Source of the DNA: Oscillatoriophycideae cyanobacterium NC_groundwater_1537_Pr4_S-0.65um_50_18
GTDB taxonomy: Bacteria; Cyanobacteriota; Cyanobacteriia; Elainellales; Elainellaceae
Direction: 5' to 3'
Assembly (NCBI GenBank): GCA_016208305.1
Contig: JACQYI010000009.1
Location: 372,001-436,000 of the forward strand
Length of the DNA: 64,000 nucleotides
The position numbers and the translations under genes were made by a program. Positions 1 to 64,000 of the stretch are shown piece by piece (position 1 is the stretch's first letter; each line of letters opens with the position of its first letter). The notes beneath the pieces were generated by a model. It searched no databases. It was not told where the DNA came from and was given only the letters and a program-made list of their open reading frames with translations.

Positions 1-1196
1 TGCTGATTCAGCTCATCGATACGCCCCCCTTCCAGCGGCTGCGGCGAATTCGGCAGCTTGGGCCAGCCAGCCTAACTTTTCATGGGGCTGAGTCTTCGCG
101 GTTTACCCATTCGCTAGGCGTGATGGCGATCGCTCGACGCGCCTTCGATCGCATTGCTTCAAAGCATCCTGACCTTTGTCGCTACAGAGCCGTGGTGCTA
201 TGTGCTGCGCTGCTTCATGACATTGGGCATGGCCCCTTTAGCCACACCTGCGAAGAGATTTTTGGCAATCACCACGAGCATTGGACAGAGCGGATTCTGC
301 AAGAGTCTCTTCCCATCCGTTCCCTGTTAGATGGATTTTCTCCGAACCTGCTGGAGCAAATGCGGCAGGTCTATCACAAAAAACATCCAGTCCCATTAGT
401 TTGGCAGCTTGTCACTAGCCAATTGGACTGCGATCGCCTGGATTATCTGATGCGAGATAGCTACTTTACAGGCGCATCCTACGGCAAGTTAGACCTCGAT
501 CGCATCCTCATGGCAATGGACTACGATGCACTGACGCAGCAGCTTGTCGTAGCCAAAAAAGGAATGGCGGCGATCGAGCATTACTTGATTGTTCGCTACT
601 TCATGTATGCCCAAATTTATAATCACCCTAAAAATCTAGCGGCATCCTGGGTGTTGGAAACCGCTTTCCGTCGTGCCCAAGAGCTTTTGGCGCTGCATCA
701 GCTCTGGGCCGACGACACTATGACCGCTTGGCTGCAACAAGACTGTAATCAGTTATCCCTCAACCACTACTTAGAAGCGGATGATGGCCTGTTTACCTAT
801 CATCTTCAGCGTTGGCAGCATGGCTCTGAACCGATTCTTGCCGACCTCTGCCGCCGTTTCCTAGATCGAGACTTGCCTAAAGCCTTCGACGTGACTGACC
901 TGGAAAGCGATCGCCAACAGCAGCTTTTGCAGGCGGTCTTATCTAAAGCCGTATCATCTCAGCAAGAGAGGTTGAAGTTTGACGCCTCTGAATCTAGCCA
1001 ATTTTCCTACTGTGCAGGGTTAAGGACAACTTGGAGCCGAGGCTATACGCTCTATCAGCGGGGTATTAAACTGCAAACTGGCTCTGGTCTACGGGAAATT
1101 AGCGATCTTTCCCCCTTGGTCAAAACTTTAACTCAGCCTTGGCAGCGTAGCTGGTTAATCTATCCACGAGAAGTGGATCTCACAGAATTCCTGTGA
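1..1196 (+). CDS. HD-domain phosphohydrolase (5' truncated by window edge)
   Basis: Metal-dependent phosphohydrolase of the HD superfamily (dGTPase/SAMHD1-like group), probably cytosolic; the substrate cannot be told from sequence. The reading frame is open from base 3, and the codons before the first possible in-window start (GTG at 120) already encode family sequence: TPPFQRLRRIRQLG, then HGAESSRFTHSLGV, which supplies the first metal-binding His. The HD pair follows in LLHDIGHGPFSH, and the next metal Asp probably lies in SQLDCDRLDYLMRDS. About 397 residues are visible, so only a short N-terminus lies outside the window. It converges on the bluetail protein gene, with a dispersed palindrome in the gap. 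Confidence 0.9.
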   Translation, partial: LIQLIDTPPFQRLRRIRQLGPASLTFHGAESSRFTHSLGVMAIARRAFDRIASKHPDLCRYRAVVLCAALLHDIGHGPFSHTCEEIFGNHHEHWTERILQESLPIRSLLDGFSPNLLEQMRQVYHKKHPVPLVWQLVTSQLDCDRLDYLMRDSYFTGASYGKLDLDRILMAMDYDALTQQLVVAKKGMAAIEHYLIVRYFMYAQIYNHPKNLAASWVLETAFRRAQELLALHQLWADDTMTAWLQQDCNQLSLNHYLEADDGLFTYHLQRWQHGSEPILADLCRRFLDRDLPKAFDVTDLESDRQQQLLQAVLSKAVSSQQERLKFDASESSQFSYCAGLRTTWSRGYTLYQRGIKLQTGSGLREISDLSPLVKTLTQPWQRSWLIYPREVDLTEFL

Positions 1197-1235
1197 GAGT
1201 ACAGTGTTAATCCACCGCAGTTGAGGAGCAAGAGC

Positions 1236-1272
1236 TTTTGAAAGTGCTGTGCAAAGCGCGGCACTTTCAAAA
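1236..1272. repeat. Dispersed palindromic repeat, copy 1
   Basis: Inverted repeat with 17-base arms (1236-1252 and 1256-1272) and an AAA loop. Read on the plus strand all positions pair, two as G-U wobbles; on the minus strand those two are C-A mismatches. T residues lie at the outer 5' side and A residues at the outer 3' side, the reverse of a classical terminator. A close relative lies at 24424-24464 and a degenerate inverted one at 46424-46451. It sits 84 bases beyond the bluetail gene stop and about 40 beyond the HD gene stop. Confidence 0.8.
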
Positions 1273-1356
1273 AACTGCTATGGGCTAATTAATTGGCAAT
1301 CCTAGTTCTCAAAGATATGAGTTCTCAAAATTGCGAATTCTTAACCAGATTTAAGA

Positions 1357-2637
1357 CTAAACGAAATAGTTGCCAACAGCTAAGGAGGCTTTTTTGACGT
1401 CACCTGGCTTAAACTCAATGCCCGTCACATCAGCGACGAGATCAAGCTTTGGCGCAAAGGCTGCCTTAGCGTCATTGACAGACAGATAAGTGCGGCTACC
1501 AAACTTGAAGAATAGCGCCTCATCTTTCTTAAGAACCTGCTTGCCGCGCTTGCTAGCGCTCTTATCGGCATAAGCAAATTTAGTTGCTTCTGTTAGGTTG
1601 CGTGCTTTGACTTTACCGGCATAAGACAAGCCTTTAGGGCGTTGAGCGGTATTGAGGTTATTGTCAAAGTCAAGCTGGAAGCGATCGCCATCACTAAATT
1701 TGAAATCAGTCACTTTGCTGAGCTTACTGACGGTAGAGCTTTTTAGCGCAGAGGCTTTGCTTGTGCCCGCGAATACAAAGCGATCGGCTCCTGTATCTCC
1801 GGTAGAGGTTGTACCGCCTCCCCCAATGATCGTGTCGCCCCCCGTTGACCCCGTTAAGACGCCTCCGGGCGTTCCAGAATTACCTCCGGTGATCAAGAGA
1901 CTGTTGGTGAAACTGCCAGACAATAGCGTTCCATCTGAGGTCTTAACCTCAAAATTGCCTACCTCATGAATATTGGTGGCAGTGCCCGTAGATCCTGCGA
2001 AACCAAACTTAAAGGTGCTGGGTAGAGCGCCATTTGCTCCTACCCCAACGACATCAAAGTCAACAATAGGCCGCTCTCCAGCATCCAGAAAGTCCTTATC
2101 CCCATTTAAATCAACCTGCACTGTGAGCAAGCCTTGAGGTGTTAGATCAACTTGGGCATGTCTGCGAGAGTTGTCACGAGTGGCTTGGGGACCTGGATTA
2201 TCTAGGCTGCCGGGTAGAGAAGTCTGGCTGCCTGTGAGATATTTGTAACCTGTGGCTGCGCTGCCCCGAACAGCAACGGAATCAGGTATTCTACCTGGGC
2301 CGCCAATCCGACCCTCCTCGCTGGCGGAATAAAAACCAAATTCATCGAATCCTACACCGAGATATCCACCTGCAATTCCGGCACCGCCATCTCGTTGGGC
2401 ATAGCCGAGCGAACCGCCGAATCCACCCGGTTTTGTGGGTGACTGAGATCCATTAATGAAGAAAAAACCGATACCATCTCCCCCTTCTGTGACGGAATTA
2501 AGAAACGAACCGCCATAGGAGAAGAAGTCGAAAGTAATGGACAATCCTTTGGTTGCATCAACAGGGGTTGTGTACAGGACGAAAGATGCTTTGTTAGAAG
2601 TTGCATCTGTCAATTTCAGAATGTCAGTATCTGCCAT
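1357..2637 (-). CDS. Lectin-like bluetail-domain surface protein
   Basis: Putative secreted or surface carbohydrate-binding protein of 426 residues. Residues about 1-250 look like a bacterial L-type lectin fold: a Gly-rich beta-sandwich with segments such as GDGIGFFFINGS, YLGVGFDEFG and the calcium-loop-like DLNGDKDFLDAGE. A short Gly/Thr RTX-like stretch (about 255-285, GGDTIIGGGGTT) leads into a C-terminal domain with ADRFVF, DFKFSDGDRFQLDFDNN, EALFFKFGSRTYLSVND and DLVADVTGIEF. I recognise this pattern as the cyanobacterial bluetail domain, a C-terminal module proposed as a surface sorting or secretion signal. There is no N-terminal signal peptide, consistent with type I secretion. The likely exporter gene ends 0.8 kb away. 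Lectin specificity is unknown. Confidence 0.8.
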   Translation of the reverse strand: MADTDILKLTDATSNKASFVLYTTPVDATKGLSITFDFFSYGGSFLNSVTEGGDGIGFFFINGSQSPTKPGGFGGSLGYAQRDGGAGIAGGYLGVGFDEFGFYSASEEGRIGGPGRIPDSVAVRGSAATGYKYLTGSQTSLPGSLDNPGPQATRDNSRRHAQVDLTPQGLLTVQVDLNGDKDFLDAGERPIVDFDVVGVGANGALPSTFKFGFAGSTGTATNIHEVGNFEVKTSDGTLLSGSFTNSLLITGGNSGTPGGVLTGSTGGDTIIGGGGTTSTGDTGADRFVFAGTSKASALKSSTVSKLSKVTDFKFSDGDRFQLDFDNNLNTAQRPKGLSYAGKVKARNLTEATKFAYADKSASKRGKQVLKKDEALFFKFGSRTYLSVNDAKAAFAPKLDLVADVTGIEFKPGDVKKASLAVGNYFV

Positions 2638-3453
2638 GATTTAGCCGTTCGTGAAGTTTTGAGTAAAGTCAAATGCAATAAATCGGCGCTACTGATTTTA
2701 GAGATGAATTTCTTATGAGAAGCTCATCTTCTAAGTCAGTTATCTCCAACCCATTTATTCATCTAAAAGATGGAAAAAGATAAGCAGAGATAAGCGTTTT
2801 TACTGAGCCTTTTACTGAGCTAACGATCGCTTTCGCAACTTGCAAAGTATCTAGCAAAGTATCTGGTAAAGTTTTGCGGGAAGCGATATGAGAGGGTTTT
2901 GACCTTGCCTAGGGTGGCTCTAGATCACCAGCAGACTTCAGACAACTGATCCTTTTCACTACTGAAAATTTAAGAATAGTGCGCTCCAACGTGCGGTTAA
3001 TTTGTTGCCAAGGTCAACCCAAATTTTCAGCCTTCTCATCTCGCTTATTCCCAGATACAGGATGTTTTGAAGTACAAGTTAGCTGCAATCTCAGTAGCTT
3101 TACGGATATTTTGAAGCTAAGTTGGGTAAATTTGCAAAAAAAGGCGGTTGACTTATTGAAGATTAATCTGAACGAGTTAGATGATAAATACCTGATGAAG
3201 TTTATCAACTGTTCTTTATGTCTGTTCGATCGCTTTGATTTTCTTTTTACAGCCCATCAGCTTTTAACTCTGGTTAACAAATAAATCTTACACAAAAGCT
3301 GTCGGAGATTGACCTAGGTAAGCCCTAAATTAATTATTCAGCTAGATTCTATTGATTCCTAGGGACAGTAGCCCTGATGCTTTAAAACAGCTAAGGGATG
3401 AACCGTTAACGATTCATCCCCTACCTGAATTGAAAGCTGACCTGAAGTATCGC
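2638..3453. other. Intergenic region without a supported gene
   Basis: An 816-base gap between the start of the bluetail gene and the end of the secretion ATPase gene, both minus strand. It holds a short direct repeat (GCAAAGTATCT twice, around 2841-2863) and the hairpin at 3395-3420. An open frame of 101 codons on the plus strand (2979-3284) has no recognisable motif or ribosome-binding site and is not called. Confidence 0.6.
3395..3420 (-). terminator. Hairpin downstream of secretion operon
   Basis: GGGATGAA pairs with TTCATCCC around an inner CGTTAACG palindrome. The single non-Watson-Crick position is C-A on the plus strand but U-G on the minus strand, so the minus-strand RNA folds without a mismatch. 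It lies 33 bases past the stop of the secretion ATPase gene. The following bases on that strand are only moderately T-rich. Confidence 0.55.
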
Positions 3454-5979
3454 CTAGATAGCAGCTTGCTGCCGCTGATAGAGCGACCAGTATAAGCCCT
3501 TTTGATTGAGCAATCCATCATGGGTGCCGCGCTCAACAATCACACCCTTTTCCATCGTCAGAATCAGATCAGCCTTTTTCAGGGGTGCAAAACGGTGAGC
3601 GATCAAAAACATAGTTCGATCCTGGGAGATGCGCTTGAGGTTTTCTAGCACCTGCTGTTCTGTTTCAGCATCTAGGTGACTCGTGGCTTCGTCCAAAATC
3701 AAGATGGGCGCATCAGAAAGGAAAAGCCGCGCTAGAGTAATTCGCTGCCGCTGACCCCCTGACAGAGAAGTGCCCCGTTCACCTACATTGGTTTCATAGC
3801 CGTGGGGCAAATCACAAATAAAGTCATGGGCAACCGCCATTCGCGCCGCCTCGATCACCTGCTCTGGGGTGACATCCGGATTGCCGAAGGTAATATTTTC
3901 CAGCACCGAACCGTTGAACAGGAAGTCCTCCTGGAGTACTACAGCAATCTGCGGCCTAAGGGAAGACAAATCAGCACTCTTGATATCAAAACCGTCGATT
4001 AAAATCCGTCCCGATTCGGCTTGGTAAAGCCGCTGAATCAGTTTGGAAAGCGTGCTTTTGCCCGAACCGCTCCGTCCAACAATGCCGACAAACATCCCCG
4101 GATCGGCATTGAAAGACACGCCTCGCAAAATTGGCTCCTGCTCTTCGTTGTAGCGGAAGACGATTTGATCGAAGGCCACCTGACCTCGCAGCGGCGGCAA
4201 AGTCAGCCCGGTGCCGGGTTCTGACTCAGGGGCAACGTTGAGAATATCACCAATGCGATCGACCGCCAGCAGGACTTCCTGAAGGTTTTGCCAAAGCTGA
4301 ATCAGGCGTAGCAGCGGCCCTGTTACCCGCCCAGATAGCATCTGGAAGGCCACCAGTTGTCCGATGGTCAACTGCTGCTTAATCACCAACTGCGCCCCAA
4401 ACCACAGAATCAGCAGCGCTGAGATGCTAGTCAAGAAGTCGCCAATGTGGTTGCTAATATTGGCCGTGGTAGAAGCTTTAAAGCCTGTGCGAATGAAGCG
4501 AGCATACAGCCCTTCCCAGCGATCGCGGGTGGTTTTCTCGGCAGCATGGGCTTTGACCGAGTGAATTCCGGTGATGGTTTCTACAAGGAAAGATTGACTA
4601 TCGGCACTGCGGTTAAAGGTTTCGTTGAGCCAGTTTCGCAAAACAGGGGTAGCAACCAGCGTCAAGATAGCGAACATGGGGATGACGGCCAGCGCCACGC
4701 CCGTGAGTGGAATATTGTAGTAGGCCATCATCACCAGGTAGACGACCGAAAAGATGCTGTCTAGCACCACGGTCAGCGCCGTACTGGTGAGGAATTGGCG
4801 AATTTCTTCTAGCTCCTGCACCCGCGCCACGGTATCGCCCACCCGACGCGCCTCAAAATAGGACAGGGGCAGCCGCAGCAGATGCCGAAAAAGCTGCGCC
4901 GAGAGCGCCATGTCTAGTCGATTGGTGGTGTGGGTAAAGATGAACATCCGCAAGATGCCCAACACCCCCTCAAAAATAGCGGTTCCCAAGAGCGCGACTG
5001 CCATCACATCCAGCGTCGGCAGGCTCTCCTGCACCATCACCTTATCGATGATGACCTGAGTGATGATAGGAGATCCTAAACCCAGGAGCTGAAGCGTAAA
5101 GGAAGCCAGCAGCACTTCCCCAAGCAGATTACGGAACTTCCAGACCGCAGGTAAAAACCAGGTGAGGTTAAAATTTTCCTGCTTCTGGATCAGATCAACC
5201 TGCCAGAGTTGGCCATCCCAGGATTGCTCAACCAACTGACGGGGAATGCTCTCGCAAGTCTGACTAGGATTCATGGGGTCAGCAATTACCAGGCGATCGC
5301 CCCTGACACCGTAGGCCACAACCCAATGTCCGGCTTGCTGCCATTGCAGGATAGCCGGGAAAGTAATTTGCCGAAAATCTTGCCAGTTGCCTATTAGCAA
5401 CCTGCGCATCTGCAAGCCGACTTTTTCTCCGGCATTTACCAAATCTTTGGGACGCTGCCCCCGCAACTGCCGCTGCACCCATTCGAGCTGTACGGGCGTC
5501 TCTAGGCGCTGCGCCAGCATCGTTAGGCAGGCTGCCGCCGTATTTAGCCCTGAAACAAAAGGATAGCCCGACACAGGCTGCGGCGCGGTAGAAAAATTGG
5601 GCTGATAGCGCGATCGCACTGACGACCAAAACTGCTTCATCTCTGGCGAAGAGACGGCTGACCAGTCGGCATCTGACCATTCCAGCAGCACCACTTCTTT
5701 GCTGGCAGCTCTTGCCTTCCAGGCATCCGACAATTCCAGGGCATCGCCAAACCAGTCTCCGGCCTTGAGTCGCACCGCATCCCCTTCGGTCGGCACCAGC
5801 CGCACGTTTCCTGAAACGACAAGAAAGTGGTTGCCTGGCGTTTCAGTAGACCAAATCACCTCCCCCAGCGTAAAGCTGCGAGATTTCCCCTGAGTTTTGA
5901 TCTGAAACTGCTGCTCTGGCTTTAGCCAGCTAAAGGGAGGGGCATCCCAATTGATGCTAACGGAGAGGGCTTGGGTCAT
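3454..5979 (-). CDS. Type I secretion ABC transporter with cyclic-nucleotide-binding-like and inactive C39-like domains
   Basis: Inner-membrane permease/ATPase of the HlyB/PCAT class, 841 residues, likely exporting RTX-type proteins. In order: a cyclic-nucleotide-binding-like domain (about 20-125), a C39 peptidase-like domain (about 135-265), a six-helix membrane domain (about 285-560) and a nucleotide-binding domain (about 600-838) with Walker A GRSGSGKST, signature LSGGQRQR, Walker B ILILDEATSHLD and H-loop IAHR. In the C39-like domain the position of the catalytic Cys (normally DCG before ACL) reads TAAACLTML, so protease activity is probably lost, as in the HlyB C39-like domain; the His in GHWVVAYG and the Asp in VIADP remain. 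It lies 14 bases after the PpiC-type foldase gene in an apparent two-gene operon. No HlyD-type adaptor is in the window. Confidence 0.92.
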   Translation of the reverse strand: MTQALSVSINWDAPPFSWLKPEQQFQIKTQGKSRSFTLGEVIWSTETPGNHFLVVSGNVRLVPTEGDAVRLKAGDWFGDALELSDAWKARAASKEVVLLEWSDADWSAVSSPEMKQFWSSVRSRYQPNFSTAPQPVSGYPFVSGLNTAAACLTMLAQRLETPVQLEWVQRQLRGQRPKDLVNAGEKVGLQMRRLLIGNWQDFRQITFPAILQWQQAGHWVVAYGVRGDRLVIADPMNPSQTCESIPRQLVEQSWDGQLWQVDLIQKQENFNLTWFLPAVWKFRNLLGEVLLASFTLQLLGLGSPIITQVIIDKVMVQESLPTLDVMAVALLGTAIFEGVLGILRMFIFTHTTNRLDMALSAQLFRHLLRLPLSYFEARRVGDTVARVQELEEIRQFLTSTALTVVLDSIFSVVYLVMMAYYNIPLTGVALAVIPMFAILTLVATPVLRNWLNETFNRSADSQSFLVETITGIHSVKAHAAEKTTRDRWEGLYARFIRTGFKASTTANISNHIGDFLTSISALLILWFGAQLVIKQQLTIGQLVAFQMLSGRVTGPLLRLIQLWQNLQEVLLAVDRIGDILNVAPESEPGTGLTLPPLRGQVAFDQIVFRYNEEQEPILRGVSFNADPGMFVGIVGRSGSGKSTLSKLIQRLYQAESGRILIDGFDIKSADLSSLRPQIAVVLQEDFLFNGSVLENITFGNPDVTPEQVIEAARMAVAHDFICDLPHGYETNVGERGTSLSGGQRQRITLARLFLSDAPILILDEATSHLDAETEQQVLENLKRISQDRTMFLIAHRFAPLKKADLILTMEKGVIVERGTHDGLLNQKGLYWSLYQRQQAAI

Positions 5980-5993
5980 GGTAGATGAATGGG

Positions 5994-6752
5994 TTAGTCA
6001 ACTTGGAGTTTAATGGGGATACTTTGCATTTTCTCAGCCAGCCAATGCTCAAACAACTCATCTTGCAGAGCCTGTCTAACTTGTGGGTCATCCAAAGAGG
6101 CAGGCAGAAAGGCTTCGACACGGAACAACCCCCAGCGATCGTCTAACCCCAACGGCCCGACAATTTCACCTGGGTTTGCCATATCGACTGCGGCTCTCAG
6201 CATATCTGGCATCGTGCCTCGGCTGACTGGCCCCACCATGCCATTCATAATCCGATCGTCAGTGATGGAGTATTCTTTGGCAAGCTGATCAAAGCTAGCT
6301 CCTTCCTGAAGCTGACTTTTTAACTCGTCAGCAAGTTCCTTCTCATTGACAATAATTCGGGAAACCACAACGCGATCGAGATAGACTTTGCGCTCAATAA
6401 AGTATTCCGGTAGGCGGGCTTCTGTCACATTATCCTTCAGGCTCTTCATACGAAAATTCATGCCGAGCTGCGAATGAAAAGCCTCATAGGTTAGGCCATT
6501 GCTTGCCAACCAGTCTTGAAACTGCTTGGGATCAGTCAGCTGATTTTGCAGCCGAAAGTCAATTACAGCCTGCTCGACCACGGTTGATCCGATACTGAGG
6601 TGGCTTTGAGATTGCAGCTCTCGCTCCATCACAAACTGACGCACAATATCGCCAATAAACCCATCGAGCTTCCCGTTTGCCTGTAAATACCTAAATACCT
6701 GTCCCATCGAAATGGGCTGTTCATCGATCGTCAGAAAAGATTCGGATGTCAT
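5994..6752 (-). CDS. PpiC/SurA-type peptidylprolyl isomerase
   Basis: Parvulin-family prolyl isomerase or foldase of 252 residues. The N-terminal half (about 1-120) is helical and SurA-like (FLTIDEQPISMGQVFRYLQ at the start); the PpiC domain spans about 125-220 with EGASFDQLAKEYSITDD, GMVGPVSRGTMPD and VGPLGLDDRWGLFRV. No signal peptide or membrane segment is visible, so it probably acts in the cytosol, perhaps keeping substrates export-competent. It is the first gene of the pair with the secretion ATPase (14-base gap). In cyanobacteria such foldase genes are often found next to type I exporters, which supports a role in secretion; the precise client is inferred only from position. Confidence 0.87.
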   Translation of the reverse strand: MTSESFLTIDEQPISMGQVFRYLQANGKLDGFIGDIVRQFVMERELQSQSHLSIGSTVVEQAVIDFRLQNQLTDPKQFQDWLASNGLTYEAFHSQLGMNFRMKSLKDNVTEARLPEYFIERKVYLDRVVVSRIIVNEKELADELKSQLQEGASFDQLAKEYSITDDRIMNGMVGPVSRGTMPDMLRAAVDMANPGEIVGPLGLDDRWGLFRVEAFLPASLDDPQVRQALQDELFEHWLAEKMQSIPIKLQVD

Positions 6753-6900
6753 GAGTCATCCACACATAGACTTGCAACCTCATTATGCCCAAACTCCTTA
6801 AGGGTTCGTCTAAATTTCATTAAGAAGTTAGGTAAGGTTACGTGGACTTCAGCCCAGCTTAAGCTCAGAGTTGAAAAAGACCAGCAAAATCCACAAAGCA

Positions 6901-6943
6901 TAGGGGGTACAGGTGAACCTGTACCCCCTACATTAGTTTTTTT
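6901..6943. terminator. Perfect hairpin with T-tract
   Basis: Arms TAGGGGGTACAGGT (6901-6914) and its exact complement (6917-6930) separated by two bases, followed on the plus strand by a run of seven T at about 6937-6943. On the minus strand it would terminate the two-TM protein gene ending at 6966, with the A-tract upstream of the stem as in bidirectional terminators. Confidence 0.7.
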
Positions 6944-6965
6944 AGATTTCAGCAAACGGGAAAGC

Positions 6966-7274
6966 TTAACCTGCTGCTTGAGCTGGCTTTTGAATCGCGA
7001 CTGGGCTAGACTGCCTGCGGGTTTCGGTTGCGGGGTCAACGGTGACTAACTCAATGTGGTTGAGCAAGGTGGTCACGAAAGCAAATAGCAAAAAGGGAAG
7101 AGATAGCACTAAAATCAGCCCCACAGTTGCCAAGGCATAGATCGGACGGCTAGCACCCATCAGCGCTAAGGCAGCTGCCAAACTGATGAACAGAACAACT
7201 AACCAGACAATAATTTGACCGTAAATATCCCCAAACGTGAGAGTGCAAGCAACCCGGTACTTTCTCATATCCAT
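6966..7274 (-). CDS. Small two-helix membrane protein, function unknown
   Basis: About 102 residues from ATG 7274 (MDMRKYRV; ATG 7268 is an alternative; an upstream in-frame start at 7322 would add unlike sequence). Two hydrophobic segments are clear: about 17-40 (IIVWLVVLFISLAAALALMG) and about 45-70 (IYALATVGLILVLSLPFLLFAFVTTLL), followed by a polar Pro/Gln/Ala-rich tail. I do not recognise a named family. It stands alone on the minus strand between the secretion pair and the divergent rluE, and a strong hairpin follows its stop. Likely an inner- or thylakoid-membrane protein; nothing in the context fixes its job. Confidence 0.6.
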   Translation of the reverse strand: MDMRKYRVACTLTFGDIYGQIIVWLVVLFISLAAALALMGASRPIYALATVGLILVLSLPFLLFAFVTTLLNHIELVTVDPATETRRQSSPVAIQKPAQAAG

Positions 7275-7503
7275 AAAACGTTTCCCCAGCAATATGCTTA
7301 TTAGTGTTTTACAGTAAGTCAAGCTTAAAGATAAAGATGCAGAGGTTTTGTCTAAACTTTTTTAAATAAATCGAAATGTTTCTTTACAAAATGAATTGCT
7401 TTGTAAATAACAGAGCGTAAGCCAACCTCTTCTGCCTAGAATTTATCACTCTTCAGCGCCCAAGTATACCTAATTTTTCTGATCTACTTCTTGTCCTGGT
7501 TCT

Positions 7504-8079
7504 ATGCCCGATCGCTTTCTTCTATTCTACAAACCCTATGATGTTCTTTCGCAGTTCACAGATGAAAAATCTGAGGTTCGGCGCAATACTCTCAAGGATT
7601 ATATTTCGATTCCAGATGTATACCCTGTAGGAAGGCTCGATCGAGACAGCGAAGGATTGATTTTATTGACTAATAATGGGCGGATACAGCATCAGCTCAG
7701 CGATCCAAAATTTCAGCATTCCCGCACCTACTGGGTACAGGTTGAACGCATTCCTGATAGCGCAGCCTTGCAGCAGTTGCGTCAAGGAATCACGATTCAA
7801 AACTATCGCACTCGACCTGCCCAAGTGAAGCTGCTCTCGCAAGAACCCGATCTGCCACCGCGCGAGCCGCCGATTCGGTTTCGTAAGTCTGTGCCCACGG
7901 CCTGGATAGAGCTGTCACTTACAGAAGGAAAAAATCGGCAGGTGCGTCGCATGACTGCCGCAGTTGGATTCCCAACGCTGAGACTGGTGAGAGTGGCGAT
8001 CGCCCATTTACATCTAGCAGGACTTAAGCCTGGAGAATGGCGAGAGCTTGAGCCAGCAGAACTCCGGCCTCTACTATGA
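7504..8079 (+). CDS. rluE: 23S rRNA pseudouridine synthase E
   Basis: RsuA/RluE-family pseudouridine synthase of 191 residues, expected to isomerise a uridine in 23S rRNA (U2457 in E. coli). The catalytic Asp is in [18 protein letters not shown] (about 40-57). Other family hallmarks are the N-terminal [32 protein letters not shown] and the C-terminal [23 protein letters not shown]. The short length without an S4 domain fits RluE rather than RluB or RsuA. Its start ATG follows ordinary intergenic sequence. The gene converges on the rhodanese gene, with a hairpin between them. Confidence 0.92.
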
Positions 8080-8112
8080 ACAAACGTGCTTGCAAACAAT
8101 CCACAGTATAAA

Positions 8113-8160
8113 CCACAATTATTCTGTGAAAACCGCCCGGCTTCTACAGAATAATCGTGG
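8113..8160. terminator. Hairpin between convergent rluE and rhodanese genes
   Basis: Inverted repeat: CCACAATTATTCTGT (8113-8127) against ACAGAATAATCGTGG (8146-8160), 14 of 15 positions complementary; the odd position becomes a G-U pair in the minus-strand RNA. The loop is 18 bases. Its place between two convergent stops suggests a shared terminator, although no T-run follows. Confidence 0.5.
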
Positions 8161-8194
8161 CTTAGTTAGGAGGCGAAAACAGGTTTTTCAATTC

Positions 8195-8686
8195 CTATTT
8201 CCGGTTTTCCATGCGCTTCTCTTTAGCCTTTTCTTCGCCAAAGGCGGCTAGACGAGAACTCACGTTATAAGCATCTGAACCAGGATTTTCGTTGGTTCCG
8301 GCACCTTCAACAGAACCATCGATTTCCAGCCAAGCCGTTAGCCCACCTTTCAATTCAGCAACGTGCAAAAATCCTGCACTGCGCAAAGCGTTTGCTGCTG
8401 ATGCAGTCTCTTCATCCGATGCACCATACAGATAAATGTCTCGATTAGGAGCCAAACTCTCAGTGATCTGCGGCATTTCCTCATGCGGCATATTCATTGC
8501 CCCCATGATGCGGCGCTCGTTAAACAAGTTGCGATCGCGCACATCCAGAATGGTCAAACCTGGTTCTCCCCAGTTGAGGCGAGACTTCAGCTCATGGGCA
8601 CTCGCTTGGCTATGAAAGCTAGGAGGTACAGGGGTAATATTGGGTAGCTTATCTTTGGCCGTTGTGATTGTATCTTCGATCGCCAT
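8195..8686 (-). CDS. Rhodanese-like protein lacking the catalytic cysteine
   Basis: Single rhodanese homology domain, 163 residues, cytosolic. The fold is recognisable from LTILDVRDRNLFNERRIMGAMNMPHEEMP and AANALRSAGFLHVAELKGGLTAWLE. At the active-site loop, where the family has YC followed by a Gly/Ser-rich loop, this protein reads DIYLYGASDEET, with Gly in place of the sulfur-carrying Cys. It is therefore unlikely to be a sulfurtransferase and may act as a binding or regulatory domain. The C-terminus is Lys/Glu-rich (EEKAKEKRMENRK). No operon partner is visible. Confidence 0.85.
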   Translation of the reverse strand: MAIEDTITTAKDKLPNITPVPPSFHSQASAHELKSRLNWGEPGLTILDVRDRNLFNERRIMGAMNMPHEEMPQITESLAPNRDIYLYGASDEETASAANALRSAGFLHVAELKGGLTAWLEIDGSVEGAGTNENPGSDAYNVSSRLAAFGEEKAKEKRMENRK

Positions 8687-9095
8687 AATGTTACGTTACT
8701 CAATGCATCCCCTGCACTGTAACGAAGTCTATACAGAGCTGCTATCCTGCTAAAGAAAGAGTGTGGTACTCCAAGAGGAATAAAAGAAGATCAGCGTTGA
8801 AAGGAAAATTGAAAGGTATGCAAGCAACGGTTAGATTTCCAGCCGCGTATTAGGGCAATGCAAAAAGAATTTCTGCTTATGGTAGTGCTTTTTATTCAAG
8901 GCGAGATTTACGAAGTCTTTCAAGACATCACCCTTTGATTAAGCTATCGCTGCCAAGAATAGAGAATTACACCGCAAGAATTAGATAGTAGTTTGCCTGC
9001 TCAATCAGTAACATCAGGATTAAAGCTGCCTTGAACTTCCTTTCAAAGCAACCGTTATCTTTCATCGTTAATTTTTAATGTTTGGAGAGCATGCC
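8687..9095. other. Divergent intergenic region
   Basis: About 400 bases between the rhodanese start (minus) and ada (plus). It must hold both promoters. I see no convincing -35/-10 pair, hairpin or open frame with a motif. Confidence 0.5.
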
Positions 9096-10193
9096 ATGCG
9101 AAGCGTGACATCTGAGCCATTTTTAACCAATGCAAGTCTAACCGATGCTGGTTTAACCGATGCCCTATGTTGGGAGGCCATAAAAAACCGCGATCGCCAT
9201 GCAGATGGAGCATTTGTCTATGCGGTTAAAACAACAGGCGTTTACTGCCGTCCGGGTTGTTCTTCGCGGTTGCCCAATCGTGACAATGTGCAATTTTTTC
9301 AAACTTGTACCGAGGCAGCACAGGCGGGCTTTCGTCCTTGCAAGCGATGTCAACCCCATACCCTATCGCCTCAAGAAACGCAGGTGGCGCTGATCGCTAA
9401 AATCTGCAAAATGATTGAAGCATCGGATATATCTCTCTCATTAAGTGAATTGTCTACAGCGGCAGGACTCAGCCAGTACCACTTTCAGCGGCTATTTAAA
9501 CAAATTGTAGGCGTAACCCCCAAAGCCTATGAGATAGCCCAGCGGCAAAAGCGAGTCCGTGATGGTTTGCAACAAGGTTCGTCAGTTACTCAAACTCTCT
9601 ATGACGCTGGGTTCTGCACAAGTAGCCACTTTTATCAAGGAGCGATCGATATGTTAGGAATGGTACCTAAGCAGTACAAAGCAGGGGCAGAAGATGTTGA
9701 AATTCAGTTTGCGATCGAGCAGTCATTTCTAGGCTGGGTTTTGGTAGCCGCAACAGAGCGGGGCATTTGTGCCATCGATCTGGGTGATACTCCGCGAGCT
9801 TTGGCTGCACAATTGCAAAGTCGCTTTCCTAACGCACAGTTCCGAGAACCGGATGCGAGCTTTGCCCAAGAGGTAGCACAGGTCATTGCCTTTATCGAAA
9901 CCCCGGATCGGGGATTAGATTTGCCGTTGGATATTCAAGGCACTGCCTTTCAGCAGCGGGTATGGAAAGCGTTGCAGACTATTCCTGCGGGTACGACGAT
10001 GAGCTATGCCGAGGTTGCTCAGCAGATTCAACAACCTACAGCCGTCAGAGCGGTGGCAACGGCTTGTGCTGCAAACAGGTTGGCGGTTGCTATTCCCTGT
10101 CATCGAGTGGTTCGCAGCAATGGGGATGTAAGCGGCTATCGCTGGGGCGTTGAGCGGAAGCGGGTGCTCTTAGAGCGGGAGAAATCGAATTGA
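9096..10193 (+). CDS. ada: Ada: bifunctional DNA alkylation repair protein and activator
   Basis: Methyltransferase that repairs methylphosphotriesters and O6-methylguanine and, once methylated, activates alkylation-response genes. About 365 residues. Domains in order: Ada zinc domain with the four Cys in YCRPGCSSR and CKRCQ (about 32-72), AraC-type helix-turn-helix (about 85-185), ribonuclease-like domain and the C-terminal methyltransferase domain with the acceptor Cys in AIPCHRVV and the preceding GTTMSYAEVA. I prefer ATG 9096, which has GGAG eight bases upstream, over the in-frame ATG at 9078, which has none. All functional Cys are present. No AlkB or AlkA gene is adjacent. Confidence 0.95.
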   Translation: MRSVTSEPFLTNASLTDAGLTDALCWEAIKNRDRHADGAFVYAVKTTGVYCRPGCSSRLPNRDNVQFFQTCTEAAQAGFRPCKRCQPHTLSPQETQVALIAKICKMIEASDISLSLSELSTAAGLSQYHFQRLFKQIVGVTPKAYEIAQRQKRVRDGLQQGSSVTQTLYDAGFCTSSHFYQGAIDMLGMVPKQYKAGAEDVEIQFAIEQSFLGWVLVAATERGICAIDLGDTPRALAAQLQSRFPNAQFREPDASFAQEVAQVIAFIETPDRGLDLPLDIQGTAFQQRVWKALQTIPAGTTMSYAEVAQQIQQPTAVRAVATACAANRLAVAIPCHRVVRSNGDVSGYRWGVERKRVLLEREKSN

Positions 10194-10238
10194 ACCCCCA
10201 GGCTTACAACCATTTTCAGATGAGTAAATCACGTTGCG

Positions 10239-10276
10239 TGTGGGTAAGTGGGTGAGTAGGTGAGTGGGTGAGTGGT
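10239..10276 (+). repeat. Octanucleotide tandem repeat (GTGGGTGA)n
   Basis: Four and a half imperfect copies of an 8-base unit GTGGGTGA just after ada. The same unit on the opposite strand fills the cmpC-cmpD gap (34972-35009). It resembles the short tandemly repeated repetitive sequences known from filamentous cyanobacteria, though the unit length and sequence differ from the classic heptamers. Confidence 0.7.
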
Positions 10277-10328
10277 TTATGCAAGGGGAATGTCCCGTTC
10301 TAACCGTTGTGGAATAGCTCTAGCTGAC

Positions 10329-11210
10329 TCACGAGAGGCGTTTGATGGGAATCTGGAGTTCTACAACTACAGCATCAAAATCGAGATGGGGATTGCAGAC
10401 CCAACCTTCTTCTACTGGTTCAAACTCACGTCCAAACAAATGAATTTCTCGGTAAGCGCCATCAGCAGAGTAACCATTCTCACCTATCCAAGTGAATAGC
10501 TCAATGAGTCCTTGTCCGATATCGCTGAGTTTGCCGTAACGGGTGAGGCTCGCCATCGTTTGTACAGCGGGTAACTCATAAATATACACCTGCTGATTTA
10601 GGGTGCGTAAATCAGGTAACAGCGTGGTTCGATCGATCGCAACTGCCATTTCCATATCAATATCTTTCTCTGTGTATTCGGCATTATGGTAGATGGCCAT
10701 TTCGGGTTCACCTGCCCTAACGTGATGCTGCTCAAGCCAGGTATAAACATCTGCATACATTCTGCCCCGATACGCAAGGATGTCTGTTACGGTCGGAACA
10801 ATTTGGCGGGTCGCCGCTATTATCTGTGGCTCAACTCGCTTTAATACAACCTCGTAGTCTGCTAATTTGCCTTCACGTTCAATTTGTCTGAGTCTTGCCT
10901 CGACTCGCGCCAATTTTGTAATCCCTTCTTGGAGCTGTTGCTCAATTTCGGCTTGTCTGACCGTCAACATCGCGCGCAATTCGAGAACCGTCAAGTCGCT
11001 GTCTAGCAAGTCTTTGATTTGGTTGAGCGAGAACCCCAGATCCTTGAGTGCCAAGATGCGATTGAGTCGAGGCAGTTGATCGACTGAGTAATAGCGGTAG
11101 TCCGTAAAGCGATCGACCTCTAAAGGTTTGAGTAAGCTCAATTCCTCGTAATACCGTAAGGTTCGCACTGACACCTGAGCCAATCGCGAAAAATCACCAA
11201 TTCTGAGCAT
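10329..11210 (-). CDS. MerR-family regulator with GyrI-like effector domain
   Basis: Transcription factor of 293 residues from ATG 11210. The N-terminal MerR winged helix is clear (MLRIGDFSRLAQVSVRTLRYYEELSLLKP, YRYYSVDQLPRLNRILALKDLGFSL), then a long dimerisation helix rich in Glu/Arg (about 85-120), then a BmrR/GyrI-like small-molecule-binding domain (about 125-290). Such proteins sense hydrophobic or cationic compounds. The gene is divergent from a DUF4386 membrane protein, and the intergenic region holds a MerR-type promoter at 11377-11407, so that gene and probably the following epimerase gene are its likely targets. The ligand is unknown. Confidence 0.9.
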   Translation of the reverse strand: MLRIGDFSRLAQVSVRTLRYYEELSLLKPLEVDRFTDYRYYSVDQLPRLNRILALKDLGFSLNQIKDLLDSDLTVLELRAMLTVRQAEIEQQLQEGITKLARVEARLRQIEREGKLADYEVVLKRVEPQIIAATRQIVPTVTDILAYRGRMYADVYTWLEQHHVRAGEPEMAIYHNAEYTEKDIDMEMAVAIDRTTLLPDLRTLNQQVYIYELPAVQTMASLTRYGKLSDIGQGLIELFTWIGENGYSADGAYREIHLFGREFEPVEEGWVCNPHLDFDAVVVELQIPIKRLS

Positions 11211-11283
11211 GAACAAGCGCCTGGGGTGAGAACAACGGCGGGCTTTATCGCTATAGCCAGAGGTGTTAGAGCGAGGAAATTGT

Positions 11284-11299
11284 TGTAGGCGCGCCTACA
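11284..11299. promoter_or_regulatory. Perfect 16-bp palindrome in MerR divergent region
   Basis: TGTAGGCGCGCCTACA is a perfect palindrome located 74 bases upstream of the merR-type gene and 140 upstream of the DUF4386 gene. Candidate binding site for a dimeric regulator; no family can be assigned. Confidence 0.45.
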
Positions 11300-11311
11300 G
11301 TAATCTCCCCG

Positions 11312-11329
11312 AACTCATGGCCATGAGTT
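11312..11329. promoter_or_regulatory. Perfect 18-bp palindrome in MerR divergent region
   Basis: AACTCATGGCCATGAGTT is a perfect palindrome, 12 bases from the first one. Two unrelated perfect palindromes plus the MerR-type operator within 120 bases suggest a densely regulated intergenic region. Confidence 0.45.
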
Positions 11330-11376
11330 TTATTTTAGGTGGAACGCAGCGTCCAAAAATCTTTGCCGCGATCGGA

Positions 11377-11407
11377 TTGACTCTAACGTTACGTCAGAGT
11401 GCATAGT
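11377..11407 (+). promoter_or_regulatory. MerR-type promoter with 19-bp spacer and operator
   Basis: TTGACT (11377-11382) and CATAGT (11402-11407) are separated by 19 bases, the stretched spacing typical of MerR-activated promoters. The spacer region holds a dyad: ACTCTAACGT (11380-11389), one central base, ACGTCAGAGT (11391-11400), with 9 of 10 positions symmetric. Transcription would start near 11414, just before the DUF4386 start. Confidence 0.75.
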
Positions 11408-11423
11408 TTGACCTGTAGGCAAT

Positions 11424-12170
11424 TTGACAATAAAAGCTGTGACTTACAAGCCAGAACCCACCTCTTCTCAGTCTAAGAAATCTCTTTATCGCACCGCAGG
11501 CTGGGTGCTTATCGTTGAAAGTTTGCTGCTTTTTGTGCCTGTGGTGATTCTCGGCAGCGCGATTAACTGGCCGCAAAGTCTGGGCAATCCGGCTGACGTT
11601 ATGCTGCCGCTTCTGGTACAAAAAGCTGGCGCAGTTCGGCTGGGCTATTTTATTTATCTCATTTATTCCATTCTTTTCTGGTTAGTCGCTCTGGCAATAA
11701 TTCGAGTGGTGAGTAACGAAGAGCCGCAATCCATCTGGCTGCGGCTGGCAACTGGGTTTGGTATTGCTTCAGCGATCGCCCGTTGTTTAGGCATTATTCG
11801 GTGGTTAGTGCCCATGCCAGCGCTAGCATCGCTCTATGTGAACTCAGACACATCTGCTCCCACTCGTGAGGCGATCGCAGTTGTTTATCGCGTGCTTAAT
11901 GACTATGCAGGATCAATTGGTGAAGTGCTGGGAGTGAGTCTGTTTGCGGCTCTGTGGCTGGCGATCGTCTCGCTGACTATCCTGCACACGCATGTGTTGC
12001 CTCGCTGGTTAGGATTCTTCGGGCTAGTATCTGCAACGCTTTTGGGGCTGCAATTGGCTGAAGTTTTTGGGGTCGATCTGGGTGCTTTCATTACGGTGTC
12101 AGTCAGTGTTCTACAACTGTGGTTTCTGAGTACTGGCGTTATAATCTTGCGACATCTTAATCGTATCTAA
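11424..12170 (+). CDS. DUF4386 multi-pass membrane protein
   Basis: Integral membrane protein of about 244-248 residues; start TTG 11424 or GTG 11436, the latter better placed relative to the predicted transcript start near 11414. About six to seven hydrophobic segments are visible, for example VLIVESLLLFVPVVILGSAI, FIYLIYSILFWLVALAII, GVSLFAALWLAIVSLTIL and LGFFGLVSATLLGLQLAEVFG. The layout and length match DUF4386, a family of unknown function. It is probably under MerR control and is followed after 59 bases by the epimerase gene, likely in the same transcript. Confidence 0.75.
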   Translation: MTIKAVTYKPEPTSSQSKKSLYRTAGWVLIVESLLLFVPVVILGSAINWPQSLGNPADVMLPLLVQKAGAVRLGYFIYLIYSILFWLVALAIIRVVSNEEPQSIWLRLATGFGIASAIARCLGIIRWLVPMPALASLYVNSDTSAPTREAIAVVYRVLNDYAGSIGEVLGVSLFAALWLAIVSLTILHTHVLPRWLGFFGLVSATLLGLQLAEVFGVDLGAFITVSVSVLQLWFLSTGVIILRHLNRI

Positions 12171-12229
12171 ACCTGTCTCTAAATTTATCTCTAAAGTTTT
12201 GACTTACCATTTAGTCTTGTGGGAAAAAT

Positions 12230-13171
12230 ATGTCATCAGAACTTCACATTATTTTCGGAACAGGGCCATTGGGACAAGCTGTGATGCGCGAACTGCTAAT
12301 GCGAGATGTCCAAATCCGCATGATTAACCGTAGCGGTCAGGCTGCTGTTCCCGATTCGGTTGAGGTCGTTGCTGCCGATGCTTACAGCTTAAAAGATGCC
12401 TGTGCAGCGGCACAAGGCGCATCTGTGATTTATCAGTGCGCACAGCCTGCCTACACGCAGTGGCAATCCTTATTTCCACAACTTCAGGCCAGCATTGTTC
12501 AGGCAGCGGCTGTCAACGGTGCCAAGCTAATCGTGGGCGACAACCTCTATATGTATGGAGCTGTGCAGGGGGCGATGCATGAAAACTTGCCCTATGCAGC
12601 AACGACTCGTAAAGGCCGCACCCGCGCCCAAATGGCAGAGGCGCTTCTGGTCGCCCATCGGCAGGGAGTCGTGCAGGTCGCGATCGCCCGAAGCTCAGAT
12701 TTTTATGGCCCTGGGGTATTGGGTTCTGTCATGGGCGATCGCATTTTTCCGGCGGTACTAGCTGGCAAAACGGCGGCGGCGGTTGGCAATCTAGATGTGC
12801 CGCATACCTATACTTTTATTGACGACTTCGGCAAAGCGCTGGTCGTTTTGGGAGAGCGGCAAGAAGCTTTAGGAGAAATTTGGCATGTTCCCAATGCTGC
12901 GACCCTGACGACTCGGCAATTTTTGACGCTTGCCTTCAAAGAAGCCGGACATCCACCTAAAATGAGCGGCACAGAAAAGCTAATGATGCGTTTTGCAGGA
13001 TTGTTTATTCCTGAAGCCCGAGAAACCGTTGAAATGATGTATGAGTTTGAGCAACCGCTTATTGTCGATCACAGAAAATATGTTGCAGCGTTTGGCAATC
13101 ATGCAACACCCTTACGCGCAGCCATTCATCAGACCTTGCAATGGTATCGTAATGTCTTGCTTGTCCGGTGA
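12230..13171 (+). CDS. NAD(P)-dependent epimerase/dehydratase-like protein
   Basis: Extended short-chain dehydrogenase fold, 313 residues, cytosolic. The N-terminal dinucleotide-binding motif is FGTGPLGQAVMREL (about 9-22); VIYQCAQPAYTQW follows beta-4, and VGDNLYMYGAV holds the usual Tyr region. The classical YxxxK catalytic pair is not evident: TTRKGRTRAQMAEALL occupies that place, as in many atypical family members. The substrate is unknown. Position after the DUF4386 gene (59-base gap, same strand) suggests co-expression under the MerR regulator, possibly in response to a toxic or signalling small molecule. Confidence 0.82.
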   Translation: MSSELHIIFGTGPLGQAVMRELLMRDVQIRMINRSGQAAVPDSVEVVAADAYSLKDACAAAQGASVIYQCAQPAYTQWQSLFPQLQASIVQAAAVNGAKLIVGDNLYMYGAVQGAMHENLPYAATTRKGRTRAQMAEALLVAHRQGVVQVAIARSSDFYGPGVLGSVMGDRIFPAVLAGKTAAAVGNLDVPHTYTFIDDFGKALVVLGERQEALGEIWHVPNAATLTTRQFLTLAFKEAGHPPKMSGTEKLMMRFAGLFIPEARETVEMMYEFEQPLIVDHRKYVAAFGNHATPLRAAIHQTLQWYRNVLLVR

Positions 13172-13240
13172 GTCCTGCCTGTTTTTCCGGTCAGGCGATC
13201 GAAGATTCAGAAGTGCTTGTCCTCAAAAGCCAGGACTGCT

Positions 13241-13816
13241 CTAAGGTCGGCGGCGATGACGCCTGGATTTTATCCGTTCGGCCTTGTTGCGCTCATAAGC
13301 CAGCAATTTACCATAGTACTCATGTTTGCTGAGGTTGAGTGATAGAAAAACATGCTTGCGGGCATTACCAAAACCCTTGCGGGTAAAAAACTTAATAGCC
13401 GGTTCATTCGTTGGATCAGTATCCACCAACATGAACCTTGCTCCTTCCTCGATCATCCGCTCAACCAGCGTATCAACTAGGCGATCGGCAATTCCCCGCC
13501 GCTGAAAATCGGGATTTACCCCTAGCCAAACAATATAGCCGTAAGTCCAGGAGGGCTTGTTGATCACCGTACCCAACACAAATCCGGCAAGTTGCCCTTC
13601 AGCATCGGCAACCAGGCAATATTCTGGATCAGTATTGTAGAACCCAATCACCTCCCACTCTTCCCAAGTGCGATAGAGCGAAGGATACAGGTCGCTTGTG
13701 AATAACCGTTCGCCCAGACGATAGACGGGAGCCAGATCATCAATGCCCATGTCCCGAATTTCGATATCGATCGCTTCAGTGTCTGTCTTAGAGCTAGTGT
13801 TGGGCGGATCATCCAT
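13241..13816 (-). CDS. GNAT-family N-acetyltransferase
   Basis: Acetyl-CoA-dependent N-acetyltransferase, 191 residues. The GNAT core lies at about 18-160: IEIRDMGIDDLAPVYRLGERLF, LVADAEGQLAGFVLGTVI, then motif A VWLGVNPDFQRRGIADRLVDTLVERM with the pyrophosphate-binding QRRGIA, then motif B DPTNEPAIKFFTRKGFGNARK. The C-terminus is strongly basic (RIKSRRHRRRP). A RimI-like or small-molecule acceptor is possible; no substrate can be assigned. Upstream, a 14-base TCAGTTTTTTGGCC unit is tandemly duplicated near 13835-13862 in the gap before the DUF3370 gene stop. Confidence 0.85.
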   Translation of the reverse strand: MDDPPNTSSKTDTEAIDIEIRDMGIDDLAPVYRLGERLFTSDLYPSLYRTWEEWEVIGFYNTDPEYCLVADAEGQLAGFVLGTVINKPSWTYGYIVWLGVNPDFQRRGIADRLVDTLVERMIEEGARFMLVDTDPTNEPAIKFFTRKGFGNARKHVFLSLNLSKHEYYGKLLAYERNKAERIKSRRHRRRP

Positions 13817-13875
13817 ATTGGGTTGCTCTAGCTCAGTTTTTTGGCCTCAGTTTTTTGGCCTCAGCTTTCCCAGCT

Positions 13876-15546
13876 TCAGTTGCTGTCGGCAAGAACGCGA
13901 TCGTCAAGCGTTTGCACCGTCAGCACCTGGGGCGGCGTCGCATCTGGCGGATAGACAAATTCTATCTCAACCGAACGACGAACGCCTTTAGGTAAGGTCA
14001 ACTGGAGTAGAGGCTCACCTTCCTGACCGCGCCGTTGCACCAAATGCAGATAACGCGTTTGGGAAAAGCCAAGGTCATTCGTGTAGCGTAGACGCACAGT
14101 ACCCCGGAAGAAAACCATATTGTCGGGCGGTTCGCGGAATTTTAGAGCATTTTGGGTTTGCTCGTTCTGCAAAGGGGTTTGCAGCATCACAGCCACCTTC
14201 TGGGTTGCATCGGTATTGTTATACAGCGGCAGCGTTACGTTATAGCGCACGCCATAGTTGCCATGAGCGCGGTAGGCCGTATCGGGATAGCGCACCAGCA
14301 TCGGGGCACTCTGAATTTGCCCTGTCCCAAAGGTATTGCGATCGACTGTGCTAATCACGTAGGAAATCGCTTCCCCCACTTGAGGAATGCTGAGGTAGTC
14401 TACGTCGGCATTGTCTGTGGCCGTGGCTTGCCATTGGGAGCCTTGGGAAACTCCCGATACCCGACCATAATAGAAGCGCGCAAAACTGCGGCTATCCGGG
14501 GGGGAAGGAGCGCGATCGCGTGGACTTGCCAACCCCTGTTTTGTCAGCACATCCACCCACTCTGCCAGAGCCGGAACTCGTTCTGCACCGCTCGCCACCT
14601 GCGGCGCATGCATCGCTAAGCTAGCCATATAAACGGGGCCATCACTCGACAAATGCATTAAGACGGTGCGCCCATTAATGGGGCGACTTCGGTTGCCAGA
14701 GCGGCGTGGCACCGGGATAGCATTAGCGGCGGGTCTAGACGAGCCTGTTGAATTGACCATGAGAGTTGCCGTTTGAGTCGGAACGCTCGGAGCCGGGATT
14801 AAATACCCAGGTGGCAGCGTGCCATCTGTGGGCACGGTGAGTTGACGCAGGGGAATAGGCATATTCAGCAAAAGCTGAATGCGCTTAGGTGGAATCGTAA
14901 TTTGCGTTGGCCATTGAGGCTGCCGCTGTCCTCGCAGAATATCGGTGGTTGTGCGGCTACCCGGCCCTGCAAACACAGTGCCCATTGGATTGGCAACATA
15001 GGCGGGCAAATCTAAAAAGGGCGCATCCTGGCTGAGATAGCTGACGGCTTGCAGAATTTCTAACGTAACAGGCTGATCGCTGGGATTGTAAACTACAACG
15101 CCGAGATACATGGTGCGTGTGTCATCCACATCTGATCCTTTTGCCACATGATGGGCAAACAGGTCAAAGCGTCCCTCAAAGGCGTAATCCAGATGGGCTG
15201 AGGGATCCTGCATTGTATCAGGCGGAAAAGTGGAAAGCAAAATGCCCTCTGACTGAATCAGCTCAGGACTGTTGCTATTAAAAACTGGAACACTATCCAA
15301 GCTTCCGGGCAGGGCGCGTACATCTTGCGATCGCACGACTTCCATCTGTCGAGGCGCGGCAGGTTGCAGCGTTGGCGCAGGGATGGAGGCAGGGCTAGGG
15401 GAGGGATTGGGCGCTGGCGCGATCGTTTGGATCAGCGGTGCAGGCGAGGCAGGAGCTAAGTTAGGCGTACTCGCAATGACAGCTTGCGCCAGAGGAAACA
15501 AAGACAATACCGTTAGCATGAGGAAACTTAAACCAATAGCCGGCAT
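13876..15546 (-). CDS. DUF3370 secreted protein
   Basis: Cyanobacterial DUF3370 family, 556 residues. The N-terminus has a hydrophobic export signal (LSFLMLTVLSLFPLAQAVIA, about 6-25), then a Pro/Ala-rich linker (about 28-65), then the family core beginning MEVVRSQDVRALPGSLDSVP and SPELIQSEGILLSTFPPDTM. The remainder is beta-rich with no catalytic motif that I can identify. It is likely periplasmic or surface-exposed. Function is unknown. The gene stands between the GNAT gene and the glycogen debranching gene, all minus strand but with gaps too long for a tight operon. Confidence 0.85.
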   Translation of the reverse strand: MPAIGLSFLMLTVLSLFPLAQAVIASTPNLAPASPAPLIQTIAPAPNPSPSPASIPAPTLQPAAPRQMEVVRSQDVRALPGSLDSVPVFNSNSPELIQSEGILLSTFPPDTMQDPSAHLDYAFEGRFDLFAHHVAKGSDVDDTRTMYLGVVVYNPSDQPVTLEILQAVSYLSQDAPFLDLPAYVANPMGTVFAGPGSRTTTDILRGQRQPQWPTQITIPPKRIQLLLNMPIPLRQLTVPTDGTLPPGYLIPAPSVPTQTATLMVNSTGSSRPAANAIPVPRRSGNRSRPINGRTVLMHLSSDGPVYMASLAMHAPQVASGAERVPALAEWVDVLTKQGLASPRDRAPSPPDSRSFARFYYGRVSGVSQGSQWQATATDNADVDYLSIPQVGEAISYVISTVDRNTFGTGQIQSAPMLVRYPDTAYRAHGNYGVRYNVTLPLYNNTDATQKVAVMLQTPLQNEQTQNALKFREPPDNMVFFRGTVRLRYTNDLGFSQTRYLHLVQRRGQEGEPLLQLTLPKGVRRSVEIEFVYPPDATPPQVLTVQTLDDRVLADSN

Positions 15547-15983
15547 TAACAGGAAAGTCAGGGCACAAACAAGTGTTCCCCAGGAAGCAATAAGTGTTTC
15601 AGGACAGATTTAGAGCCTGGATACTTGCAAGGGAGATGCCTGCTAGACAGCATAGGCTGAAATATTGCACGGAAGGCTAGGCTAACCGAAAAATTATGTT
15701 TCCCAAAGCGTAGTTTTACAGGTCTTCATGCAGTCTTCATATGAGTCCCTGCAAGAAAACATGAAATCTTCATCAAAGCTAATCTGCCCTTAATAATAGA
15801 CTTCTTGCTTATTCGTGTAGGCGGGGGTCTTACCCCTGCTCACCCATCAACGGTTCTGAGGGTTCGGCGTTTTTTACCTGAGGGATAGTCCATCCATAAA
15901 AAACTGAATTCAAGGAATCTTTGGAGGATGTGAACCCTAATAAAATTCCTTAACAGAATACTAGTTTGCCAGAATTCTGGTAT
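15547..15983. other. Intergenic region
   Basis: 437 bases between the DUF3370 start and the debranching enzyme stop. I see no supported gene and no strong hairpin. It contains two TCTTCAT elements around 15723-15772, with no clear meaning. Confidence 0.5.
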
Positions 15984-18167
15984 TCAAGAAAGCGGTGTTT
16001 TGCAAAGCACATTGTAATGGCGGATTAGCTCTGCCACTGACCAGGCTTGGGCGATCGCACCCTGCGGCAAATGAGGCGGGTCGCCATCAAACATCTCTGA
16101 AATCGATTCCAAGCAGCCCTGATGCTGGAAATGATCCATCAACGGCTGTCCGTCAATTGGCAGAGGTTCGGTGGGGTAAAATCGCTGCCAGGCACGAACG
16201 AAAGCACCCAAGAGCCACGGCCAGATTGTGCCCTGATGGTAAGCCCGATCGCGCTGCCAGATGCCCCCGGCATAGCGTCCAACATAGTGCGGATCGGCAG
16301 GATCAAGAGAGCGTAGTCCGTAAGGGGTGAGCAAGCGATCGCAAGCCACCTGCAACACTCGTCTACCGATCGCGTCAGAGAAACCACAGTGCTTGAGCGA
16401 CAGGGCCAAGACTGCATTGGGACGAATGCTGACATCCGGCAGATCATCTGGGGCGATCGTGTCATACAGATAGCCCTGGTACGGATTCCAGAATTTCTCT
16501 AAAGAAGCCTGCACCTGCTGCGCCTGTACATTAAAGCGTCGCGCCTGATTGCCCAACATGGCGGCTTCAATTCCTACTGTTCCGCTTGGCTCTTGCTGCA
16601 ATCTGGCCGCCCATTGCCCTGCCCAACGCAGCGCAGAGTACCAAAGTGCGTTAATTTCGACCGTTTTACCGCGTCGAGGGGTAACAGGTTTCTCTTCTAC
16701 AACGGCATCCATCCAGGTCAGTGCCAGATCGGTTGCATCCCAGGTGACGAGTCCATCGAACGCATCGACCCGGATGCTGTAGAGCGTGCCTGCCATCAGG
16801 CGCTTGTAAATTCGCCAAACCACTGGGTATTGCTCGATCAAGAATTCCCAATCCTCAGTAGCATCCAGGTACAGCCCCAGGGTTTCAATCCACCACAAAG
16901 AGGCATCGAGGCTGTTGTAAAAAGGCTTAGCTCCAGCATCGGGAAAGGCATTGGGAATCAATCCTTCCTGGCAATATTGCCCAAAGGTTTTAAGCAGCCC
17001 TTTCGCCAAATCAAATCGTTTTGGGGTCAGCGCCAGACCAGGCAGCGCAATGAGCGTATCTCTGCCCCAATCGTTAAACCAGGGATATCCGGCAATCACA
17101 GAAGGGTTTTGGGTAGAAGCCCGATAAACCACAAAGCGATCGCCCGCCTGGAGAAGGCGCTGCCAGAGGGTCTGAGGAGAAGCAGGGATCAAAACAGAAG
17201 AGCGAGGAGGCTGTTCAGCAGGGCTACATTCTCGATACAGTTGTCCAGAATGCAAAGCCGACAAAGCTCTGGCGCTACGCTGCTGCTCGACCTGAATCGC
17301 CTGGTCAAACGTTTGGGCATGGAGTGGTAAATGGTTCAGCGGTGCCTGGGTCTGGCGCACATAAGCTTCTAGGGTGACCGATTCACCAGGTTCTAACGAG
17401 ATCATCAGGCTACCCGGACGGTAGAGATCTTCTTGATCGCCTAGCCCGCGCCTTGTTTCTTCAGGGTAGCGATAGCCCCAATACCACATGCCATCAGAGT
17501 GATAATCGCCTTTTGTCCAGCTAAGCTGCCAAGATATGCCGGCCCGATTGAGATGCTTGGCTTGCAGCAGCAGCCGATTAGACTCGATCAGTTGGGCAAA
17601 GTCGAGTTTGGAGTTTGCCTGCTGCTGGTTGTGAAAGATGCGATCGGCTATGAGGGGACGGAGCCGCAGCATTGCCGTTTCGCGCCCTTCGTAGCGGTAG
17701 TGAATCAAAATTCGGTTATCGAACTGGAGTTTTTGAGGCTGGGGCACATCAAGCTGGAGCGCATCAGGCTGGGGCGCATCACCCTGAAAAGATTGAGAAG
17801 CAGCCACTAGGCCATGCGGCATAAACAGACGGCGACATAGCTGCCAGTGAGTTTGACCCCAGACCCAGGTAGGCACCGGATCAACCTGGAAGGACTGCAA
17901 AAAATGATACCCGGCTGGAGCGATCGCCCCACCTGCCCAAAAGTTCGTTCCTAGCTCAAATTCTCGTCCTGCAACAGACAAGCTGGCATCGATATGGGAA
18001 AGCAGCAGCGTTCTTTGTCCAGGCGGTTCTAAGGCTGCCACTAGCCAGCCATGATAGGTGCGGGTATGGGCATCACAGATTGTACCGCTGGCAAACCCCC
18101 CTAGTCCGTTTGTCAGTAGCCACTCCCTGGTATCTAGCCCATCCATGCAGGTCTCTAGCTCATCCAT
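15984..18167 (-). CDS. Amylo-alpha-1,6-glucosidase (glycogen debranching enzyme, GH133-like)
   Basis: Cytosolic enzyme that hydrolyses alpha-1,6 branch stubs in glycogen. About 727 residues from ATG 18167 (a TTG at 18206 would add 13). The N-terminal domain has REWLLTNGLGGFASGTICDAHTRTYHGWLVAAL, characteristic of the archaeal/bacterial debranching family. The catalytic (alpha/alpha)6 domain has YPWFNDWGRDTLIALPGL, LIPNAFPDAGAKPFYNSLDASLWWIETLGLY, GLVTWDATDLALTWMDAVV and GGIWQRDRAYHQGTIWPWLLGAF. Glycogen is the cyanobacterial carbon store, so this acts in its night-time breakdown. No other glycogen gene is adjacent. Confidence 0.9.
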   Translation of the reverse strand: MDELETCMDGLDTREWLLTNGLGGFASGTICDAHTRTYHGWLVAALEPPGQRTLLLSHIDASLSVAGREFELGTNFWAGGAIAPAGYHFLQSFQVDPVPTWVWGQTHWQLCRRLFMPHGLVAASQSFQGDAPQPDALQLDVPQPQKLQFDNRILIHYRYEGRETAMLRLRPLIADRIFHNQQQANSKLDFAQLIESNRLLLQAKHLNRAGISWQLSWTKGDYHSDGMWYWGYRYPEETRRGLGDQEDLYRPGSLMISLEPGESVTLEAYVRQTQAPLNHLPLHAQTFDQAIQVEQQRSARALSALHSGQLYRECSPAEQPPRSSVLIPASPQTLWQRLLQAGDRFVVYRASTQNPSVIAGYPWFNDWGRDTLIALPGLALTPKRFDLAKGLLKTFGQYCQEGLIPNAFPDAGAKPFYNSLDASLWWIETLGLYLDATEDWEFLIEQYPVVWRIYKRLMAGTLYSIRVDAFDGLVTWDATDLALTWMDAVVEEKPVTPRRGKTVEINALWYSALRWAGQWAARLQQEPSGTVGIEAAMLGNQARRFNVQAQQVQASLEKFWNPYQGYLYDTIAPDDLPDVSIRPNAVLALSLKHCGFSDAIGRRVLQVACDRLLTPYGLRSLDPADPHYVGRYAGGIWQRDRAYHQGTIWPWLLGAFVRAWQRFYPTEPLPIDGQPLMDHFQHQGCLESISEMFDGDPPHLPQGAIAQAWSVAELIRHYNVLCKTPLS

Positions 18168-18341
18168 ATGTATGCTGCCGACAAACGCGATCGATCGCTT
18201 CTGCAAGCATTTCTCTACAAAACAAGCTTAGCTGCATACTCAGTGTGATTGTTGAATAATTGGTATAAATATTAACTTTCTTTGATTCAGCACTGAGCCA
18301 CTGGTTTTATCTTCTTAGCCTATATTACTAGAACAATAATC

Positions 18342-20171
18342 TCAGTAAATCAAGGCTTGCTCGACGAGCAGCCAATTGCCCGATCGGTTCAGTTGCCCTT
18401 TAACGGTAAGCCTTTGGCCTGTGGTGAAGTTTGCTAGCTGATGGTTGACATCATGGCGGAGTGTCACTAAGGCAAAGGTCTGATCGGCATAAGCGATCGG
18501 CTGCACAATTTTGAACTGATAATCCTGCTCGCCTCGCCGCTGAAATTCTCCTAGAAACTGCTGAGCCGTCGGAGAGACAGCCGCAGCATGGCTCGAAGGT
18601 TCAGGACTAGAGCGATCGGGGTGACAGCCCTCTGCGGGATATGCTTCGGGATGGTCGAGGTAATACCGTTGCCAATAGAGCCAGTCAGGATGCTGCGGCG
18701 GCAAACTAAACAGAGGAACCAGCATGGGAGGGGCGATCGCCTCGTTGAGTAGGGCTTCTTGCAGCATTCGCACTGGCAAGTCTCTAGGCTGGCAGCCCTG
18801 CTCGCTACAGAGTGCCGCTGCCATTCCCGCTGCCTGACCCAGCCCCAAAACCACGGGCTGCAACCGAGTGGCTCCATTCGCAATATGGGATACCGAAATA
18901 TTTTTCTCGCAGACCAACAGCCCCTCTATCTCAGCCGGAACCAGACAGCGATAGGGCAACGCAAAGGGCGTGCCTGTCCAACGCCCGCCCCAGCGAATCG
19001 ACTTGGGCTGTAATGCGAACTCAAAGCCCGGATAGTGATGGTCATTGGCATAGTTTCCAAATGCGATCGCCTCCACCTGTCCAGCTTCGTTCAGCGGCAA
19101 GGCTGCGACCCAAGAACCGTGCGGCAAAATATCCTGCTCTCGCACGGTCACAAGTCCCTGCAACCGCCGACTTTCTCGATAGTAGGGATGCAACCCATAC
19201 GCTCCACCCCCTAAGCCATCCTGGCTCTGGGGAAACGTATTCTCTGCTAATCCGTAACGCCGCCCCAGCCTCTGCTGCAAAAAATGGGCAAAGCGCTGAG
19301 AATGTTCGTGAGCAGCCTGCAAGAAATCATGGCGATCGCGCTCCGACTGTACCAATCGCTGTAATCCCACACCATAGTCATTGCCCTGCTGCGGCCAGTT
19401 GAGCATGAAACGGTTTCCAGGCAGCCGACCGTAGTTCAAAAACTGCTCGGCTCCGTAGCCTTTCCAGGTGTCGGCAAACTCTGTAGCTTCAGGCCGACCA
19501 GCCTCAGGTAAACCAGACTCAGGTAAATCCAATGCGGCATCCGGCGTGACGATCGGCGGGGCTTGGGCTTCTCCCCAGTCTTGCAAAACCACGATCCAGG
19601 TAGGAGCCTGCACCGGATATTGCTCGGTCAATTGGCTGGGGCGATCGGGTGCGCTTGGCTCTTGCCATTGCGATCGCCATTCCCAACCCCAGCGATGCGG
19701 CACTTCACCCAATGCCAACACATCGCCTAATTCAGTGGCATCTAGGGTAATTCTGGCTCGAATCTGATAGTCGGCAAATCGCACACCCGTCACGGTATTC
19801 CCCGTTCGGTGAACTTCTAGGGGCACTTGTCCCTGAATCCAGCGTAGGTTGGGCAATTGCTGCACCCAGTCGGCAAAAATTGCGGCTCCGACCTTTGGCT
19901 CATAGGTAAAAAAACTAACCCAAGCGTGATTAAGCCCTCCGGCCTGCCTCTGAGACAGTTCGCGCAGAAACGCGCCCCAAAGCCCCGTGTGAAAGGCGGC
20001 TAGCTCGTTGCCATCTGGAGCTGCCACACCTGCTGCAGTCAGCATTCCTCCCAGCCAGGAAAACTCGCTCACCAAAACGGTCTGAGCGCCCCGCCTTGCC
20101 GCCTGAATAGCAGCTGCTGTGCCGCCTGTACCCCCTCCAACGACCAAAACCTCTGTACTGATTTCCTCCAT
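18342..20171 (-). CDS. FAD-dependent oxidoreductase (FAD_oxidored family)
   Basis: Flavoprotein of 609 residues. The N-terminal Rossmann motif VLVVGGGTGGTAAAIQAARRGA (about 9-30) binds FAD, followed by SWLGGMLTAAG, the family signature in place of a covalent flavin site. A C-terminal FAD contact is NGATRLQPVVLGLGQAAGMAAAL. The last 120 residues include a Pro/Ser-rich linker and a small beta domain, longer than the core needs. Members are annotated variously as xanthan-lyase-associated or nitroreductase-like; the substrate is unknown. The upstream region carries two hairpins that separate it from the DUF3493 gene. Confidence 0.82.
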   Translation of the reverse strand: MEEISTEVLVVGGGTGGTAAAIQAARRGAQTVLVSEFSWLGGMLTAAGVAAPDGNELAAFHTGLWGAFLRELSQRQAGGLNHAWVSFFTYEPKVGAAIFADWVQQLPNLRWIQGQVPLEVHRTGNTVTGVRFADYQIRARITLDATELGDVLALGEVPHRWGWEWRSQWQEPSAPDRPSQLTEQYPVQAPTWIVVLQDWGEAQAPPIVTPDAALDLPESGLPEAGRPEATEFADTWKGYGAEQFLNYGRLPGNRFMLNWPQQGNDYGVGLQRLVQSERDRHDFLQAAHEHSQRFAHFLQQRLGRRYGLAENTFPQSQDGLGGGAYGLHPYYRESRRLQGLVTVREQDILPHGSWVAALPLNEAGQVEAIAFGNYANDHHYPGFEFALQPKSIRWGGRWTGTPFALPYRCLVPAEIEGLLVCEKNISVSHIANGATRLQPVVLGLGQAAGMAAALCSEQGCQPRDLPVRMLQEALLNEAIAPPMLVPLFSLPPQHPDWLYWQRYYLDHPEAYPAEGCHPDRSSPEPSSHAAAVSPTAQQFLGEFQRRGEQDYQFKIVQPIAYADQTFALVTLRHDVNHQLANFTTGQRLTVKGQLNRSGNWLLVEQALIY

Positions 20172-20197
20172 GACCCCTCATACCGCAGCGAGCTGAA

Positions 20198-20233
20198 GCA
20201 GTGCTTTAATTCAGCCGTGAATTAAAGCACTGC
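20198..20233. terminator. Perfect 16-bp inverted repeat upstream of FAD oxidoreductase gene
   Basis: GCAGTGCTTTAATTCA (20198-20213), a GCCG loop, and the exact complement (20218-20233). It lies between the DUF3493 gene stop and the oxidoreductase start, 27 bases before the latter. It may be a terminator for upstream minus-strand transcription or a 5' leader hairpin; no T-run follows. Confidence 0.5.
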
Positions 20234-20265
20234 CTAAATTAAAATCTGATAATCCAACTCAAAGT

Positions 20266-20304
20266 AAGATGCCAGCACTTCGGATTAGGAAGCACTGGCA
20301 TCTT
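20266..20304 (-). terminator. Hairpin downstream of DUF3493 gene
   Basis: Arms 20266-20281 and 20289-20304 are complementary at 14 of 16 positions. The two exceptions are C-A on the plus strand but U-G/G-U on the minus strand, so the minus-strand RNA pairs fully, consistent with a role at the end of the upstream minus-strand transcript. Confidence 0.55.
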
Positions 20305-20406
20305 AACTTGGTATTCACAGGGATTTATCTTTAGGGTCTTTATATTTGCTGACCCCATTTGAACTGTGTCTATTGTGACAGAAGCAATTTAGAGAGGCAG
20401 GTTTTC

Positions 20407-20712
20407 TTAAGGTTTACTTAACTTCTCCCGATCTACGCTCTTGCGATTTGCCCGCTGCTCTATCCGAAATAGCCAAACCATCAAAGCCACTACTCCAGCC
20501 TGGAGAGCGAAGTTGGGCAGCGCTGCCTCCACATCTCTTCCAGCAATAATCTGCGCCAAGAAAATAACGCCCCCAATTAGACCCGACAGCGCACAGCTAA
20601 AGTAAACAAACTGGCGTAGTCCGCGATAGGGTGCTTTCGCCTCAGCCCGGAGTTGGGCATAGAGCTGAGGGTCAATGTTGCGTTTATTGCCGGGGGGCTT
20701 AGAGTCAGTCAT
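20407..20712 (-). CDS. DUF3493 membrane protein (LPA1/Rep27-like)
   Basis: 101 residues from ATG 20712 (MTDSKPPG). Two transmembrane helices are seen, about 38-58 (FVYFSCALSGLIGGVIFLAQI) and about 65-85 (ALPNFALQAGVVALMVWLFRI), preceded by DPQLYAQLRAEAKAPYRGLRQF, the DUF3493 signature. The family includes the membrane part of plant LPA1 and algal Rep27, which help assemble or repair photosystem II, so a thylakoid role is plausible but not shown here. The start is 15 bases after the glycosyltransferase stop, so the two may be co-transcribed. Confidence 0.8.
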   Translation of the reverse strand: MTDSKPPGNKRNIDPQLYAQLRAEAKAPYRGLRQFVYFSCALSGLIGGVIFLAQIIAGRDVEAALPNFALQAGVVALMVWLFRIEQRANRKSVDREKLSKP

Positions 20713-20727
20713 GGTGAGAAACAAGAG

Positions 20728-21927
20728 TCATGGTGAGAAACAAGTAGGCTGTAACGATTCTTCGACGTAGCTGAGAATCTTGACAATCCGATTTTCCCAC
20801 GAAAACTGCTGGACAAACGCCATGCTGTCTGAGTAGCCTTCTGATCGACGTGGATGGCTTTCAAGCACCCGTTGCAGAGTGGAAGCCAGCGCGATCGCCT
20901 GATCTGGTTCACACCAACCTGCCACCACACCCGCAGACTTAAACTCCATCAAGGGCGGAATCTCAGTGGAGACGATCGGCGTCCCGGACGCCATGTAATC
21001 AAAAAACTTGAGGGGTGAGGTAAAGGTTGCTGCTTTCCCTAAGCAATGGGGATGCACCAGCACATCAGCCGCTTGCAGCAAACTCGCCAGATCTTGATGG
21101 ACGACATAGCCCAAAAACTTGACGTTAAAGATTTGCTGCTGCTGGCATAGCGTTCTATAGGAACTCACTTGAGCTTCGTCACCTCCAGCTAGGACAAATT
21201 GCTCCTCTGGCAAACTTTTTGCAGCTTCAACGAGTAGATCTACGCCCTTAAAGGGATGGAGAGCACCCGAATAAACCATCAGCTTTTGCTGATCATGCGA
21301 CAGCAATTTTTGCCGCCAAATTTGCGCTTGCTCCGGCTGCCGCTTAAGAAATAGCTGGTTAAAGCCATTGTGTAGCTTTACTACTTTTTCAGGTGGCATA
21401 CCGTGAGCAATCATGGTATCTCGAACCGTATCAGCGACGGTAACGGCAATTTGAAACAGAGGGTGATGAACAATTTCCGGCTCAAACTGCTTACTTTCGT
21501 GATGATGGTGTTCATAGATAGCTGGAATCCCATTTTTAATAGCAGCTTTGACAAAGTTCCAATCACGGGTGTGGACAAGCTGAGTGCGCGATCGCATGAA
21601 CAGAGGTAAGTAATATTTAGAAGCGATCGTGCTGGAATCGCATCCTTTGATGTGCGTTCGCGTGAGTGCCCAAGGAATTGGTAGAGCAGCAACTTGGAGC
21701 TTGTCTTGGAGGTTATAAAATTGGCTTAAATTTTCTTCAGGCTGCTGCGGCTTAAACGGCTCCAGCCATTCTTGCGGATACAGCCAGTTGGGCTGTTGTT
21801 TTAGATAGGTCAGTACTGACGCATAGCCCAAGTTAGCGGCAGCATTGGCACAGTTGGCCACCTGCACGAGATCGGCTCTGGGCTGAGGTAAGGTATTGCG
21901 GGTAAAGAAGATGTAGTGTTTAGTCAT
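20728..21927 (-). CDS. Group 1 (GT4-like) glycosyltransferase
   Basis: Cytosolic nucleotide-sugar-dependent glycosyltransferase of 399 residues, GT-B fold. The C-terminal half shows KLMVYSGALHPFKGVDLLVEAAK, FVLAGGDEAQVSSY, NVKFLGYVVHQDLASLLQAADVLVHP and SPLKFFDYMASGTPIVSTEIP, which correspond to the donor-site motifs of the GT4 family. The N-terminal acceptor domain has the His-rich EHHHHES. It lies 119 bases after the ABC exporter gene on the same strand. That pairing suggests synthesis and export of a polysaccharide or glycolipid, comparable in layout to envelope polysaccharide clusters; the product is unknown. Confidence 0.85.
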   Translation of the reverse strand: MTKHYIFFTRNTLPQPRADLVQVANCANAAANLGYASVLTYLKQQPNWLYPQEWLEPFKPQQPEENLSQFYNLQDKLQVAALPIPWALTRTHIKGCDSSTIASKYYLPLFMRSRTQLVHTRDWNFVKAAIKNGIPAIYEHHHHESKQFEPEIVHHPLFQIAVTVADTVRDTMIAHGMPPEKVVKLHNGFNQLFLKRQPEQAQIWRQKLLSHDQQKLMVYSGALHPFKGVDLLVEAAKSLPEEQFVLAGGDEAQVSSYRTLCQQQQIFNVKFLGYVVHQDLASLLQAADVLVHPHCLGKAATFTSPLKFFDYMASGTPIVSTEIPPLMEFKSAGVVAGWCEPDQAIALASTLQRVLESHPRRSEGYSDSMAFVQQFSWENRIVKILSYVEESLQPTCFSP

Positions 21928-22046
21928 GATTCGCTCTGCGGAGTTCTGCGATCGCCTCCTAAATTCTTCAGGCTGAAAAACTTTGAAGAAAACTGGGTCG
22001 GAGCGTCCCCAGAATGGCTGGATGAATAAGCAATGCGAGATCTCCT

Positions 22047-24128
22047 TTAAATCTGTGCCTCAACAAAAGGAACAAGGGCTGGAGAAGCAGGATCTGGAGC
22101 AGCGAACAGCGATGCGGCTGCGGGGCTGTTTCTCTCGGGGTCATGCTCCAAACATTCCAAACTCTTAATTAAATTCAGCGCCGAATAGTAAGCCCCCTGC
22201 GTGTACTCCTGCTGCTCTTCAGGGCTTTCAACGATGCCATCCACCATTAATCCCAGCAGGCCAATGACCCCATTCAGCAACGTCCGGAATTGGTAAGAAG
22301 TTTTGGCAAGCTGAGTTTGGTTTAGCTCAAATTTAATCTGTGCTTTATCGTCAAATTGCATATTACACAGGCGCGCATAGTATCCCTTCTTTGCCATTAG
22401 CTCTTGATGAGAGCCAAGCTCTACCACTCGACCTTGATCCATTACGGCTATTTGATCGGCTTTTTGCACCGTCGAAAGCCGATGGGCAATCACCAGCGTC
22501 GTGCGATCGCGACTTAAATGATCGATCGCTTCCTGTACCAGCCGTTCGGATACGGTATCCAGCGCACTCGTGGCTTCATCCAAAATCAGAATTTCTGGGT
22601 TTTGCAGTAAGGCTCTGGCGATCGCAATCCGCTGGCGCTGCCCGCCCGACAGGAGAACTCCGCGATCGCCAATTTGGGTTTCAAAGCCTTGCGGCAATTG
22701 CAGGATGAATTCGTGAGCGTTGGCCTGCTTTGCGGCTTCTAGAATGGCGGCATCGGTCGCGTTGGCACAGCCATAGGCAATGTTGTCCCGAATAGAGGCA
22801 TTGAATAGAAACGTGTCCTGGCTGACAATGCCCATCGATCGCCGCAGCGACTTAAAATCTAGCGATCGCAAATCCTGCCCGTCAATCAAGATACAGCCTT
22901 GCGTTGGATCGTAGAAGCGCGGCAGCAGGTCGGCCAGAGTTGATTTTCCTGCCCCCGAAGCCCCCACCAACGCCAGAGTTGAGTTTTTGGGCAGGTACAG
23001 ATCTACTGCGCTGAGAACGGGATTTTTCTGCCCAGGATAGGTGAGGGAAAGATTTTGAAAGTGAATGCCCTGCTGCAACGACGTAAAGGGGATGGAGCCA
23101 TTTTTCATGAAAGGCTTGTTGTCCTGCCGCAGAAAATCGCTGGCGATCTCGATGCTCGGAGAAATATTGGCTAACTGGCTGCGTGCCCCATTCAGTTGGG
23201 CAATGAGCGGCAGTGTTCGGAAGAGCAAAAATAGATAGGTCAGCAAAACGGCTGAAAAGGCTTCTATCTGATTGCCCAACACCGTGCGTCCGATCAGCAC
23301 GATCAGCAACAGCGCCACAATCCCCGTCATTTCGCTAACGGGATCGATCAGCGCAGACACTGCCTGTGCCCTGAACTCTGCCTCTTCGCGATCGCCAATC
23401 AGCGTTTTCAATCGCTGGTATTCCTGTGTTTCATTTGCCGTACAGCGCACCAGCCGCATGCCCGACAGCAGATCAAGCACGCTGGTCGAATAAGCTCTAG
23501 AAGATTCTGAAAGATCCTTGCCAAACTGCTTCGATCGCCCAATACTGTGTTGATTGACAAAGGCCACGACCGCCAGCAAAGCGGTAGAAACGATAGTGAG
23601 TTGCCAAGACAGCGCCAGTAGCAAACTCACAAATACCAAGGTGGTAATGCTGACGGTAACGGTGCGCGTCAGGGTGGCGATCGCGCTTGCAGCTCTGGAT
23701 ACTTCGTTGTTTAACCGATTGATGATGTCACCAATACCTGTTTTGACATAAAAATCGATATCGACATCTAGCAGCATCCGCAAACCGCGCTCTCGCAGAT
23801 CGTTCGCCATCGTTCGTTTCAGCACGCCAGAAACCAAGGCATTGGCGTAGGCAGCCAGATTTTTGCACAACAGCATCAAAATAATTGCGCCTGTCATCAG
23901 CGGTAGATTCTGACCTGCACTGCCTTCAAAGGGGGAAAGCAGCGTCTGGATGATGGGAGGTGAGCCTTTGATGGCGATCGGCTCTCCCAAAAAACTCAGC
24001 AACACTGGAATAATGAGGGCTGTGCTGATGCCGTTAAATAAGGCTCCAGAAAAGCCCAAGGCAATATTGAGAGAAATCAGCCTGGGATAGCGCTGTGCCA
24101 GATTGAGCAGAAGTTGACGAGAGGACAT
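22047..24128 (-). CDS. ABC exporter (MsbA/HepA-like) with HisKA-like C-terminal tail
   Basis: Half-transporter of 693 residues. Six-helix membrane domain at about 20-325, nucleotide-binding domain at about 350-590 with Walker A VGASGAGKST, signature LLSGGQRQRIAIARALL, Walker B ILILDEATSALD and H-loop VIAHRLST. The family moves lipids, glycolipids or polysaccharides across the inner membrane. About 100 extra residues follow the NBD. They contain TSYQFRTLLNGVIGLLGLM, then VESPEEQQEYTQGAYYSALNLIKSLE, which resembles the dimerisation helices of cyanobacterial histidine kinases, but Tyr replaces the phospho-acceptor His. The tail ends in an Ala/Pro-rich stretch. A glycosyltransferase gene follows. 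Confidence 0.9.
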   Translation of the reverse strand: MSSRQLLLNLAQRYPRLISLNIALGFSGALFNGISTALIIPVLLSFLGEPIAIKGSPPIIQTLLSPFEGSAGQNLPLMTGAIILMLLCKNLAAYANALVSGVLKRTMANDLRERGLRMLLDVDIDFYVKTGIGDIINRLNNEVSRAASAIATLTRTVTVSITTLVFVSLLLALSWQLTIVSTALLAVVAFVNQHSIGRSKQFGKDLSESSRAYSTSVLDLLSGMRLVRCTANETQEYQRLKTLIGDREEAEFRAQAVSALIDPVSEMTGIVALLLIVLIGRTVLGNQIEAFSAVLLTYLFLLFRTLPLIAQLNGARSQLANISPSIEIASDFLRQDNKPFMKNGSIPFTSLQQGIHFQNLSLTYPGQKNPVLSAVDLYLPKNSTLALVGASGAGKSTLADLLPRFYDPTQGCILIDGQDLRSLDFKSLRRSMGIVSQDTFLFNASIRDNIAYGCANATDAAILEAAKQANAHEFILQLPQGFETQIGDRGVLLSGGQRQRIAIARALLQNPEILILDEATSALDTVSERLVQEAIDHLSRDRTTLVIAHRLSTVQKADQIAVMDQGRVVELGSHQELMAKKGYYARLCNMQFDDKAQIKFELNQTQLAKTSYQFRTLLNGVIGLLGLMVDGIVESPEEQQEYTQGAYYSALNLIKSLECLEHDPERNSPAAASLFAAPDPASPALVPFVEAQI

Positions 24129-24291
24129 GGAGGCATCTCTGCAAGGGGATTCCTGCTATAGAGTTCCCTACGTCTGCTCAGATGCACCAAGGGTGAATTG
24201 AACTATGGCAGAGCGCTGCTGAAACCTGCACCCAGTTATTCGTTCCTGTTCTTTACCTAAGCGACAAAAATCCTGATCTCAATACCGCCAC

Positions 24292-24344
24292 GTAAAAAAG
24301 ATTGAGTGAGAAGTATGGTAAATCTGCGCTTCTCACTCAATCTT
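24292..24344 (-). terminator. Rho-independent terminator of the giant adhesin gene
   Basis: AAGATTGAGTGAGAAG (24298-24313) pairs perfectly with 24329-24344 around a 15-base loop. On the minus strand the stem is followed directly by a run of six T. It lies about 165 bases past the adhesin stop and ahead of the ABC exporter start. Confidence 0.85.
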
Positions 24345-24423
24345 GAATTTTATTTGATCGTTAGCCTTGAGTCTCTCAAAGCTGCCTTCACTCTAGGAAT
24401 CGCAAATTAATTACCCTGTAATT

Positions 24424-24464
24424 TTTTTTGAAAGTGCTGCACGAAGCGCGGTACTTTCAAAAAA
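24424..24464. repeat. Dispersed palindromic repeat, copy 2
   Basis: Same family as 1236-1272: core GAAAGTGCTG, an apical CGAAG-like loop, and GCGGTACTTTC, extended by six T on the left and six A on the right. Plus-strand pairing uses two G-U wobbles. It lies 43 bases beyond the stop of the giant adhesin gene. Copy 1 is also just beyond a secreted-protein gene. Confidence 0.8.
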
Positions 24465-24507
24465 TATTGGGGTTTAACTCATCCATGATCCTAAGTAAAG
24501 GTAGGGC

Positions 24508-27500
24508 TTAGCCGATGATAAAGTTTGTAGAGCGGACATTGCCGATCGCCGTTTTTTCCACCGTTACCAGCGTTGTAAATTGCGTACCGCTACCGCTACC
24601 ATCCGCGTCAATCTGCACTTGAGTGTTGGCACCCACCTGCACCAGTTTCACAAAGTCGTGATATCGAGCAAAACGGTTGTCGCCTTTGAAGGGAGATGCC
24701 TTAAAGATACCCCGCAGGTCGATCAAGTCGTTGGCGCTGTCAAAGCCGCGAATCCGATCGCCTTTCTCCTTCAGGCTGTTGAAGGTGAAGGTATCTTTGC
24801 CGCCGCCACCCACCAGGATGTCTCGGCCTAGGCCACCCGTTAGGACATCATCTCCGCGATCGCCCCGCAGACGATCATTGCCTTTGCCTCCTAGCAGACG
24901 ATCGTTTTTGCTGCCCCCAAACAGGCGATCGTTGTCACTGCCCCCTAGCAGACGGTCTTTGCCAAAGCCGCCTCGCAAGTCATCTTTGCCCGTACCGCCC
25001 AAGAGTCGATCGTTGCCTTTGCCAGCCAGCAGGCGATCGTTACCGCCAAATCCTCGTAAGGTATCTTGCTTGCTGCCGCCTCGCAAAGAACCACTGCCAT
25101 TATTGCCATCAATGACAGTACCGCGCTTTTTGCCAAACCGAATTACAGATCGAGCATCAGCGGTGTAACCCGTCAGCCACGTATCGCTAGCCCCTGTCAC
25201 TAGCACATTCCCTGCGGCATCTTTGACTTTCCCTGACTTGATGCTGATTTGATAATCTCCACCATTTTGGGTAAATCCAGGAATATTGGCCAGGGTCCAA
25301 GTCTGAGCATCGGTGCTGCTCAAGACGGCTCCTTGCAAAGCGACAGGGTTGCCATTCAGCGTTAGCACCACCTCTGAGACATCAAAGTTGCTCACAGCTT
25401 CATTGAACTGGAATTGGATAGCATTGACGCTACTCTCGCGGATGTCGGCACCAAAATCGAGAATCTTGACGGCAGCAGGTTTGGTATCGATAACCAAGGG
25501 CTTTGCCTGTGTCACAGTACTGACGTTGCCGGCAGCATCGGTCGCCTTGAAGGTGATGGGGTAGGTACCATCTGCCAGTGTTGTGGTAGGCGTGAAACTC
25601 CATTTGCCCGTCGCATCAACGGTAGCAGTCCCTAAAGGCGTGGTGCCTGCAAAAACTTGAACTGTGCTACCGACTTCAGCGGTACCGCCTAGAGTGGGGG
25701 TAGCATCATTGGTGAGCGTAGCACCTGTACCTGTTGTGCCTGTGCCTGTTGTACCTGTGCCTGTTGTACCCGTACCCGTGCCAGGATTGCCTCCTGTAGG
25801 TGCTGGGGGCGTTGTGGCATCGATCGCCACCAATAATCCAGACGACTGGGAGCTTTCATTGCCAGCCAAATCTTTAAAGGTGCTGGTAATTGTGCGATTG
25901 CCGCTAGATAGAGGCGAAGTTGTCACTGACCAAGACCCATTGGCAGCAATAATCCCTGTCCCTACCGCAGCACCATTTGCGTAGAGGGTGACAATCTCTC
26001 CGGCGATACCGCTACCGGGTGCGCCCTTGAAAGTCAGCGTACTGTTTTTCGTAATGTTGTCTGTATTGGACAATCCACTGTCGCTAGCAGCATCCAGGTC
26101 GGGCGCAAGAGCAGGCGCTGTGGGTGACGTTGTGTCAAGCGTGATCGCTAGCCCCGTCGAGGGAGAGCTTTCGTTACCAGCCAGATCTTTGAAGGTACTC
26201 GTGAGGGTGTAATTGCCATCACTGAGGGTAGAAGCCGTGACTGACCAAGCCCCATTGACATCGACAGTGGTAGTGCCTACAGATACGCCATCCGCGTAGA
26301 GGGTGACAATATCCCCTGCAGTACCGCTGCCGGTAAAGGTGGGGGTAGCATCACTCGTGATGTTGTCTGTGCTGGAAGCCCCGCTATCGCTGGCAGCCGT
26401 CAGATCGGGAACCATTGCACCCGTTGGGGTGACGGTATTCAGGGTAACTGTCAACGCTGGTGAGGGGGTGCTTTCGTTGCCAGCTGCATCCTTGAAGGTG
26501 GTGGTGATCAGACGATCGCCACCGCTGAGGGGTGAAGCCGTGATCGACCAAGTGCCATCGTTTGCAACAGTGGCAGTACCAACCGCATTACCATCGGCAT
26601 AGAGGGTGACGGTATCGCCTGCGGTACCGCTGCCTGTAAAGGTGGGGGTAGCATCCTTGGTGATGTTGTCTGTGCTGGAAGCTCCGGTATCGCTAGCGGC
26701 ATCCAGGTCAGGGGCAACGGTGGGCGCTGCAGGAGCAGTCGTGTCAATGTCGATCGCTAGTCCTGTCGAGGGAGAGCTTTCGTTGCCAGCCGCATCTTTG
26801 AAGGTGCTGGTAATGGTGTGCGTGCCATTGCTGAGGGTAGAAGCCGTGACTGACCAAGAACCATCGGCTGCAACCGTGCCTGTGCCGATCGCAGTAGTGC
26901 CGTCATAAAGCGTGACAGTATCGCCAGCGATACCGCTACCAGCCGCGCCTACAAAGGTAGGGGTGGTGTCCTTGGTATTATCGTCTGTGCTGGAAGCTCC
27001 GGTATCGCTAGCGGCATCCAGGTCAGGAGCAACGGTGGGCGCTGCGGGAGCAGTCGTGTCAATGTTGATCGCCAGCCCCGTTGAGGGAGAGCTTTCATTG
27101 CCAGCCGCATCTGTAAAGGTGCTGGTAATGGTGTGCGTGCCATCGCTGAGGGTAGAAGACGTGATCGACCAAGAGCCATTGGCTGCAACCGTACCTGTCC
27201 CGATCGCAGTGGTGCCGTCATAAAGCGTGACGGTATCGCCTACGGTACCGCTGCCTGTAAAGGTAGGAGTAGTGTCCTTGGTGATGTTATCTGTGCTGGA
27301 AGCGCCAGTATCGCTAGCGGCATCTAGGTCAGGAGCAACAGTGGGTGCTGCGGGAGCAGTCGTGTCAATGGTGACACTCAGGGCATCTGAGGCATTGCTT
27401 GTGTTCCCTGCTATATCCGTTGCTGTAGCAGTGAAACTGTAGTTTTGTGAAGAAAGAGAGGTATTTGTGTAGTCAAATGACCAATTACCCTGATTGTCTG

Positions 27501-28617
27501 CCGTTACTGTTCCAACCTTGATACCATCTTGAAAAAGATCTACAGAGCTGTTGGCTTCAGCAGTCCCATTGAAGATTAAAGTAGGGTCATTTGTAATACC
27601 ATCTCCAGCAGTCCCACTGTCACTGCTAATTCCAGAAATGGCAGGTTTGGCTGGCGGTGTCAGATCAATGGTGATTGCAACATTTGCAGAAGCTAGGACA
27701 GCATTAGAGTTGTCTACAACTTCGACGATAATATCGTAGGTTCCTTCAGGCAGATCTGTGGAAGGCGTATAACTCCAGTCACCCGTAATTGCATCAGCCG
27801 TTGTTGTGGTTAGAAGAACTTTGCCATTAGGTGTGTCACGGTAGATATTGAGGATATCGTTTGGAACCGATTTGCCGCTGAGATCAGGCGTTGCATCTGC
27901 GGTGATGCGATCGGTACTGGAAACTCCTGTGTCGCTGCCAATATTGAGATTGAACGTTGGAATGACGTTAGGCGGAGTCGATGGATAATTGATGATCGAT
28001 TGGTCAAGCCCTGATTGGAAATTAATGGTGTTGCCACCAATGTTGCTGTTGATCGACTGCCATTGAAGAGAAAGCTGATTGCCTCCACCCGTAATAGAGC
28101 TGTAGATGTTTGTCAGCGTAGTGGAGTCGGAGATCAATGCCCAGCCAGTGGATAGCAGGTTGTTAGGAAAGCCTTGGTCGGGAGGGCTGGCTGGCGGATT
28201 GGCCACGTCACCCAATCCATTGTGGTTGTAGGTATAGATATCAGATAGGTTTACTACCTGAGAGACACCGTTGATCTTTAGAAAAGCAGTGTTGTATTCC
28301 TGATTAGTGCTTGTGCTATCTCCAGGGTTTCGAGGAGCCGTATCTCCATCGTTGATAGTCAAACGGATAGATAGCTGCTTGATCCCTCCCCCCAAGGCGT
28401 TAACGGCTCTGGTAGGTAAGATGGAGCTGTTTAGAACGGTAGTTTGAGTACCCTGAGAGTTGAAGGTAGGCAAGTCTTTTGCCGCAAAATAGGCAGTAAC
28501 TCGCTGATCGTTAAGACCGACGAAATCATAAATAATTCCACCTACAGGGGGAACATCGATAGTTACAGGAGTGCCACCGTTGATGGGAGAAGTTATGAAG
28601 TAGGAGGGGATAGACAT
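24508..28617 (-). CDS. Giant Ig-like repeat/RTX surface adhesin
   Basis: Secreted adhesin of 1369 residues, probably exported by a type I system and folding in calcium. A unique N-terminal domain (about 1-215) is followed by eight Ig-like repeats of about 97-105 residues (about 216-1030). Five share the start [18 protein letters not shown] or close variants and the core [23 protein letters not shown] linker (about 925-945) precedes the last. A further beta domain (about 1031-1135, [13 protein letters not shown]) leads into RTX nonapeptides (about 1155-1255, repeats of [11 protein letters not shown]) and a C-terminal region with the usual secretion-signal character. There is no signal peptide. 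Near-identical repeats make the locus prone to recombination. Confidence 0.92.
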
Positions 28618-29339
28618 TGTTAGACTCTGTTCTCTTTAGAAGGTTTGAAAGGGGTGATAGAAATGATCCTGGAGTGCGCCCTGCTAACCATCGCCTTTGC
28701 AAGTTGTTTGAAGCTATATCAACAACTAGAAGCGATCGAAAGTTTCTAAAATCAGCAGAATGTTGTTTGAGGAGAGGCATCTATTGGATTTTGGTCATCC
28801 CTAATAGATGCATCCATAAAAGCTAGAGAGGTGATGGTTGTTGAAGGCTGCACAAGGATACTCCCGTTAGAAGATGTTGAATAAAAAAGCGCAGAACAGA
28901 GTGCCCTGATGAATTCAGGGCGGATTCAGGACGATCGCAAAGCGAGGCGCAAGACTTCCTACACACTTAAGCTTGAAGCCAAGTCAATCGCTCAAGGTCA
29001 GCTCTGTTGATTCAAGTTGAGCAGAATCAAGCGGGCTAGACCGCAACTTGTTCTAGTTCTGACTGTATAGTTCCCACAATATTTAACGGAGTCACTTCAC
29101 AAATGGCGTAAATTGTTGAAGTTTCTATGAACTAAAAACTGAGCTTTGGGGTTGACTTTTTCAAGCTTTGCCTATGTACGAAGTATTAGCTGCTCATCTT
29201 GATGGTGGCCGTATTAGCTCAACAGCTTGGGCGATCGCGCTAGGCCAAAGAGAGCATTGATCCCAATCGGGTTTAAGATGCGGATGTTGCCATTGGCAAA
29301 CAAGCGGTAAGCAGATGGTCAGTAAACGGTAAATAAACG
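28618..29339. other. Intergenic region
   Basis: 722 bases between the adhesin start (minus) and the flippase-like gene (plus), so it must hold both promoters. No open frame with a recognisable motif and no strong inverted repeat was seen. Confidence 0.5.
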
Positions 29340-30284
29340 GTGAGCATAAAGCAACTTGTGTCGCGTCTTAAGCGACAGATCATGCCCTACGCAAAGATCT
29401 ATGGGCGCTGGGTGATTTTGGGGTCTATTCTCTTTTTCCTCGTCACTACGCTCAAGCGCCATTGGGAAGAAGTTGCCGCTATTCGGATTACTGCCGTTGG
29501 CTATGGCTACCTAACTTCAGGATTGGGAATGACGCTGCTGGCGCATATCTGGTCAGGTTGGGTCTGGGGGTGGATTTTGCGCGAGCTAAACCAGCCCGTA
29601 AGCGGCGGTTGGAGCATTGCTATTTACCTTAAAACCAATATTGCCAAGTATCTGCCAGGGAATATTTGGCAGTTTTATGGGCGCGTCATGGCAGCCCAAA
29701 AAGCAGGTCTTTCTATAGGTGCTGCTACCCTCAGCGTGGTGCTAGAGCCAGTGCTGATGGCTGCTGCTGCGCTGGCGATCGCCCTCATTGGCGCTCAGCG
29801 AAACAATGGGCTAGTGCAGGGGTTGACCCTAATAGCCGTTCTAGCCAGTATCCACCCACGCTGCTTAAATCCACTCTTGCGGATAGCCAGCCGTCTGAAG
29901 ACCAAGCCATCGGACAAAAGCGGTAGTGAGCCAGCTCTACAACTCAGACGCTATCCCCTATTGCCGCTCTTGGGGGAAGCCGTTTTTGTGCTCCTGCGAG
30001 CGGCAGGTTTTTTGCTGACCCTGTCTGCATTAAGTCCGATCGCGCCCGATCAGGTTTCAACCTTGATTAGCGGCTTTAGCTTTGCCTGGTTGCTGGGTCT
30101 AGTTGTTCCAGGGGCACCGGGGGGCATTGGCGTGTTTGAAGCCACGGCGATCGCCTTGCTGCATCAATTCCCGACGGGCATTATTTTGGGTAGCGTCGCG
30201 CTTTACCGCTTGGTAAGCATTATGGCTGAGGCGATCGGTGCGGCGGCAGCTTGGGGCGTTGGCAGACTCAACTCAGCTCGCTAG
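29340..30284 (+). CDS. UPF0104/flippase-like membrane protein
   Basis: Integral membrane protein of 314 residues, GTG start. About seven to eight hydrophobic segments are visible, among them WVILGSILFFLVTTL, LTSGLGMTLLAHIWSGWVWGWIL, AALAIALIGA and FSFAWLLGLVVPGAPGGIGVFEATAIALL. The NIAKYLPGNIWQFYGR stretch and the PGAPGGIGVFEA motif are hallmarks of the lysylphosphatidylglycerol synthase transmembrane (flippase-like) family. The family includes lipid flippases and uncharacterised proteins often near sugar-lipid genes. The catalytic synthase domain is absent. It precedes cmpA on the same strand with a 200-base gap, probably an independent unit. Confidence 0.8.
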   Translation: MSIKQLVSRLKRQIMPYAKIYGRWVILGSILFFLVTTLKRHWEEVAAIRITAVGYGYLTSGLGMTLLAHIWSGWVWGWILRELNQPVSGGWSIAIYLKTNIAKYLPGNIWQFYGRVMAAQKAGLSIGAATLSVVLEPVLMAAAALAIALIGAQRNNGLVQGLTLIAVLASIHPRCLNPLLRIASRLKTKPSDKSGSEPALQLRRYPLLPLLGEAVFVLLRAAGFLLTLSALSPIAPDQVSTLISGFSFAWLLGLVVPGAPGGIGVFEATAIALLHQFPTGIILGSVALYRLVSIMAEAIGAAAAWGVGRLNSAR

Positions 30285-30424
30285 CAATATTCAAATCAGG
30301 GCATGATTAACTTTTACTTATAGACTTTATTTGATGATCGTCTAGAACATCATCGAAAAAAGTATATGCAAGTGCCGCTATTCGCAGTACACTAATTTTC
30401 ATGCATTTCTCGATGTAAAACTAG

Positions 30425-30440
30425 TTTTAGATAGATAAAA
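30425..30440 (+). promoter_or_regulatory. cmpA: Inverted repeat TTTTA-N6-TAAAA upstream of cmpA
   Basis: TTTTA (30425-30429) and TAAAA (30436-30440) are symmetric around six bases, 45 bases before the cmpA start. CmpR, the LysR-type activator of cmp operons, prefers TTA-N7/8-TAA-like sites, so this could be an operator or promoter element, but the spacing is not ideal. No cmpR gene lies in the window. Confidence 0.3.
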
Positions 30441-30484
30441 CTCTATGTATTCAGCAACAGTTCACCTGTTGCAGGGAGGTTTTC

Positions 30485-31846
30485 ATGTCCAATTTTTCTT
30501 CTCTGAATCGACGTAAATTTCTGGCGACAGCAGGTGCAGCCACAGGCGCAGTTTTCTTAAAAGGCTGTCTCGGCAATCCTCCTGGCTCAGTGCCCAACGC
30601 CCAAAGTGAGGCTAGCGTTCCCTTAGTGAATGTGGCAGTAGGTGATGCGCCCGAAACCACGGTGGTCAAGCTGGGATATATCCCGATTGTGGAGTCGGCT
30701 CCGCTGATTATCGCCAAAGAAAAGGGCTTTTTTAACAAGTACGGCATGACGGGAGCCGAAGTTTCTAAACAGGCCAACTGGGGCGCAGCCCGCGACAATG
30801 TGGAAATTGGTGCGGCAGCCGGAGGTATCGATGGGGGACAGTGGCAGATGCCCATGCCCCACCTGATTTCTGAGGGTGTGATTACGAAAGGGAATCGAAA
30901 AGTTCCCATGTATGTGCTGGCGCAGTTGAACACTCAAGGGAATGGAATTGCGATCGCCCAAAAACATGCAGGTAAAGGCATCGGGCTGGATGTTAGCGGC
31001 GCTGCCGACTATATTCGCGGGCTAAAAGCAGCTGGGACACCGTTCAAAGCAGCTTATACCTTTCCGAAAGTCAATCAAGACTTCTGGATTCGCTATTGGC
31101 TAGCGGCAGGAGGAATCAATCCGGATACAGATGTCAACTTGCTGGCCGTGCCTGCGGCTCAGACCGTTGCCAACATGAAAACAGGCACGATGGATGCCTT
31201 TAGCACAGGCGACCCTTGGCCTTATCGAATCGTGGGAGACGGCATTGGTTTTGTGGCAGCGCTCACTTCCCAAATTTGGCCTGACCATCCTGAAGAATAT
31301 TTGGCAATGCGATCGGACTGGGTAGACAAACATCCTAAAGCCACTCAGGCAGTCTTGAAAGCGGTAATGGAAGCCCAGCAATGGTGTGATGATCCGGCTA
31401 ACCGCGAAGAGTTATCGCAAATCTTGGCGGGGCGCAACTACTTCAACATTACAGCCAAAATTCTATCGGAACCCTACAGCGGTAAGTATGACTTGGGAGA
31501 TAGCAAACCTCAAGTTAACGACGTCAAAGAATCGACGCTTTACTGGAAGGACGATCGCGGCAGCGTTTCTTATCCTTACAAGAGCCATGATCTGTGGTTT
31601 TTAACTGAGAGCGTTCGCTGGGATTTCTTGCCCGTCAGCACACTGGCGAATGCCCAAACCATTATCGACAAAGTGAACCGTGAGGATTTGTGGAAAGAGG
31701 CAGCGAAGTCATTGGGCATTGCGGCTGCCGATATTCCCACTAGCACATCTCGCGGCGTAGAAAAGTTCTTTGACGGCGTAGAGTTCGATCCCAGCAAGCC
31801 TGAAGACTATCTCAAAAACCTCAAAATCAAAAAGGTCAAGATTTAG
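30485..31846 (+). CDS. cmpA: Bicarbonate-binding lipoprotein of the CmpABCD transporter
   Basis: Substrate-binding protein of the bicarbonate ABC transporter, 453 residues, periplasmic and lipid-anchored. A twin-Arg-like [11 protein letters not shown] precedes the lipobox LKGC (about 26-29). The mature part belongs to the NrtA/CmpA family. CmpA rather than NrtA is indicated at two substrate-pocket regions: [10 protein letters not shown] has Gln where NrtA has the nitrate-contacting His, and [10 protein letters not shown] has Glu where NrtA has Lys. [16 protein letters not shown] and [15 protein letters not shown] also match CmpA as I recall it. A strong ribosome-binding site (GGGAGGT) precedes the ATG. 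First gene of cmpABCD, normally induced under low CO2. Confidence 0.9.
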
Positions 31847-31920
31847 CCGATCGCTCAGTAATGCATTGAGTTGGGAATCAAGTTAGAGATTGATTTAGAG
31901 AACCTTTAGGAGACTTTCAA

Positions 31921-32769
31921 GTGACTACCACCAAGCTGTCTAATCACAACACGTCTAGCCTTTCAAGCGCGATCGCTAAATATTGGAAAAAGCAATCTAA
32001 AAATATCCTGCCGCCCCTGATCGGTACGCTGATTTTTCTACTGGTCTGGGAACTGTTTTCCCGCTCTGGATTGACTCAGCTTCCCGGCCCTTCTAGCCTG
32101 TTTCTAGATGAGCGCACTCGCACCTATTTGCTCTACCCGTTTTATGACCTGGGAGGATTGGACAAAGGGCTATTTTGGCAGACTTGGGCAAGTTTGCAGC
32201 GGGTGGCAATTGGCTACAGTGCAGCCGCGATCGTGGGTATTGGGGTAGGTGTGATTATTGGAGTCAGTCCCATGATCTCGAAGGCACTCGATCCGCTGTT
32301 TCAGTTTTTGCGAACTGTGCCGCCGCTGGCCTGGGTGCCGATCGCCCTTGCTGCCCTCCAACAAAACGAACCTGCGGCACTGTTCGTTATTTTCATCACA
32401 GCAATTTGGCCGATTTTAATCAACACAGCAGTGGGTGTACGGCAAATTCCACAGGATTACATCAACGTGCGGCGGGTGCTTCAGCTCTCTAACCAAAAGT
32501 TCTTTTTCAAGATTTTGATTCCTTCAGCGTTGCCCTATATTTTCACTGGATTGAGAATTGCGATCGGTCTAGCTTGGCTAGCGATTATTGCCGCAGAAAT
32601 AGTCATGTCGGGTGTCGTTGGCATTGGATTCTTTATCTGGGATTCTTACCAAAATAACTACGTCAGCCAAATCATTCTGGCGTTGATTTATATCGGTGCT
32701 GTGGGTCTGATCTTGGATAGAGCGGCAGCCTATATCCAGAACAAGATCGTCCCAGAAGATCCAAAGTAA
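31921..32769 (+). CDS. cmpB: Bicarbonate ABC transporter permease
   Basis: Inner-membrane permease of 282 residues, GTG start with AGGAG upstream. Six or so membrane helices are visible, beginning ILPPLIGTLIFLLVWELFS (about 32-50). The coupling-loop region includes LNTAVGVRQIPQDYINVRRVLQLS-like sequence, and IAIGLAWLAIIAAEIVM with GVVGIGFFIWDSY follows in the last helices, as in NrtB/CmpB/SsuC permeases. It forms the channel for bicarbonate delivered by CmpA. It is 74 bases after cmpA and 194 before cmpC in one operon. Confidence 0.88.
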   Translation: MTTTKLSNHNTSSLSSAIAKYWKKQSKNILPPLIGTLIFLLVWELFSRSGLTQLPGPSSLFLDERTRTYLLYPFYDLGGLDKGLFWQTWASLQRVAIGYSAAAIVGIGVGVIIGVSPMISKALDPLFQFLRTVPPLAWVPIALAALQQNEPAALFVIFITAIWPILINTAVGVRQIPQDYINVRRVLQLSNQKFFFKILIPSALPYIFTGLRIAIGLAWLAIIAAEIVMSGVVGIGFFIWDSYQNNYVSQIILALIYIGAVGLILDRAAAYIQNKIVPEDPK

Positions 32770-32963
32770 GGGTTTCAATCTGTTTCCTAAATCACAAGTT
32801 TTCCACCTGGGTTGGATCGAGCCTATGAGATTCGGAATTGAGATTCAGAATTTACAAAAGCTTTGGATTTCGTTTCTCCAACCCATGTTTTTTCAAGCCT
32901 CATTGATTCTTTGAAACCGTTTGTCTTTGCGGCATTAAAAAATCCCCATTCAGGTAAAAGCTT

Positions 32964-34964
32964 ATGTCTATCTTTGTTGCAGTCGATCGAGTGGATAAAG
33001 TGTTTCCGTTATCCGGTGGCGGAGAGTACATTGCTCTTAAGGGTATTGATCTAGAAATTAAAAAGGGAGAATTTATCTCGCTAATTGGTCACTCTGGCTG
33101 TGGTAAATCGACCTTGCTAAATATGCTGGCAGGTCTAGATCTGGCGACGAGTGGTTCGGTGACCCTAGAAGGTAGACCGATCGAACAGCCAGGTCCCGAT
33201 CGCATGGTGGTTTTTCAAAACTACTCGCTGTTGCCCTGGCTAACGGTGCGCGAAAACATTGCCCTCGCTGTGGATTCGGTGATGGAAGAGTTCAGCAAAG
33301 ATGAGCGTCACGAAATGACAGAGCGCCACATCCGCATGGTGGGGTTGCAACATGCTGCCGACAAGCCTCCAGCGCAGCTTTCGGGCGGCATGAAGCAGCG
33401 CGTGGCGATCGCCCGTGCTTTGGCTATCCGGCCTAAGCTGCTGCTGCTGGATGAACCCTTTGGCGCATTGGATGCGCTGACGCGAGGCAATTTGCAAGAG
33501 CAGTTAATGCGGATTTGTCAAGAAAATCAGGTGACGGCTGTGATGGTGACGCATGATGTCGATGAGGCAGTGCTACTGTCCGATCGCGTCGTGATGTTGA
33601 CCAATGGCCCTAGCTCTAAGATTGGCGGCATTTTGGAGGTGGACATTCCCCGTCCGCGTCAGCGCATGGAGGTGGTAAACCATCCCAGCTACTACAGCCT
33701 GCGATCGGAAATCATTTACTTTCTCAACCAGCAAAAGCGGATCAAAAAGCTGCGGGCGAAAAAAATGGAGGCCATCGCCCGTCACGGCCTCGAAAAAGTC
33801 AACCTGGAATTGGGCTTTGTGCCCCTGACTGCCTGTGCACCTTTGGTCGTTGCTCAAGAGAAAGGCTTCTTTGCTAAACATGGGCTAGATGAGGTGAGCC
33901 TAGTGCGGGAAACAAGCTGGCGCGGCATTGTAGACGGCATCGCGGGTGGCTATCTCGATGCGGCTCAAATGCCTGCGGGTATGCCCGTTTGGCTAACGGT
34001 GGGCGGACACCAAAATAGACCTATTCCCACAGTCACAGGTCTGACCATGACCCGCAATGGCAATGCCGTTACCCTAGCCAAGAAATTCTATGAGCAGGGC
34101 ATTTACAACGCTGCCGACTTCAAGCGGATGCTGCTGGAATCTACAGATAGCCAGCATACCCTGGGCATGGTGCATCCTTCCTCTATGCACAACATTCTGC
34201 TGCGCTACTGGCTAGCCTCAGGCGGCATCGATCCCGATCGCGATGTCATGCTCAAAACAATTCCCCCAGCTCAAATGATCGCCGATTTGAAAGCAGGTAC
34301 GATCGACGGCTACTGCGTTGGCGAACCCTGGAATCTGCGGGCAGCGATCGAGGATATTGGCTTTACGGTCGCAACAGATTTAGAAATTTGGCAGGGGCAT
34401 CCCGGTAAGGTGTTGGGTGTCAAGGAAGCCTGGGCGATCGCCTATCCCAATACCCACATTGCCTTGGTCAAAGCTCTGATGGAAGCCTGCCGCTACTGTG
34501 CCGATCCGGCTCACGGCAGCGAAATTCAGGAGATGCTGTCTCGCCGCGAATACCTCAGCACCCACGAAGACTACATTCAGCTCGGTGACCCCAATGCCTA
34601 CGTCTGCACCCTCGACAAACCCATGCGCGAGTATGCCCACCATCTGTTCTATGGCGATGGGGTCAACCGCCCTAGCCGCACCGAACACCTGTGGATGATG
34701 ACGCAAATGGCGCGCTGGGGCGATATTCCTTTCCCGCGCAACTGGCTAGAAATTCTGGAGCGGGTCTGTCGGGTCAGCGTTTTCAGCACAGCCGCCCGCG
34801 AACTCGGCGTACTCGACATGAAATATCACCGAGGCCCAATTCAACTCTTCGACAAAGTTCCCTTTGATGCTGAAGACCCGATCGCCTACCTGAACCACCT
34901 CAGCATCAAACGTGATTTTAGCGTTGCCGAAGTCGCCCTCGACGATCGCACAGTCGCCGCATAA
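32964..34964 (+). CDS. cmpC: Bicarbonate ABC transporter ATPase fused to a CmpA-like domain
   Basis: Fusion protein of 666 residues typical of NrtC/CmpC. Residues about 1-265 form the ATPase: Walker [12 protein letters not shown], signature [15 protein letters not shown], Walker [13 protein letters not shown]. Residues about 280-660 are a cytoplasmic CmpA/NrtA-like ligand-binding domain (LELGFVPLTACAPLVVAQEKGFF, GGYLDAAQMPAGMPV, VHPSSMHNILLRYWLASGG, GTIDGYCVGEPWNLR). In the nitrate system this domain has a regulatory role; the same is inferred here. The operon context with cmpA sets the name. Only 52 bases, partly a simple repeat, separate it from cmpD. Confidence 0.9.
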   Translation: MSIFVAVDRVDKVFPLSGGGEYIALKGIDLEIKKGEFISLIGHSGCGKSTLLNMLAGLDLATSGSVTLEGRPIEQPGPDRMVVFQNYSLLPWLTVRENIALAVDSVMEEFSKDERHEMTERHIRMVGLQHAADKPPAQLSGGMKQRVAIARALAIRPKLLLLDEPFGALDALTRGNLQEQLMRICQENQVTAVMVTHDVDEAVLLSDRVVMLTNGPSSKIGGILEVDIPRPRQRMEVVNHPSYYSLRSEIIYFLNQQKRIKKLRAKKMEAIARHGLEKVNLELGFVPLTACAPLVVAQEKGFFAKHGLDEVSLVRETSWRGIVDGIAGGYLDAAQMPAGMPVWLTVGGHQNRPIPTVTGLTMTRNGNAVTLAKKFYEQGIYNAADFKRMLLESTDSQHTLGMVHPSSMHNILLRYWLASGGIDPDRDVMLKTIPPAQMIADLKAGTIDGYCVGEPWNLRAAIEDIGFTVATDLEIWQGHPGKVLGVKEAWAIAYPNTHIALVKALMEACRYCADPAHGSEIQEMLSRREYLSTHEDYIQLGDPNAYVCTLDKPMREYAHHLFYGDGVNRPSRTEHLWMMTQMARWGDIPFPRNWLEILERVCRVSVFSTAARELGVLDMKYHRGPIQLFDKVPFDAEDPIAYLNHLSIKRDFSVAEVALDDRTVAA

Positions 34965-34971
34965 ACCGAGC

Positions 34972-35009
34972 AGCCCACTCACCCACTCATCCTCCCACTC
35001 ACCCCCCAC
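34972..35009 (-). repeat. Octanucleotide repeat between cmpC and cmpD
   Basis: Three copies of CCCACTCA with a degenerate unit, the complement of the GTGGGTGA repeat at 10239-10276. It fills almost all of the untranslated gap inside the cmp operon, immediately before the cmpD start, where a ribosome-binding site would be expected and none is evident. Confidence 0.7.
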
Positions 35010-35016
35010 ATCACCC

Positions 35017-35832
35017 ATGCTTATCCAATCCTCCTCCCTCCCCGAATCTCCTTTCCTGTCGATCGCCCATGTTTCCAAGGTGTATCCCACGCCCAAAGGC
35101 TCCTATACCGTTCTGCAAGATGTCAACTTGGCTATCCATCAGGGTGAATTTATCTGCGTCATTGGTCACTCAGGTTGCGGTAAGTCTACCCTGCTGAATA
35201 TGGTGTCTGGATTTGCCCAACCCACGCAAGGCTCGGTGACGCTGCAAGGCAAGCCCATCACCCAACCGGGATTCGATCGCATGGTGGTGTTTCAAAACTA
35301 TGCCCTGTTGCCTTGGCTGACCGCCTTCGAAAATGTTTATCTGGGTCTAGATTCTGTGTATCCATCAAAATCTGAAGCCGAGAAAAAAGCGATCGCCCGC
35401 GATCACTTGGCGATGGTTGGCCTGTCGGATGCGATGGATAAAAAGCCTACCCAGATTTCAGGCGGCATGAAGCAGCGTGTCGCGATCGCCCGTGCTCTGG
35501 CCACCCGACCTCAGGTGCTAATTCTGGACGAACCCTTTGGCGCGCTGGATGCCATCACCAAAGAAGAGCTGCAAGAGGAACTGCTGAAAATTTGGAATGA
35601 TCACCGCTGTACGGTACTGATGATCACCCATGATATTGACGAAGCGCTGTTCTTGGCCGATCGCCTGGTGATGATGACCAACGGCCCTGCAGCTCACATT
35701 GGCGAAATTATGACGATTCCTTTTCCCCGACCCCGCGATCGCACGCGCATCATGGAAGACCCAGAGTACTACAAGCTGCGGAATGAGGCACTCGATTTTC
35801 TCTATAACCGCTTTGCCCATAGCGACGCTTGA
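35017..35832 (+). CDS. cmpD: Bicarbonate ABC transporter ATPase
   Basis: Second ATPase of the CmpABCD transporter, 271 residues from ATG 35017. Walker [13 protein letters not shown], signature [15 protein letters not shown] and Walker [15 protein letters not shown] are all present; it lacks the ligand-binding extension of CmpC, with which it should form a heterodimer. An upstream in-frame ATG (34912) would overlap cmpC and add a low-complexity Ser/Pro stretch translated from the simple repeat, so the downstream start is preferred. Last gene of the operon; a strong terminator follows 88 bases after the stop. Confidence 0.9.
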
Positions 35833-35920
35833 GCCACCCTCATCTCTAGCGGCCTGTCAAGATTTTAATTCGCCAATTGAGTACAGGTACGAGATACGAG
35901 TCCCGGAATAGAGTCTTTTG

Positions 35921-35964
35921 CCCCCAAAGGTCTGTCTAGCTCGTCAAGCCTCTGGGGGTTTTTT
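35921..35964 (+). terminator. Terminator of cmpABCD
   Basis: CCCCCAAAGG pairs with CCTCTGGGGG across an 18-base loop (one weak position), followed by six T. Placed 88 bases beyond the cmpD stop; it fits a rho-independent terminator for the operon. Confidence 0.85.
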
Positions 35965-36449
35965 GTTGCAGCTTTTAAGCTTGAGAACTTTGCAGAGCAA
36001 GGCTTTCAAATAAGAATCTGGCTTTAAACAAGCGCGAGTCTCTTCGCTGAAGCGATCGATTTCAGTAAAATTTGCTCTATTTAATTGACAGTAATTCTCG
36101 TTTAAGCTCAAAATTGTGCTTCAATTTAGTTAGGAATATTTCTGAGGAGACAGTTCTCTTTATGGCGGTGCTCTGTTGGGCTTTATTGGAAACTCAGGAT
36201 AAGTCCGTATCAGCCAGAGGCATCGGTACTGGACGGCTTGTACCCATTGACATTCAAAGCAGGAGAAGCCCTTGGACTGGCTTCACTTCGGCAGCTGAAA
36301 TATGGACAGTAATTGCAACTCTTTTGCAAGCAGCAAATTTTTTCGATTTTTTCTACAGAAGCAATAGCCAAAGATTGGCTGTGGTTAAGCCCGACAGAGC
36401 CGTAGGAGAAGAAGAAGCTCTGCGCTTAGAGCTTCTTCTAGAAAATGCG
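35965..36449. other. Region between cmp terminator and dps
   Basis: 485 bases. A 129-codon plus-strand frame (36072-36461) runs into the dps stop region, but has no recognisable domain or ribosome-binding site and is not called. Confidence 0.45.
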
Positions 36450-36986
36450 CTATCGGTTTAACACAAGGGTGTCAGGAGCAAGGAAATGAGCGATGTGGTA
36501 AGCCCGTTCTTCTGTCTTGAGCAAGATCTTTTCGTACAAATATCGGGTGGCGCGATCGCCCAAACTCTCAGCTTGAGAAGCTTGGCGACGCAGCAAGCCA
36601 ATAATTGCCTGCTCAGCGCTCAAATCATTCTCCAGCATTTGACGGCAGCCATAGGCTCCGTCTGGTTCAGGGACAAAGCAGCACAGCTCTGCCAGCTTTG
36701 TAAAGCTAGCAGCGGGCACACCCCCCAATCCATCCAGGCGTTCCCCAATCTCATGGGTGTGATCTTGAACTTCTCCATAGCTGTCTGCAAAAAACTGATG
36801 CAGCGAGTAAAACTCTGCCCCTTCGACCACAAAATGATGCTTTTGGTACTGCAAATACAAAGCCTGAAAACTAGCCAGGACTGCATTAAATCCTTCACAA
36901 ATTGGCTCAGTAGTCGATCGCTCCAGCAGCACGGGATTATCGGCAACCTGGCCAAACGGACGAACCAAACTTTGAACTTCAGACAT
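36450..36986 (-). CDS. dps: Dps-family ferroxidase/DNA-protection protein
   Basis: Dodecameric mini-ferritin that oxidises Fe(II) with peroxide and stores iron, protecting DNA. 178 residues from ATG 36986 ([13 protein letters not shown]), which has a very strong AGGAGG site upstream; a further upstream start adds unrelated residues. The four-helix ferritin-like core includes [50 protein letters not shown], giving the His and the Asp/Glu set of the inter-subunit ferroxidase site. The C-terminal helix [24 protein letters not shown] is typical of cyanobacterial Dps. No regulator site was identified. Confidence 0.88.
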
Positions 36987-37254
36987 ACAGAGTGTCCTCC
37001 TTTGAGAGGTAGACCGAGTGAGCAGTAGATGCTCTGCTAGCAATCTTACTGGGTCAATAGCTTACTGTCATGCTATTGACCTCACTAAATACTAGAGCAG
37101 AGAAGTTAAGGCTATCAAATTTTTAAGAATATTTCGATCGAGATTTTCTAATTCCTCAATAGCTTTTTCATAGCAGATGAGAAATTTTATGAATTGCTTT
37201 AATTTCAAAATTAAAAGAGCCTTCTAAGAGCCATCATCATTGCACAGTGAAAGT

Positions 37255-37644
37255 ATGAAATGCCCCAGATGCGAGTCCGACCAAATCAACAGGAATGGAC
37301 ATAAATGTGGAAGACAAAACTATATATGTCGTCAATGCGGTCGTCAGTTTCTGGAGTCCTTTAGAGCTAGAGGATATTCTGATGACGCTAAAAATATTTG
37401 CTTAAAAATGTATGCTAGCGGCGTAGGATTTCGCGCCATTGAGCGAGCAACAGGGATCAGCCACAACACGGTTATTAACTGGGTAAGGCATGAAAAACAA
37501 AGACTGTCAGAAGTCTCTCAATCTGATGAGAGTTCAGAGATAAGTTTGGAAGAATCTGAGTTTTATCAGCCCAAAATTCTAGAGCATCAAAATATAAATA
37601 GCCTGTTGCAGCAAAGAATATCTTATGACCCTAGCTTGCTTTAA
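37255..37644 (+). CDS. Solitary InsA-like zinc-finger/HTH protein (IS1-family related)
   Basis: 130 residues from ATG 37255. A zinc ribbon with four Cys (MKCPRCESDQINRNG, YICRQCGRQF) is followed by a helix-turn-helix (GVGFRAIERATGISHNTVINWVRHEK, about 58-84), the layout of IS1 InsA. The last 45 residues are acidic and unlike InsA. No InsB-type DDE transposase frame follows; 166 bases later an unrelated gene begins. Flanks are AT-rich and I see no terminal inverted repeats. It may be the remnant of an IS1-like element or a domesticated DNA-binding protein. Confidence 0.65.
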   Translation: MKCPRCESDQINRNGHKCGRQNYICRQCGRQFLESFRARGYSDDAKNICLKMYASGVGFRAIERATGISHNTVINWVRHEKQRLSEVSQSDESSEISLEESEFYQPKILEHQNINSLLQQRISYDPSLL

Positions 37645-37810
37645 AAGTGTTCTTTAAATTTACTTTCAGCGAGACTTCTCAAGCTTCTTCATTCAATTAA
37701 ACCATGATGTAATTGTGCAAACCTTGTAAAAGAAATGTTGTAAGTCAGACGAACGCTGAGAATAGATTTCAATAACCGAAATTAATCACTTAAATCTAAG
37801 GAGTTGTTTT

Positions 37811-38077
37811 GTGAACCCTAATGAACCCACCCTGCAAACTGAGTCCCTAATCGAAATTCAATGTGACGATCGCTGGCAGGTCTATCATCGCTTACAAGAG
37901 CTAGATATTGCGTGCCAATGTGGCTATCGCAAACCCTTAAAGGTTCAAGTGAACGATGTCTCAACGGCCATTCAAATTTGGAGCGTGGTTCAGCAAGTCA
38001 CGCTGTCTCGGCAAATGCTGGCAAACCGACTGGAGAACTGCTGGAAAATTTGCCGTTTTGAGGAAAATCGCGAGTGA
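37811..38077 (+). CDS. Small conserved-looking protein, function unknown
   Basis: 88 residues, GTG start with AAGGAG seven bases upstream. Visible features: IEIQCDDRWQVYHRLQELDIACQCGYRKPLKVQV, then AIQIWSVVQQVTLSRQMLANRLENCWKICRF; soluble, mixed alpha/beta, three Cys. It resembles small proteins I have seen in other cyanobacteria but I cannot name the family. The bacterioferritin-like gene starts 75 bases downstream on the same strand, so co-transcription is possible and a link to iron handling is a guess from position only. Confidence 0.7.
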   Translation: MNPNEPTLQTESLIEIQCDDRWQVYHRLQELDIACQCGYRKPLKVQVNDVSTAIQIWSVVQQVTLSRQMLANRLENCWKICRFEENRE

Positions 38078-38152
38078 ACAGGTTTGGATAAAACCAGCTA
38101 AGCTTGGAGAACCATTGACCAAAATTGTTTGCTGAACGCAGAGTACGATCCC

Positions 38153-38611
38153 ATGAAAGAACTAGATGCCGCGAAAACCATTCATCTCCTCAACGCAATT
38201 ATGGAGGCCGAACTTTCTGGCGTGGTTCGCTACACGCACTACGCCCTCATGGTTAGAGGTCCCAATCGAATTCCGATCGTGCAGTTTCTAAAAGCTCAAG
38301 CCAGCGAATCTCTGCTGCATGCTCAGCAAGCGGGAGAAATATTAACCGGGCTAGATGGACATCCGACCTTAAGCATCTTACCCATTGAAGAAACCGATAA
38401 GCACACCGTCTATGATCTGCTGTTGGAAAGCCTAAACCACGAAACGATGGCTCTGAATCTCTACAAGAACCTCTTGGATGTGGTGACAGATGCCAGCGTT
38501 TATTTAGAGGAATTTGCCCGAGGCATGATTGGGCAAGAGGAACTACATGGCATGGAACTCAAGAAAATGCTGCGGGACTTTGACCCTAAGATCACCAGAG
38601 TTGTCTCCTAG
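38153..38611 (+). CDS. Bacterioferritin-like protein
   Basis: Ferritin-like four-helix protein of 152 residues from ATG 38153 (MKELDAAKTI). Probable diiron ligands are Glu18/Glu20 (IMEAELSG), Glu52 and His56 (SESLLHAQQ), Glu97 (NHETMALNLY), and Glu129/Glu130 and His132 (GQEELHGMEL). In E. coli bacterioferritin the first pair is spaced ExxH, here ExxxH, so it may be a divergent subfamily. Expected role is iron storage or oxidation in the cytosol. A dps gene lies 1.2 kb away, which makes this a small iron-handling neighbourhood. Confidence 0.82.
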   Translation: MKELDAAKTIHLLNAIMEAELSGVVRYTHYALMVRGPNRIPIVQFLKAQASESLLHAQQAGEILTGLDGHPTLSILPIEETDKHTVYDLLLESLNHETMALNLYKNLLDVVTDASVYLEEFARGMIGQEELHGMELKKMLRDFDPKITRVVS

Positions 38612-38730
38612 CGAAACGCAGGGCTGCGCGCATGCCCTACTTAAACTCCTCTTAACGTATTGCCAATGTCAGGCTGATAAAGTCTGATGTTAACCGCAAT
38701 AGCCGAGCAACGCGCAACCCCGATATCGTC

Positions 38731-39414
38731 ATGAGGAATTGTTTAAAGAAGGCGATCGCCCAACCTTTCAGATGGTTTTTGCCTGCTTGTTTATTACCGC
38801 TGGCAGGCTGCAACTCACTGGATGTTCAAAGTCTGGCAGCCAATATCAAAACTCAACTCCAGGCGCAAAGTCAGCTCCAGATCCAGTCTGTCACCTGTCC
38901 GCAGGGTATTTCCAAGCAGGCGGGCGCGTCTTTTCAATGCGAGGGGACATTGGAACCCGAAGGCACCTTTGTCATCCAGGTAGAACAGACGGATGAGTCA
39001 GGGCTAACAAAATGGGAAGTTCCCAACTCTAAAGGAATGCTGAATTTGGCGCTTTTAGAAACCGAGCTGAAGCAAGAAATCGCAAAGGATACCCAGGCAG
39101 AACCAGCAGTGAGATGTGGCAGCGATCGCTATCGAGTCAACCGTCCGGGAGATAGCTTTGATTGCCAGGTGAAGAATGCAGCGCTGGCGAAAGCAAAAGG
39201 ATTAATTGAGAAAGTTACGGTGACGATCGACCCAGAAGGGAATGTAGCTTGGCAGCAAGTCCGGTTAGTTCAGCCCGTTGCCGCCCCAGCAGGTCTGACG
39301 GCAACACCAGTAACACCGACTGCCCCATCGGCTTCTCCGACTGTAGGCGAAGGCGCTGCATCTCCTCAGCCCAGTGCTGCCCAGCGCCCTCGCGTATCGA
39401 ATACAGATGATTAG
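38731..39414 (+). CDS. DUF4333 lipoprotein with two repeated modules
   Basis: Putative membrane-anchored lipoprotein of 227 residues. A signal peptide with lipobox LAGC (Cys27) is clear. Two DUF4333-like modules follow, each with a Cys pair: about 50-96 (VTCPQG ... FQCEG) and about 122-172 (VRCGSD ... FDCQV), with ALLETELKQEIAK between them. The tail (about 180-227) is Pro/Ala/Thr-rich and probably disordered. The function of DUF4333 is unknown; the paired Cys suggest a disulfide in each module, consistent with a location outside the cytoplasm. Transcription converges on glnN. Confidence 0.82.
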   Translation: MRNCLKKAIAQPFRWFLPACLLPLAGCNSLDVQSLAANIKTQLQAQSQLQIQSVTCPQGISKQAGASFQCEGTLEPEGTFVIQVEQTDESGLTKWEVPNSKGMLNLALLETELKQEIAKDTQAEPAVRCGSDRYRVNRPGDSFDCQVKNAALAKAKGLIEKVTVTIDPEGNVAWQQVRLVQPVAAPAGLTATPVTPTAPSASPTVGEGAASPQPSAAQRPRVSNTDD

Positions 39415-39469
39415 GGCAATTGCCCTTGCGTCCTCGGACATGCGAAACATGCCTAAATTTTTCAAGCGA

Positions 39470-39498
39470 AATGGGCGGGAGCCAAGCTCCCGCCCATT
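39470..39498. terminator. Bidirectional hairpin between DUF4333 gene and glnN
   Basis: Perfect GC-rich stem AATGGGCGGGAGC (39470-39482) with its complement (39486-39498) around a CAA loop. It lies between two convergent stops and likely ends both transcripts. Confidence 0.75.
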
Positions 39499-39572
39499 CT
39501 ATTTAGAAGCTCTATGAGCTAGTCACAAAATATCCTAAGCGTGATCGCCAAGGCTAAGTAGCTGCAATCAGA

Positions 39573-41744
39573 CTATTTCACAAACAGCATTTCCTGGTAA
39601 GTCGGCAAAGGCCAGCAATCATCTGCCACTTCACCTTCTAACCCGTCAGCATATTCCCGCACCTTATCCATCAGCGGACGGATCGTTTGGGCAAAATACT
39701 GCATGTGCTCTTCAGGCGTCGCAAAGTCGTGCTTACCCATAGCAGCAACGAGCTTGCTGACAACCTCCATCATCGATTTCACCAGTGCCGCCACCTTTTC
39801 TGCGCTTTCTTTTTCTAGCTCGATCCCAATCTCTTTAAGACCTGCGATCGTCGAAGAAAGCTCTGATAAATACCGAATGGCAGCCGGATAGATGATGGTC
39901 TTCGCCATGCTGATCACCAACTTGGCTTCGACTTCGATCGACTGAATATACTGCTCTGCGTAAACGTCAAAGCGGCTTTCCAGTTCTACCGGAGTCAGCA
40001 CACCCACGCGGTCAAACAGTTCTTCGATGTAATCTGCCTTGAGCACAGGCAGAGCATCAGCCGTGGTGCGCAAGTTTGCCAAGCCTCGCTCCTCGACCGC
40101 CATTTTGTGCCATTCCTCGGAGTAGCCGTTGCCGCCAAACACCACCGGGCTGTGCTTGTCCATGATCTCTTTGAGCACCGCATGAACCGCCGTTTTGAGA
40201 TCTGCACCTGCCGTCATCTTGCCTTCCAGGGCATCGGCAATCCAGGTGAGGGAGTCTGCCAGAATCGTATTCATGGCCACGAGCGGCCCTGAAACCGACT
40301 GACCCGAACCGACGGCTCGGAACTCAAAGCGGTTGCCTGTAAAAGCAAAGGGAGAAGTGCGGTTGCGATCGCCTGGGTCTTTAGGGAAAATCGGCAAGGT
40401 ATCTACGCCCAAATCCATGACGCCAGCATGATCGGAGCTTTCGGGCTGCCCCTGGCTAATTTGCTCAAACACCTTTTCGAGCTGCGAACCTAAATAGACT
40501 GAGATGATAGCAGGAGGAGCTTCATTGGCACCCAAGCGGTGATCATTGCTGGCCGTAGCAACGACGGCTCGCAACAGCGCCCCATACTTATGAACACCCC
40601 GAATGACAGCACTGCAAAACAGCAAAAACTGCATATTGGCGTGAGGAGTATCACCCGGATCAAGCAAATTCCCTTGCGTCGAATTGCCCACCGACCAGTT
40701 GACATGCTTGCCCGATCCATTGATTCCGGCAAAAGGCTTCTCATGCAGCAAGCACACAAACCCATGCTTCTTTGCCGTGTTCTTGAGAATAGTCATGGTG
40801 AGCTGCTGGTGATCGCTCGCCACGTTCGCCGCTTCAAAGAAAGGCGCTAGCTCAAATTGCCCTGGGGCAACCTCGTTATGTCGGGTTTTTGCCGGAATGC
40901 CCAGACGGTACATCTTTTCTTCGACATCCTGCATGAAGACCTGAACCCGCTCTGGGATGGCACCAAAGTAGTGGTCATCAAACTGCTGACCTTTAGCCGC
41001 AGGTTTGCCAAACAGCGTTCTGCCCGTCAAGAGCAAATCTGGGCGATTGTGGGCAAAGTGAGCATCTACCAAAAAGTATTCTTGCTCTGCACCACAGCTA
41101 GAATTGACCGTGGCAACTTCGGTATGCCCCAACAGCTTAAGGACACGAGTTGCCGCCTTATTCATGGCTGCATTGGAGCGCAGTAAGGGGGTTTTCTTGT
41201 CTAGCGCTTCTCCTGTCCAAGAAATGAAGACCGTCGGAATGCAAAGCGTTACGCCATTATCCGTCTCCATCACATAGGCTGGACTAGTCACGTCCCAAGC
41301 CGTGTACCCCCGCGCAGCCGGAGTCGAACGAATACCGCCATTGGGAAACGAAGAACCATCAGGTTCGCCTTGCACCAAAACCTTGCCTGTAAACTCGGTA
41401 ATCACCGAGCCGTCTCCCTGTACCGATACAAAGCCATCATGCTTCTCAGCGGTGGCGTTAGTCAGCGGATAAAAGACGTGAGCATAGTAAAGCGCACCTT
41501 TGGAAGTCGCCCAGTCTTTCATTGCAGCCGCTACCGCACCTGCTACAGACACATCCAGCTTTCCACCCGTTTGCAGCGTGTGTTTCACAGACTTGAACAC
41601 ATCTTTAGGGAGACTAGCCTGCATCTTGCTCAGCGTAAATACATCGGTTGCCCACAGGGCTTCCAGACGCTGCGGCACTTTAGCAGGTAAAGGCTTGCGA
41701 TCGGTCACTTGAGAGATCGCTTGAACGCGCAATTCATGACTCAT
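39573..41744 (-). CDS. glnN: Type III glutamine synthetase
   Basis: Glutamine synthetase of the GSIII class, 723 residues, which joins ammonium to glutamate using ATP. The length and domain order match cyanobacterial GlnN. Visible signatures: [15 protein letters not shown] (about 216-230), [33 protein letters not shown] and [20 protein letters not shown], together providing metal and substrate ligands. The C-terminal 150 residues are helical as in the family. GlnN is usually induced by nitrogen starvation through NtcA; I looked for a GTA-N8-TAC site upstream and did not find one. ppk2 lies upstream on the same strand. Confidence 0.96.
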
Positions 41745-41922
41745 GATAATTCTCTTTTACGGTGTTAGTTTAGGTTTTCGGTCAGGTAAAGTAGGCAGAG
41801 AGCCTCTTCCCTAGGGGTCTGATTGAGCCATAGAGACTTGCAGAAAGCGCTGTTCATTGAAACGGCGATCCCATGAATTCCCCAGCCCTGTGCCCCAGAT
41901 TTGCGACTTAGCTCTGTGTGCT

Positions 41923-42861
41923 TCAATAAATGTGCGGCACAAAGAACTGCTCATTTCGAGGCGGGCGCACGTAGTTGTGAGCCGTCTTGCGCGGGGGGAG
42001 TTCCAACGGTTCAGGCGTCATGTCTACGTAGGGAATCTTGCTGAGAAAATGGCTGATGCAATTGAGGCGAGCGCGTTTTTTGTCGTCTGCCTCTACAGTA
42101 AACCAAGGCGCTTCTGGAATGTTGGTATGGGAGAACATGACATCCTTAGCCTGGGAATATTCCACCCAGCGATCGCGCGATTCTAGATCCATTGGGCTGA
42201 GCTTCCAGCGACGAGCCGGATCGGTAGTGCGAGATTGAAAGCGTCGCTCCTGCTCGTCATCGCTGACAGAAAACCAATACTTCAGCAAAATAATGCCAGA
42301 CTTGACCAGCATCCGCTCAAATTCTGGACAGGTTTGCATGAATTCCTGATACTCAGCCTCGGTGCAAAAACCCATGACATGCTCTACTCCAGCGCGGTTG
42401 TACCAGCTTCGATCGAAACAGACAATCTCGCCCGCAGCGGGTAGATGCGCCACATATCGCTGGAAATACCACTGCGTTTTTTCGCGATCGCTCGGCGTGC
42501 CCAACGCCACCACCCGACAGCCGCGTGGATTTAAGGGTTCAGTAATCCGCTTGATGGTACCGCCCTTTCCGGCAGCATCCCGCCCTTCAAACAAAATCAC
42601 AATACGGGTGCCCGTATGCTTTGCCCAGTACTGCATCTTGACTAGCTCTACCTGGAGGCGAAGCAGTTCTTTCTCATAGGCTTTGCCTGAGAGCGTTGAG
42701 CTTTTCTCGCCTTCAGAAAAGTGGTAATGTGCCTTTCCCGATCTTTTGAGCTTAGCTTTTTTCTTCTTCTTTCCCTTCTTCTTAGAAGTTGATGGTGATG
42801 ACAAGGAAGGTTCTGTGAGTGCGATCGCAGAATCTCCTCCGTTCATGCTTTCGATTTCCAT
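41923..42861 (-). CDS. ppk2: Polyphosphate kinase 2
   Basis: Single-domain PPK2-family kinase, 312 residues from ATG 42861 (MEIESMNGG), transferring phosphate between polyphosphate and nucleotides. A Lys-rich N-terminal segment (SKKKGKKKKKAKLKRSGKAH) precedes the core: Walker A FEGRDAAGKGGTIKRI, Walker B-like IVCFDRSWYNRAGVEHVMGF and the lid RRFQSRTTDPARRWKLSPMD. The conserved RWVEYSQAKDVMFSHTNI and WFTVEADDKKRARLN are present, and the protein ends in ARPPRNEQFFVPHIY-like sequence. It may favour ATP or GTP synthesis from polyphosphate, but the class cannot be fixed by eye. Confidence 0.93.
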   Translation of the reverse strand: MEIESMNGGDSAIALTEPSLSSPSTSKKKGKKKKKAKLKRSGKAHYHFSEGEKSSTLSGKAYEKELLRLQVELVKMQYWAKHTGTRIVILFEGRDAAGKGGTIKRITEPLNPRGCRVVALGTPSDREKTQWYFQRYVAHLPAAGEIVCFDRSWYNRAGVEHVMGFCTEAEYQEFMQTCPEFERMLVKSGIILLKYWFSVSDDEQERRFQSRTTDPARRWKLSPMDLESRDRWVEYSQAKDVMFSHTNIPEAPWFTVEADDKKRARLNCISHFLSKIPYVDMTPEPLELPPRKTAHNYVRPPRNEQFFVPHIY

Positions 42862-43469
42862 AAGTACTCTTAGATAACGGGCTAGATCGCTGAGCTTGCG
42901 GTTCAAAAATAGACGGTAGGAAGATTAATCAACACAGACTGATGCAAAATCAGGAAGGTACACCCTTCGAGCGAACCTACACAGGTGATGAGATAAAGTG
43001 TGAGGTAGACCGAAGTCAGCCTCAAGATTGTACAACGCCTTTGAGATTGTGGAAATTTACCCGAGGGATGTAACAAGAAGTGCCAGTCAAATCCTTGGCA
43101 AACATCTAACAGATGCCGTTGAAGGTATTTGTACTGGCTTCATAGTAGGAACAGGTCAGCTAGACATTTGTATCGCAAGTCACGAAGCGTCGTGAAAACA
43201 AAAAACTTTGCACAAGTTAACAATACAAAACAGAGCTGCAATGCCAGACTTGATTTTATATAGACTTGTTTTATCTAAACTCAGTCGATCGCAAATTAGG
43301 GTTTTGTGGCGCGAAGCGACTCTGAAATCCAGCTTTTAGAAAAAATAGGAGGGCTTTGCGATCTCCTGAAACTCGTTTTATCGAGACTGGCTGCCTAAAG
43401 ATTGCCATATGGATTGACATAGGGATTGCCATATACAGGCAGGCTGCCTACATACAATGGAGGCCGACT
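42862..43469. other. Intergenic region upstream of recombinase-domain gene
   Basis: About 600 bases between divergent ppk2 and the recombinase-domain gene. GATTGCCATAT is directly repeated near 43399 and 43426 just before the latter start. No supported gene or strong hairpin was seen. Confidence 0.5.
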
Positions 43470-43877
43470 ATGAATGCTGAGAATTCTCAAGAAAGTGAGG
43501 TTTGGCAACGGCTAGAGCAAGGGCGACAAACAAAGGCCGCGCAAGGTGGATATGTCGGCTATGGTTCTCCTGCCTTTGGGCAGCGATCGCTTGATGGTAA
43601 TCTGGTCGAGAACCCTGACGAGCAGCAGGTGATTGACATGATTCGTCGTCACCACAAGTCAGGGAAATCGTTGCAGCAGGTCGCAGATTGGCTAAACCAG
43701 AGAGGCTACAAAACCAAACGAGGGCAACAGTGGCAACGCATTTCTGTTAAGCGCGTTCTCGATCGCCTTTACGGGCGAACACCCCGACTCTCTCACCTGT
43801 CAAATTCTTCAGATCTGCAATCCGCAGAAGAAACTCCCGCTCAATCCTTCGGAAACTCTAGCGTTGGTGATCCCTAA
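43470..43877 (+). CDS. Solitary recombinase-domain protein
   Basis: 135 residues from ATG 43470 (MNAENSQESE). Residues about 15-95 match the 'Recombinase' domain that follows the catalytic core in large serine recombinases: QGRQTKAAQGGYVGYGSPAFG, NPDEQQVIDMIRRHHKSGKSLQQVADWLNQRGYKTKRGQQW, VKRVLDRLYGR. The N-terminal serine-recombinase catalytic domain is absent, so it cannot recombine DNA alone. It may be a domesticated DNA-binding protein; small stand-alone forms seem recurrent in cyanobacteria. The CBS protein gene follows after 20 bases on the same strand, probably in one transcript. Confidence 0.72.
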   Translation: MNAENSQESEVWQRLEQGRQTKAAQGGYVGYGSPAFGQRSLDGNLVENPDEQQVIDMIRRHHKSGKSLQQVADWLNQRGYKTKRGQQWQRISVKRVLDRLYGRTPRLSHLSNSSDLQSAEETPAQSFGNSSVGDP

Positions 43878-43897
43878 AGCTTAAGAGGTGCAGCTTT

Positions 43898-45112
43898 ATG
43901 ACGGCATCCTTCGATCATTCCCTAGGAACGCCTCCTCTGGCTGATGCGATCGATCGGCATCCTTTAGTGGTTGCTCCTGAAACGCGATTAATTGACGTCG
44001 TGGCGCTGATGTATGCAACGGCTCAGAGCAGTCGTCAGGCTTTGGCCGAAACATCCAAAATTTTGCCCCCTCAATCGATCGATGCTCTGAGCGGTGCGCG
44101 GTCTAGCTGCGTGCTAGTGATGCAAAACGAGCAGCTGTTGGGCATCTTTACCGAACGGGATTTGGTCAAGTTAACGGCTGCTGGAGTCTCTGTTCACACC
44201 ACAGAAATTCGTGATGTCATGCATCACCCGGTCTTAACGATGTCTGAACAGGCATTGCATCATGTTTTTGCCGCCCTGTTTCTATTTCGTCGCCATCGCA
44301 TTCGTCATTTGGCGATCGCTGACGAGCAGCAGCGCCTGATCGGGGTTGTGTCACTCGACAGTATCCGCCACATTCTGCGACCGACAAACTTACTCAAAAT
44401 TCGTCGAGTATCGGAAGTGATGACGAGTCAAGTCACCACGGCAACACCCCACACCTCTGTTGCAGAACTAACAAAGCGAATGGCAACCCATCAAATTAGC
44501 TGTGTGGTGATTGTAGAAGCGGTAGAGGCGCGATCGAACAATGCTATATCCACAGAGGTCTTGAGCTTTCCCCAAACCCTTTCTCATCCTGTGGGCATTG
44601 TCACCGAACGAGACATTGTGCGCTTTCAGGCACTTGGACTCGATATAGATGCCACTTTAGCTGAAACGGTGATGAGCACCCCGCTATTTATCCTAAGCCC
44701 TGAAGACTCTCTCTGGACAGCTCATCAAGAAATGGAGCGGCGTCAGGTGCGGCGACTGGTGGTGTCTTGGAACTGGGGCGAGAAATTGGGAATTGTGACC
44801 CAGACGAGTATCCTTCGGGTTTTTGATCCGATCGAGATGCATGACGTGATCGAAACGCTACAGCGTACCATCCAGCAATTGGGCTTAGATCTCGATAAAG
44901 TATTAACTAAGGCGATCGATCACGATACCCATTTGACCGATGCGCTACAGACTAGCGATGAGTCAGAAATTCCCAATATCAAAACCTACCTGGATACTTT
45001 ACAGACTCAAATTGAGCATTTATGTCATCATCCTGAGTTACCTGTAGATACCCGTCAGGCGACTCTACAGGGAATACTATCAGATATACAGCAGTTTCAA
45101 TCTTTGCTCTAG
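43898..45112 (+). CDS. Four-CBS-domain protein
   Basis: Cytosolic protein of 404 residues made of two tandem CBS pairs: about 20-165 (HPLVVAPETRLIDVVALMY, GIFTERDLVKLTAAG, IRDVMHHPVLTMSE, LIGVVSLDSIRHILRP) and about 175-320 (VMTSQVTTATPHTSVAELTKRM, GIVTERDIVRFQALGLD, AETVMSTPLFILSPEDSL, LGIVTQTSILRVFDP). The remaining C-terminal 80 residues are helical. CBS pairs bind adenine nucleotides and often gate partner enzymes. Cyanobacterial relatives are commonly fused to PAS/GAF sensor kinases; here no output domain is attached. It is 20 bases after the recombinase-domain gene. Confidence 0.88.
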   Translation: MTASFDHSLGTPPLADAIDRHPLVVAPETRLIDVVALMYATAQSSRQALAETSKILPPQSIDALSGARSSCVLVMQNEQLLGIFTERDLVKLTAAGVSVHTTEIRDVMHHPVLTMSEQALHHVFAALFLFRRHRIRHLAIADEQQRLIGVVSLDSIRHILRPTNLLKIRRVSEVMTSQVTTATPHTSVAELTKRMATHQISCVVIVEAVEARSNNAISTEVLSFPQTLSHPVGIVTERDIVRFQALGLDIDATLAETVMSTPLFILSPEDSLWTAHQEMERRQVRRLVVSWNWGEKLGIVTQTSILRVFDPIEMHDVIETLQRTIQQLGLDLDKVLTKAIDHDTHLTDALQTSDESEIPNIKTYLDTLQTQIEHLCHHPELPVDTRQATLQGILSDIQQFQSLL

Positions 45113-45157
45113 GCGAGGGACTTAGATTTGGAGATTAAAGATCCAATCTATCTTCTT

Positions 45158-45721
45158 TCAAACATCCCCCAAAGGATCTGCTGGAGACTGGGTGCCTAAA
45201 AACTGCATCGCTTCATCGCACCAATTTAGCCACTCCTGCTCGTAGCGAATGCCATGCCGCAGCGTCATGTAATGAAACCGACGCTTGGTAGAAAGCCTGT
45301 CAGGATGTTGGAAAAAATTCTGCGCGATCGCCTCATACTGGGCAAGCTGCTGTAAATGTTGCTGACGATGATGCGCTAACTCTGCCAAAATCGTTTCCTG
45401 CGGCACCAAATACCCAGCAAATAGCTTTACCAGCAAATCATCTTTCGAGGGACTAACCTCCGAAGGTTGCGTAATCCATTTGCTTAGATATTGCTGTCCT
45501 GCTTGCGTCACCGAATAAATTTTCTTATCCGGACGGCTCTCTTGCTGAATTTCCTCAGCCTGGAGCAAGCCCTGCTCTTCTAGCTTGGTCAGCTCCCGAT
45601 AGATCTGCTGAAAGCTAGTTTTCCAAAAGAAGCCGACTGAGCCTTCAAAGCGTTTTCTCAGGTCATATCCACTACAAGGCTGCTCGACTAACACCGTCAA
45701 AATTGCATGTACTAACGCCAT
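45158..45721 (-). CDS. PadR-family transcriptional regulator
   Basis: Regulator of 187 residues. Winged helix at about 1-80 (ALVHAILTVLVEQPCSGYDLRKRFEGSVGFFWKTSFQQIYRELTKLEEQGLLQAEE, DKKIYSVTQAGQQYLSKWI) and a C-terminal helical dimerisation region (about 90-180). PadR proteins repress neighbouring genes and are released by small molecules or stress. The divergent DUF4188 gene is the likely target: a perfect 10-base inverted repeat (45738-45786) lies between them. The downstream end converges on the CBS gene with a 45-base gap. Confidence 0.88.
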   Translation of the reverse strand: MALVHAILTVLVEQPCSGYDLRKRFEGSVGFFWKTSFQQIYRELTKLEEQGLLQAEEIQQESRPDKKIYSVTQAGQQYLSKWITQPSEVSPSKDDLLVKLFAGYLVPQETILAELAHHRQQHLQQLAQYEAIAQNFFQHPDRLSTKRRFHYMTLRHGIRYEQEWLNWCDEAMQFLGTQSPADPLGDV

Positions 45722-45737
45722 AGACTCTCACTTGACA

Positions 45738-45786
45738 TATTCACTTTGTTGCATATAAGCTGTTAGCATATTCAATAAAGTGAATA
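45738..45786. promoter_or_regulatory. Candidate PadR operator
   Basis: TATTCACTTT (45738-45747) and its exact complement AAAGTGAATA (45777-45786), 29 bases apart, in the divergent PadR-DUF4188 intergenic region. The intervening and flanking DNA is AT-rich with several GAATAT or ATATTC half-sites (CATATTC recurs near 45767, GAATATAC near 45800). It begins 17 bases upstream of the PadR start. Confidence 0.6.
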
Positions 45787-45918
45787 GTCGCTAAGCTGAA
45801 TATACACTGATTTGAATATTAGACCAAAATCGCTGTGTTGAACACGCTTTTTGCTGCACATCATTTCTGCACAAAAAATCTAGCCTCATAGTCACGCAAC
45901 CTAAGCCAGGAGAAAGAT

Positions 45919-46404
45919 ATGACGACCGTGATTCCAGGACGCTTTACGGCTCAAGCCGAGCAACCCTTTGTTGTATTTTTGATTGGCATGCGCGTCAATC
46001 GGCTCATGGCCTTCTCGAAGTGGGTGCCTGTGGCTCAAGCGATGCTACCCATGTTGCAGACGCTGAATCAGCATCCAGAGAAAGGGTTTTTGGGCGGAGA
46101 AACCTTCTATCGCTTCTTTCCCATCGCTACTTTGATGGTGTCTTACTGGCGATCGTTTGAGGATCTAGAGCAATTTGCCCGCAATCCTTCAGAGCCGCAC
46201 TTAGAAGCTTGGCGGAAATTTACGCGATCTGTGGGTGATGACGGCACTGTAGGCATCTGGCACGAAACCTATCAGGTGCAGGCAGGGCAGTATGAGGCGG
46301 TGTATGGCAACATGCCTGTCTTTGGCTTAGCCGCAGCTACTCAGCATGTGCCCGCCACCGGACGACGCGAAACGGCAGCAGGGCGTATGGGTCGCTCAAA
46401 TTAA
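45919..46404 (+). CDS. DUF4188 (monooxygenase-like) protein
   Basis: Soluble protein of 161 residues; AGGAG precedes the ATG. It matches DUF4188, a dimeric ferredoxin-like alpha/beta-barrel family related to small heme or antibiotic monooxygenases: PGRFTAQAEQPFVVFLIGMRVNRLMAFSKW, MVSYWRSFEDLEQFARNPSEPHLEAWRKF, GTVGIWHETYQVQAGQYEAVYGNMPVFGLA. The reaction is unknown. Its divergent PadR neighbour probably controls it. A degenerate copy of the dispersed palindrome follows its stop by 20 bases. Confidence 0.82.
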   Translation: MTTVIPGRFTAQAEQPFVVFLIGMRVNRLMAFSKWVPVAQAMLPMLQTLNQHPEKGFLGGETFYRFFPIATLMVSYWRSFEDLEQFARNPSEPHLEAWRKFTRSVGDDGTVGIWHETYQVQAGQYEAVYGNMPVFGLAAATQHVPATGRRETAAGRMGRSN

Positions 46405-46423
46405 TCCGCAATAGCTCCTTGGT

Positions 46424-46451
46424 AGTACCGCGTGGAGTGCAGCACTTTTAA
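46424..46451. repeat. Dispersed palindromic repeat, degenerate copy 3
   Basis: In reverse orientation to copies 1 and 2: AGTACCGCG then GTGCAGCACTTT match the two halves of copy 2 (9 and 12 bases), with a changed apical loop and outer arms lost. It lies between the convergent DUF4188 and TIGR03943 genes. Confidence 0.65.
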
Positions 46452-46492
46452 GAACTATCCGGCTTTATTGGGGTGCGATCCTAAGCAAATCG

Positions 46493-47287
46493 CTAGTAAT
46501 CATAAGGGCTGGCCGGTTCGGGAATTTCCTTGAGACTCGTAGCCTGAATCACAAGCTGGCGCTTACCGTTCAAGGTTTCGGTTGCCATCACGCCTTCGAC
46601 CTGGAACCATTTGTCAGGCGGATAGGCCGACCGATCGCCCTGCGGCAGCTTCACAGGTAGCCCCACCGGATAGGCATCTGCGGCACAGCAGGTAATCACA
46701 AACCGGGCGATCGCCAAATGACTTTGAGCCATTTCAGGCGGATGAATCGCAAAGCCGCTGAGGTTTACCTTTTGTCCGGTATAGGCATCTGGCTCTGGAT
46801 AAATATTCAGCGTGCGAATCCATTCCACGAGCGATCGCTTCTCAGGCTGGCTCGTACCCCGAAATGCCTGGGGCTGCGATCGGGTCATCGTCAAGGTATC
46901 CGTGACACCCCGATCGAGGGCGGCTTGACTTGAGAAAGGCTGAGGCGTAAATTGCAGCCCAAACAGTCCGACTGTCAATAGCAAAGCGCTTCCCCAACCG
47001 GGCGGAAACAAAGAAAAATGCTGTAGAGCGATCGGCTTCTGAACCTGTTTTTTTGAGCGGTTGGCTTGTACGAGCTGTACCAGCTTGACGATCGCCAAAC
47101 CCACCAAAAAAAAGCCTGCCGAGTAGGCCAGCCACACATAGTCTGGATGCAGCAAAATGGCGATTTTGCCCGTCAGCCAAAACTTCAGCAGCAAAATGCC
47201 CCACACCAGCAGGGCGGCAATGTCTAGCAGCGGCAGAAACCGCATTGAATTTTTAGGGCGACGCTGAGGCTTGGCGGAGGCAGTCAT
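46493..47287 (-). CDS. TIGR03943-family membrane protein (permease partner)
   Basis: About 264 residues from ATG 47287. Two N-terminal membrane helices (LPLLDIAALLVWGILLLKFWL and YVWLAYSAGFFLVGLAIVKLV) and a third (GSALLLTVGLFGLQFT) are followed by a soluble domain, probably outside the cytoplasm, with FVITCCAADAYPVGLPV and WFQVEGVMATETLNGKRQLVIQA. This is the YcgQ/TIGR03943 pattern. The family is nearly always encoded beside a UPF0718 permease, as here (131 bases upstream, same strand). The pair is thought to move or sense a metal or metalloid, but the substrate is not established. Confidence 0.82.
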   Translation of the reverse strand: MTASAKPQRRPKNSMRFLPLLDIAALLVWGILLLKFWLTGKIAILLHPDYVWLAYSAGFFLVGLAIVKLVQLVQANRSKKQVQKPIALQHFSLFPPGWGSALLLTVGLFGLQFTPQPFSSQAALDRGVTDTLTMTRSQPQAFRGTSQPEKRSLVEWIRTLNIYPEPDAYTGQKVNLSGFAIHPPEMAQSHLAIARFVITCCAADAYPVGLPVKLPQGDRSAYPPDKWFQVEGVMATETLNGKRQLVIQATSLKEIPEPASPYDY

Positions 47288-47418
47288 AGGGCGCAAGGGA
47301 ACAGATAATTCTAGAGTGCTCGGACTTAAAATCGTGTGGATCGATGCACCTGGGAGATTTTTGCAGCAGGTTTAGTTTGCTTTCTCAAAAACCTTCGGTT
47401 TGCTTTAGTTAAAAACCC

Positions 47419-48459
47419 CTAGCTTAAGTAGAGATTGATCAGCAAGGTAAACAGAAAAGACAGCAGCGCCGCTAGCGTAAATAGATAGATGATCGGTTTG
47501 GGGCGAAAGAGCGAAGCCAGCAGGGCAATATTTTTGAGATCAAACATGGGGCCAAACACCAAGAATGCCAGCAGTGCCCCACTCGTAAAGCTAGAAGCAA
47601 AAGAAAGGGCAAAAAAGGCATCCACGGTTGAGCAGATGGAGACGACGCAGGCCAGAATCATCATCGCTACTACCGAAGTCACAGGGCTTTGCCCCAGGCT
47701 CAAGATTATCTCACGGGGGAAAGCCGTTTGCACGATCGCCGCGATCGCAGTTCCAATTACCAGAACACCCCCCAGCTCTCGTAGCTCTTGCACCACGTTG
47801 TCTAACATCAGCCACAGTCGCTCTGGCAGGGGTCGCACCGGACTGATGGCCGCTGCCGAGAGGGTATCAAGGCGCAACGGCTGACCCACTTCTCCCAAGA
47901 GATTAGTTTCACCCAAAATAAACGTACCCGACTGCAGCAGCGTTGGCTTTTCAGATTGAGCGCGATCGCCCCTCTGGATCACAGGCATTGACCGAGCCAC
48001 AGAAGGTTGCAGCAGCGATCGCACGTCTTTTTGCGTACTAAACACCCAGCCAATGATGGTGGCAATCAGCAGCGTCAAGCCCACCCGCAAAAACACAAGT
48101 TCGGGCTGATCTCGGAAAGCCGTCCAGGTTGCCCAAAAAACGATCGGATTCACCGTCGGAGCGGCCAACAGAAAGCCGATCGCCATCGCAGAAGGGGCAC
48201 CCTGCACAATGAGCCGTCGGGCAACGGGCACGTTACCACACTCGCACACCGGAAACAGACAGCCAATTAGGCTACCGGTTAGCGCTGCCAAGAAAGGATT
48301 GCGTGGCACGATCGCAATTAGCCGTCGCTCATCGACAAACAAGAGCAAGGCGCTAGAAAATAGCACGCCCAGAATTAAGAAGGGCATCGCTTCTACTAGC
48401 AAGCTAAAAAATAGGGTCAGGGCGTTGTTGAACTGATTCACGAGGTTTGGGTTCGGCAA
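47419..48459 (-). CDS. UPF0718/DUF318 permease
   Basis: Inner-membrane permease of 346 residues (TTG start at 48459; GTG 48441 is an alternative giving 340). Two groups of helices flank a soluble linker (about 140-215). The conserved CxC motif is in IGCLFPVCECGNVPVARRL (about 65-83), with AAPTVNPIVFWATW after it; the second half has SICSTVDAFFALSFAS and FGPMFDLKNIALL. Related permeases include ArsP organoarsenical exporters, but that assignment is not supported specifically here. The TIGR03943 gene follows and probably supplies an accessory subunit. Confidence 0.85.
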   Translation of the reverse strand: MPNPNLVNQFNNALTLFFSLLVEAMPFLILGVLFSSALLLFVDERRLIAIVPRNPFLAALTGSLIGCLFPVCECGNVPVARRLIVQGAPSAMAIGFLLAAPTVNPIVFWATWTAFRDQPELVFLRVGLTLLIATIIGWVFSTQKDVRSLLQPSVARSMPVIQRGDRAQSEKPTLLQSGTFILGETNLLGEVGQPLRLDTLSAAAISPVRPLPERLWLMLDNVVQELRELGGVLVIGTAIAAIVQTAFPREIILSLGQSPVTSVVAMMILACVVSICSTVDAFFALSFASSFTSGALLAFLVFGPMFDLKNIALLASLFRPKPIIYLFTLAALLSFLFTLLINLYLS

Positions 48460-48568
48460 AGGGGTTTGACCTGGAAAGCTATTTTAGCGGATCAGCGTTG
48501 ACTCTACCCCGTTTACCTCATCTTCATTGCCATAATCACCCCTAATCGCCTTCGCAACGTTCACAATC

Positions 48569-48597
48569 TTGATTGACCATTCAAAAATGGGTATACT
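48569..48597 (+). promoter_or_regulatory. Promoter and operator of the TetR gene
   Basis: TTGATT (48569-48574) and TATACT (48592-48597) are exactly 17 bases apart. The spacer contains CCATT-CAAA-AATGG, a dyad holding the half-site CATTCAA that also occurs in the palindrome before the GST gene. This suggests autoregulation by the TetR protein encoded 36 bases downstream. Confidence 0.65.
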
Positions 48598-48632
48598 GGC
48601 TACATTCCTGCAATCAAAGTTTGAGTATTTCT

Positions 48633-49229
48633 GTGGTGCGGCAGCGAGAGTTTGACATAGACGAGGTCTTAACCACGGTGATGGATTTGTTTTGGCAGCG
48701 TGGATATGCCAACACTTCCATGAAAGACATTGTGCAAGCCACAGGTATACAGCCTGGGAGCCTATATGCTGCTTTTGGAGACAAAGAGAAGCTCTTTCAA
48801 CAAGCCTTCAAAAAGTACACCCAAGAATTCTTTTTTGCATCTATTCCCCGTCGCTGTTCGCCTTTAGAGGGCATCCAAGCTTGGTTTGAATACTTAGCAA
48901 AAGTGATGGCGAGTGACCCCAATCAAAAAGGGTGCTTGCTGATTAATACGGCTATGGAACGAGAATCTCATTCGGCAAGCACGATCGCTGTGGTTGAAAG
49001 TCGGTTAGATGACATTGAGACATTTTTTCGGCAGAACCTGACTCAAGCGGTTCAGGACGGAGATTTGCCGAGTTCTTTTGAGGTCGAAACTAAGGCCAAA
49101 GCCTTACTGGGAATGGCGGTTGGCATGTTGGCTGTTGCACGAATGCGACGAGATGCGAAAACGCTGAACAGCATTGCGACGGCTGCGATTGCCCTCTTTC
49201 ACCCCGATTACCTCTTTCACCCCGATTAA
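48633..49229 (+). CDS. TetR-family transcriptional regulator
   Basis: Regulator of about 198 residues; GTG at 48633 or 48636 gives the normal TetR N-terminus (VRQREFDIDEVL), while the upstream in-frame start would fall inside the promoter. The helix-turn-helix is FWQRGYANTSMKDIVQATGIQPGSLYAAFGDKEKLFQQAFKKY. The C-terminal ligand domain has GCLLINTAMERE, a feature of the YdeS/AcuR-like subgroup. Its targets are very likely the GST and SDR genes that follow, since a nested palindrome lies before the GST gene. The C-terminus ends in a duplicated FHPDYLFHPD. Confidence 0.9.
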   Translation: MVRQREFDIDEVLTTVMDLFWQRGYANTSMKDIVQATGIQPGSLYAAFGDKEKLFQQAFKKYTQEFFFASIPRRCSPLEGIQAWFEYLAKVMASDPNQKGCLLINTAMERESHSASTIAVVESRLDDIETFFRQNLTQAVQDGDLPSSFEVETKAKALLGMAVGMLAVARMRRDAKTLNSIATAAIALFHPDYLFHPD

Positions 49230-49269
49230 TAGCTGCTTTTGGCTTGACACGCCATTTTTTTCCTCTTAT

Positions 49270-49304
49270 CTTGAATGAATGTTCAATTTGAACGAGCATT
49301 CAAG
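49270..49304 (+). promoter_or_regulatory. Nested-palindrome operator before the GST gene
   Basis: Outer arms CTTGAATG (49270-49277) and CATTCAAG (49297-49304) enclose an inner perfect palindrome GTTCAA-T-TTGAAC (49281-49293). The outer CATTCAA half-site is shared with the TetR gene promoter. It ends 30 bases before the GST start, the usual place for a TetR-type operator. Confidence 0.7.
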
Positions 49305-49334
49305 AATTCAAATCATCCTTAAGGAGTCCTTGTG

Positions 49335-49982
49335 ATGAGCCTAATTTTGCATGGCTTTCCGGTCAGTCCGTATGTCCGCGCTGCCCGAATTGCCTTGATT
49401 GAGAAAGGCGTTGATCATCAGTTCAACGAAATTGGATTCGACGACTTGGCAACAGATGACTATGCAAAACTAAATCCCTTTCGCAAGATGCCTGTGCTGC
49501 AACAGGGAGCGTTTGTTTTGTACGAAACGCCTGCCATCTTAGGCTATGTGGATGAGGCGTTTGAAGGGGTATCGTTGCAGCCTACCGATGCAAAAACTCG
49601 CGCCCAAATGCAGAAGTGGATAGGGATTGCAGTTCATTATTTGTACCCCGTTGGCGTAATACAGCTCTTTTTGCAGCGCATTATGACGCCGATTATGGGG
49701 AGTGAACCGAATGAATCCATTATTGCGGAGTCGGCCGCGATCGCCAGTCAGCACCTTGATGTCTTGGAACGGGAGCTGGCAACGCCATTTTTGCTGGGGG
49801 ATGCGTTGAGTTTGGCTGACATCCTTGCAGGGGTGATGGTGTACTACATCAACATGACGCAGGAAGGCGTCGCGCTGGTGCAAGCTAGACCGAAGACGGC
49901 AGATTGGCTTGCTGGCTTAAGCCAACGCCCCAGTTTTGAACAAACGCTTGCAGGATTGTTGGTGGGCAAGGCGCAAGGTTAA
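49335..49982 (+). CDS. Glutathione S-transferase
   Basis: Cytosolic GST of 215 residues from ATG 49335 (GTG at 49332 is adjacent; AGGAG upstream fits either). The N-terminal thioredoxin fold has LILHGFPVSPYVRAARIALIEKGV, with Ser/Tyr rather than Cys at the likely catalytic spot, then the cis-Pro KMPVLQ and ETPAILGYVDEAF for the glutathione gamma-Glu site. The all-helical C-terminal domain has FLLGDALSLADILAGVMVYY. Probably detoxifies electrophiles. It lies downstream of a TetR operator and 42 bases before the SDR gene, so the three genes look like a small inducible detoxification unit. Confidence 0.88.
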   Translation: MSLILHGFPVSPYVRAARIALIEKGVDHQFNEIGFDDLATDDYAKLNPFRKMPVLQQGAFVLYETPAILGYVDEAFEGVSLQPTDAKTRAQMQKWIGIAVHYLYPVGVIQLFLQRIMTPIMGSEPNESIIAESAAIASQHLDVLERELATPFLLGDALSLADILAGVMVYYINMTQEGVALVQARPKTADWLAGLSQRPSFEQTLAGLLVGKAQG

Positions 49983-50024
49983 CCAAAGTGCAGAGAAAAT
50001 GGAGTCGCTGAGGAGATTTTTATC

Positions 50025-50738
50025 ATGCAGTTAGCTGAAAAGCAGGTGGTTGTGGTCGGGGGTAGTCAGGGAATTGGCTATGAAACAGCACGGTTGGCAG
50101 CTCAGGCGGGGGCAAAAGTGACCATTATGGGGCGATCGCCCGAAAAATTACAGGCAGCACGCGATCGCTTAGGCGAAGTCCAAACGGCTGTGGTCGATAT
50201 CACCGATGCAGCGGCTGTGCATCAAGCGTTCGCAGCAATGCAGCATGTCGATCATGTCTACATTGCTGCGGGCAGTTTTGTGGGCGGCAAGATTCTGGAT
50301 GGCGCTGTTGATCACTTTCGGGCTGCTCTTGAAAGCCGCCTCTGGGGAAGCGTGCATGTGATTCAATCGGCTGCGTCTAAAATTCCGGCGGGTGGCTCGG
50401 TGACGCTGACTGGCGGTTTATCGACCGATCGCCCGGTGGCAGGTGCTTGGGTAACGGCAGTGGCAACGGCAGCGGCGGAGCAAATGTCGCGGGCGTTGGC
50501 AGTGGAGTTAAGCCCAATTCGCATTAATGCGGTTGCACCTGGCTGGACGGATACTCCCATGTGGGATGCTATTTTTGGCGAGGCTAAACAAGGTGCTTTT
50601 CAGGAGGTTGCGGCAAAGATCCCGACTGGACGATTGGCAACGGCTGAGGAAGTGGCCAGTGCGGTGATTTTTCTGATGTGCAATTCAGCCATTACGGGTG
50701 AGGTGATTCATACGGATGGCGGTCATCGCTATGTTTGA
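50025..50738 (+). CDS. Short-chain dehydrogenase/reductase without a YxxxK motif
   Basis: Rossmann-fold SDR of 237 residues, GAGGAG upstream of the ATG. The cofactor motif GGSQGIGYETARLAAQAG (about 12-29) and the basic residue MGRSPEKL, which favours NADPH, are present, as is INAVAPGWTDTPMW after the active site. Where family members have YxxxK, this protein reads AGAWVTAVATAAAEQMSRALAVEL, so neither catalytic Tyr nor Lys is visible; the Ser region is SVTLTGGLST. It may be a binding protein or use an alternative mechanism. It belongs to the TetR-GST unit. Confidence 0.88.
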   Translation: MQLAEKQVVVVGGSQGIGYETARLAAQAGAKVTIMGRSPEKLQAARDRLGEVQTAVVDITDAAAVHQAFAAMQHVDHVYIAAGSFVGGKILDGAVDHFRAALESRLWGSVHVIQSAASKIPAGGSVTLTGGLSTDRPVAGAWVTAVATAAAEQMSRALAVELSPIRINAVAPGWTDTPMWDAIFGEAKQGAFQEVAAKIPTGRLATAEEVASAVIFLMCNSAITGEVIHTDGGHRYV

Positions 50739-51527
50739 GCCGCGATCGCGTGATCAGCTCAGGTTAGGGTAGGGTTGAGTCGCGTAGCGCTTGGCATGAA
50801 TGCTTTTTTCAAGATGTACATCGTTGCGTGGCTCTGCTGGGCAACGATTTAATTTGGGCGATCGGGTTGTTCTGTGCCTCTACGACTGTATGCTGCCAGC
50901 TTGGCGATCGGACTCCATTAAACTCTGTTAAAGAACGCTTTTAATCATGCGTTGGTATTTTAATCAAGTATCCTTTACCGCTAGATGACTTGAAGACAAT
51001 AGGTATTACGAGTTTGCTTCGCTTGATAAAGCAGTTGATCTGTTTCAGCGATCGCCAATCGATAACTGCAATGCCTGCGAGCGTCACCGGCGGCAGATAT
51101 CATTGAAACGAAGTCAGAAGTTAACATTCCGTCCGGTGCACGCAAGGGTTAGCTGACGATCGCTGAAGCAGATAAAGTCAGTGACCAAGGAGTTTTTTGG
51201 TTTCCTGCGTCAACCTAACCTATGAGCGATCGCCCTAGGGTATGCCTCAAAGGTGCTAGGGGTTGATACTTAGTGTTCAGAAACCAGCACTGGCTTAATC
51301 AAACTATGAGGGCTTTAAAGTAAGCCCTGGAGTTTGAATTCCTAATATTTTTCTTGTAAAGATTGTATCAAGGTAATTGTTTGCGTCAGTAATATCACCT
51401 AAAATTCGCCATGAGAATTTCTCTTTGCATAGATATTTCTCAGGGTGACCCATCGGAATCGACAGATAGATTGCCCGACCTGAGCAAAAGCGCAGGCAAA
51501 TAAACATGGAGTAATAAGGATAAAGTT
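50739..51527. other. Long intergenic region with repeat remnants
   Basis: 789 bases. Holds the attC-like element (51056-51156) and a 17-base inverted repeat ATCTGYTTCAGCGATCG (51038-51054 against 51157-51173, one mismatch) that flanks that element precisely. No supported gene; a 67-codon minus frame at 51304-51507 has no family resemblance. Confidence 0.55.
51056..51156. repeat. attC-like imperfect inverted repeat
   Basis: The ends ATAAC (about 51062-51066) and GTTAGCT (about 51149-51155) are complementary over TAAC/GTTA; the right one matches the integron core GTTRRRY at 6 of 7 positions, the left one only weakly matches RYYYAAC. Inside, GCGAGCGTCACCGGCGGC pairs imperfectly with CCGTCCGGTGCACGC, with single unpaired bases, around an AT-rich centre. 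This is the architecture of integron attC sites. An integron-type integrase remnant lies 2.65 kb downstream. Confidence 0.4.
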
Positions 51528-53435
51528 GTGGCTCAGATTTCTCCCAATCCCAATCCCGCAGGCAATACGATTACTGTTCCGAATGTAGACTCAAACAACG
51601 CTTTTTTTCTTAATCAAGGCACCATTAGCATTCTTAAAGATGCCAACTTCTTGAATTTCAGCACCCTCCAAAATGACGGCACCATCATCAATGACGGCGA
51701 GTTCAATAGTTTTGAGGGCGTACTCGAAAATAACGGCACCTTCATCAATAACGGCATCTTCGAAAATAGCGTCAGAACCCTCAACAATACAGGCACCCTC
51801 AACAATAATGGCATTCTCAGCAGTGGCTCCTTCGCCAACAATTACGGCATCCTCAATAATTTCAGCACAGGCACTCTTAACCTTCAATTTCAATTTTTCA
51901 ATTACGGCATCCTCAACAATTACGGCATCCTCAACAACGACGACCCCCTCTTCTCCAATTTAGGCGACCTCAACAATACAGGCACCCTCAACAACAACGA
52001 AACCCTCTTCAACATCTCCACCCTTACCAATGATGGCACCCTCAATAATACAGGTACCCTCAACAATTTGGGCGACCTCAACAATAACGACACCCTCAAC
52101 AATATAGTTACTCTCACTAACACAGGTACCCTCAATAATATAGGTACTCTCACTAACACAGGCACCCTTGCAAACAATAAAACCCTTACTAATGGGGGCA
52201 CTATCAATAATGAGAGCACCTTCACGAATGGGGATACTCTTTTTAATAACGGCACCCTGGCTAATACTGGCACCCTCACGAATGGAGGCAACTTTTTTAA
52301 TAACGGCACCCTTACGAATACTGGAGCCGGTAGCTTTGTCAATAACGGCACAATTGCTGGAACAGGTACATTTGTAGGCGCACTATCAGGCGGTACGGTT
52401 GCCCTTGGGCACGCAGCAGACCCGCACGCTACCTTTACCGTCGATGGCACCTTTACCCTGGGCACGCTCAATATCTCCTTCAATGGGACTGAAGCCGGTG
52501 ACTTTGATCTACTCAGTGTCACGGGTGCAGCTAATCTTCCTTCAGGCACAATTAACTTCAACTTTGACGAAGAAGGACTGAAAAACGACATTGCAGAAGG
52601 GGAAACAGAATCTATTACTTTCCTTACAGCTGGCACCCTCAGCAACTCACTCAACTTAGTAAGCCTCACTCCCATTGATGATGGAGATAATGGAGCTGAT
52701 TTTGATTTCGTCCTGCGGCAAGACGGCACCAACTTAGTCTTAGATATCACTCGCCCAAGTCCTAATCAAGCCCCAATTGCCACCGACGACACCTTTTCTA
52801 TCCGCAAAAACGAAACGGTTAACCTGACTGTACTTACCAACGATAGCGACCCCAATAGTGACACGCTAACCATCACTGGTATCGGCAATTTAGCTCCCTC
52901 TGTGGGTAGTCTCACCAACAATGGAACATCGATTACCTTTAATCCAGCTGATAACTTCAGCGGAGATACAACCTTCGAGTACACTATTAGCGATGGTAAG
53001 GGCGGCACCGATACCGCCAGCGTCGTTGTCTCTGTCGGAACTGTACAAGGCCCTGCCAACGGTAATAACAGATATGAAGGCAACAACGGCGATGACTTGC
53101 TGGATGGTGGCAATGGCGATGATACGCTCATTGGCAATGGCGGCAACGACACGTTGATTGGCGGTAACGGAAACGATCGGCTGATTAGTGGCGGAGGCAA
53201 TGACACCGTTACCGGAGGAAAGGGTGCTGATATCTTTGCGATCGCTTCTGATGGCAGCACCGATACCTTCACTGATTTTAGTGTTGCTCAAGGGGACAAA
53301 ATTGGACTGAGCGGGGTGCAGTTTAGCCAACTTAGCTTCTCTGGCAATCAAATCTTCTTTGGCAGCACAGCACTAGCCACCTTGAATAGTGTAAATACCT
53401 CTTCCTTGACTGCGGCAAATTTTGTCACTGTTTAA
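51528..53435 (+). CDS. RTX/cadherin-like secreted protein with hexapeptide-repeat N-terminus
   Basis: Putative secreted protein of 635 residues; GTG start with AAGGA upstream. Residues about 28-275 are a run of six-residue repeats with consensus G-T-L-x-N-N/T (NTGTLNN, GDLNN, TLTNTGTLNN), rich in Asn, Gly and Thr, encoded by an 18-base DNA repeat; a beta-solenoid is likely. Then a beta domain (about 285-410), a cadherin-like/tandem-95 domain (about 420-507, APIATDDTFSIRKNE, VLTNDSDPNSDTLTIT, FNPADNFSGDTTFEYTISDGKGG), and RTX calcium repeats (about 515-570, GNNGDDLLDGGNGDDTLIG). No signal peptide: type I export is likely. A terminator follows. Confidence 0.9.
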   Translation: MAQISPNPNPAGNTITVPNVDSNNAFFLNQGTISILKDANFLNFSTLQNDGTIINDGEFNSFEGVLENNGTFINNGIFENSVRTLNNTGTLNNNGILSSGSFANNYGILNNFSTGTLNLQFQFFNYGILNNYGILNNDDPLFSNLGDLNNTGTLNNNETLFNISTLTNDGTLNNTGTLNNLGDLNNNDTLNNIVTLTNTGTLNNIGTLTNTGTLANNKTLTNGGTINNESTFTNGDTLFNNGTLANTGTLTNGGNFFNNGTLTNTGAGSFVNNGTIAGTGTFVGALSGGTVALGHAADPHATFTVDGTFTLGTLNISFNGTEAGDFDLLSVTGAANLPSGTINFNFDEEGLKNDIAEGETESITFLTAGTLSNSLNLVSLTPIDDGDNGADFDFVLRQDGTNLVLDITRPSPNQAPIATDDTFSIRKNETVNLTVLTNDSDPNSDTLTITGIGNLAPSVGSLTNNGTSITFNPADNFSGDTTFEYTISDGKGGTDTASVVVSVGTVQGPANGNNRYEGNNGDDLLDGGNGDDTLIGNGGNDTLIGGNGNDRLISGGGNDTVTGGKGADIFAIASDGSTDTFTDFSVAQGDKIGLSGVQFSQLSFSGNQIFFGSTALATLNSVNTSSLTAANFVTV

Positions 53436-53473
53436 GAACATGATGCAGTCTTAGCGCAATAAGTATGATAGGT

Positions 53474-53531
53474 GGGAGGAGCCTGGTAGTAGGTCTTCAC
53501 GGTCTTCCTCCCCAATTTTTTAGAATTGACT
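53474..53531 (+). terminator. Terminator of the hexapeptide-repeat RTX gene
   Basis: GGGAGGA (53474-53480) pairs with TCCTCCC (53516-53522) across a long loop, followed by a run of six T (53526-53531). It begins 38 bases past the stop. Confidence 0.65.
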
Positions 53532-53600
53532 ACGTAGCCCTTTAGTACTTTACAAGACAAGGTAGAGTCTCAGTGGAATACCAGCTAACAATTAATAGGC

Positions 53601-53760
53601 TGAAAGTTTCCGTATAACACTTCAGAGAAGGCAGATATACCGAAACTTTCCGTATAACACTCTGATTTGGGCATATAGGCAGAATCTTTCCACATAGTAT
53701 GCCGATTTAGGTAGATAGGCGGAAAGTTTCCGCATATTTTCAGATTTAGTACGCAGTCAA
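53601..53760. repeat. Four 40-bp direct repeats with dyad cores
   Basis: Copies begin exactly at 53601, 53641, 53681 and 53721. Each starts with a near-palindrome NGAAASTTTCC: TGAAAGTTTCC, CGAAACTTTCC, AGAATCTTTCC and GGAAAGTTTCC, the last a perfect dyad about a central base. The cores continue CGTATAACAC in copies 1 and 2; copy tails converge on GATTTAGG and AGATAGGC. Sequence drifts between copies but the 40-base period does not. The array lies 47 bases before the integrase pseudogene start. Confidence 0.85.
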
Positions 53761-53807
53761 TTTATGTAATATCTAATACATATGGATTGTTGGTGTCTCC
53801 CTTCGTT

Positions 53808-54320
53808 ATGCAAGAAAGTCCTAAAAAACTTCTAGATCAGGTGCGAGATGCGATTCGGTTAAAACACTACGCCTACCGGACTGAAGAAACCTACGTGCAA
53901 CGGATAAGACGCTACATCTTGTTCTATAACAAGCGACATCCCAACGAGATGAGAACGGCTGAGATTGAGGCATTTCTCACCCATCTTGCTGTCCAAGGGC
54001 AAGTTGCGGCTTCAACTCAGAATCAGGCGCTCAGCGCTCTGTTGTTTCTTTATCACGAGGTATTGGTTCAAGAGATTGCCAATGTTGATGCGATTCGAGC
54101 CAAACGCACGCACTACTTGCCGACTGTTTTAACCAAGGCAGAGGCGATCGCAGTCATTCAACATCTGTCTGAGGTGCATCAATGAGTCGTGAAGCTGCTT
54201 TACGGGGGTGGCTTGCGATTAATTGAAGGAGTGCGCTTACGGGTTAAAGACATCAGTCGTGGGGGAAAAGGGGCGTGGAGGAAAAGGGGTTCGCAGTCCG
54301 CTACATGTGTAGAAGGGTGA
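53808..54320 (+). pseudogene. Broken integron-type tyrosine integrase
   Basis: Residues from ATG 53808 match the N-terminal SAM-like domain of integron integrases: PKKLLDQVRDAIRLKHYAYRTEETYVQRIRRYILFYNKRHP, EIEAFLTHLAVQGQVAASTQNQALSALLFLYHEVL, then RAKRTHYLPTVLTKAEAIAVIQHL. A TGA at 54183-54185 interrupts the frame where the catalytic domain begins. The same frame continues past it with VVKLLYGGGLRLIEGVRLRVKDIS, the box I region with the first catalytic Arg, then loses all similarity and stops at 54318-54320. The HxxR and Tyr motifs are absent. It is therefore a stop-interrupted and C-terminally truncated remnant. Confidence 0.88.
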
Positions 54321-54389
54321 ATAGAGGCGATCGCCCCCCTCAAACATCAAAAAATCCTGACAAAAGCTGTAACAAATTTCTCAGTACGC

Positions 54390-54419
54390 TTGCATTGATG
54401 CCCGGTTTTATTTTATGCT
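54390..54419 (+). promoter_or_regulatory. Candidate promoter for structured leader
   Basis: TTGCAT (54390-54395) and TATGCT (54414-54419), 18 bases apart. A start six to eight bases on would place the RNA 5' end at the first hairpin, near 54427. Confidence 0.5.
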
Positions 54420-54426
54420 TTCCCGA

Positions 54427-54594
54427 ACTGGTGAGACGCCAGTGAAACGAGCTTAAGGTATGGACGCGGCTGCGGGGGCTACCAAACACCCCACAACCGC
54501 TAACCTGCCGTTCTGGGCAAGCAGAAGGCTGGCTGAGTTGATTTTAAGTCATCGAATGCCTTGCTAATGCAAAAACAAGTGGTTGGCTAACCAC
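54427..54594 (+). ncRNA. Candidate structured 5' leader RNA
   Basis: Four hairpins in 168 bases: ACTGG/CCAGT (54427-54443); GCGGCTGCGGGG with CCCCACAACCGC (54466-54500, two C-A mismatches on this strand, G-U on the other); CCTGCCG-TTCTG with CAGAA-GGCTGG (54504-54532); GTGGTT/AACCAC (54579-54594). They lie between a candidate promoter and the small protein gene 50 bases on. I cannot match it to a known riboswitch or RNA family. Confidence 0.4.
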
Positions 54595-54644
54595 GCCTTA
54601 AGCTTTTCTTCTCTACAAATACCCATTAGCAAGGTAATACCATC

Positions 54645-54845
54645 ATGACGACAGAGTTCAACGAACTGCTGACAGACCATCCTGCCGATCGATCGCAGAT
54701 CTGGCTCATTGGCACCAGCGATCAGGTGATGCATTTGATCAACGAATGCTACGTGAAAGGATTGACGGACGATCGCGCCAAGTTCACCCCTATCATTCCC
54801 CTACCCTTTGGCAACGGTAAGTACATGACGATATTGGTGCGATAA
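54645..54845 (+). CDS. 66-residue protein, function unknown
   Basis: Small soluble acidic-neutral protein: MTTEFNELLTDHPADRSQIW, then LIGTSDQVMHLINECYVKGLTDDRAKFTPIIPLPFGNGKYMTILVR. Predicted mixed alpha/beta. Codon use and the regular hydrophobic pattern suggest a real gene, and AAGG lies upstream of the ATG. It resembles small proteins I recall from cyanobacteria but I cannot name the family or assign a function. It is preceded by a structured leader and converges on glcF with a 9-base gap between stops. Confidence 0.7.
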   Translation: MTTEFNELLTDHPADRSQIWLIGTSDQVMHLINECYVKGLTDDRAKFTPIIPLPFGNGKYMTILVR

Positions 54846-54854
54846 GGAGGTTCC

Positions 54855-56207
54855 CTAATAAGCGTCTAGCTTGATTCCCCGAATCGAGTGATCGAGCAGT
54901 CGAATCGGGTGCATCACCGGAACCGATTTGTTCTGGCGCTCCAAATGCTTCAGGATTTGCAGCGAACAGCCTGGATTAGAAGAAGCAATCAGCACTGCTC
55001 CCGTATTCAACAGATTATTCACCTTTTGCTGTCCCAACTCTTCTGCCACTTCAGGTTGCAGCATGTTGTAAACTCCCGCACTGCCGCAGCAAAGCGCCGC
55101 ATCGGTCGGTTCTCGCAGCACCACCCCCGGAATTTGCTGCAAAAGCTGGCGAGGTTGCAGACTAATTTTCTGACCATGCAGCAGATGGCAGGCATCCTGA
55201 TAGACCACCGTTAGGGGCTGATCTTGCAGCGGATGCAGCGGCGCGACTAAACCGATCGCCCCCAAAAATTCCTGAATGTCTTTGACCTTGAGCGCAAATT
55301 CTTTGGCCTTGTCGCAGTAGTCTGGGTCGTCCTGAAGGATGTGACCATATTCCTTTAAGGTATGCCCACAGCCCGCCGCATTAATGACGATCGCATCCAC
55401 CTCAGTATCTGCAAAAGCATCGATCATCTGCCGAGCCAGCGCCTGAGCCTGATCTGCCTGTCCCTGATGCTGAGGCAAAGCCGCACAGCAGCCCTGCGAC
55501 TTGGGAATCACCACCTCGCAGCCATTGGCGCTCAGAACCCGCGCCGTAGCCTCATTCACTTCGCTAAAAAACAGCCGCTGCACGCAGCCCAAGATCATGC
55601 CAACCCGGTAGCGCTGTTTGCCCTGTGCCGGAACCACGGTAGGCAGATTGTCTTGAAACGATTTGACGGTGACTTGGGGCAAAAGCGACTCCATTGCCGC
55701 CAAGCGGGGCGACAGCCGATCGAGCAGCCCGGTTGCCCGCACCAGACGAGAGACTCCCAGCTTTTGGTACAGCCCCAAAGGAGCCAACAGCATCCGCAGC
55801 CGATCGGGATAAGGAAACAGCGAAAACAACAGATTGCGAAAGAGGCGATCGCCCAGGTTGCGCGGATGGTTACGCTCAATTTGGGGGCGTGTGGCGCTAA
55901 TCAACTGGTCATACTGCACGCCAGAAGGACAGGTAGTGACACAAGCCAAACAGCCCAGACAAGAGTCAAAATGCTGCACCGATGTCGGCGAAAGCGGGGC
56001 GCGCCCTTCGTTGATGGCATCCATCAAGTAAATGCGGCCTCTGGGCGAGTCGCTTTCGGTGCCCAATACCCGATAGCTGGGGCAAGTCGAGAGACAAAAC
56101 CCGCAGTGGACACAGGCATCAATCAGCTGAGGCTCAGGCGGATGCTGCGAGTCAAAACTTTTAGGAGAGGAGCTTTCGGGCGTTTCTGGAGTCAGTGATG
56201 CGGTCAT
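54855..56207 (-). CDS. glcF: Glycolate dehydrogenase iron-sulfur subunit
   Basis: Iron-sulfur subunit of membrane-associated glycolate dehydrogenase, 450 residues. Two 4Fe-4S ferredoxin motifs lie at about 32-45 (CVHCGFCLSTCPSY) and about 84-96 (CLGCLACVTTCPSG); two CCG cysteine-rich domains follow, with CCAALPQHQG and YQDACHLLHGQ, then ALCCGSAGVYNML and ASSNPGCSLQI. In photorespiration it passes electrons from glycolate oxidation to the membrane quinone pool. It follows the FAD subunit gene by 42 bases and is probably co-transcribed. The stop is 9 bases from the convergent small gene. Confidence 0.9.
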   Translation of the reverse strand: MTASLTPETPESSSPKSFDSQHPPEPQLIDACVHCGFCLSTCPSYRVLGTESDSPRGRIYLMDAINEGRAPLSPTSVQHFDSCLGCLACVTTCPSGVQYDQLISATRPQIERNHPRNLGDRLFRNLLFSLFPYPDRLRMLLAPLGLYQKLGVSRLVRATGLLDRLSPRLAAMESLLPQVTVKSFQDNLPTVVPAQGKQRYRVGMILGCVQRLFFSEVNEATARVLSANGCEVVIPKSQGCCAALPQHQGQADQAQALARQMIDAFADTEVDAIVINAAGCGHTLKEYGHILQDDPDYCDKAKEFALKVKDIQEFLGAIGLVAPLHPLQDQPLTVVYQDACHLLHGQKISLQPRQLLQQIPGVVLREPTDAALCCGSAGVYNMLQPEVAEELGQQKVNNLLNTGAVLIASSNPGCSLQILKHLERQNKSVPVMHPIRLLDHSIRGIKLDAY

Positions 56208-56249
56208 GATTCAGCACTAAAAAGAAAAGGAAAAGGGCGATCGCAGCGG

Positions 56250-57608
56250 TTAAAGTCCGCCCACAAACCGACCCGGACTAAAGAGATTTTCTGAATCAAA
56301 CTGGTGCTTGATCCGCCGCATCACATCCAGAGCATTACCAGGATATCCCCACACATCCAGCTTTTGCTTGAGGGCGATCGGCGCTTCTAGCAGCGTCAAA
56401 AAGCCGCCTTGGGCTTGGCAAACCTGCCGCAGATCGAGGATGCCTTGGGCTGTAGCTTGGCACTGCAAAGTACCTAAACCGCTGCTAGCATGCAGAGTGG
56501 CGATCGCAGGGGACGACCCCGCAGCCAATGCCGTCAACTGCACTAGCGTTTCTACCGCTTGAGCAGGCAATACTCCTATTTTGCAGAAAATTGGCGCTTC
56601 CGGGGAGCGCTGCTCCATCAGTTCTTGCCATCGCTGCCATAGAGCGGCTTCGTCTGCGTCGGTGTAGCTCAGGCCGGATAATTGCAGCACTTGACCGATT
56701 TCGAGCATCTGTGCCGCCTGTTTCTCTACGCTGATCTCAATGCCCTGAAATCGCCCGATCAACCCCATTCCTTGACCCCGATCAAGCGCCTTAACTGCCC
56801 CCGCTGAGAGCAGTTCGAGTCCCGTAGGCGTTAGGCCAGAGGCCAACAGCGTAGCGCTGGCTTGGGCGATCGCTTCGGGTTCTCCGGTCAGCACGACGGT
56901 TTGCGAAGCGGCAGGCAGGGGATAGAGCCGAAACGTAAGTTCACTGATAGCGCCCAGCGTGCCGTAAGAGCCAGTAAATAGCTTCATTAGGTCATACCCG
57001 GCAACGTTTTTGACCACGCGGCCTCCGGCTTTGGCCACCTCACCATCCGTTCGCACGAGAGAAATGCCGATGAGGAAGTCTCGCAGGCCGCCATAGCGCT
57101 GTCGCAAGCTGCCCGTATCTGCCGCTGCCACCATGCCGCCCAATGTGGCAGTGTGGGCATAGGCAGGGTCTGCGGTGAGAAATTGTCCGGCTTTGCCCAG
57201 TAAAGCCTGCAAATCGGCAAACCGCATTCCGGCTTCGGCAGTGACGGTCATATCTCCTGCGGCATGTTCAATCAGCCGATTGATGCGGGCAGTGCTGATG
57301 ACGACCTGAATGCCTGCGGCTAGACCGCCCCAGTGCAGCTTGCTGCCGCTGCCACAGATCAAGACCCGCCAGCGCTGACGGTGGGCACAGGCGATCGCTT
57401 CCGCTAGCTCTGCCGCAGTTTGGGGATAAAGAATGCAGTCCGGATGTGTCTCTGGGGTGATTGCTTGGGCAATCTGAGACTGGAGGCTGCGCGGCTGTGA
57501 GTCAGGCCGCTGTGAGTCAGGTAGAGCCGTCTGAAAACAGGCAGCGTCCCAGGCACAGACGGCATCTGCACCCAGCAGGGTTTCAAAGGTTTGGGCGATC
57601 GCACTCAT
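56250..57608 (-). CDS. glcE: Glycolate dehydrogenase FAD-binding subunit
   Basis: FAD-binding oxidoreductase of the vanillyl-alcohol-oxidase fold, 452 residues, with PTAAELAEAIACAH-type entry, LICGSGSKLHWGGL, GMRFADLQALLGKAGQFL, ATLGGMVAAADTGSLRQRYGGLRDFLIG and GGRVVKNVAGYDLMKLFTGSYGTLGAISELTFRLYPL for FAD binding. The C-terminal KLDVWGYPGNALDVMRRIKHQFDSENLFSPGRFVGGL is typical. It is longer than E. coli GlcE (about 350) and shorter than GlcD (about 499), but GlcE-like in motifs. Adjacent to glcF; no GlcD gene is in the window. Confidence 0.85.
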   Translation of the reverse strand: MSAIAQTFETLLGADAVCAWDAACFQTALPDSQRPDSQPRSLQSQIAQAITPETHPDCILYPQTAAELAEAIACAHRQRWRVLICGSGSKLHWGGLAAGIQVVISTARINRLIEHAAGDMTVTAEAGMRFADLQALLGKAGQFLTADPAYAHTATLGGMVAAADTGSLRQRYGGLRDFLIGISLVRTDGEVAKAGGRVVKNVAGYDLMKLFTGSYGTLGAISELTFRLYPLPAASQTVVLTGEPEAIAQASATLLASGLTPTGLELLSAGAVKALDRGQGMGLIGRFQGIEISVEKQAAQMLEIGQVLQLSGLSYTDADEAALWQRWQELMEQRSPEAPIFCKIGVLPAQAVETLVQLTALAAGSSPAIATLHASSGLGTLQCQATAQGILDLRQVCQAQGGFLTLLEAPIALKQKLDVWGYPGNALDVMRRIKHQFDSENLFSPGRFVGGL

Positions 57609-57764
57609 GAGGTTCGGAGGTTCAGCAGTTGGGGAAACGGGTTAGCCCACAGCCTTCCTCTACCCTACACCTGAAGCCGCACTTCAGGACTTACGCTACC
57701 CAAAACCTCCTGAGCGAAGTGGTTAAGACTATAGCGTTTGGATTTCGGATTTTGGAGGAGCTGA

Positions 57765-58616
57765 ATGGAGAGAAGCGTCATCAATCCGCTGGTGGATCAA
57801 ATCGGCAAAGTTTTGATCATCGCCCACCGAGAGTCCACCGATCGCCTCCAGGCAACCTTCGTCCAAGAGGGGTTTAAATGCGAGGTGCTGCGCCAACCTG
57901 ACAAACCTGAGTATCAAACCTTTGCTTCTATTTATCGCTGCTTACTCAATCATCAGCAAGCCTGGAGGCAGGCGGCTCAGTCTCAACAGCCAACTCTGAT
58001 TGTCGAAGCCGATTTTGTTCCGGTGGTGGGGCTAGGCAACCTGCCGCTGCCCTTTAACCCCACTCGGTCAGATGTGGGCATGGCATGGCTCTACACTTGC
58101 GCGCCTCAGCTTTATGCCGTCACGGCTGATGGATTTGCCGATGGATTCTCTGCCGCTTCAGTGGCCTATGTTTTGACCCCCCAAGGCGCGATCGCCCTGC
58201 AAGGCTTCGTCGATGACATTACCGCAAAGCAGGGTACGGGCTACTACAACTTCGATTCTGAACTGGATGGTTTTTTGCGTGCTCAAAACCTCAAGAATTA
58301 CCTGCCTTGGCGCAACTATGGCGAGCATGGCGGCAAAGCCAATCCAGAACATCGTCGTTATGGCATGAGCGGTCTGCATCGTGCCGATGTTTTGTGGTGC
58401 AGGCTGGCGTTTCTACCGGGCTATGCCGAATTGCCGCATTCCTCTCTACATTTCTTCTGGGCAAGGCTGCAAGCCCGACTCAAGGGCATTGCTCGATTGG
58501 CGCTGGGCAAATATTTACGTCCCAAAATCCTGAGAAACTCTAGTCATCCGAGGCGACTCCTCAGTTGGGCGATTCAACGGCAGGTAAGAGGTGGCAAACC
58601 CGCTGCCTCAAAATAG
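57765..58616 (+). CDS. Family-25-like (LPS-type) glycosyltransferase
   Basis: Putative glycosyltransferase of 283 residues; GGAGGAG sits well before the ATG. Features: VLIIAHRESTDRLQATFVQEGF, TLIVEADFVPVVGLGNLPLPF (a D/E-rich segment in the place of the metal motif in GT25), VAYVLTPQGAIALQGFVDDIT and YYNFDSELDGFLRAQNLKNYLPWRNYGEHGG. The C-terminus is basic with no membrane helix. It resembles LPS biosynthesis proteins annotated as GT25 in cyanobacteria. The sugar and acceptor are unknown. A long palindrome follows its stop, shared with the convergent neighbour. Confidence 0.75.
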   Translation: MERSVINPLVDQIGKVLIIAHRESTDRLQATFVQEGFKCEVLRQPDKPEYQTFASIYRCLLNHQQAWRQAAQSQQPTLIVEADFVPVVGLGNLPLPFNPTRSDVGMAWLYTCAPQLYAVTADGFADGFSAASVAYVLTPQGAIALQGFVDDITAKQGTGYYNFDSELDGFLRAQNLKNYLPWRNYGEHGGKANPEHRRYGMSGLHRADVLWCRLAFLPGYAELPHSSLHFFWARLQARLKGIARLALGKYLRPKILRNSSHPRRLLSWAIQRQVRGGKPAASK

Positions 58617-58634
58617 CGCTTCGCGCTTAATGCA

Positions 58635-58677
58635 TTATTTTTTGCAAGCCTCGCGGCGCGAGGCTTGCAAAAAATAA
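58635..58677. terminator. 43-bp perfect palindrome between convergent genes
   Basis: Twenty-base arms (58635-58654 and 58658-58677) are exactly complementary around a GGC loop. The GC-rich apex (GCAAGCCTCGC) is flanked by T6 on the left and A6 on the right. It fills the gap between the stops of two convergent genes. Its T-left/A-right polarity is the same as in the dispersed repeat at 1236 and 24424, the reverse of a standard terminator. Confidence 0.7.
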
Positions 58678-59385
58678 CTAGGGAATGTTACCCACTGACT
58701 CATTGCTTCGCAGGCTCAGGACATACTCAAGGGCTGCTTCTTGCGTCTCAAAGCCACCTGAACTGGTGGCATCGGCACAGGTTTGGCTTTGTCGCCAATA
58801 TTGAGCGTAGAAAGTATCGACATCCTGCCAAATTTCATAAACCCAACGAGAGCTAGTGGTGCCGCTCGCCACCCGAAACCCTCTGGTTGAAAAGACCTGG
58901 CAGGCCGTTTCAGCCAGCCGAGAGCTGCTCACAGTCGTCTCTGTGCTAGGCAAAGGAGCAGCAGTGCGGGTGGCTGGGCTAAAGGCAGCCGCGATCGCCA
59001 CAGGTGCCGTAGACTCAGCGAAGCCCAACCTGACCAACGTGCCTTGCCAGTCGGCAGCCGATTCAGCCGATAAGAGCTGTACGCTTTCAGCCGTTGCCCC
59101 AGCCATCATGCCATTCTCACAACCCGCAAAGGAAGCTGTTCCGGCCTGGTAAGCAAACAGATCCTGTCTCAAGGCCAGCAGCCAAATTCGTTCGTTGGGC
59201 TGAATGTCGCTGCCCATCAACGCTCCAGAAACCCCGATCGCGCGTGACCAGCTTTGGCTACACATGGCCTGCTGCAATTGCGATCGCCAAGTGGCATTTT
59301 GATGAGCCTGACTGGGCGCAGCGGTGGTGGGTTGGGCAGCCAAAGTCAACAGCCCAATCAGCAATGCGGCAAATTTGTTTTTCAT
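58678..59385 (-). CDS. Secreted protein of unknown function
   Basis: 235 residues with a clear signal peptide (KFAALLIGLLTLAAQPTTAA, cleavage near Ala23). The mature part contains WRSQLQQAMCSQSWSRAIGVSGALMGSDIQPNERIWLLALRQDLFAYQAG, a conserved-looking helical region with a Cys, then a low-complexity Ala/Thr/Ser segment (about 115-155) and a C-terminal domain with ACQVFSTRGFRVASGTTSSRWVYEIW and Cys near the end (QTCADATSS). The four or so Cys suit a periplasmic protein with disulfides. I do not recognise the family. Confidence 0.7.
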   Translation of the reverse strand: MKNKFAALLIGLLTLAAQPTTAAPSQAHQNATWRSQLQQAMCSQSWSRAIGVSGALMGSDIQPNERIWLLALRQDLFAYQAGTASFAGCENGMMAGATAESVQLLSAESAADWQGTLVRLGFAESTAPVAIAAAFSPATRTAAPLPSTETTVSSSRLAETACQVFSTRGFRVASGTTSSRWVYEIWQDVDTFYAQYWRQSQTCADATSSGGFETQEAALEYVLSLRSNESVGNIP

Positions 59386-59622
59386 AGACGATCCTCTGTC
59401 AGCTATTTCCCTCTTGACAGAATGCCCAAGTCAGAGATTCAGCTACCAGAAACGGAAAGCCTAGACAGGTCGGGTTGAGCTTTGCGAAACCTAACGCCCG
59501 CATGGGTGACGCGATCGCTTTTCTGAGATGCCGTAGCCTGCTTCTCGAAGAGTAGGCTTTACCCATCCTAGAGTTAATTCCACCTACCCACTGATCACGC
59601 CCCGGAAGGATCACATCCAGAA

Positions 59623-60420
59623 TCAGGCAGTAGGAACTAACGCCCGCCGCAGGGTTAGCACCTCGACCCCATCGGCTGTAACTGCGATCGTATGCTCAAA
59701 CTGAGCCGACAGCTTGCGGTCTTTGGTGAGCGCTGTCCATTTGTCAGACATCACTTCTACTTCCCAAGATCCTTCGTTAATCATGGGTTCGATCGTGAAT
59801 ACCATGCCGGGGCGAATGCGCTTGCCTCTGCCCCGAATGCCATAGTGAGGCACTTGCGGCGCAGTGTGGAAAATGCGGCTGACTCCATGCCCCACAAAAT
59901 CGCGCACCACAGAGAACCCTTGCGCCTCGGCATATTCCTGAATGGCCGCACCAATGTCGCCAATTTTGCCGCCCGGTTTGACCGCCCGGATACCGCGCCA
60001 GAGGCATTCTTCGGTCACTTCTACTAGCTTACGGGCGATCGGTGAAGGTTCGCCCACAAAGAAGGTGCGGGAGGTATCGCCGTGGTAGCCGTCTACTAAG
60101 GGCGTTACATCAATGTTGATGATGTCGCCGTCTTTGAGGATTTGCTTGGCACTGGGGATGCCGTGACAGACCACTTCATTAACGCTAGTGCAGATCGATT
60201 TGGGGAAAGGATTTTCGCCCCCCGCAGGATAGCCCAGCGGCGCACTCTTAGCACCCCGTTTCTGCGTCCATTCTTCGGCAGCATCATTGAGCGCTAGCGT
60301 GCTGACTCCCGGCTTCACCATAGGCTCCAGGTAGTCCAGCAGTTCAGCAGCGACCTGCCCTGCCTGACGCATTTTCTCAATCTCTCGGCTGGATAATAAT
60401 ATGATTTGCTCGCTATCCAT
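59623..60420 (-). CDS. map: Methionine aminopeptidase, type I
   Basis: Removes the initiator Met from nascent proteins; dimetal enzyme of 265 residues. Metal ligands and active-site His are visible: VCHGIPS (His), NIDVTPLVDGYHGDTSRTF (two Asp), GHGVSRIFHTAPQVPHY (His), VFTIEPMINEG (Glu) and AQFEHTIAVT (Glu). There is no N-terminal zinc-finger extension, so it is the type Ia form. It starts at an ordinary ATG, followed downstream by the secreted-protein gene on the same strand at a 237-base distance. Confidence 0.95.
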   Translation of the reverse strand: MDSEQIILLSSREIEKMRQAGQVAAELLDYLEPMVKPGVSTLALNDAAEEWTQKRGAKSAPLGYPAGGENPFPKSICTSVNEVVCHGIPSAKQILKDGDIINIDVTPLVDGYHGDTSRTFFVGEPSPIARKLVEVTEECLWRGIRAVKPGGKIGDIGAAIQEYAEAQGFSVVRDFVGHGVSRIFHTAPQVPHYGIRGRGKRIRPGMVFTIEPMINEGSWEVEVMSDKWTALTKDRKLSAQFEHTIAVTADGVEVLTLRRALVPTA

Positions 60421-60506
60421 GAATTCTGTGGGGTTCCTTTGTAGGGTTCCGATGAACTGAACCTGTACTTCCCCTAATTTAGCTTGATTTTAGGGCGGTG
60501 ATAAAT

Positions 60507-62429
60507 TCAAGTTTTATCTGGCAGCAAGCTCGGCAGCAGCGCGATCGATTCTGGGTTGGCATCGTCGAGCTTGTGGGCAGACTGGCTGACGAGATGATGC
60601 TGAAAGGCTTCGCGGGTGTAGGCAAGGGCTTGCGCCAGCGCCAAATCTTCCTGCGTTAGCAAGCCAATGACGCGATGCGGCGGTTCACGGGTGATGACCG
60701 GAAGCTGCTGGAGTCCTCGGGTTGCCATACGGGCGATCGCTTCCGTCAACAGCTCATCTGCGTGAATCGTCAAAACTTTGGTGGTACAAAGCTGCTCGAT
60801 CGGCTGGCTCAGCAGCAGCGTATTCTCAGCCTCTGACTTTGCTCGTGCCAACAGCCGATTGATATCTTGCAGCGTCAGAATGCCCAGAAGCTCTTGGTCA
60901 TCCCCGACCACCAGCACGCTGCGATCGCGACGTTCTAAGAGCGTTTGCACCACAGTGTCTAGCGTTAGCCCCGCAGAGAGCTGTAAAGGAGCCAGATGCA
61001 TGGCCTCCGCCACGGTAACATCAGGCAACTCTAGCGGAGCGATCGCCTCGGCAGGCTGAGGCTCACGGGTATTGTCAATCACCACCTGCGGCTGGAGATG
61101 CTCCATCAGCCAGATGCTCAGCCCCACAGCCGTCATCAAGGGCAGCACAATGCGGTAGTCATGGGTTAGCTCAAACAGCAGCAAGATAGAGGTCAGCGGC
61201 GCACGCACGCTGGCTGCCAGCACTGCGGCCATGCCCACCATTGCGTAAGCGGGAGGAGAGGCAATATAGCCATGCAGCATGGGGAGAGCGATCGCCAAGA
61301 CTTTTCCATACATTGCCCCCAAAGACGCACCCAAAAACAGGGCTGGGGCAAACACACCCCCCACAAAGCCGCTACCAAAGCTCAGCGCCGTCATCAGGAG
61401 CTTCATGCCCAGCAGAGCCACCACCAGAGGCAGGGGAAACTGCACATCCTGCAACATGGACTCTACCGTTTCGTAACCAACTCCCAGGATTTGGGGCAGC
61501 CACAGCGCCACAATGCCCAAACACAGCCCGCCCATGACCGGATGCAGGGGCTGGGGAATGGCGGCCAGCCAGCGAAATCCGGCTACTTCGCCTTGAAAGC
61601 AGCGCTGGGAGAGTTTGAGCGATCGCACATACAGCAGCGACACCACGCTGGCCAGCAGCCCCAACCCGACATACAGCGGCAGCTCCATGAGGCTGCGCAC
61701 TTCATAGGCCGGGAGGGCAAAGGCAGGCTGAGAACCTAGCCCAATTTGGGCAATCCAGGCGGCAACCACAGCCGAGAGCAGTACCGTACTGGCAGCCGAA
61801 GCCGCAAAAGCTGTGCGAGAAACCACCTCTAGGGCAAAAAATACGCCTGCGATCGGGGCATTAAATCCTGCCGCCAATCCGGCGGCCGCTCCTGCGCTGA
61901 GCAGTAGCCGCCGCCGCTCTTGCGAAACCTGGAGCGCCTTGCCCAGCAGCAAGCTAAAATATGCGCCAATTTCGACGCTCGGCCCTTCAGGGCCTAAAGA
62001 CGCACCGCTGCCCAACGAGATCGAAGCGGCCACCATTTTGGTCACGGGGTTGAGCAACATCACCTCACGGTTGCCCTGTACCACTTCCATCAGCTTAGCC
62101 AGCCCCGGCCCAAAATCCCGCATGCGCCAGCGCAGCAGCCCGATCGATAGCCCCCCAAAAAACGGAATGAGCGCTAAAGTCCAATGTCCCCAAGGCGAGA
62201 AGAAGCTCGACACTTCCCCAAACATCAGGCCATGAATCGCATGAATCAACGTCCGAAACAGCACCACACCTGCGCCAGCGCCCATCCCAATCAGGACAGC
62301 CAGCAGCAGAATCGTAGTTTCGGGCTTGGGCTTGACGCGATTGAGTAGATCACCAATGGCGGCAGATTCGGCAGAGAGAGGCGATCGCTCCGGTGGCATC
62401 GCCTCTTTGGGTTCAGAGGTCAGTTTCAT
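60507..62429 (-). CDS. ClC-family chloride channel/antiporter with CBS domains
   Basis: Integral membrane protein of 640 residues: ClC membrane domain at about 40-450, then a cytoplasmic CBS pair at about 475-605. Hallmarks: GSGASLGPEGPSVEIGAYFSLLLG, with Glu of the GxEGP gate, FNAPIAGVFFALEVV, and GSGFVGGVFAPALFLGASLGAMYG, the GGxFxPxLxxG motif. The first chloride-binding motif is unusual: FGPGLAKLMEVVQG in place of GSGIP. CBS segments are VAEAMHLAPLQLSAGLTLDTVVQTLLE and LCTTKVLTIHADELLTEAIARMA. It probably exchanges chloride for protons; no partner gene is adjacent. The N-terminal 35 residues are polar. Confidence 0.92.
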   Translation of the reverse strand: MKLTSEPKEAMPPERSPLSAESAAIGDLLNRVKPKPETTILLLAVLIGMGAGAGVVLFRTLIHAIHGLMFGEVSSFFSPWGHWTLALIPFFGGLSIGLLRWRMRDFGPGLAKLMEVVQGNREVMLLNPVTKMVAASISLGSGASLGPEGPSVEIGAYFSLLLGKALQVSQERRRLLLSAGAAAGLAAGFNAPIAGVFFALEVVSRTAFAASAASTVLLSAVVAAWIAQIGLGSQPAFALPAYEVRSLMELPLYVGLGLLASVVSLLYVRSLKLSQRCFQGEVAGFRWLAAIPQPLHPVMGGLCLGIVALWLPQILGVGYETVESMLQDVQFPLPLVVALLGMKLLMTALSFGSGFVGGVFAPALFLGASLGAMYGKVLAIALPMLHGYIASPPAYAMVGMAAVLAASVRAPLTSILLLFELTHDYRIVLPLMTAVGLSIWLMEHLQPQVVIDNTREPQPAEAIAPLELPDVTVAEAMHLAPLQLSAGLTLDTVVQTLLERRDRSVLVVGDDQELLGILTLQDINRLLARAKSEAENTLLLSQPIEQLCTTKVLTIHADELLTEAIARMATRGLQQLPVITREPPHRVIGLLTQEDLALAQALAYTREAFQHHLVSQSAHKLDDANPESIALLPSLLPDKT

Positions 62430-62636
62430 TCGGCGGACGGGGCGAGAAATTTTATCTGCCTGTTCATATTGTGCGTGATGCCAAGGCAGAATTGGAGGGG
62501 GCTTTACCCATAAATTAACGGGAGAATTTAGCGCTAAGGAGCAGGACTTTCATAAAACCCACGATTTTGTCGAAAAACGGCTTACCCCTCTTTCCACAAA
62601 ACCGCTTAGAAGCTAATTTATCCGTGAACCTGAACT

Positions 62637-63911
62637 ATGCTGCTACTTATTTTAGTAAGCCTTCTGGCGTTTTATCTCGCCTGGAATTTGGGAGCCAATG
62701 ATGTTGCCAATTCTATGGGCACTTCGGTTGGCTCAGGTGCAATCACCCTAAAACAGGCGCTCGTAATTGCAGGCATTTTGGAGCTTGCAGGAGCCTTGCT
62801 GTTTGGGCAAAAAGTTTCGACGACTCTGGCAACCCAAATTGTGAATCCGGCGCTGTTTGCACAAAATTCAGAGGATTTTGTGCTGGGTATGGTAGCCGTT
62901 GTCTTGGCTTGCGGTCTTTGGCTCAACCTGGCCACGCTGTTGGGGCTACCGGTGTCTTCGTCCCATGCGGTAGTGGGGGCGATCGCCGGATTTGGCAGTT
63001 TAGCCGCAGGGCTGGAGGCCGTGGCCTGGAAGTCAATCGGCATCATTACTCTAAGCTGGGTGGTAACGCCCGTCATCAGCGGCGCGATCGCGGCCTTGTT
63101 TTATGCCACGATTCAGCACAGCATTCTTAAGTCATCCGATGCGCGGGTGCGCTGGCAAGAGTTTGTTCCCTGGCTGAGTGGGGCTGTGCTAGGAACATTT
63201 GGCTGGCTGGTACTGCCCACCGTCGCTCAGCCGTTGCAGGGGTTTTTAGAAAATCTGTCGCTCAAGCTGCCGATCCAAACGCTGACGCTTGGTATGGGTG
63301 CGATCGCCACCTTTGGCCTGAGCTGGGTGAGTTTGCGGGGTTGGCAGGCGGAGGTGCAAGAAGAGCAAGAGGAGCAAGTCCCCATCGCAGCCCTAATTGA
63401 GCGTCAGTTGGTACGGTTCCAAATCCTCAGCGCTTGCTTTGTCGCTTTTGCCCACGGTGCGAACGATGTGGGCAATGCGATCGCCCCGTTAGCCGCTATT
63501 GTCTTTGTGCAACAGACCGGATCGGTGCCCCTCGGCAACTTCCAGACGCCGCTGTGGGTATTGCTGTTGGGGGGAGTGGGCATTGTTGCGGGGTTGGCCG
63601 TCTGGGGCAAAAAAGTAATCGCCACCGTCGGCACAGGCATTATTCCGCTTCAGCCCAGCGGCGGCTTTTGCGCCCAGATGGGAGCCGCTACGACGGTGCT
63701 CCTGGCCTCTCAGGTCGGTTTACCCGTTTCTACATCCCATGCGATCGTGGGTGGGGTAGTGGGCATTGGTCTCGTGCAGGGGTTAAAGACTCTGCGGCTG
63801 AAGATGCTCCGCGACATCGCTCTCGCCTGGATCATCACGATTCCTGCCGCCACGGGACTCGCTGCCGGAATTTTTGCGCTATTTAGAGCGATCGGGCGAT
63901 CGCTGTTTTGA
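62637..63911 (+). CDS. PiT-family inorganic phosphate transporter
   Basis: Low-affinity phosphate/metal-phosphate symporter of 424 residues, inner membrane. The two PiT signatures are present, near residue 18 (NLGANDVANSMGTSVGSGAITLKQAL) and near 270 (AHGANDVGNAIAPLAAIV), with the repeated LGLPVSSSHAVVGAIAGFG and VGLPVSTSHAIVGGVVGIG loops. About eleven membrane helices are visible. The central loop EEQEEQVPIAALIERQ is charged. A 207-base gap separates it from the divergent ClC gene; its promoter should lie there but I cannot point to a Pho box. No pitA-associated phoU lies in the window. Confidence 0.95.
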   Translation: MLLLILVSLLAFYLAWNLGANDVANSMGTSVGSGAITLKQALVIAGILELAGALLFGQKVSTTLATQIVNPALFAQNSEDFVLGMVAVVLACGLWLNLATLLGLPVSSSHAVVGAIAGFGSLAAGLEAVAWKSIGIITLSWVVTPVISGAIAALFYATIQHSILKSSDARVRWQEFVPWLSGAVLGTFGWLVLPTVAQPLQGFLENLSLKLPIQTLTLGMGAIATFGLSWVSLRGWQAEVQEEQEEQVPIAALIERQLVRFQILSACFVAFAHGANDVGNAIAPLAAIVFVQQTGSVPLGNFQTPLWVLLLGGVGIVAGLAVWGKKVIATVGTGIIPLQPSGGFCAQMGAATTVLLASQVGLPVSTSHAIVGGVVGIGLVQGLKTLRLKMLRDIALAWIITIPAATGLAAGIFALFRAIGRSLF

Positions 63912-64000
63912 GAGAGCAGGTGGCCTAAATTTATGTCGTTACTGATCTTGACGAATAGCTTGACCGAATAGATTAACCATATGTGAGCATTTCTTCAAAA

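Follow-up and report, generated by a model that had tools for sequence, protein, structure and literature searches.

The segment at 53583-54845 of the window (the whole 64,000-nucleotide stretch of cyanobacterial DNA analyzed here) is very probably a decayed integron platform, one of about 17 relic attI loci of a dispersed platform that tends to lose its integrase gene, intI. The original prediction had allowed for a decayed integron, and this is borne out by an attI array, an IntI remnant with its C-terminal tail, and an anatomy shared with other intI genes. The comparisons below document the anatomy, kinship, copy number, and loss of intI of this platform. In our model, such a platform of Leptolyngbyaceae-like cyanobacteria would consist of attI (a crossover plus an array), intI, and, behind these, orf66 preceded by its RNA leader. 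If intact, IntI would integrate circular gene cassettes at AAC, following the known integron mechanism, here extended to this family. The window intI is dead, with a stop codon, internal deletion of the remaining catalytic domain, and a frame-shifting duplication; the platform would have been copied to many places and then lost intI by deletion, leaving attI behind. The features of the window copy are as follows.

53583-53589, plus strand: R box AGCTAAC of the putative attI, with the crossover triplet AAC at 53587-53589 (GTT on the other strand); from the sequence, a match to model R1, and the boundary at 37 relatives' loci.
53590-53754, plus strand: putative attI repeat array of four tandem 40-nt units with partial dyad symmetry; from a repeat search (spacing 40/40/40).
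53808-54257, plus strand: N-terminal part of the intI pseudogene (~150 codons, to box I and KDIS); from the TIGR02249 match and the tree.
54183-54185, plus strand: in-frame TGA inside the intI pseudogene; from the sequence.
54258-54289, plus strand: frame-shifting 16-bp tandem duplication at the deletion junction; from a repeat search and the sequence.
54274-54312, plus strand: IntI C-terminal tail RGGKGVRSPLHV and stop; from comparison with relatives' C-termini.
54325-54644, plus strand: promoter-like region and predicted structured RNA leader of orf66; from a dispersed repeat in the same genome and covariation.
54451-54458 with 54596-54603, plus strand: leader helix P1; from covariation.
54559-54569 with 54624-54634, plus strand: leader helix over the Shine-Dalgarno region; from covariation.
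Near 54479-54485 and 54516-54521, plus strand: two leader hairpins with variable loops.
54645-54845, plus strand: orf66, a 66-amino-acid small protein with no assigned family; from the open reading frame, which follows full-length intI in other genera.

The stretch at 53808-54312, C-terminal tail included, is a cyanobacterial intI pseudogene with a TGA, an internal deletion, and a duplication. Its read-through translation matched the integron integrase model TIGR02249 with 172 bits (E value of 1.5e-50, model positions 1-144 of 315) and Phage_int_SAM_4 of Pfam at 4e-30, while XerC/XerD models reached E values of about 1e-10. After LLYGGGLRLIEGVRLRVKD and KDIS, the codons jump in frame to the RGGKG of the IntI C-terminus. 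The second copy of the 16-bp duplication reads RGGKGVRSPLHV-stop, like the C-terminus RGGKGVRSPLDx of relatives. Since this tail is present after the jump, the gene was internally deleted and not merely cut off. About 155 codons are missing between the N-terminal part and the tail, with box II and the catalytic tyrosine gone, and box I alone is left of the catalytic set R..H.xR..Y. The IntI-specific additional domain around patch III lies within the deleted stretch, and the window copy is therefore a pseudogene of the family and not a working member. The frame, the coordinates, and the TGA agree with the original prediction, as does box I being reached after the TGA, but similarity does not end there as had been stated; the tail had been overlooked.

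Given the shared tyrosine recombinase domain and the weak XerC/XerD matches, one could read the fragment as an ordinary Xer or phage integrase. There is practically no chance of this, as the IntI model is ahead by about 40 orders of magnitude, and the tree places the window copy inside a nine-row cyanobacterial IntI clade together with full-length IntIs (support of 100/99) and far from the other tyrosine recombinases of its own genome. Thus, the remnant is of the integron type, as first proposed.

The accompanying statement that integron integrases are uncommon in cyanobacteria did not hold for this lineage. Matches to intI with an E value of 1e-10 or better were found in 37 of 60 relatives and in 24 of 36 genomes of the same family. 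The search for an intact copy succeeded in a genome of the same genus (G002), which has a full-length intI, and the insert specific to IntI (e.g., RKYPNANREWIWQYVF) is present in the nearest full-length relatives. No full-length intI was found in the window's own genome, an assembly of 85 contigs; some of these contigs end inside the repeats described here, so a full-length intI could be absent from the assembly. This genome has a second, different intI 5′ fragment at about 100-616 of locus L147 (G000:C62), with its own divergent upstream repeats and joined to the same leader-orf66 element as the window copy. Cyanobacteria are listed integron hosts, and in one survey roughly one in three known intI genes was a pseudogene, some of them arising via within-genome duplication (PMC2426708). 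Taken together with the matches among relatives, this means that an intI remnant in itself is not unusual in this lineage.

The attI site sought beside intI is present at 53583-53754 as a crossover, an R box, and an array, placed and formed as at other intI genes. We used model R1, a sequence-only model of the crossover plus two units that was built partly from sites of this genome; its match begins at the window R box (E value of 1.0e-14), and the 40-bp units themselves occupy 53595-53754. Upstream of many cyanobacterial intI genes from many genera, we found the same order of an AAC crossover, an AT-rich stretch, and then repeat units with partial dyad symmetry, mostly spaced at 40, 41, or 42 nt. 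The unit model found no units in 18 of 54 intI upstream regions. Judging by position and sequence, we take the 40-bp array and AAC to be the attI of the window intI, and its units are predicted IntI-binding sites. The attI1 site of class 1 integrons likewise has an AAC/GTT crossover in an R box and extra adjoining repeats (PMC8946536, PMC4792948), of which there are two, DR1 and DR2 (PMC8946536). In contrast to these two short direct repeats, the arrays here have partly dyadic units of about 40 nt, of which up to six were detected. Palindromic units of a similar kind occur upstream of intI at Chloroflexota loci (L055 and L061), so this attI form may reach beyond cyanobacteria.

Two unusual repeat families had been noted near the remnant. 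One is the attI array; the other, with 18-bp repeats (NNGTLNN) at 51.7-52.3 kb, sits inside an RTX-type gene (51528-53435) that also encodes Ig-like and calcium-binding domains. This gene ends ~150 bp before the attI crossover, and together with a likely terminator it abuts the site. At 26081-27370, the window has a further tandem array, made up of about four units of 315 bp. With a home-made attC scan, which is a crude detector, we found no credible attC or cassette beside the window copy; one weak candidate was 6 kb off, inside a coding region. The same scan of this genome and G005 gave 7 matches compared to 1.6 in shuffles, which is too crude for cassette claims. By our home-made detection, attC-like folds were weakly enriched overall on the cassette side (22 versus 12). 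With a fold cutoff of −0.39 kcal/mol per nt or lower, picked after seeing the data, the count was 8 versus 0. We infer that the attI sites once captured cassettes.

Model R1 matched in 49 of the 60 relatives and not at all in the remaining 11, and all attI counts depend on this one sequence model. In the window's own genome, the matches group into about 15 loci. Adding a site on C19 and the divergent C62 site, which adjoins the second intI fragment, brings the total to about 17, two of which have intI fragments. Elsewhere, there were roughly 10 loci in the closed genome G011, about 5 in G005, 4-6 in G053, and 1 in G057. Several attI loci are thus found in closed relatives, yet full-length intI occurs at most once per genome, and several genomes have attI loci without any intI match. 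At 37 relatives' loci, AGCNRYYY precedes AAC, and nothing is conserved farther left. Conservation left of AAC therefore stops after an attC-type R box, as expected if each site bears a different cassette or flank. An intI 5′ stub was found at 203-225 nt from AAC in 5 of 53 loci, and by our reading of C55 and C73 from this genome, scarcely more than the intI start is left (a start-codon remnant). Most attI loci have no recognizable intI piece, and several in this genome are visibly decayed. These loci indicate that intI was repeatedly deleted while attI was retained, which would explain why so many of the intI matches in relatives are N-terminal fragments.

The intI-free sites could instead be kept as landing sites that are served in trans by one IntI encoded elsewhere. 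This would fit closed G011, with its many attI loci and one full-length intI, and the strong attC-like folds restricted to the cassette side (with the post hoc cutoff given above). We consider this arrangement unlikely, because several genomes with attI loci lack any intI match, no full-length intI was found in the window's genome, and several of the loci have visibly decayed.

Relic loci of a copied platform, the reading that we prefer, are illustrated by the closed genome G005. At four loci there, units start at the attI crossover, share an identical internal intI deletion followed by the RNA leader and orf66, and finish with the stop codon of orf66; the flanks are unrelated on both the left and the right. 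These shared ends and the shared deletion indicate that the platform, or parts of it, was copied within the genome; other copies begin nearer the orf66 promoter. No target duplication was seen at the G005 units. For the window copy, no empty insertion site was found in congeners, in which the flanks are not conserved.

The leader of orf66 showed 48 double-change cells compared to 17.0 in shuffles and 8 or fewer with the structure slid, a covariation pattern that argues for a structured RNA. Near-identical leader copies from G005 (L208-L221) differ almost only in the two apical loops, which vary completely. We examined the variable loops as guides to the right flank, and matches were not above shuffles. 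It is possible that every leader copy regulates its own translation, for which it would require a loop pair of its own. Rfam gave no credible match on the window, nor with loose limits on the locus. For orf66, there was no significant match in Pfam, NCBIfam, PHROGs, or PDB sequences, and a Foldseek search of the PDB with an AlphaFold2 model (mean pLDDT of 78) likewise gave nothing significant. Our literature search, which covered few subscription papers, returned nothing on orf66. The gene is the immediate 3′ neighbor of full-length intI in G032 and G012. Further cyanobacterial intI genes have members of the wider orf66 family within the next 1.5 kb downstream, in some cases in the opposite orientation, and copy number is high in some relatives (62 in G032 and 40 in G025).

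These copy numbers, and the many occurrences of orf66 and orf79 without attI or intI, raise the question of whether the leader and orf66 are an independent amplifying element that merely neighbors intI, with the 40-bp array as a generic dispersed repeat. The opposite orientation of some family members near intI and the many R1 loci without an intI piece would agree with this. However, many genera have the array in the interval from the AAC crossover to the intI start, nothing beyond the R-box pattern is conserved left of AAC, intI stubs occur at the expected distance, and G005 has attI, the deleted intI, the leader, and orf66 copied together. We therefore regard full independence as improbable. 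Another reading, which we consider improbable, is that attI, intI, the leader, and orf66 form one mobile unit whose internally deleted copies seed attI landing sites for a single IntI acting in trans; the two-loop RNA and orf66 would then serve in mobility or its control.

As in other chromosomal integrons, attI adjoins intI here, intI pseudogenes occur, and the hosts are cyanobacteria (PMC2426708). The differences are the tandem-array attI, the many loci mostly without intI, and the RNA-orf66 unit 3′ of intI. CALIN are also integron relics without intI; they are defined by clusters of attC, while the loci described here are recognized by attI. Few good descriptions exist of attI sites other than those of class 1, and IntegronFinder does not detect them (PMC9024848). 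While cyanobacterial integrons and intI pseudogenes were already known, our search, covering few subscription papers, found no earlier report on repeat-array attI or intI-free attI sites in cyanobacteria. What appears to be new is that array-bearing attI sites have been multiplied and mostly freed of the integrase in this cyanobacterial group. Our attI model reaches sites that lie outside the scope of standard integron software (PMC9024848). Linked to the platform are an RNA that shows covariation, with no match in Rfam, and a family of small proteins, with no match in Pfam, NCBIfam, or PHROGs. Gene capture and expression at integrase-free attI loci, and multiplication of the platform inside the chromosome, can now be tested. 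With R1 matches this widespread among the relatives, including several without a detected intI, integrons may have shaped these genomes beyond what intI counts indicate.
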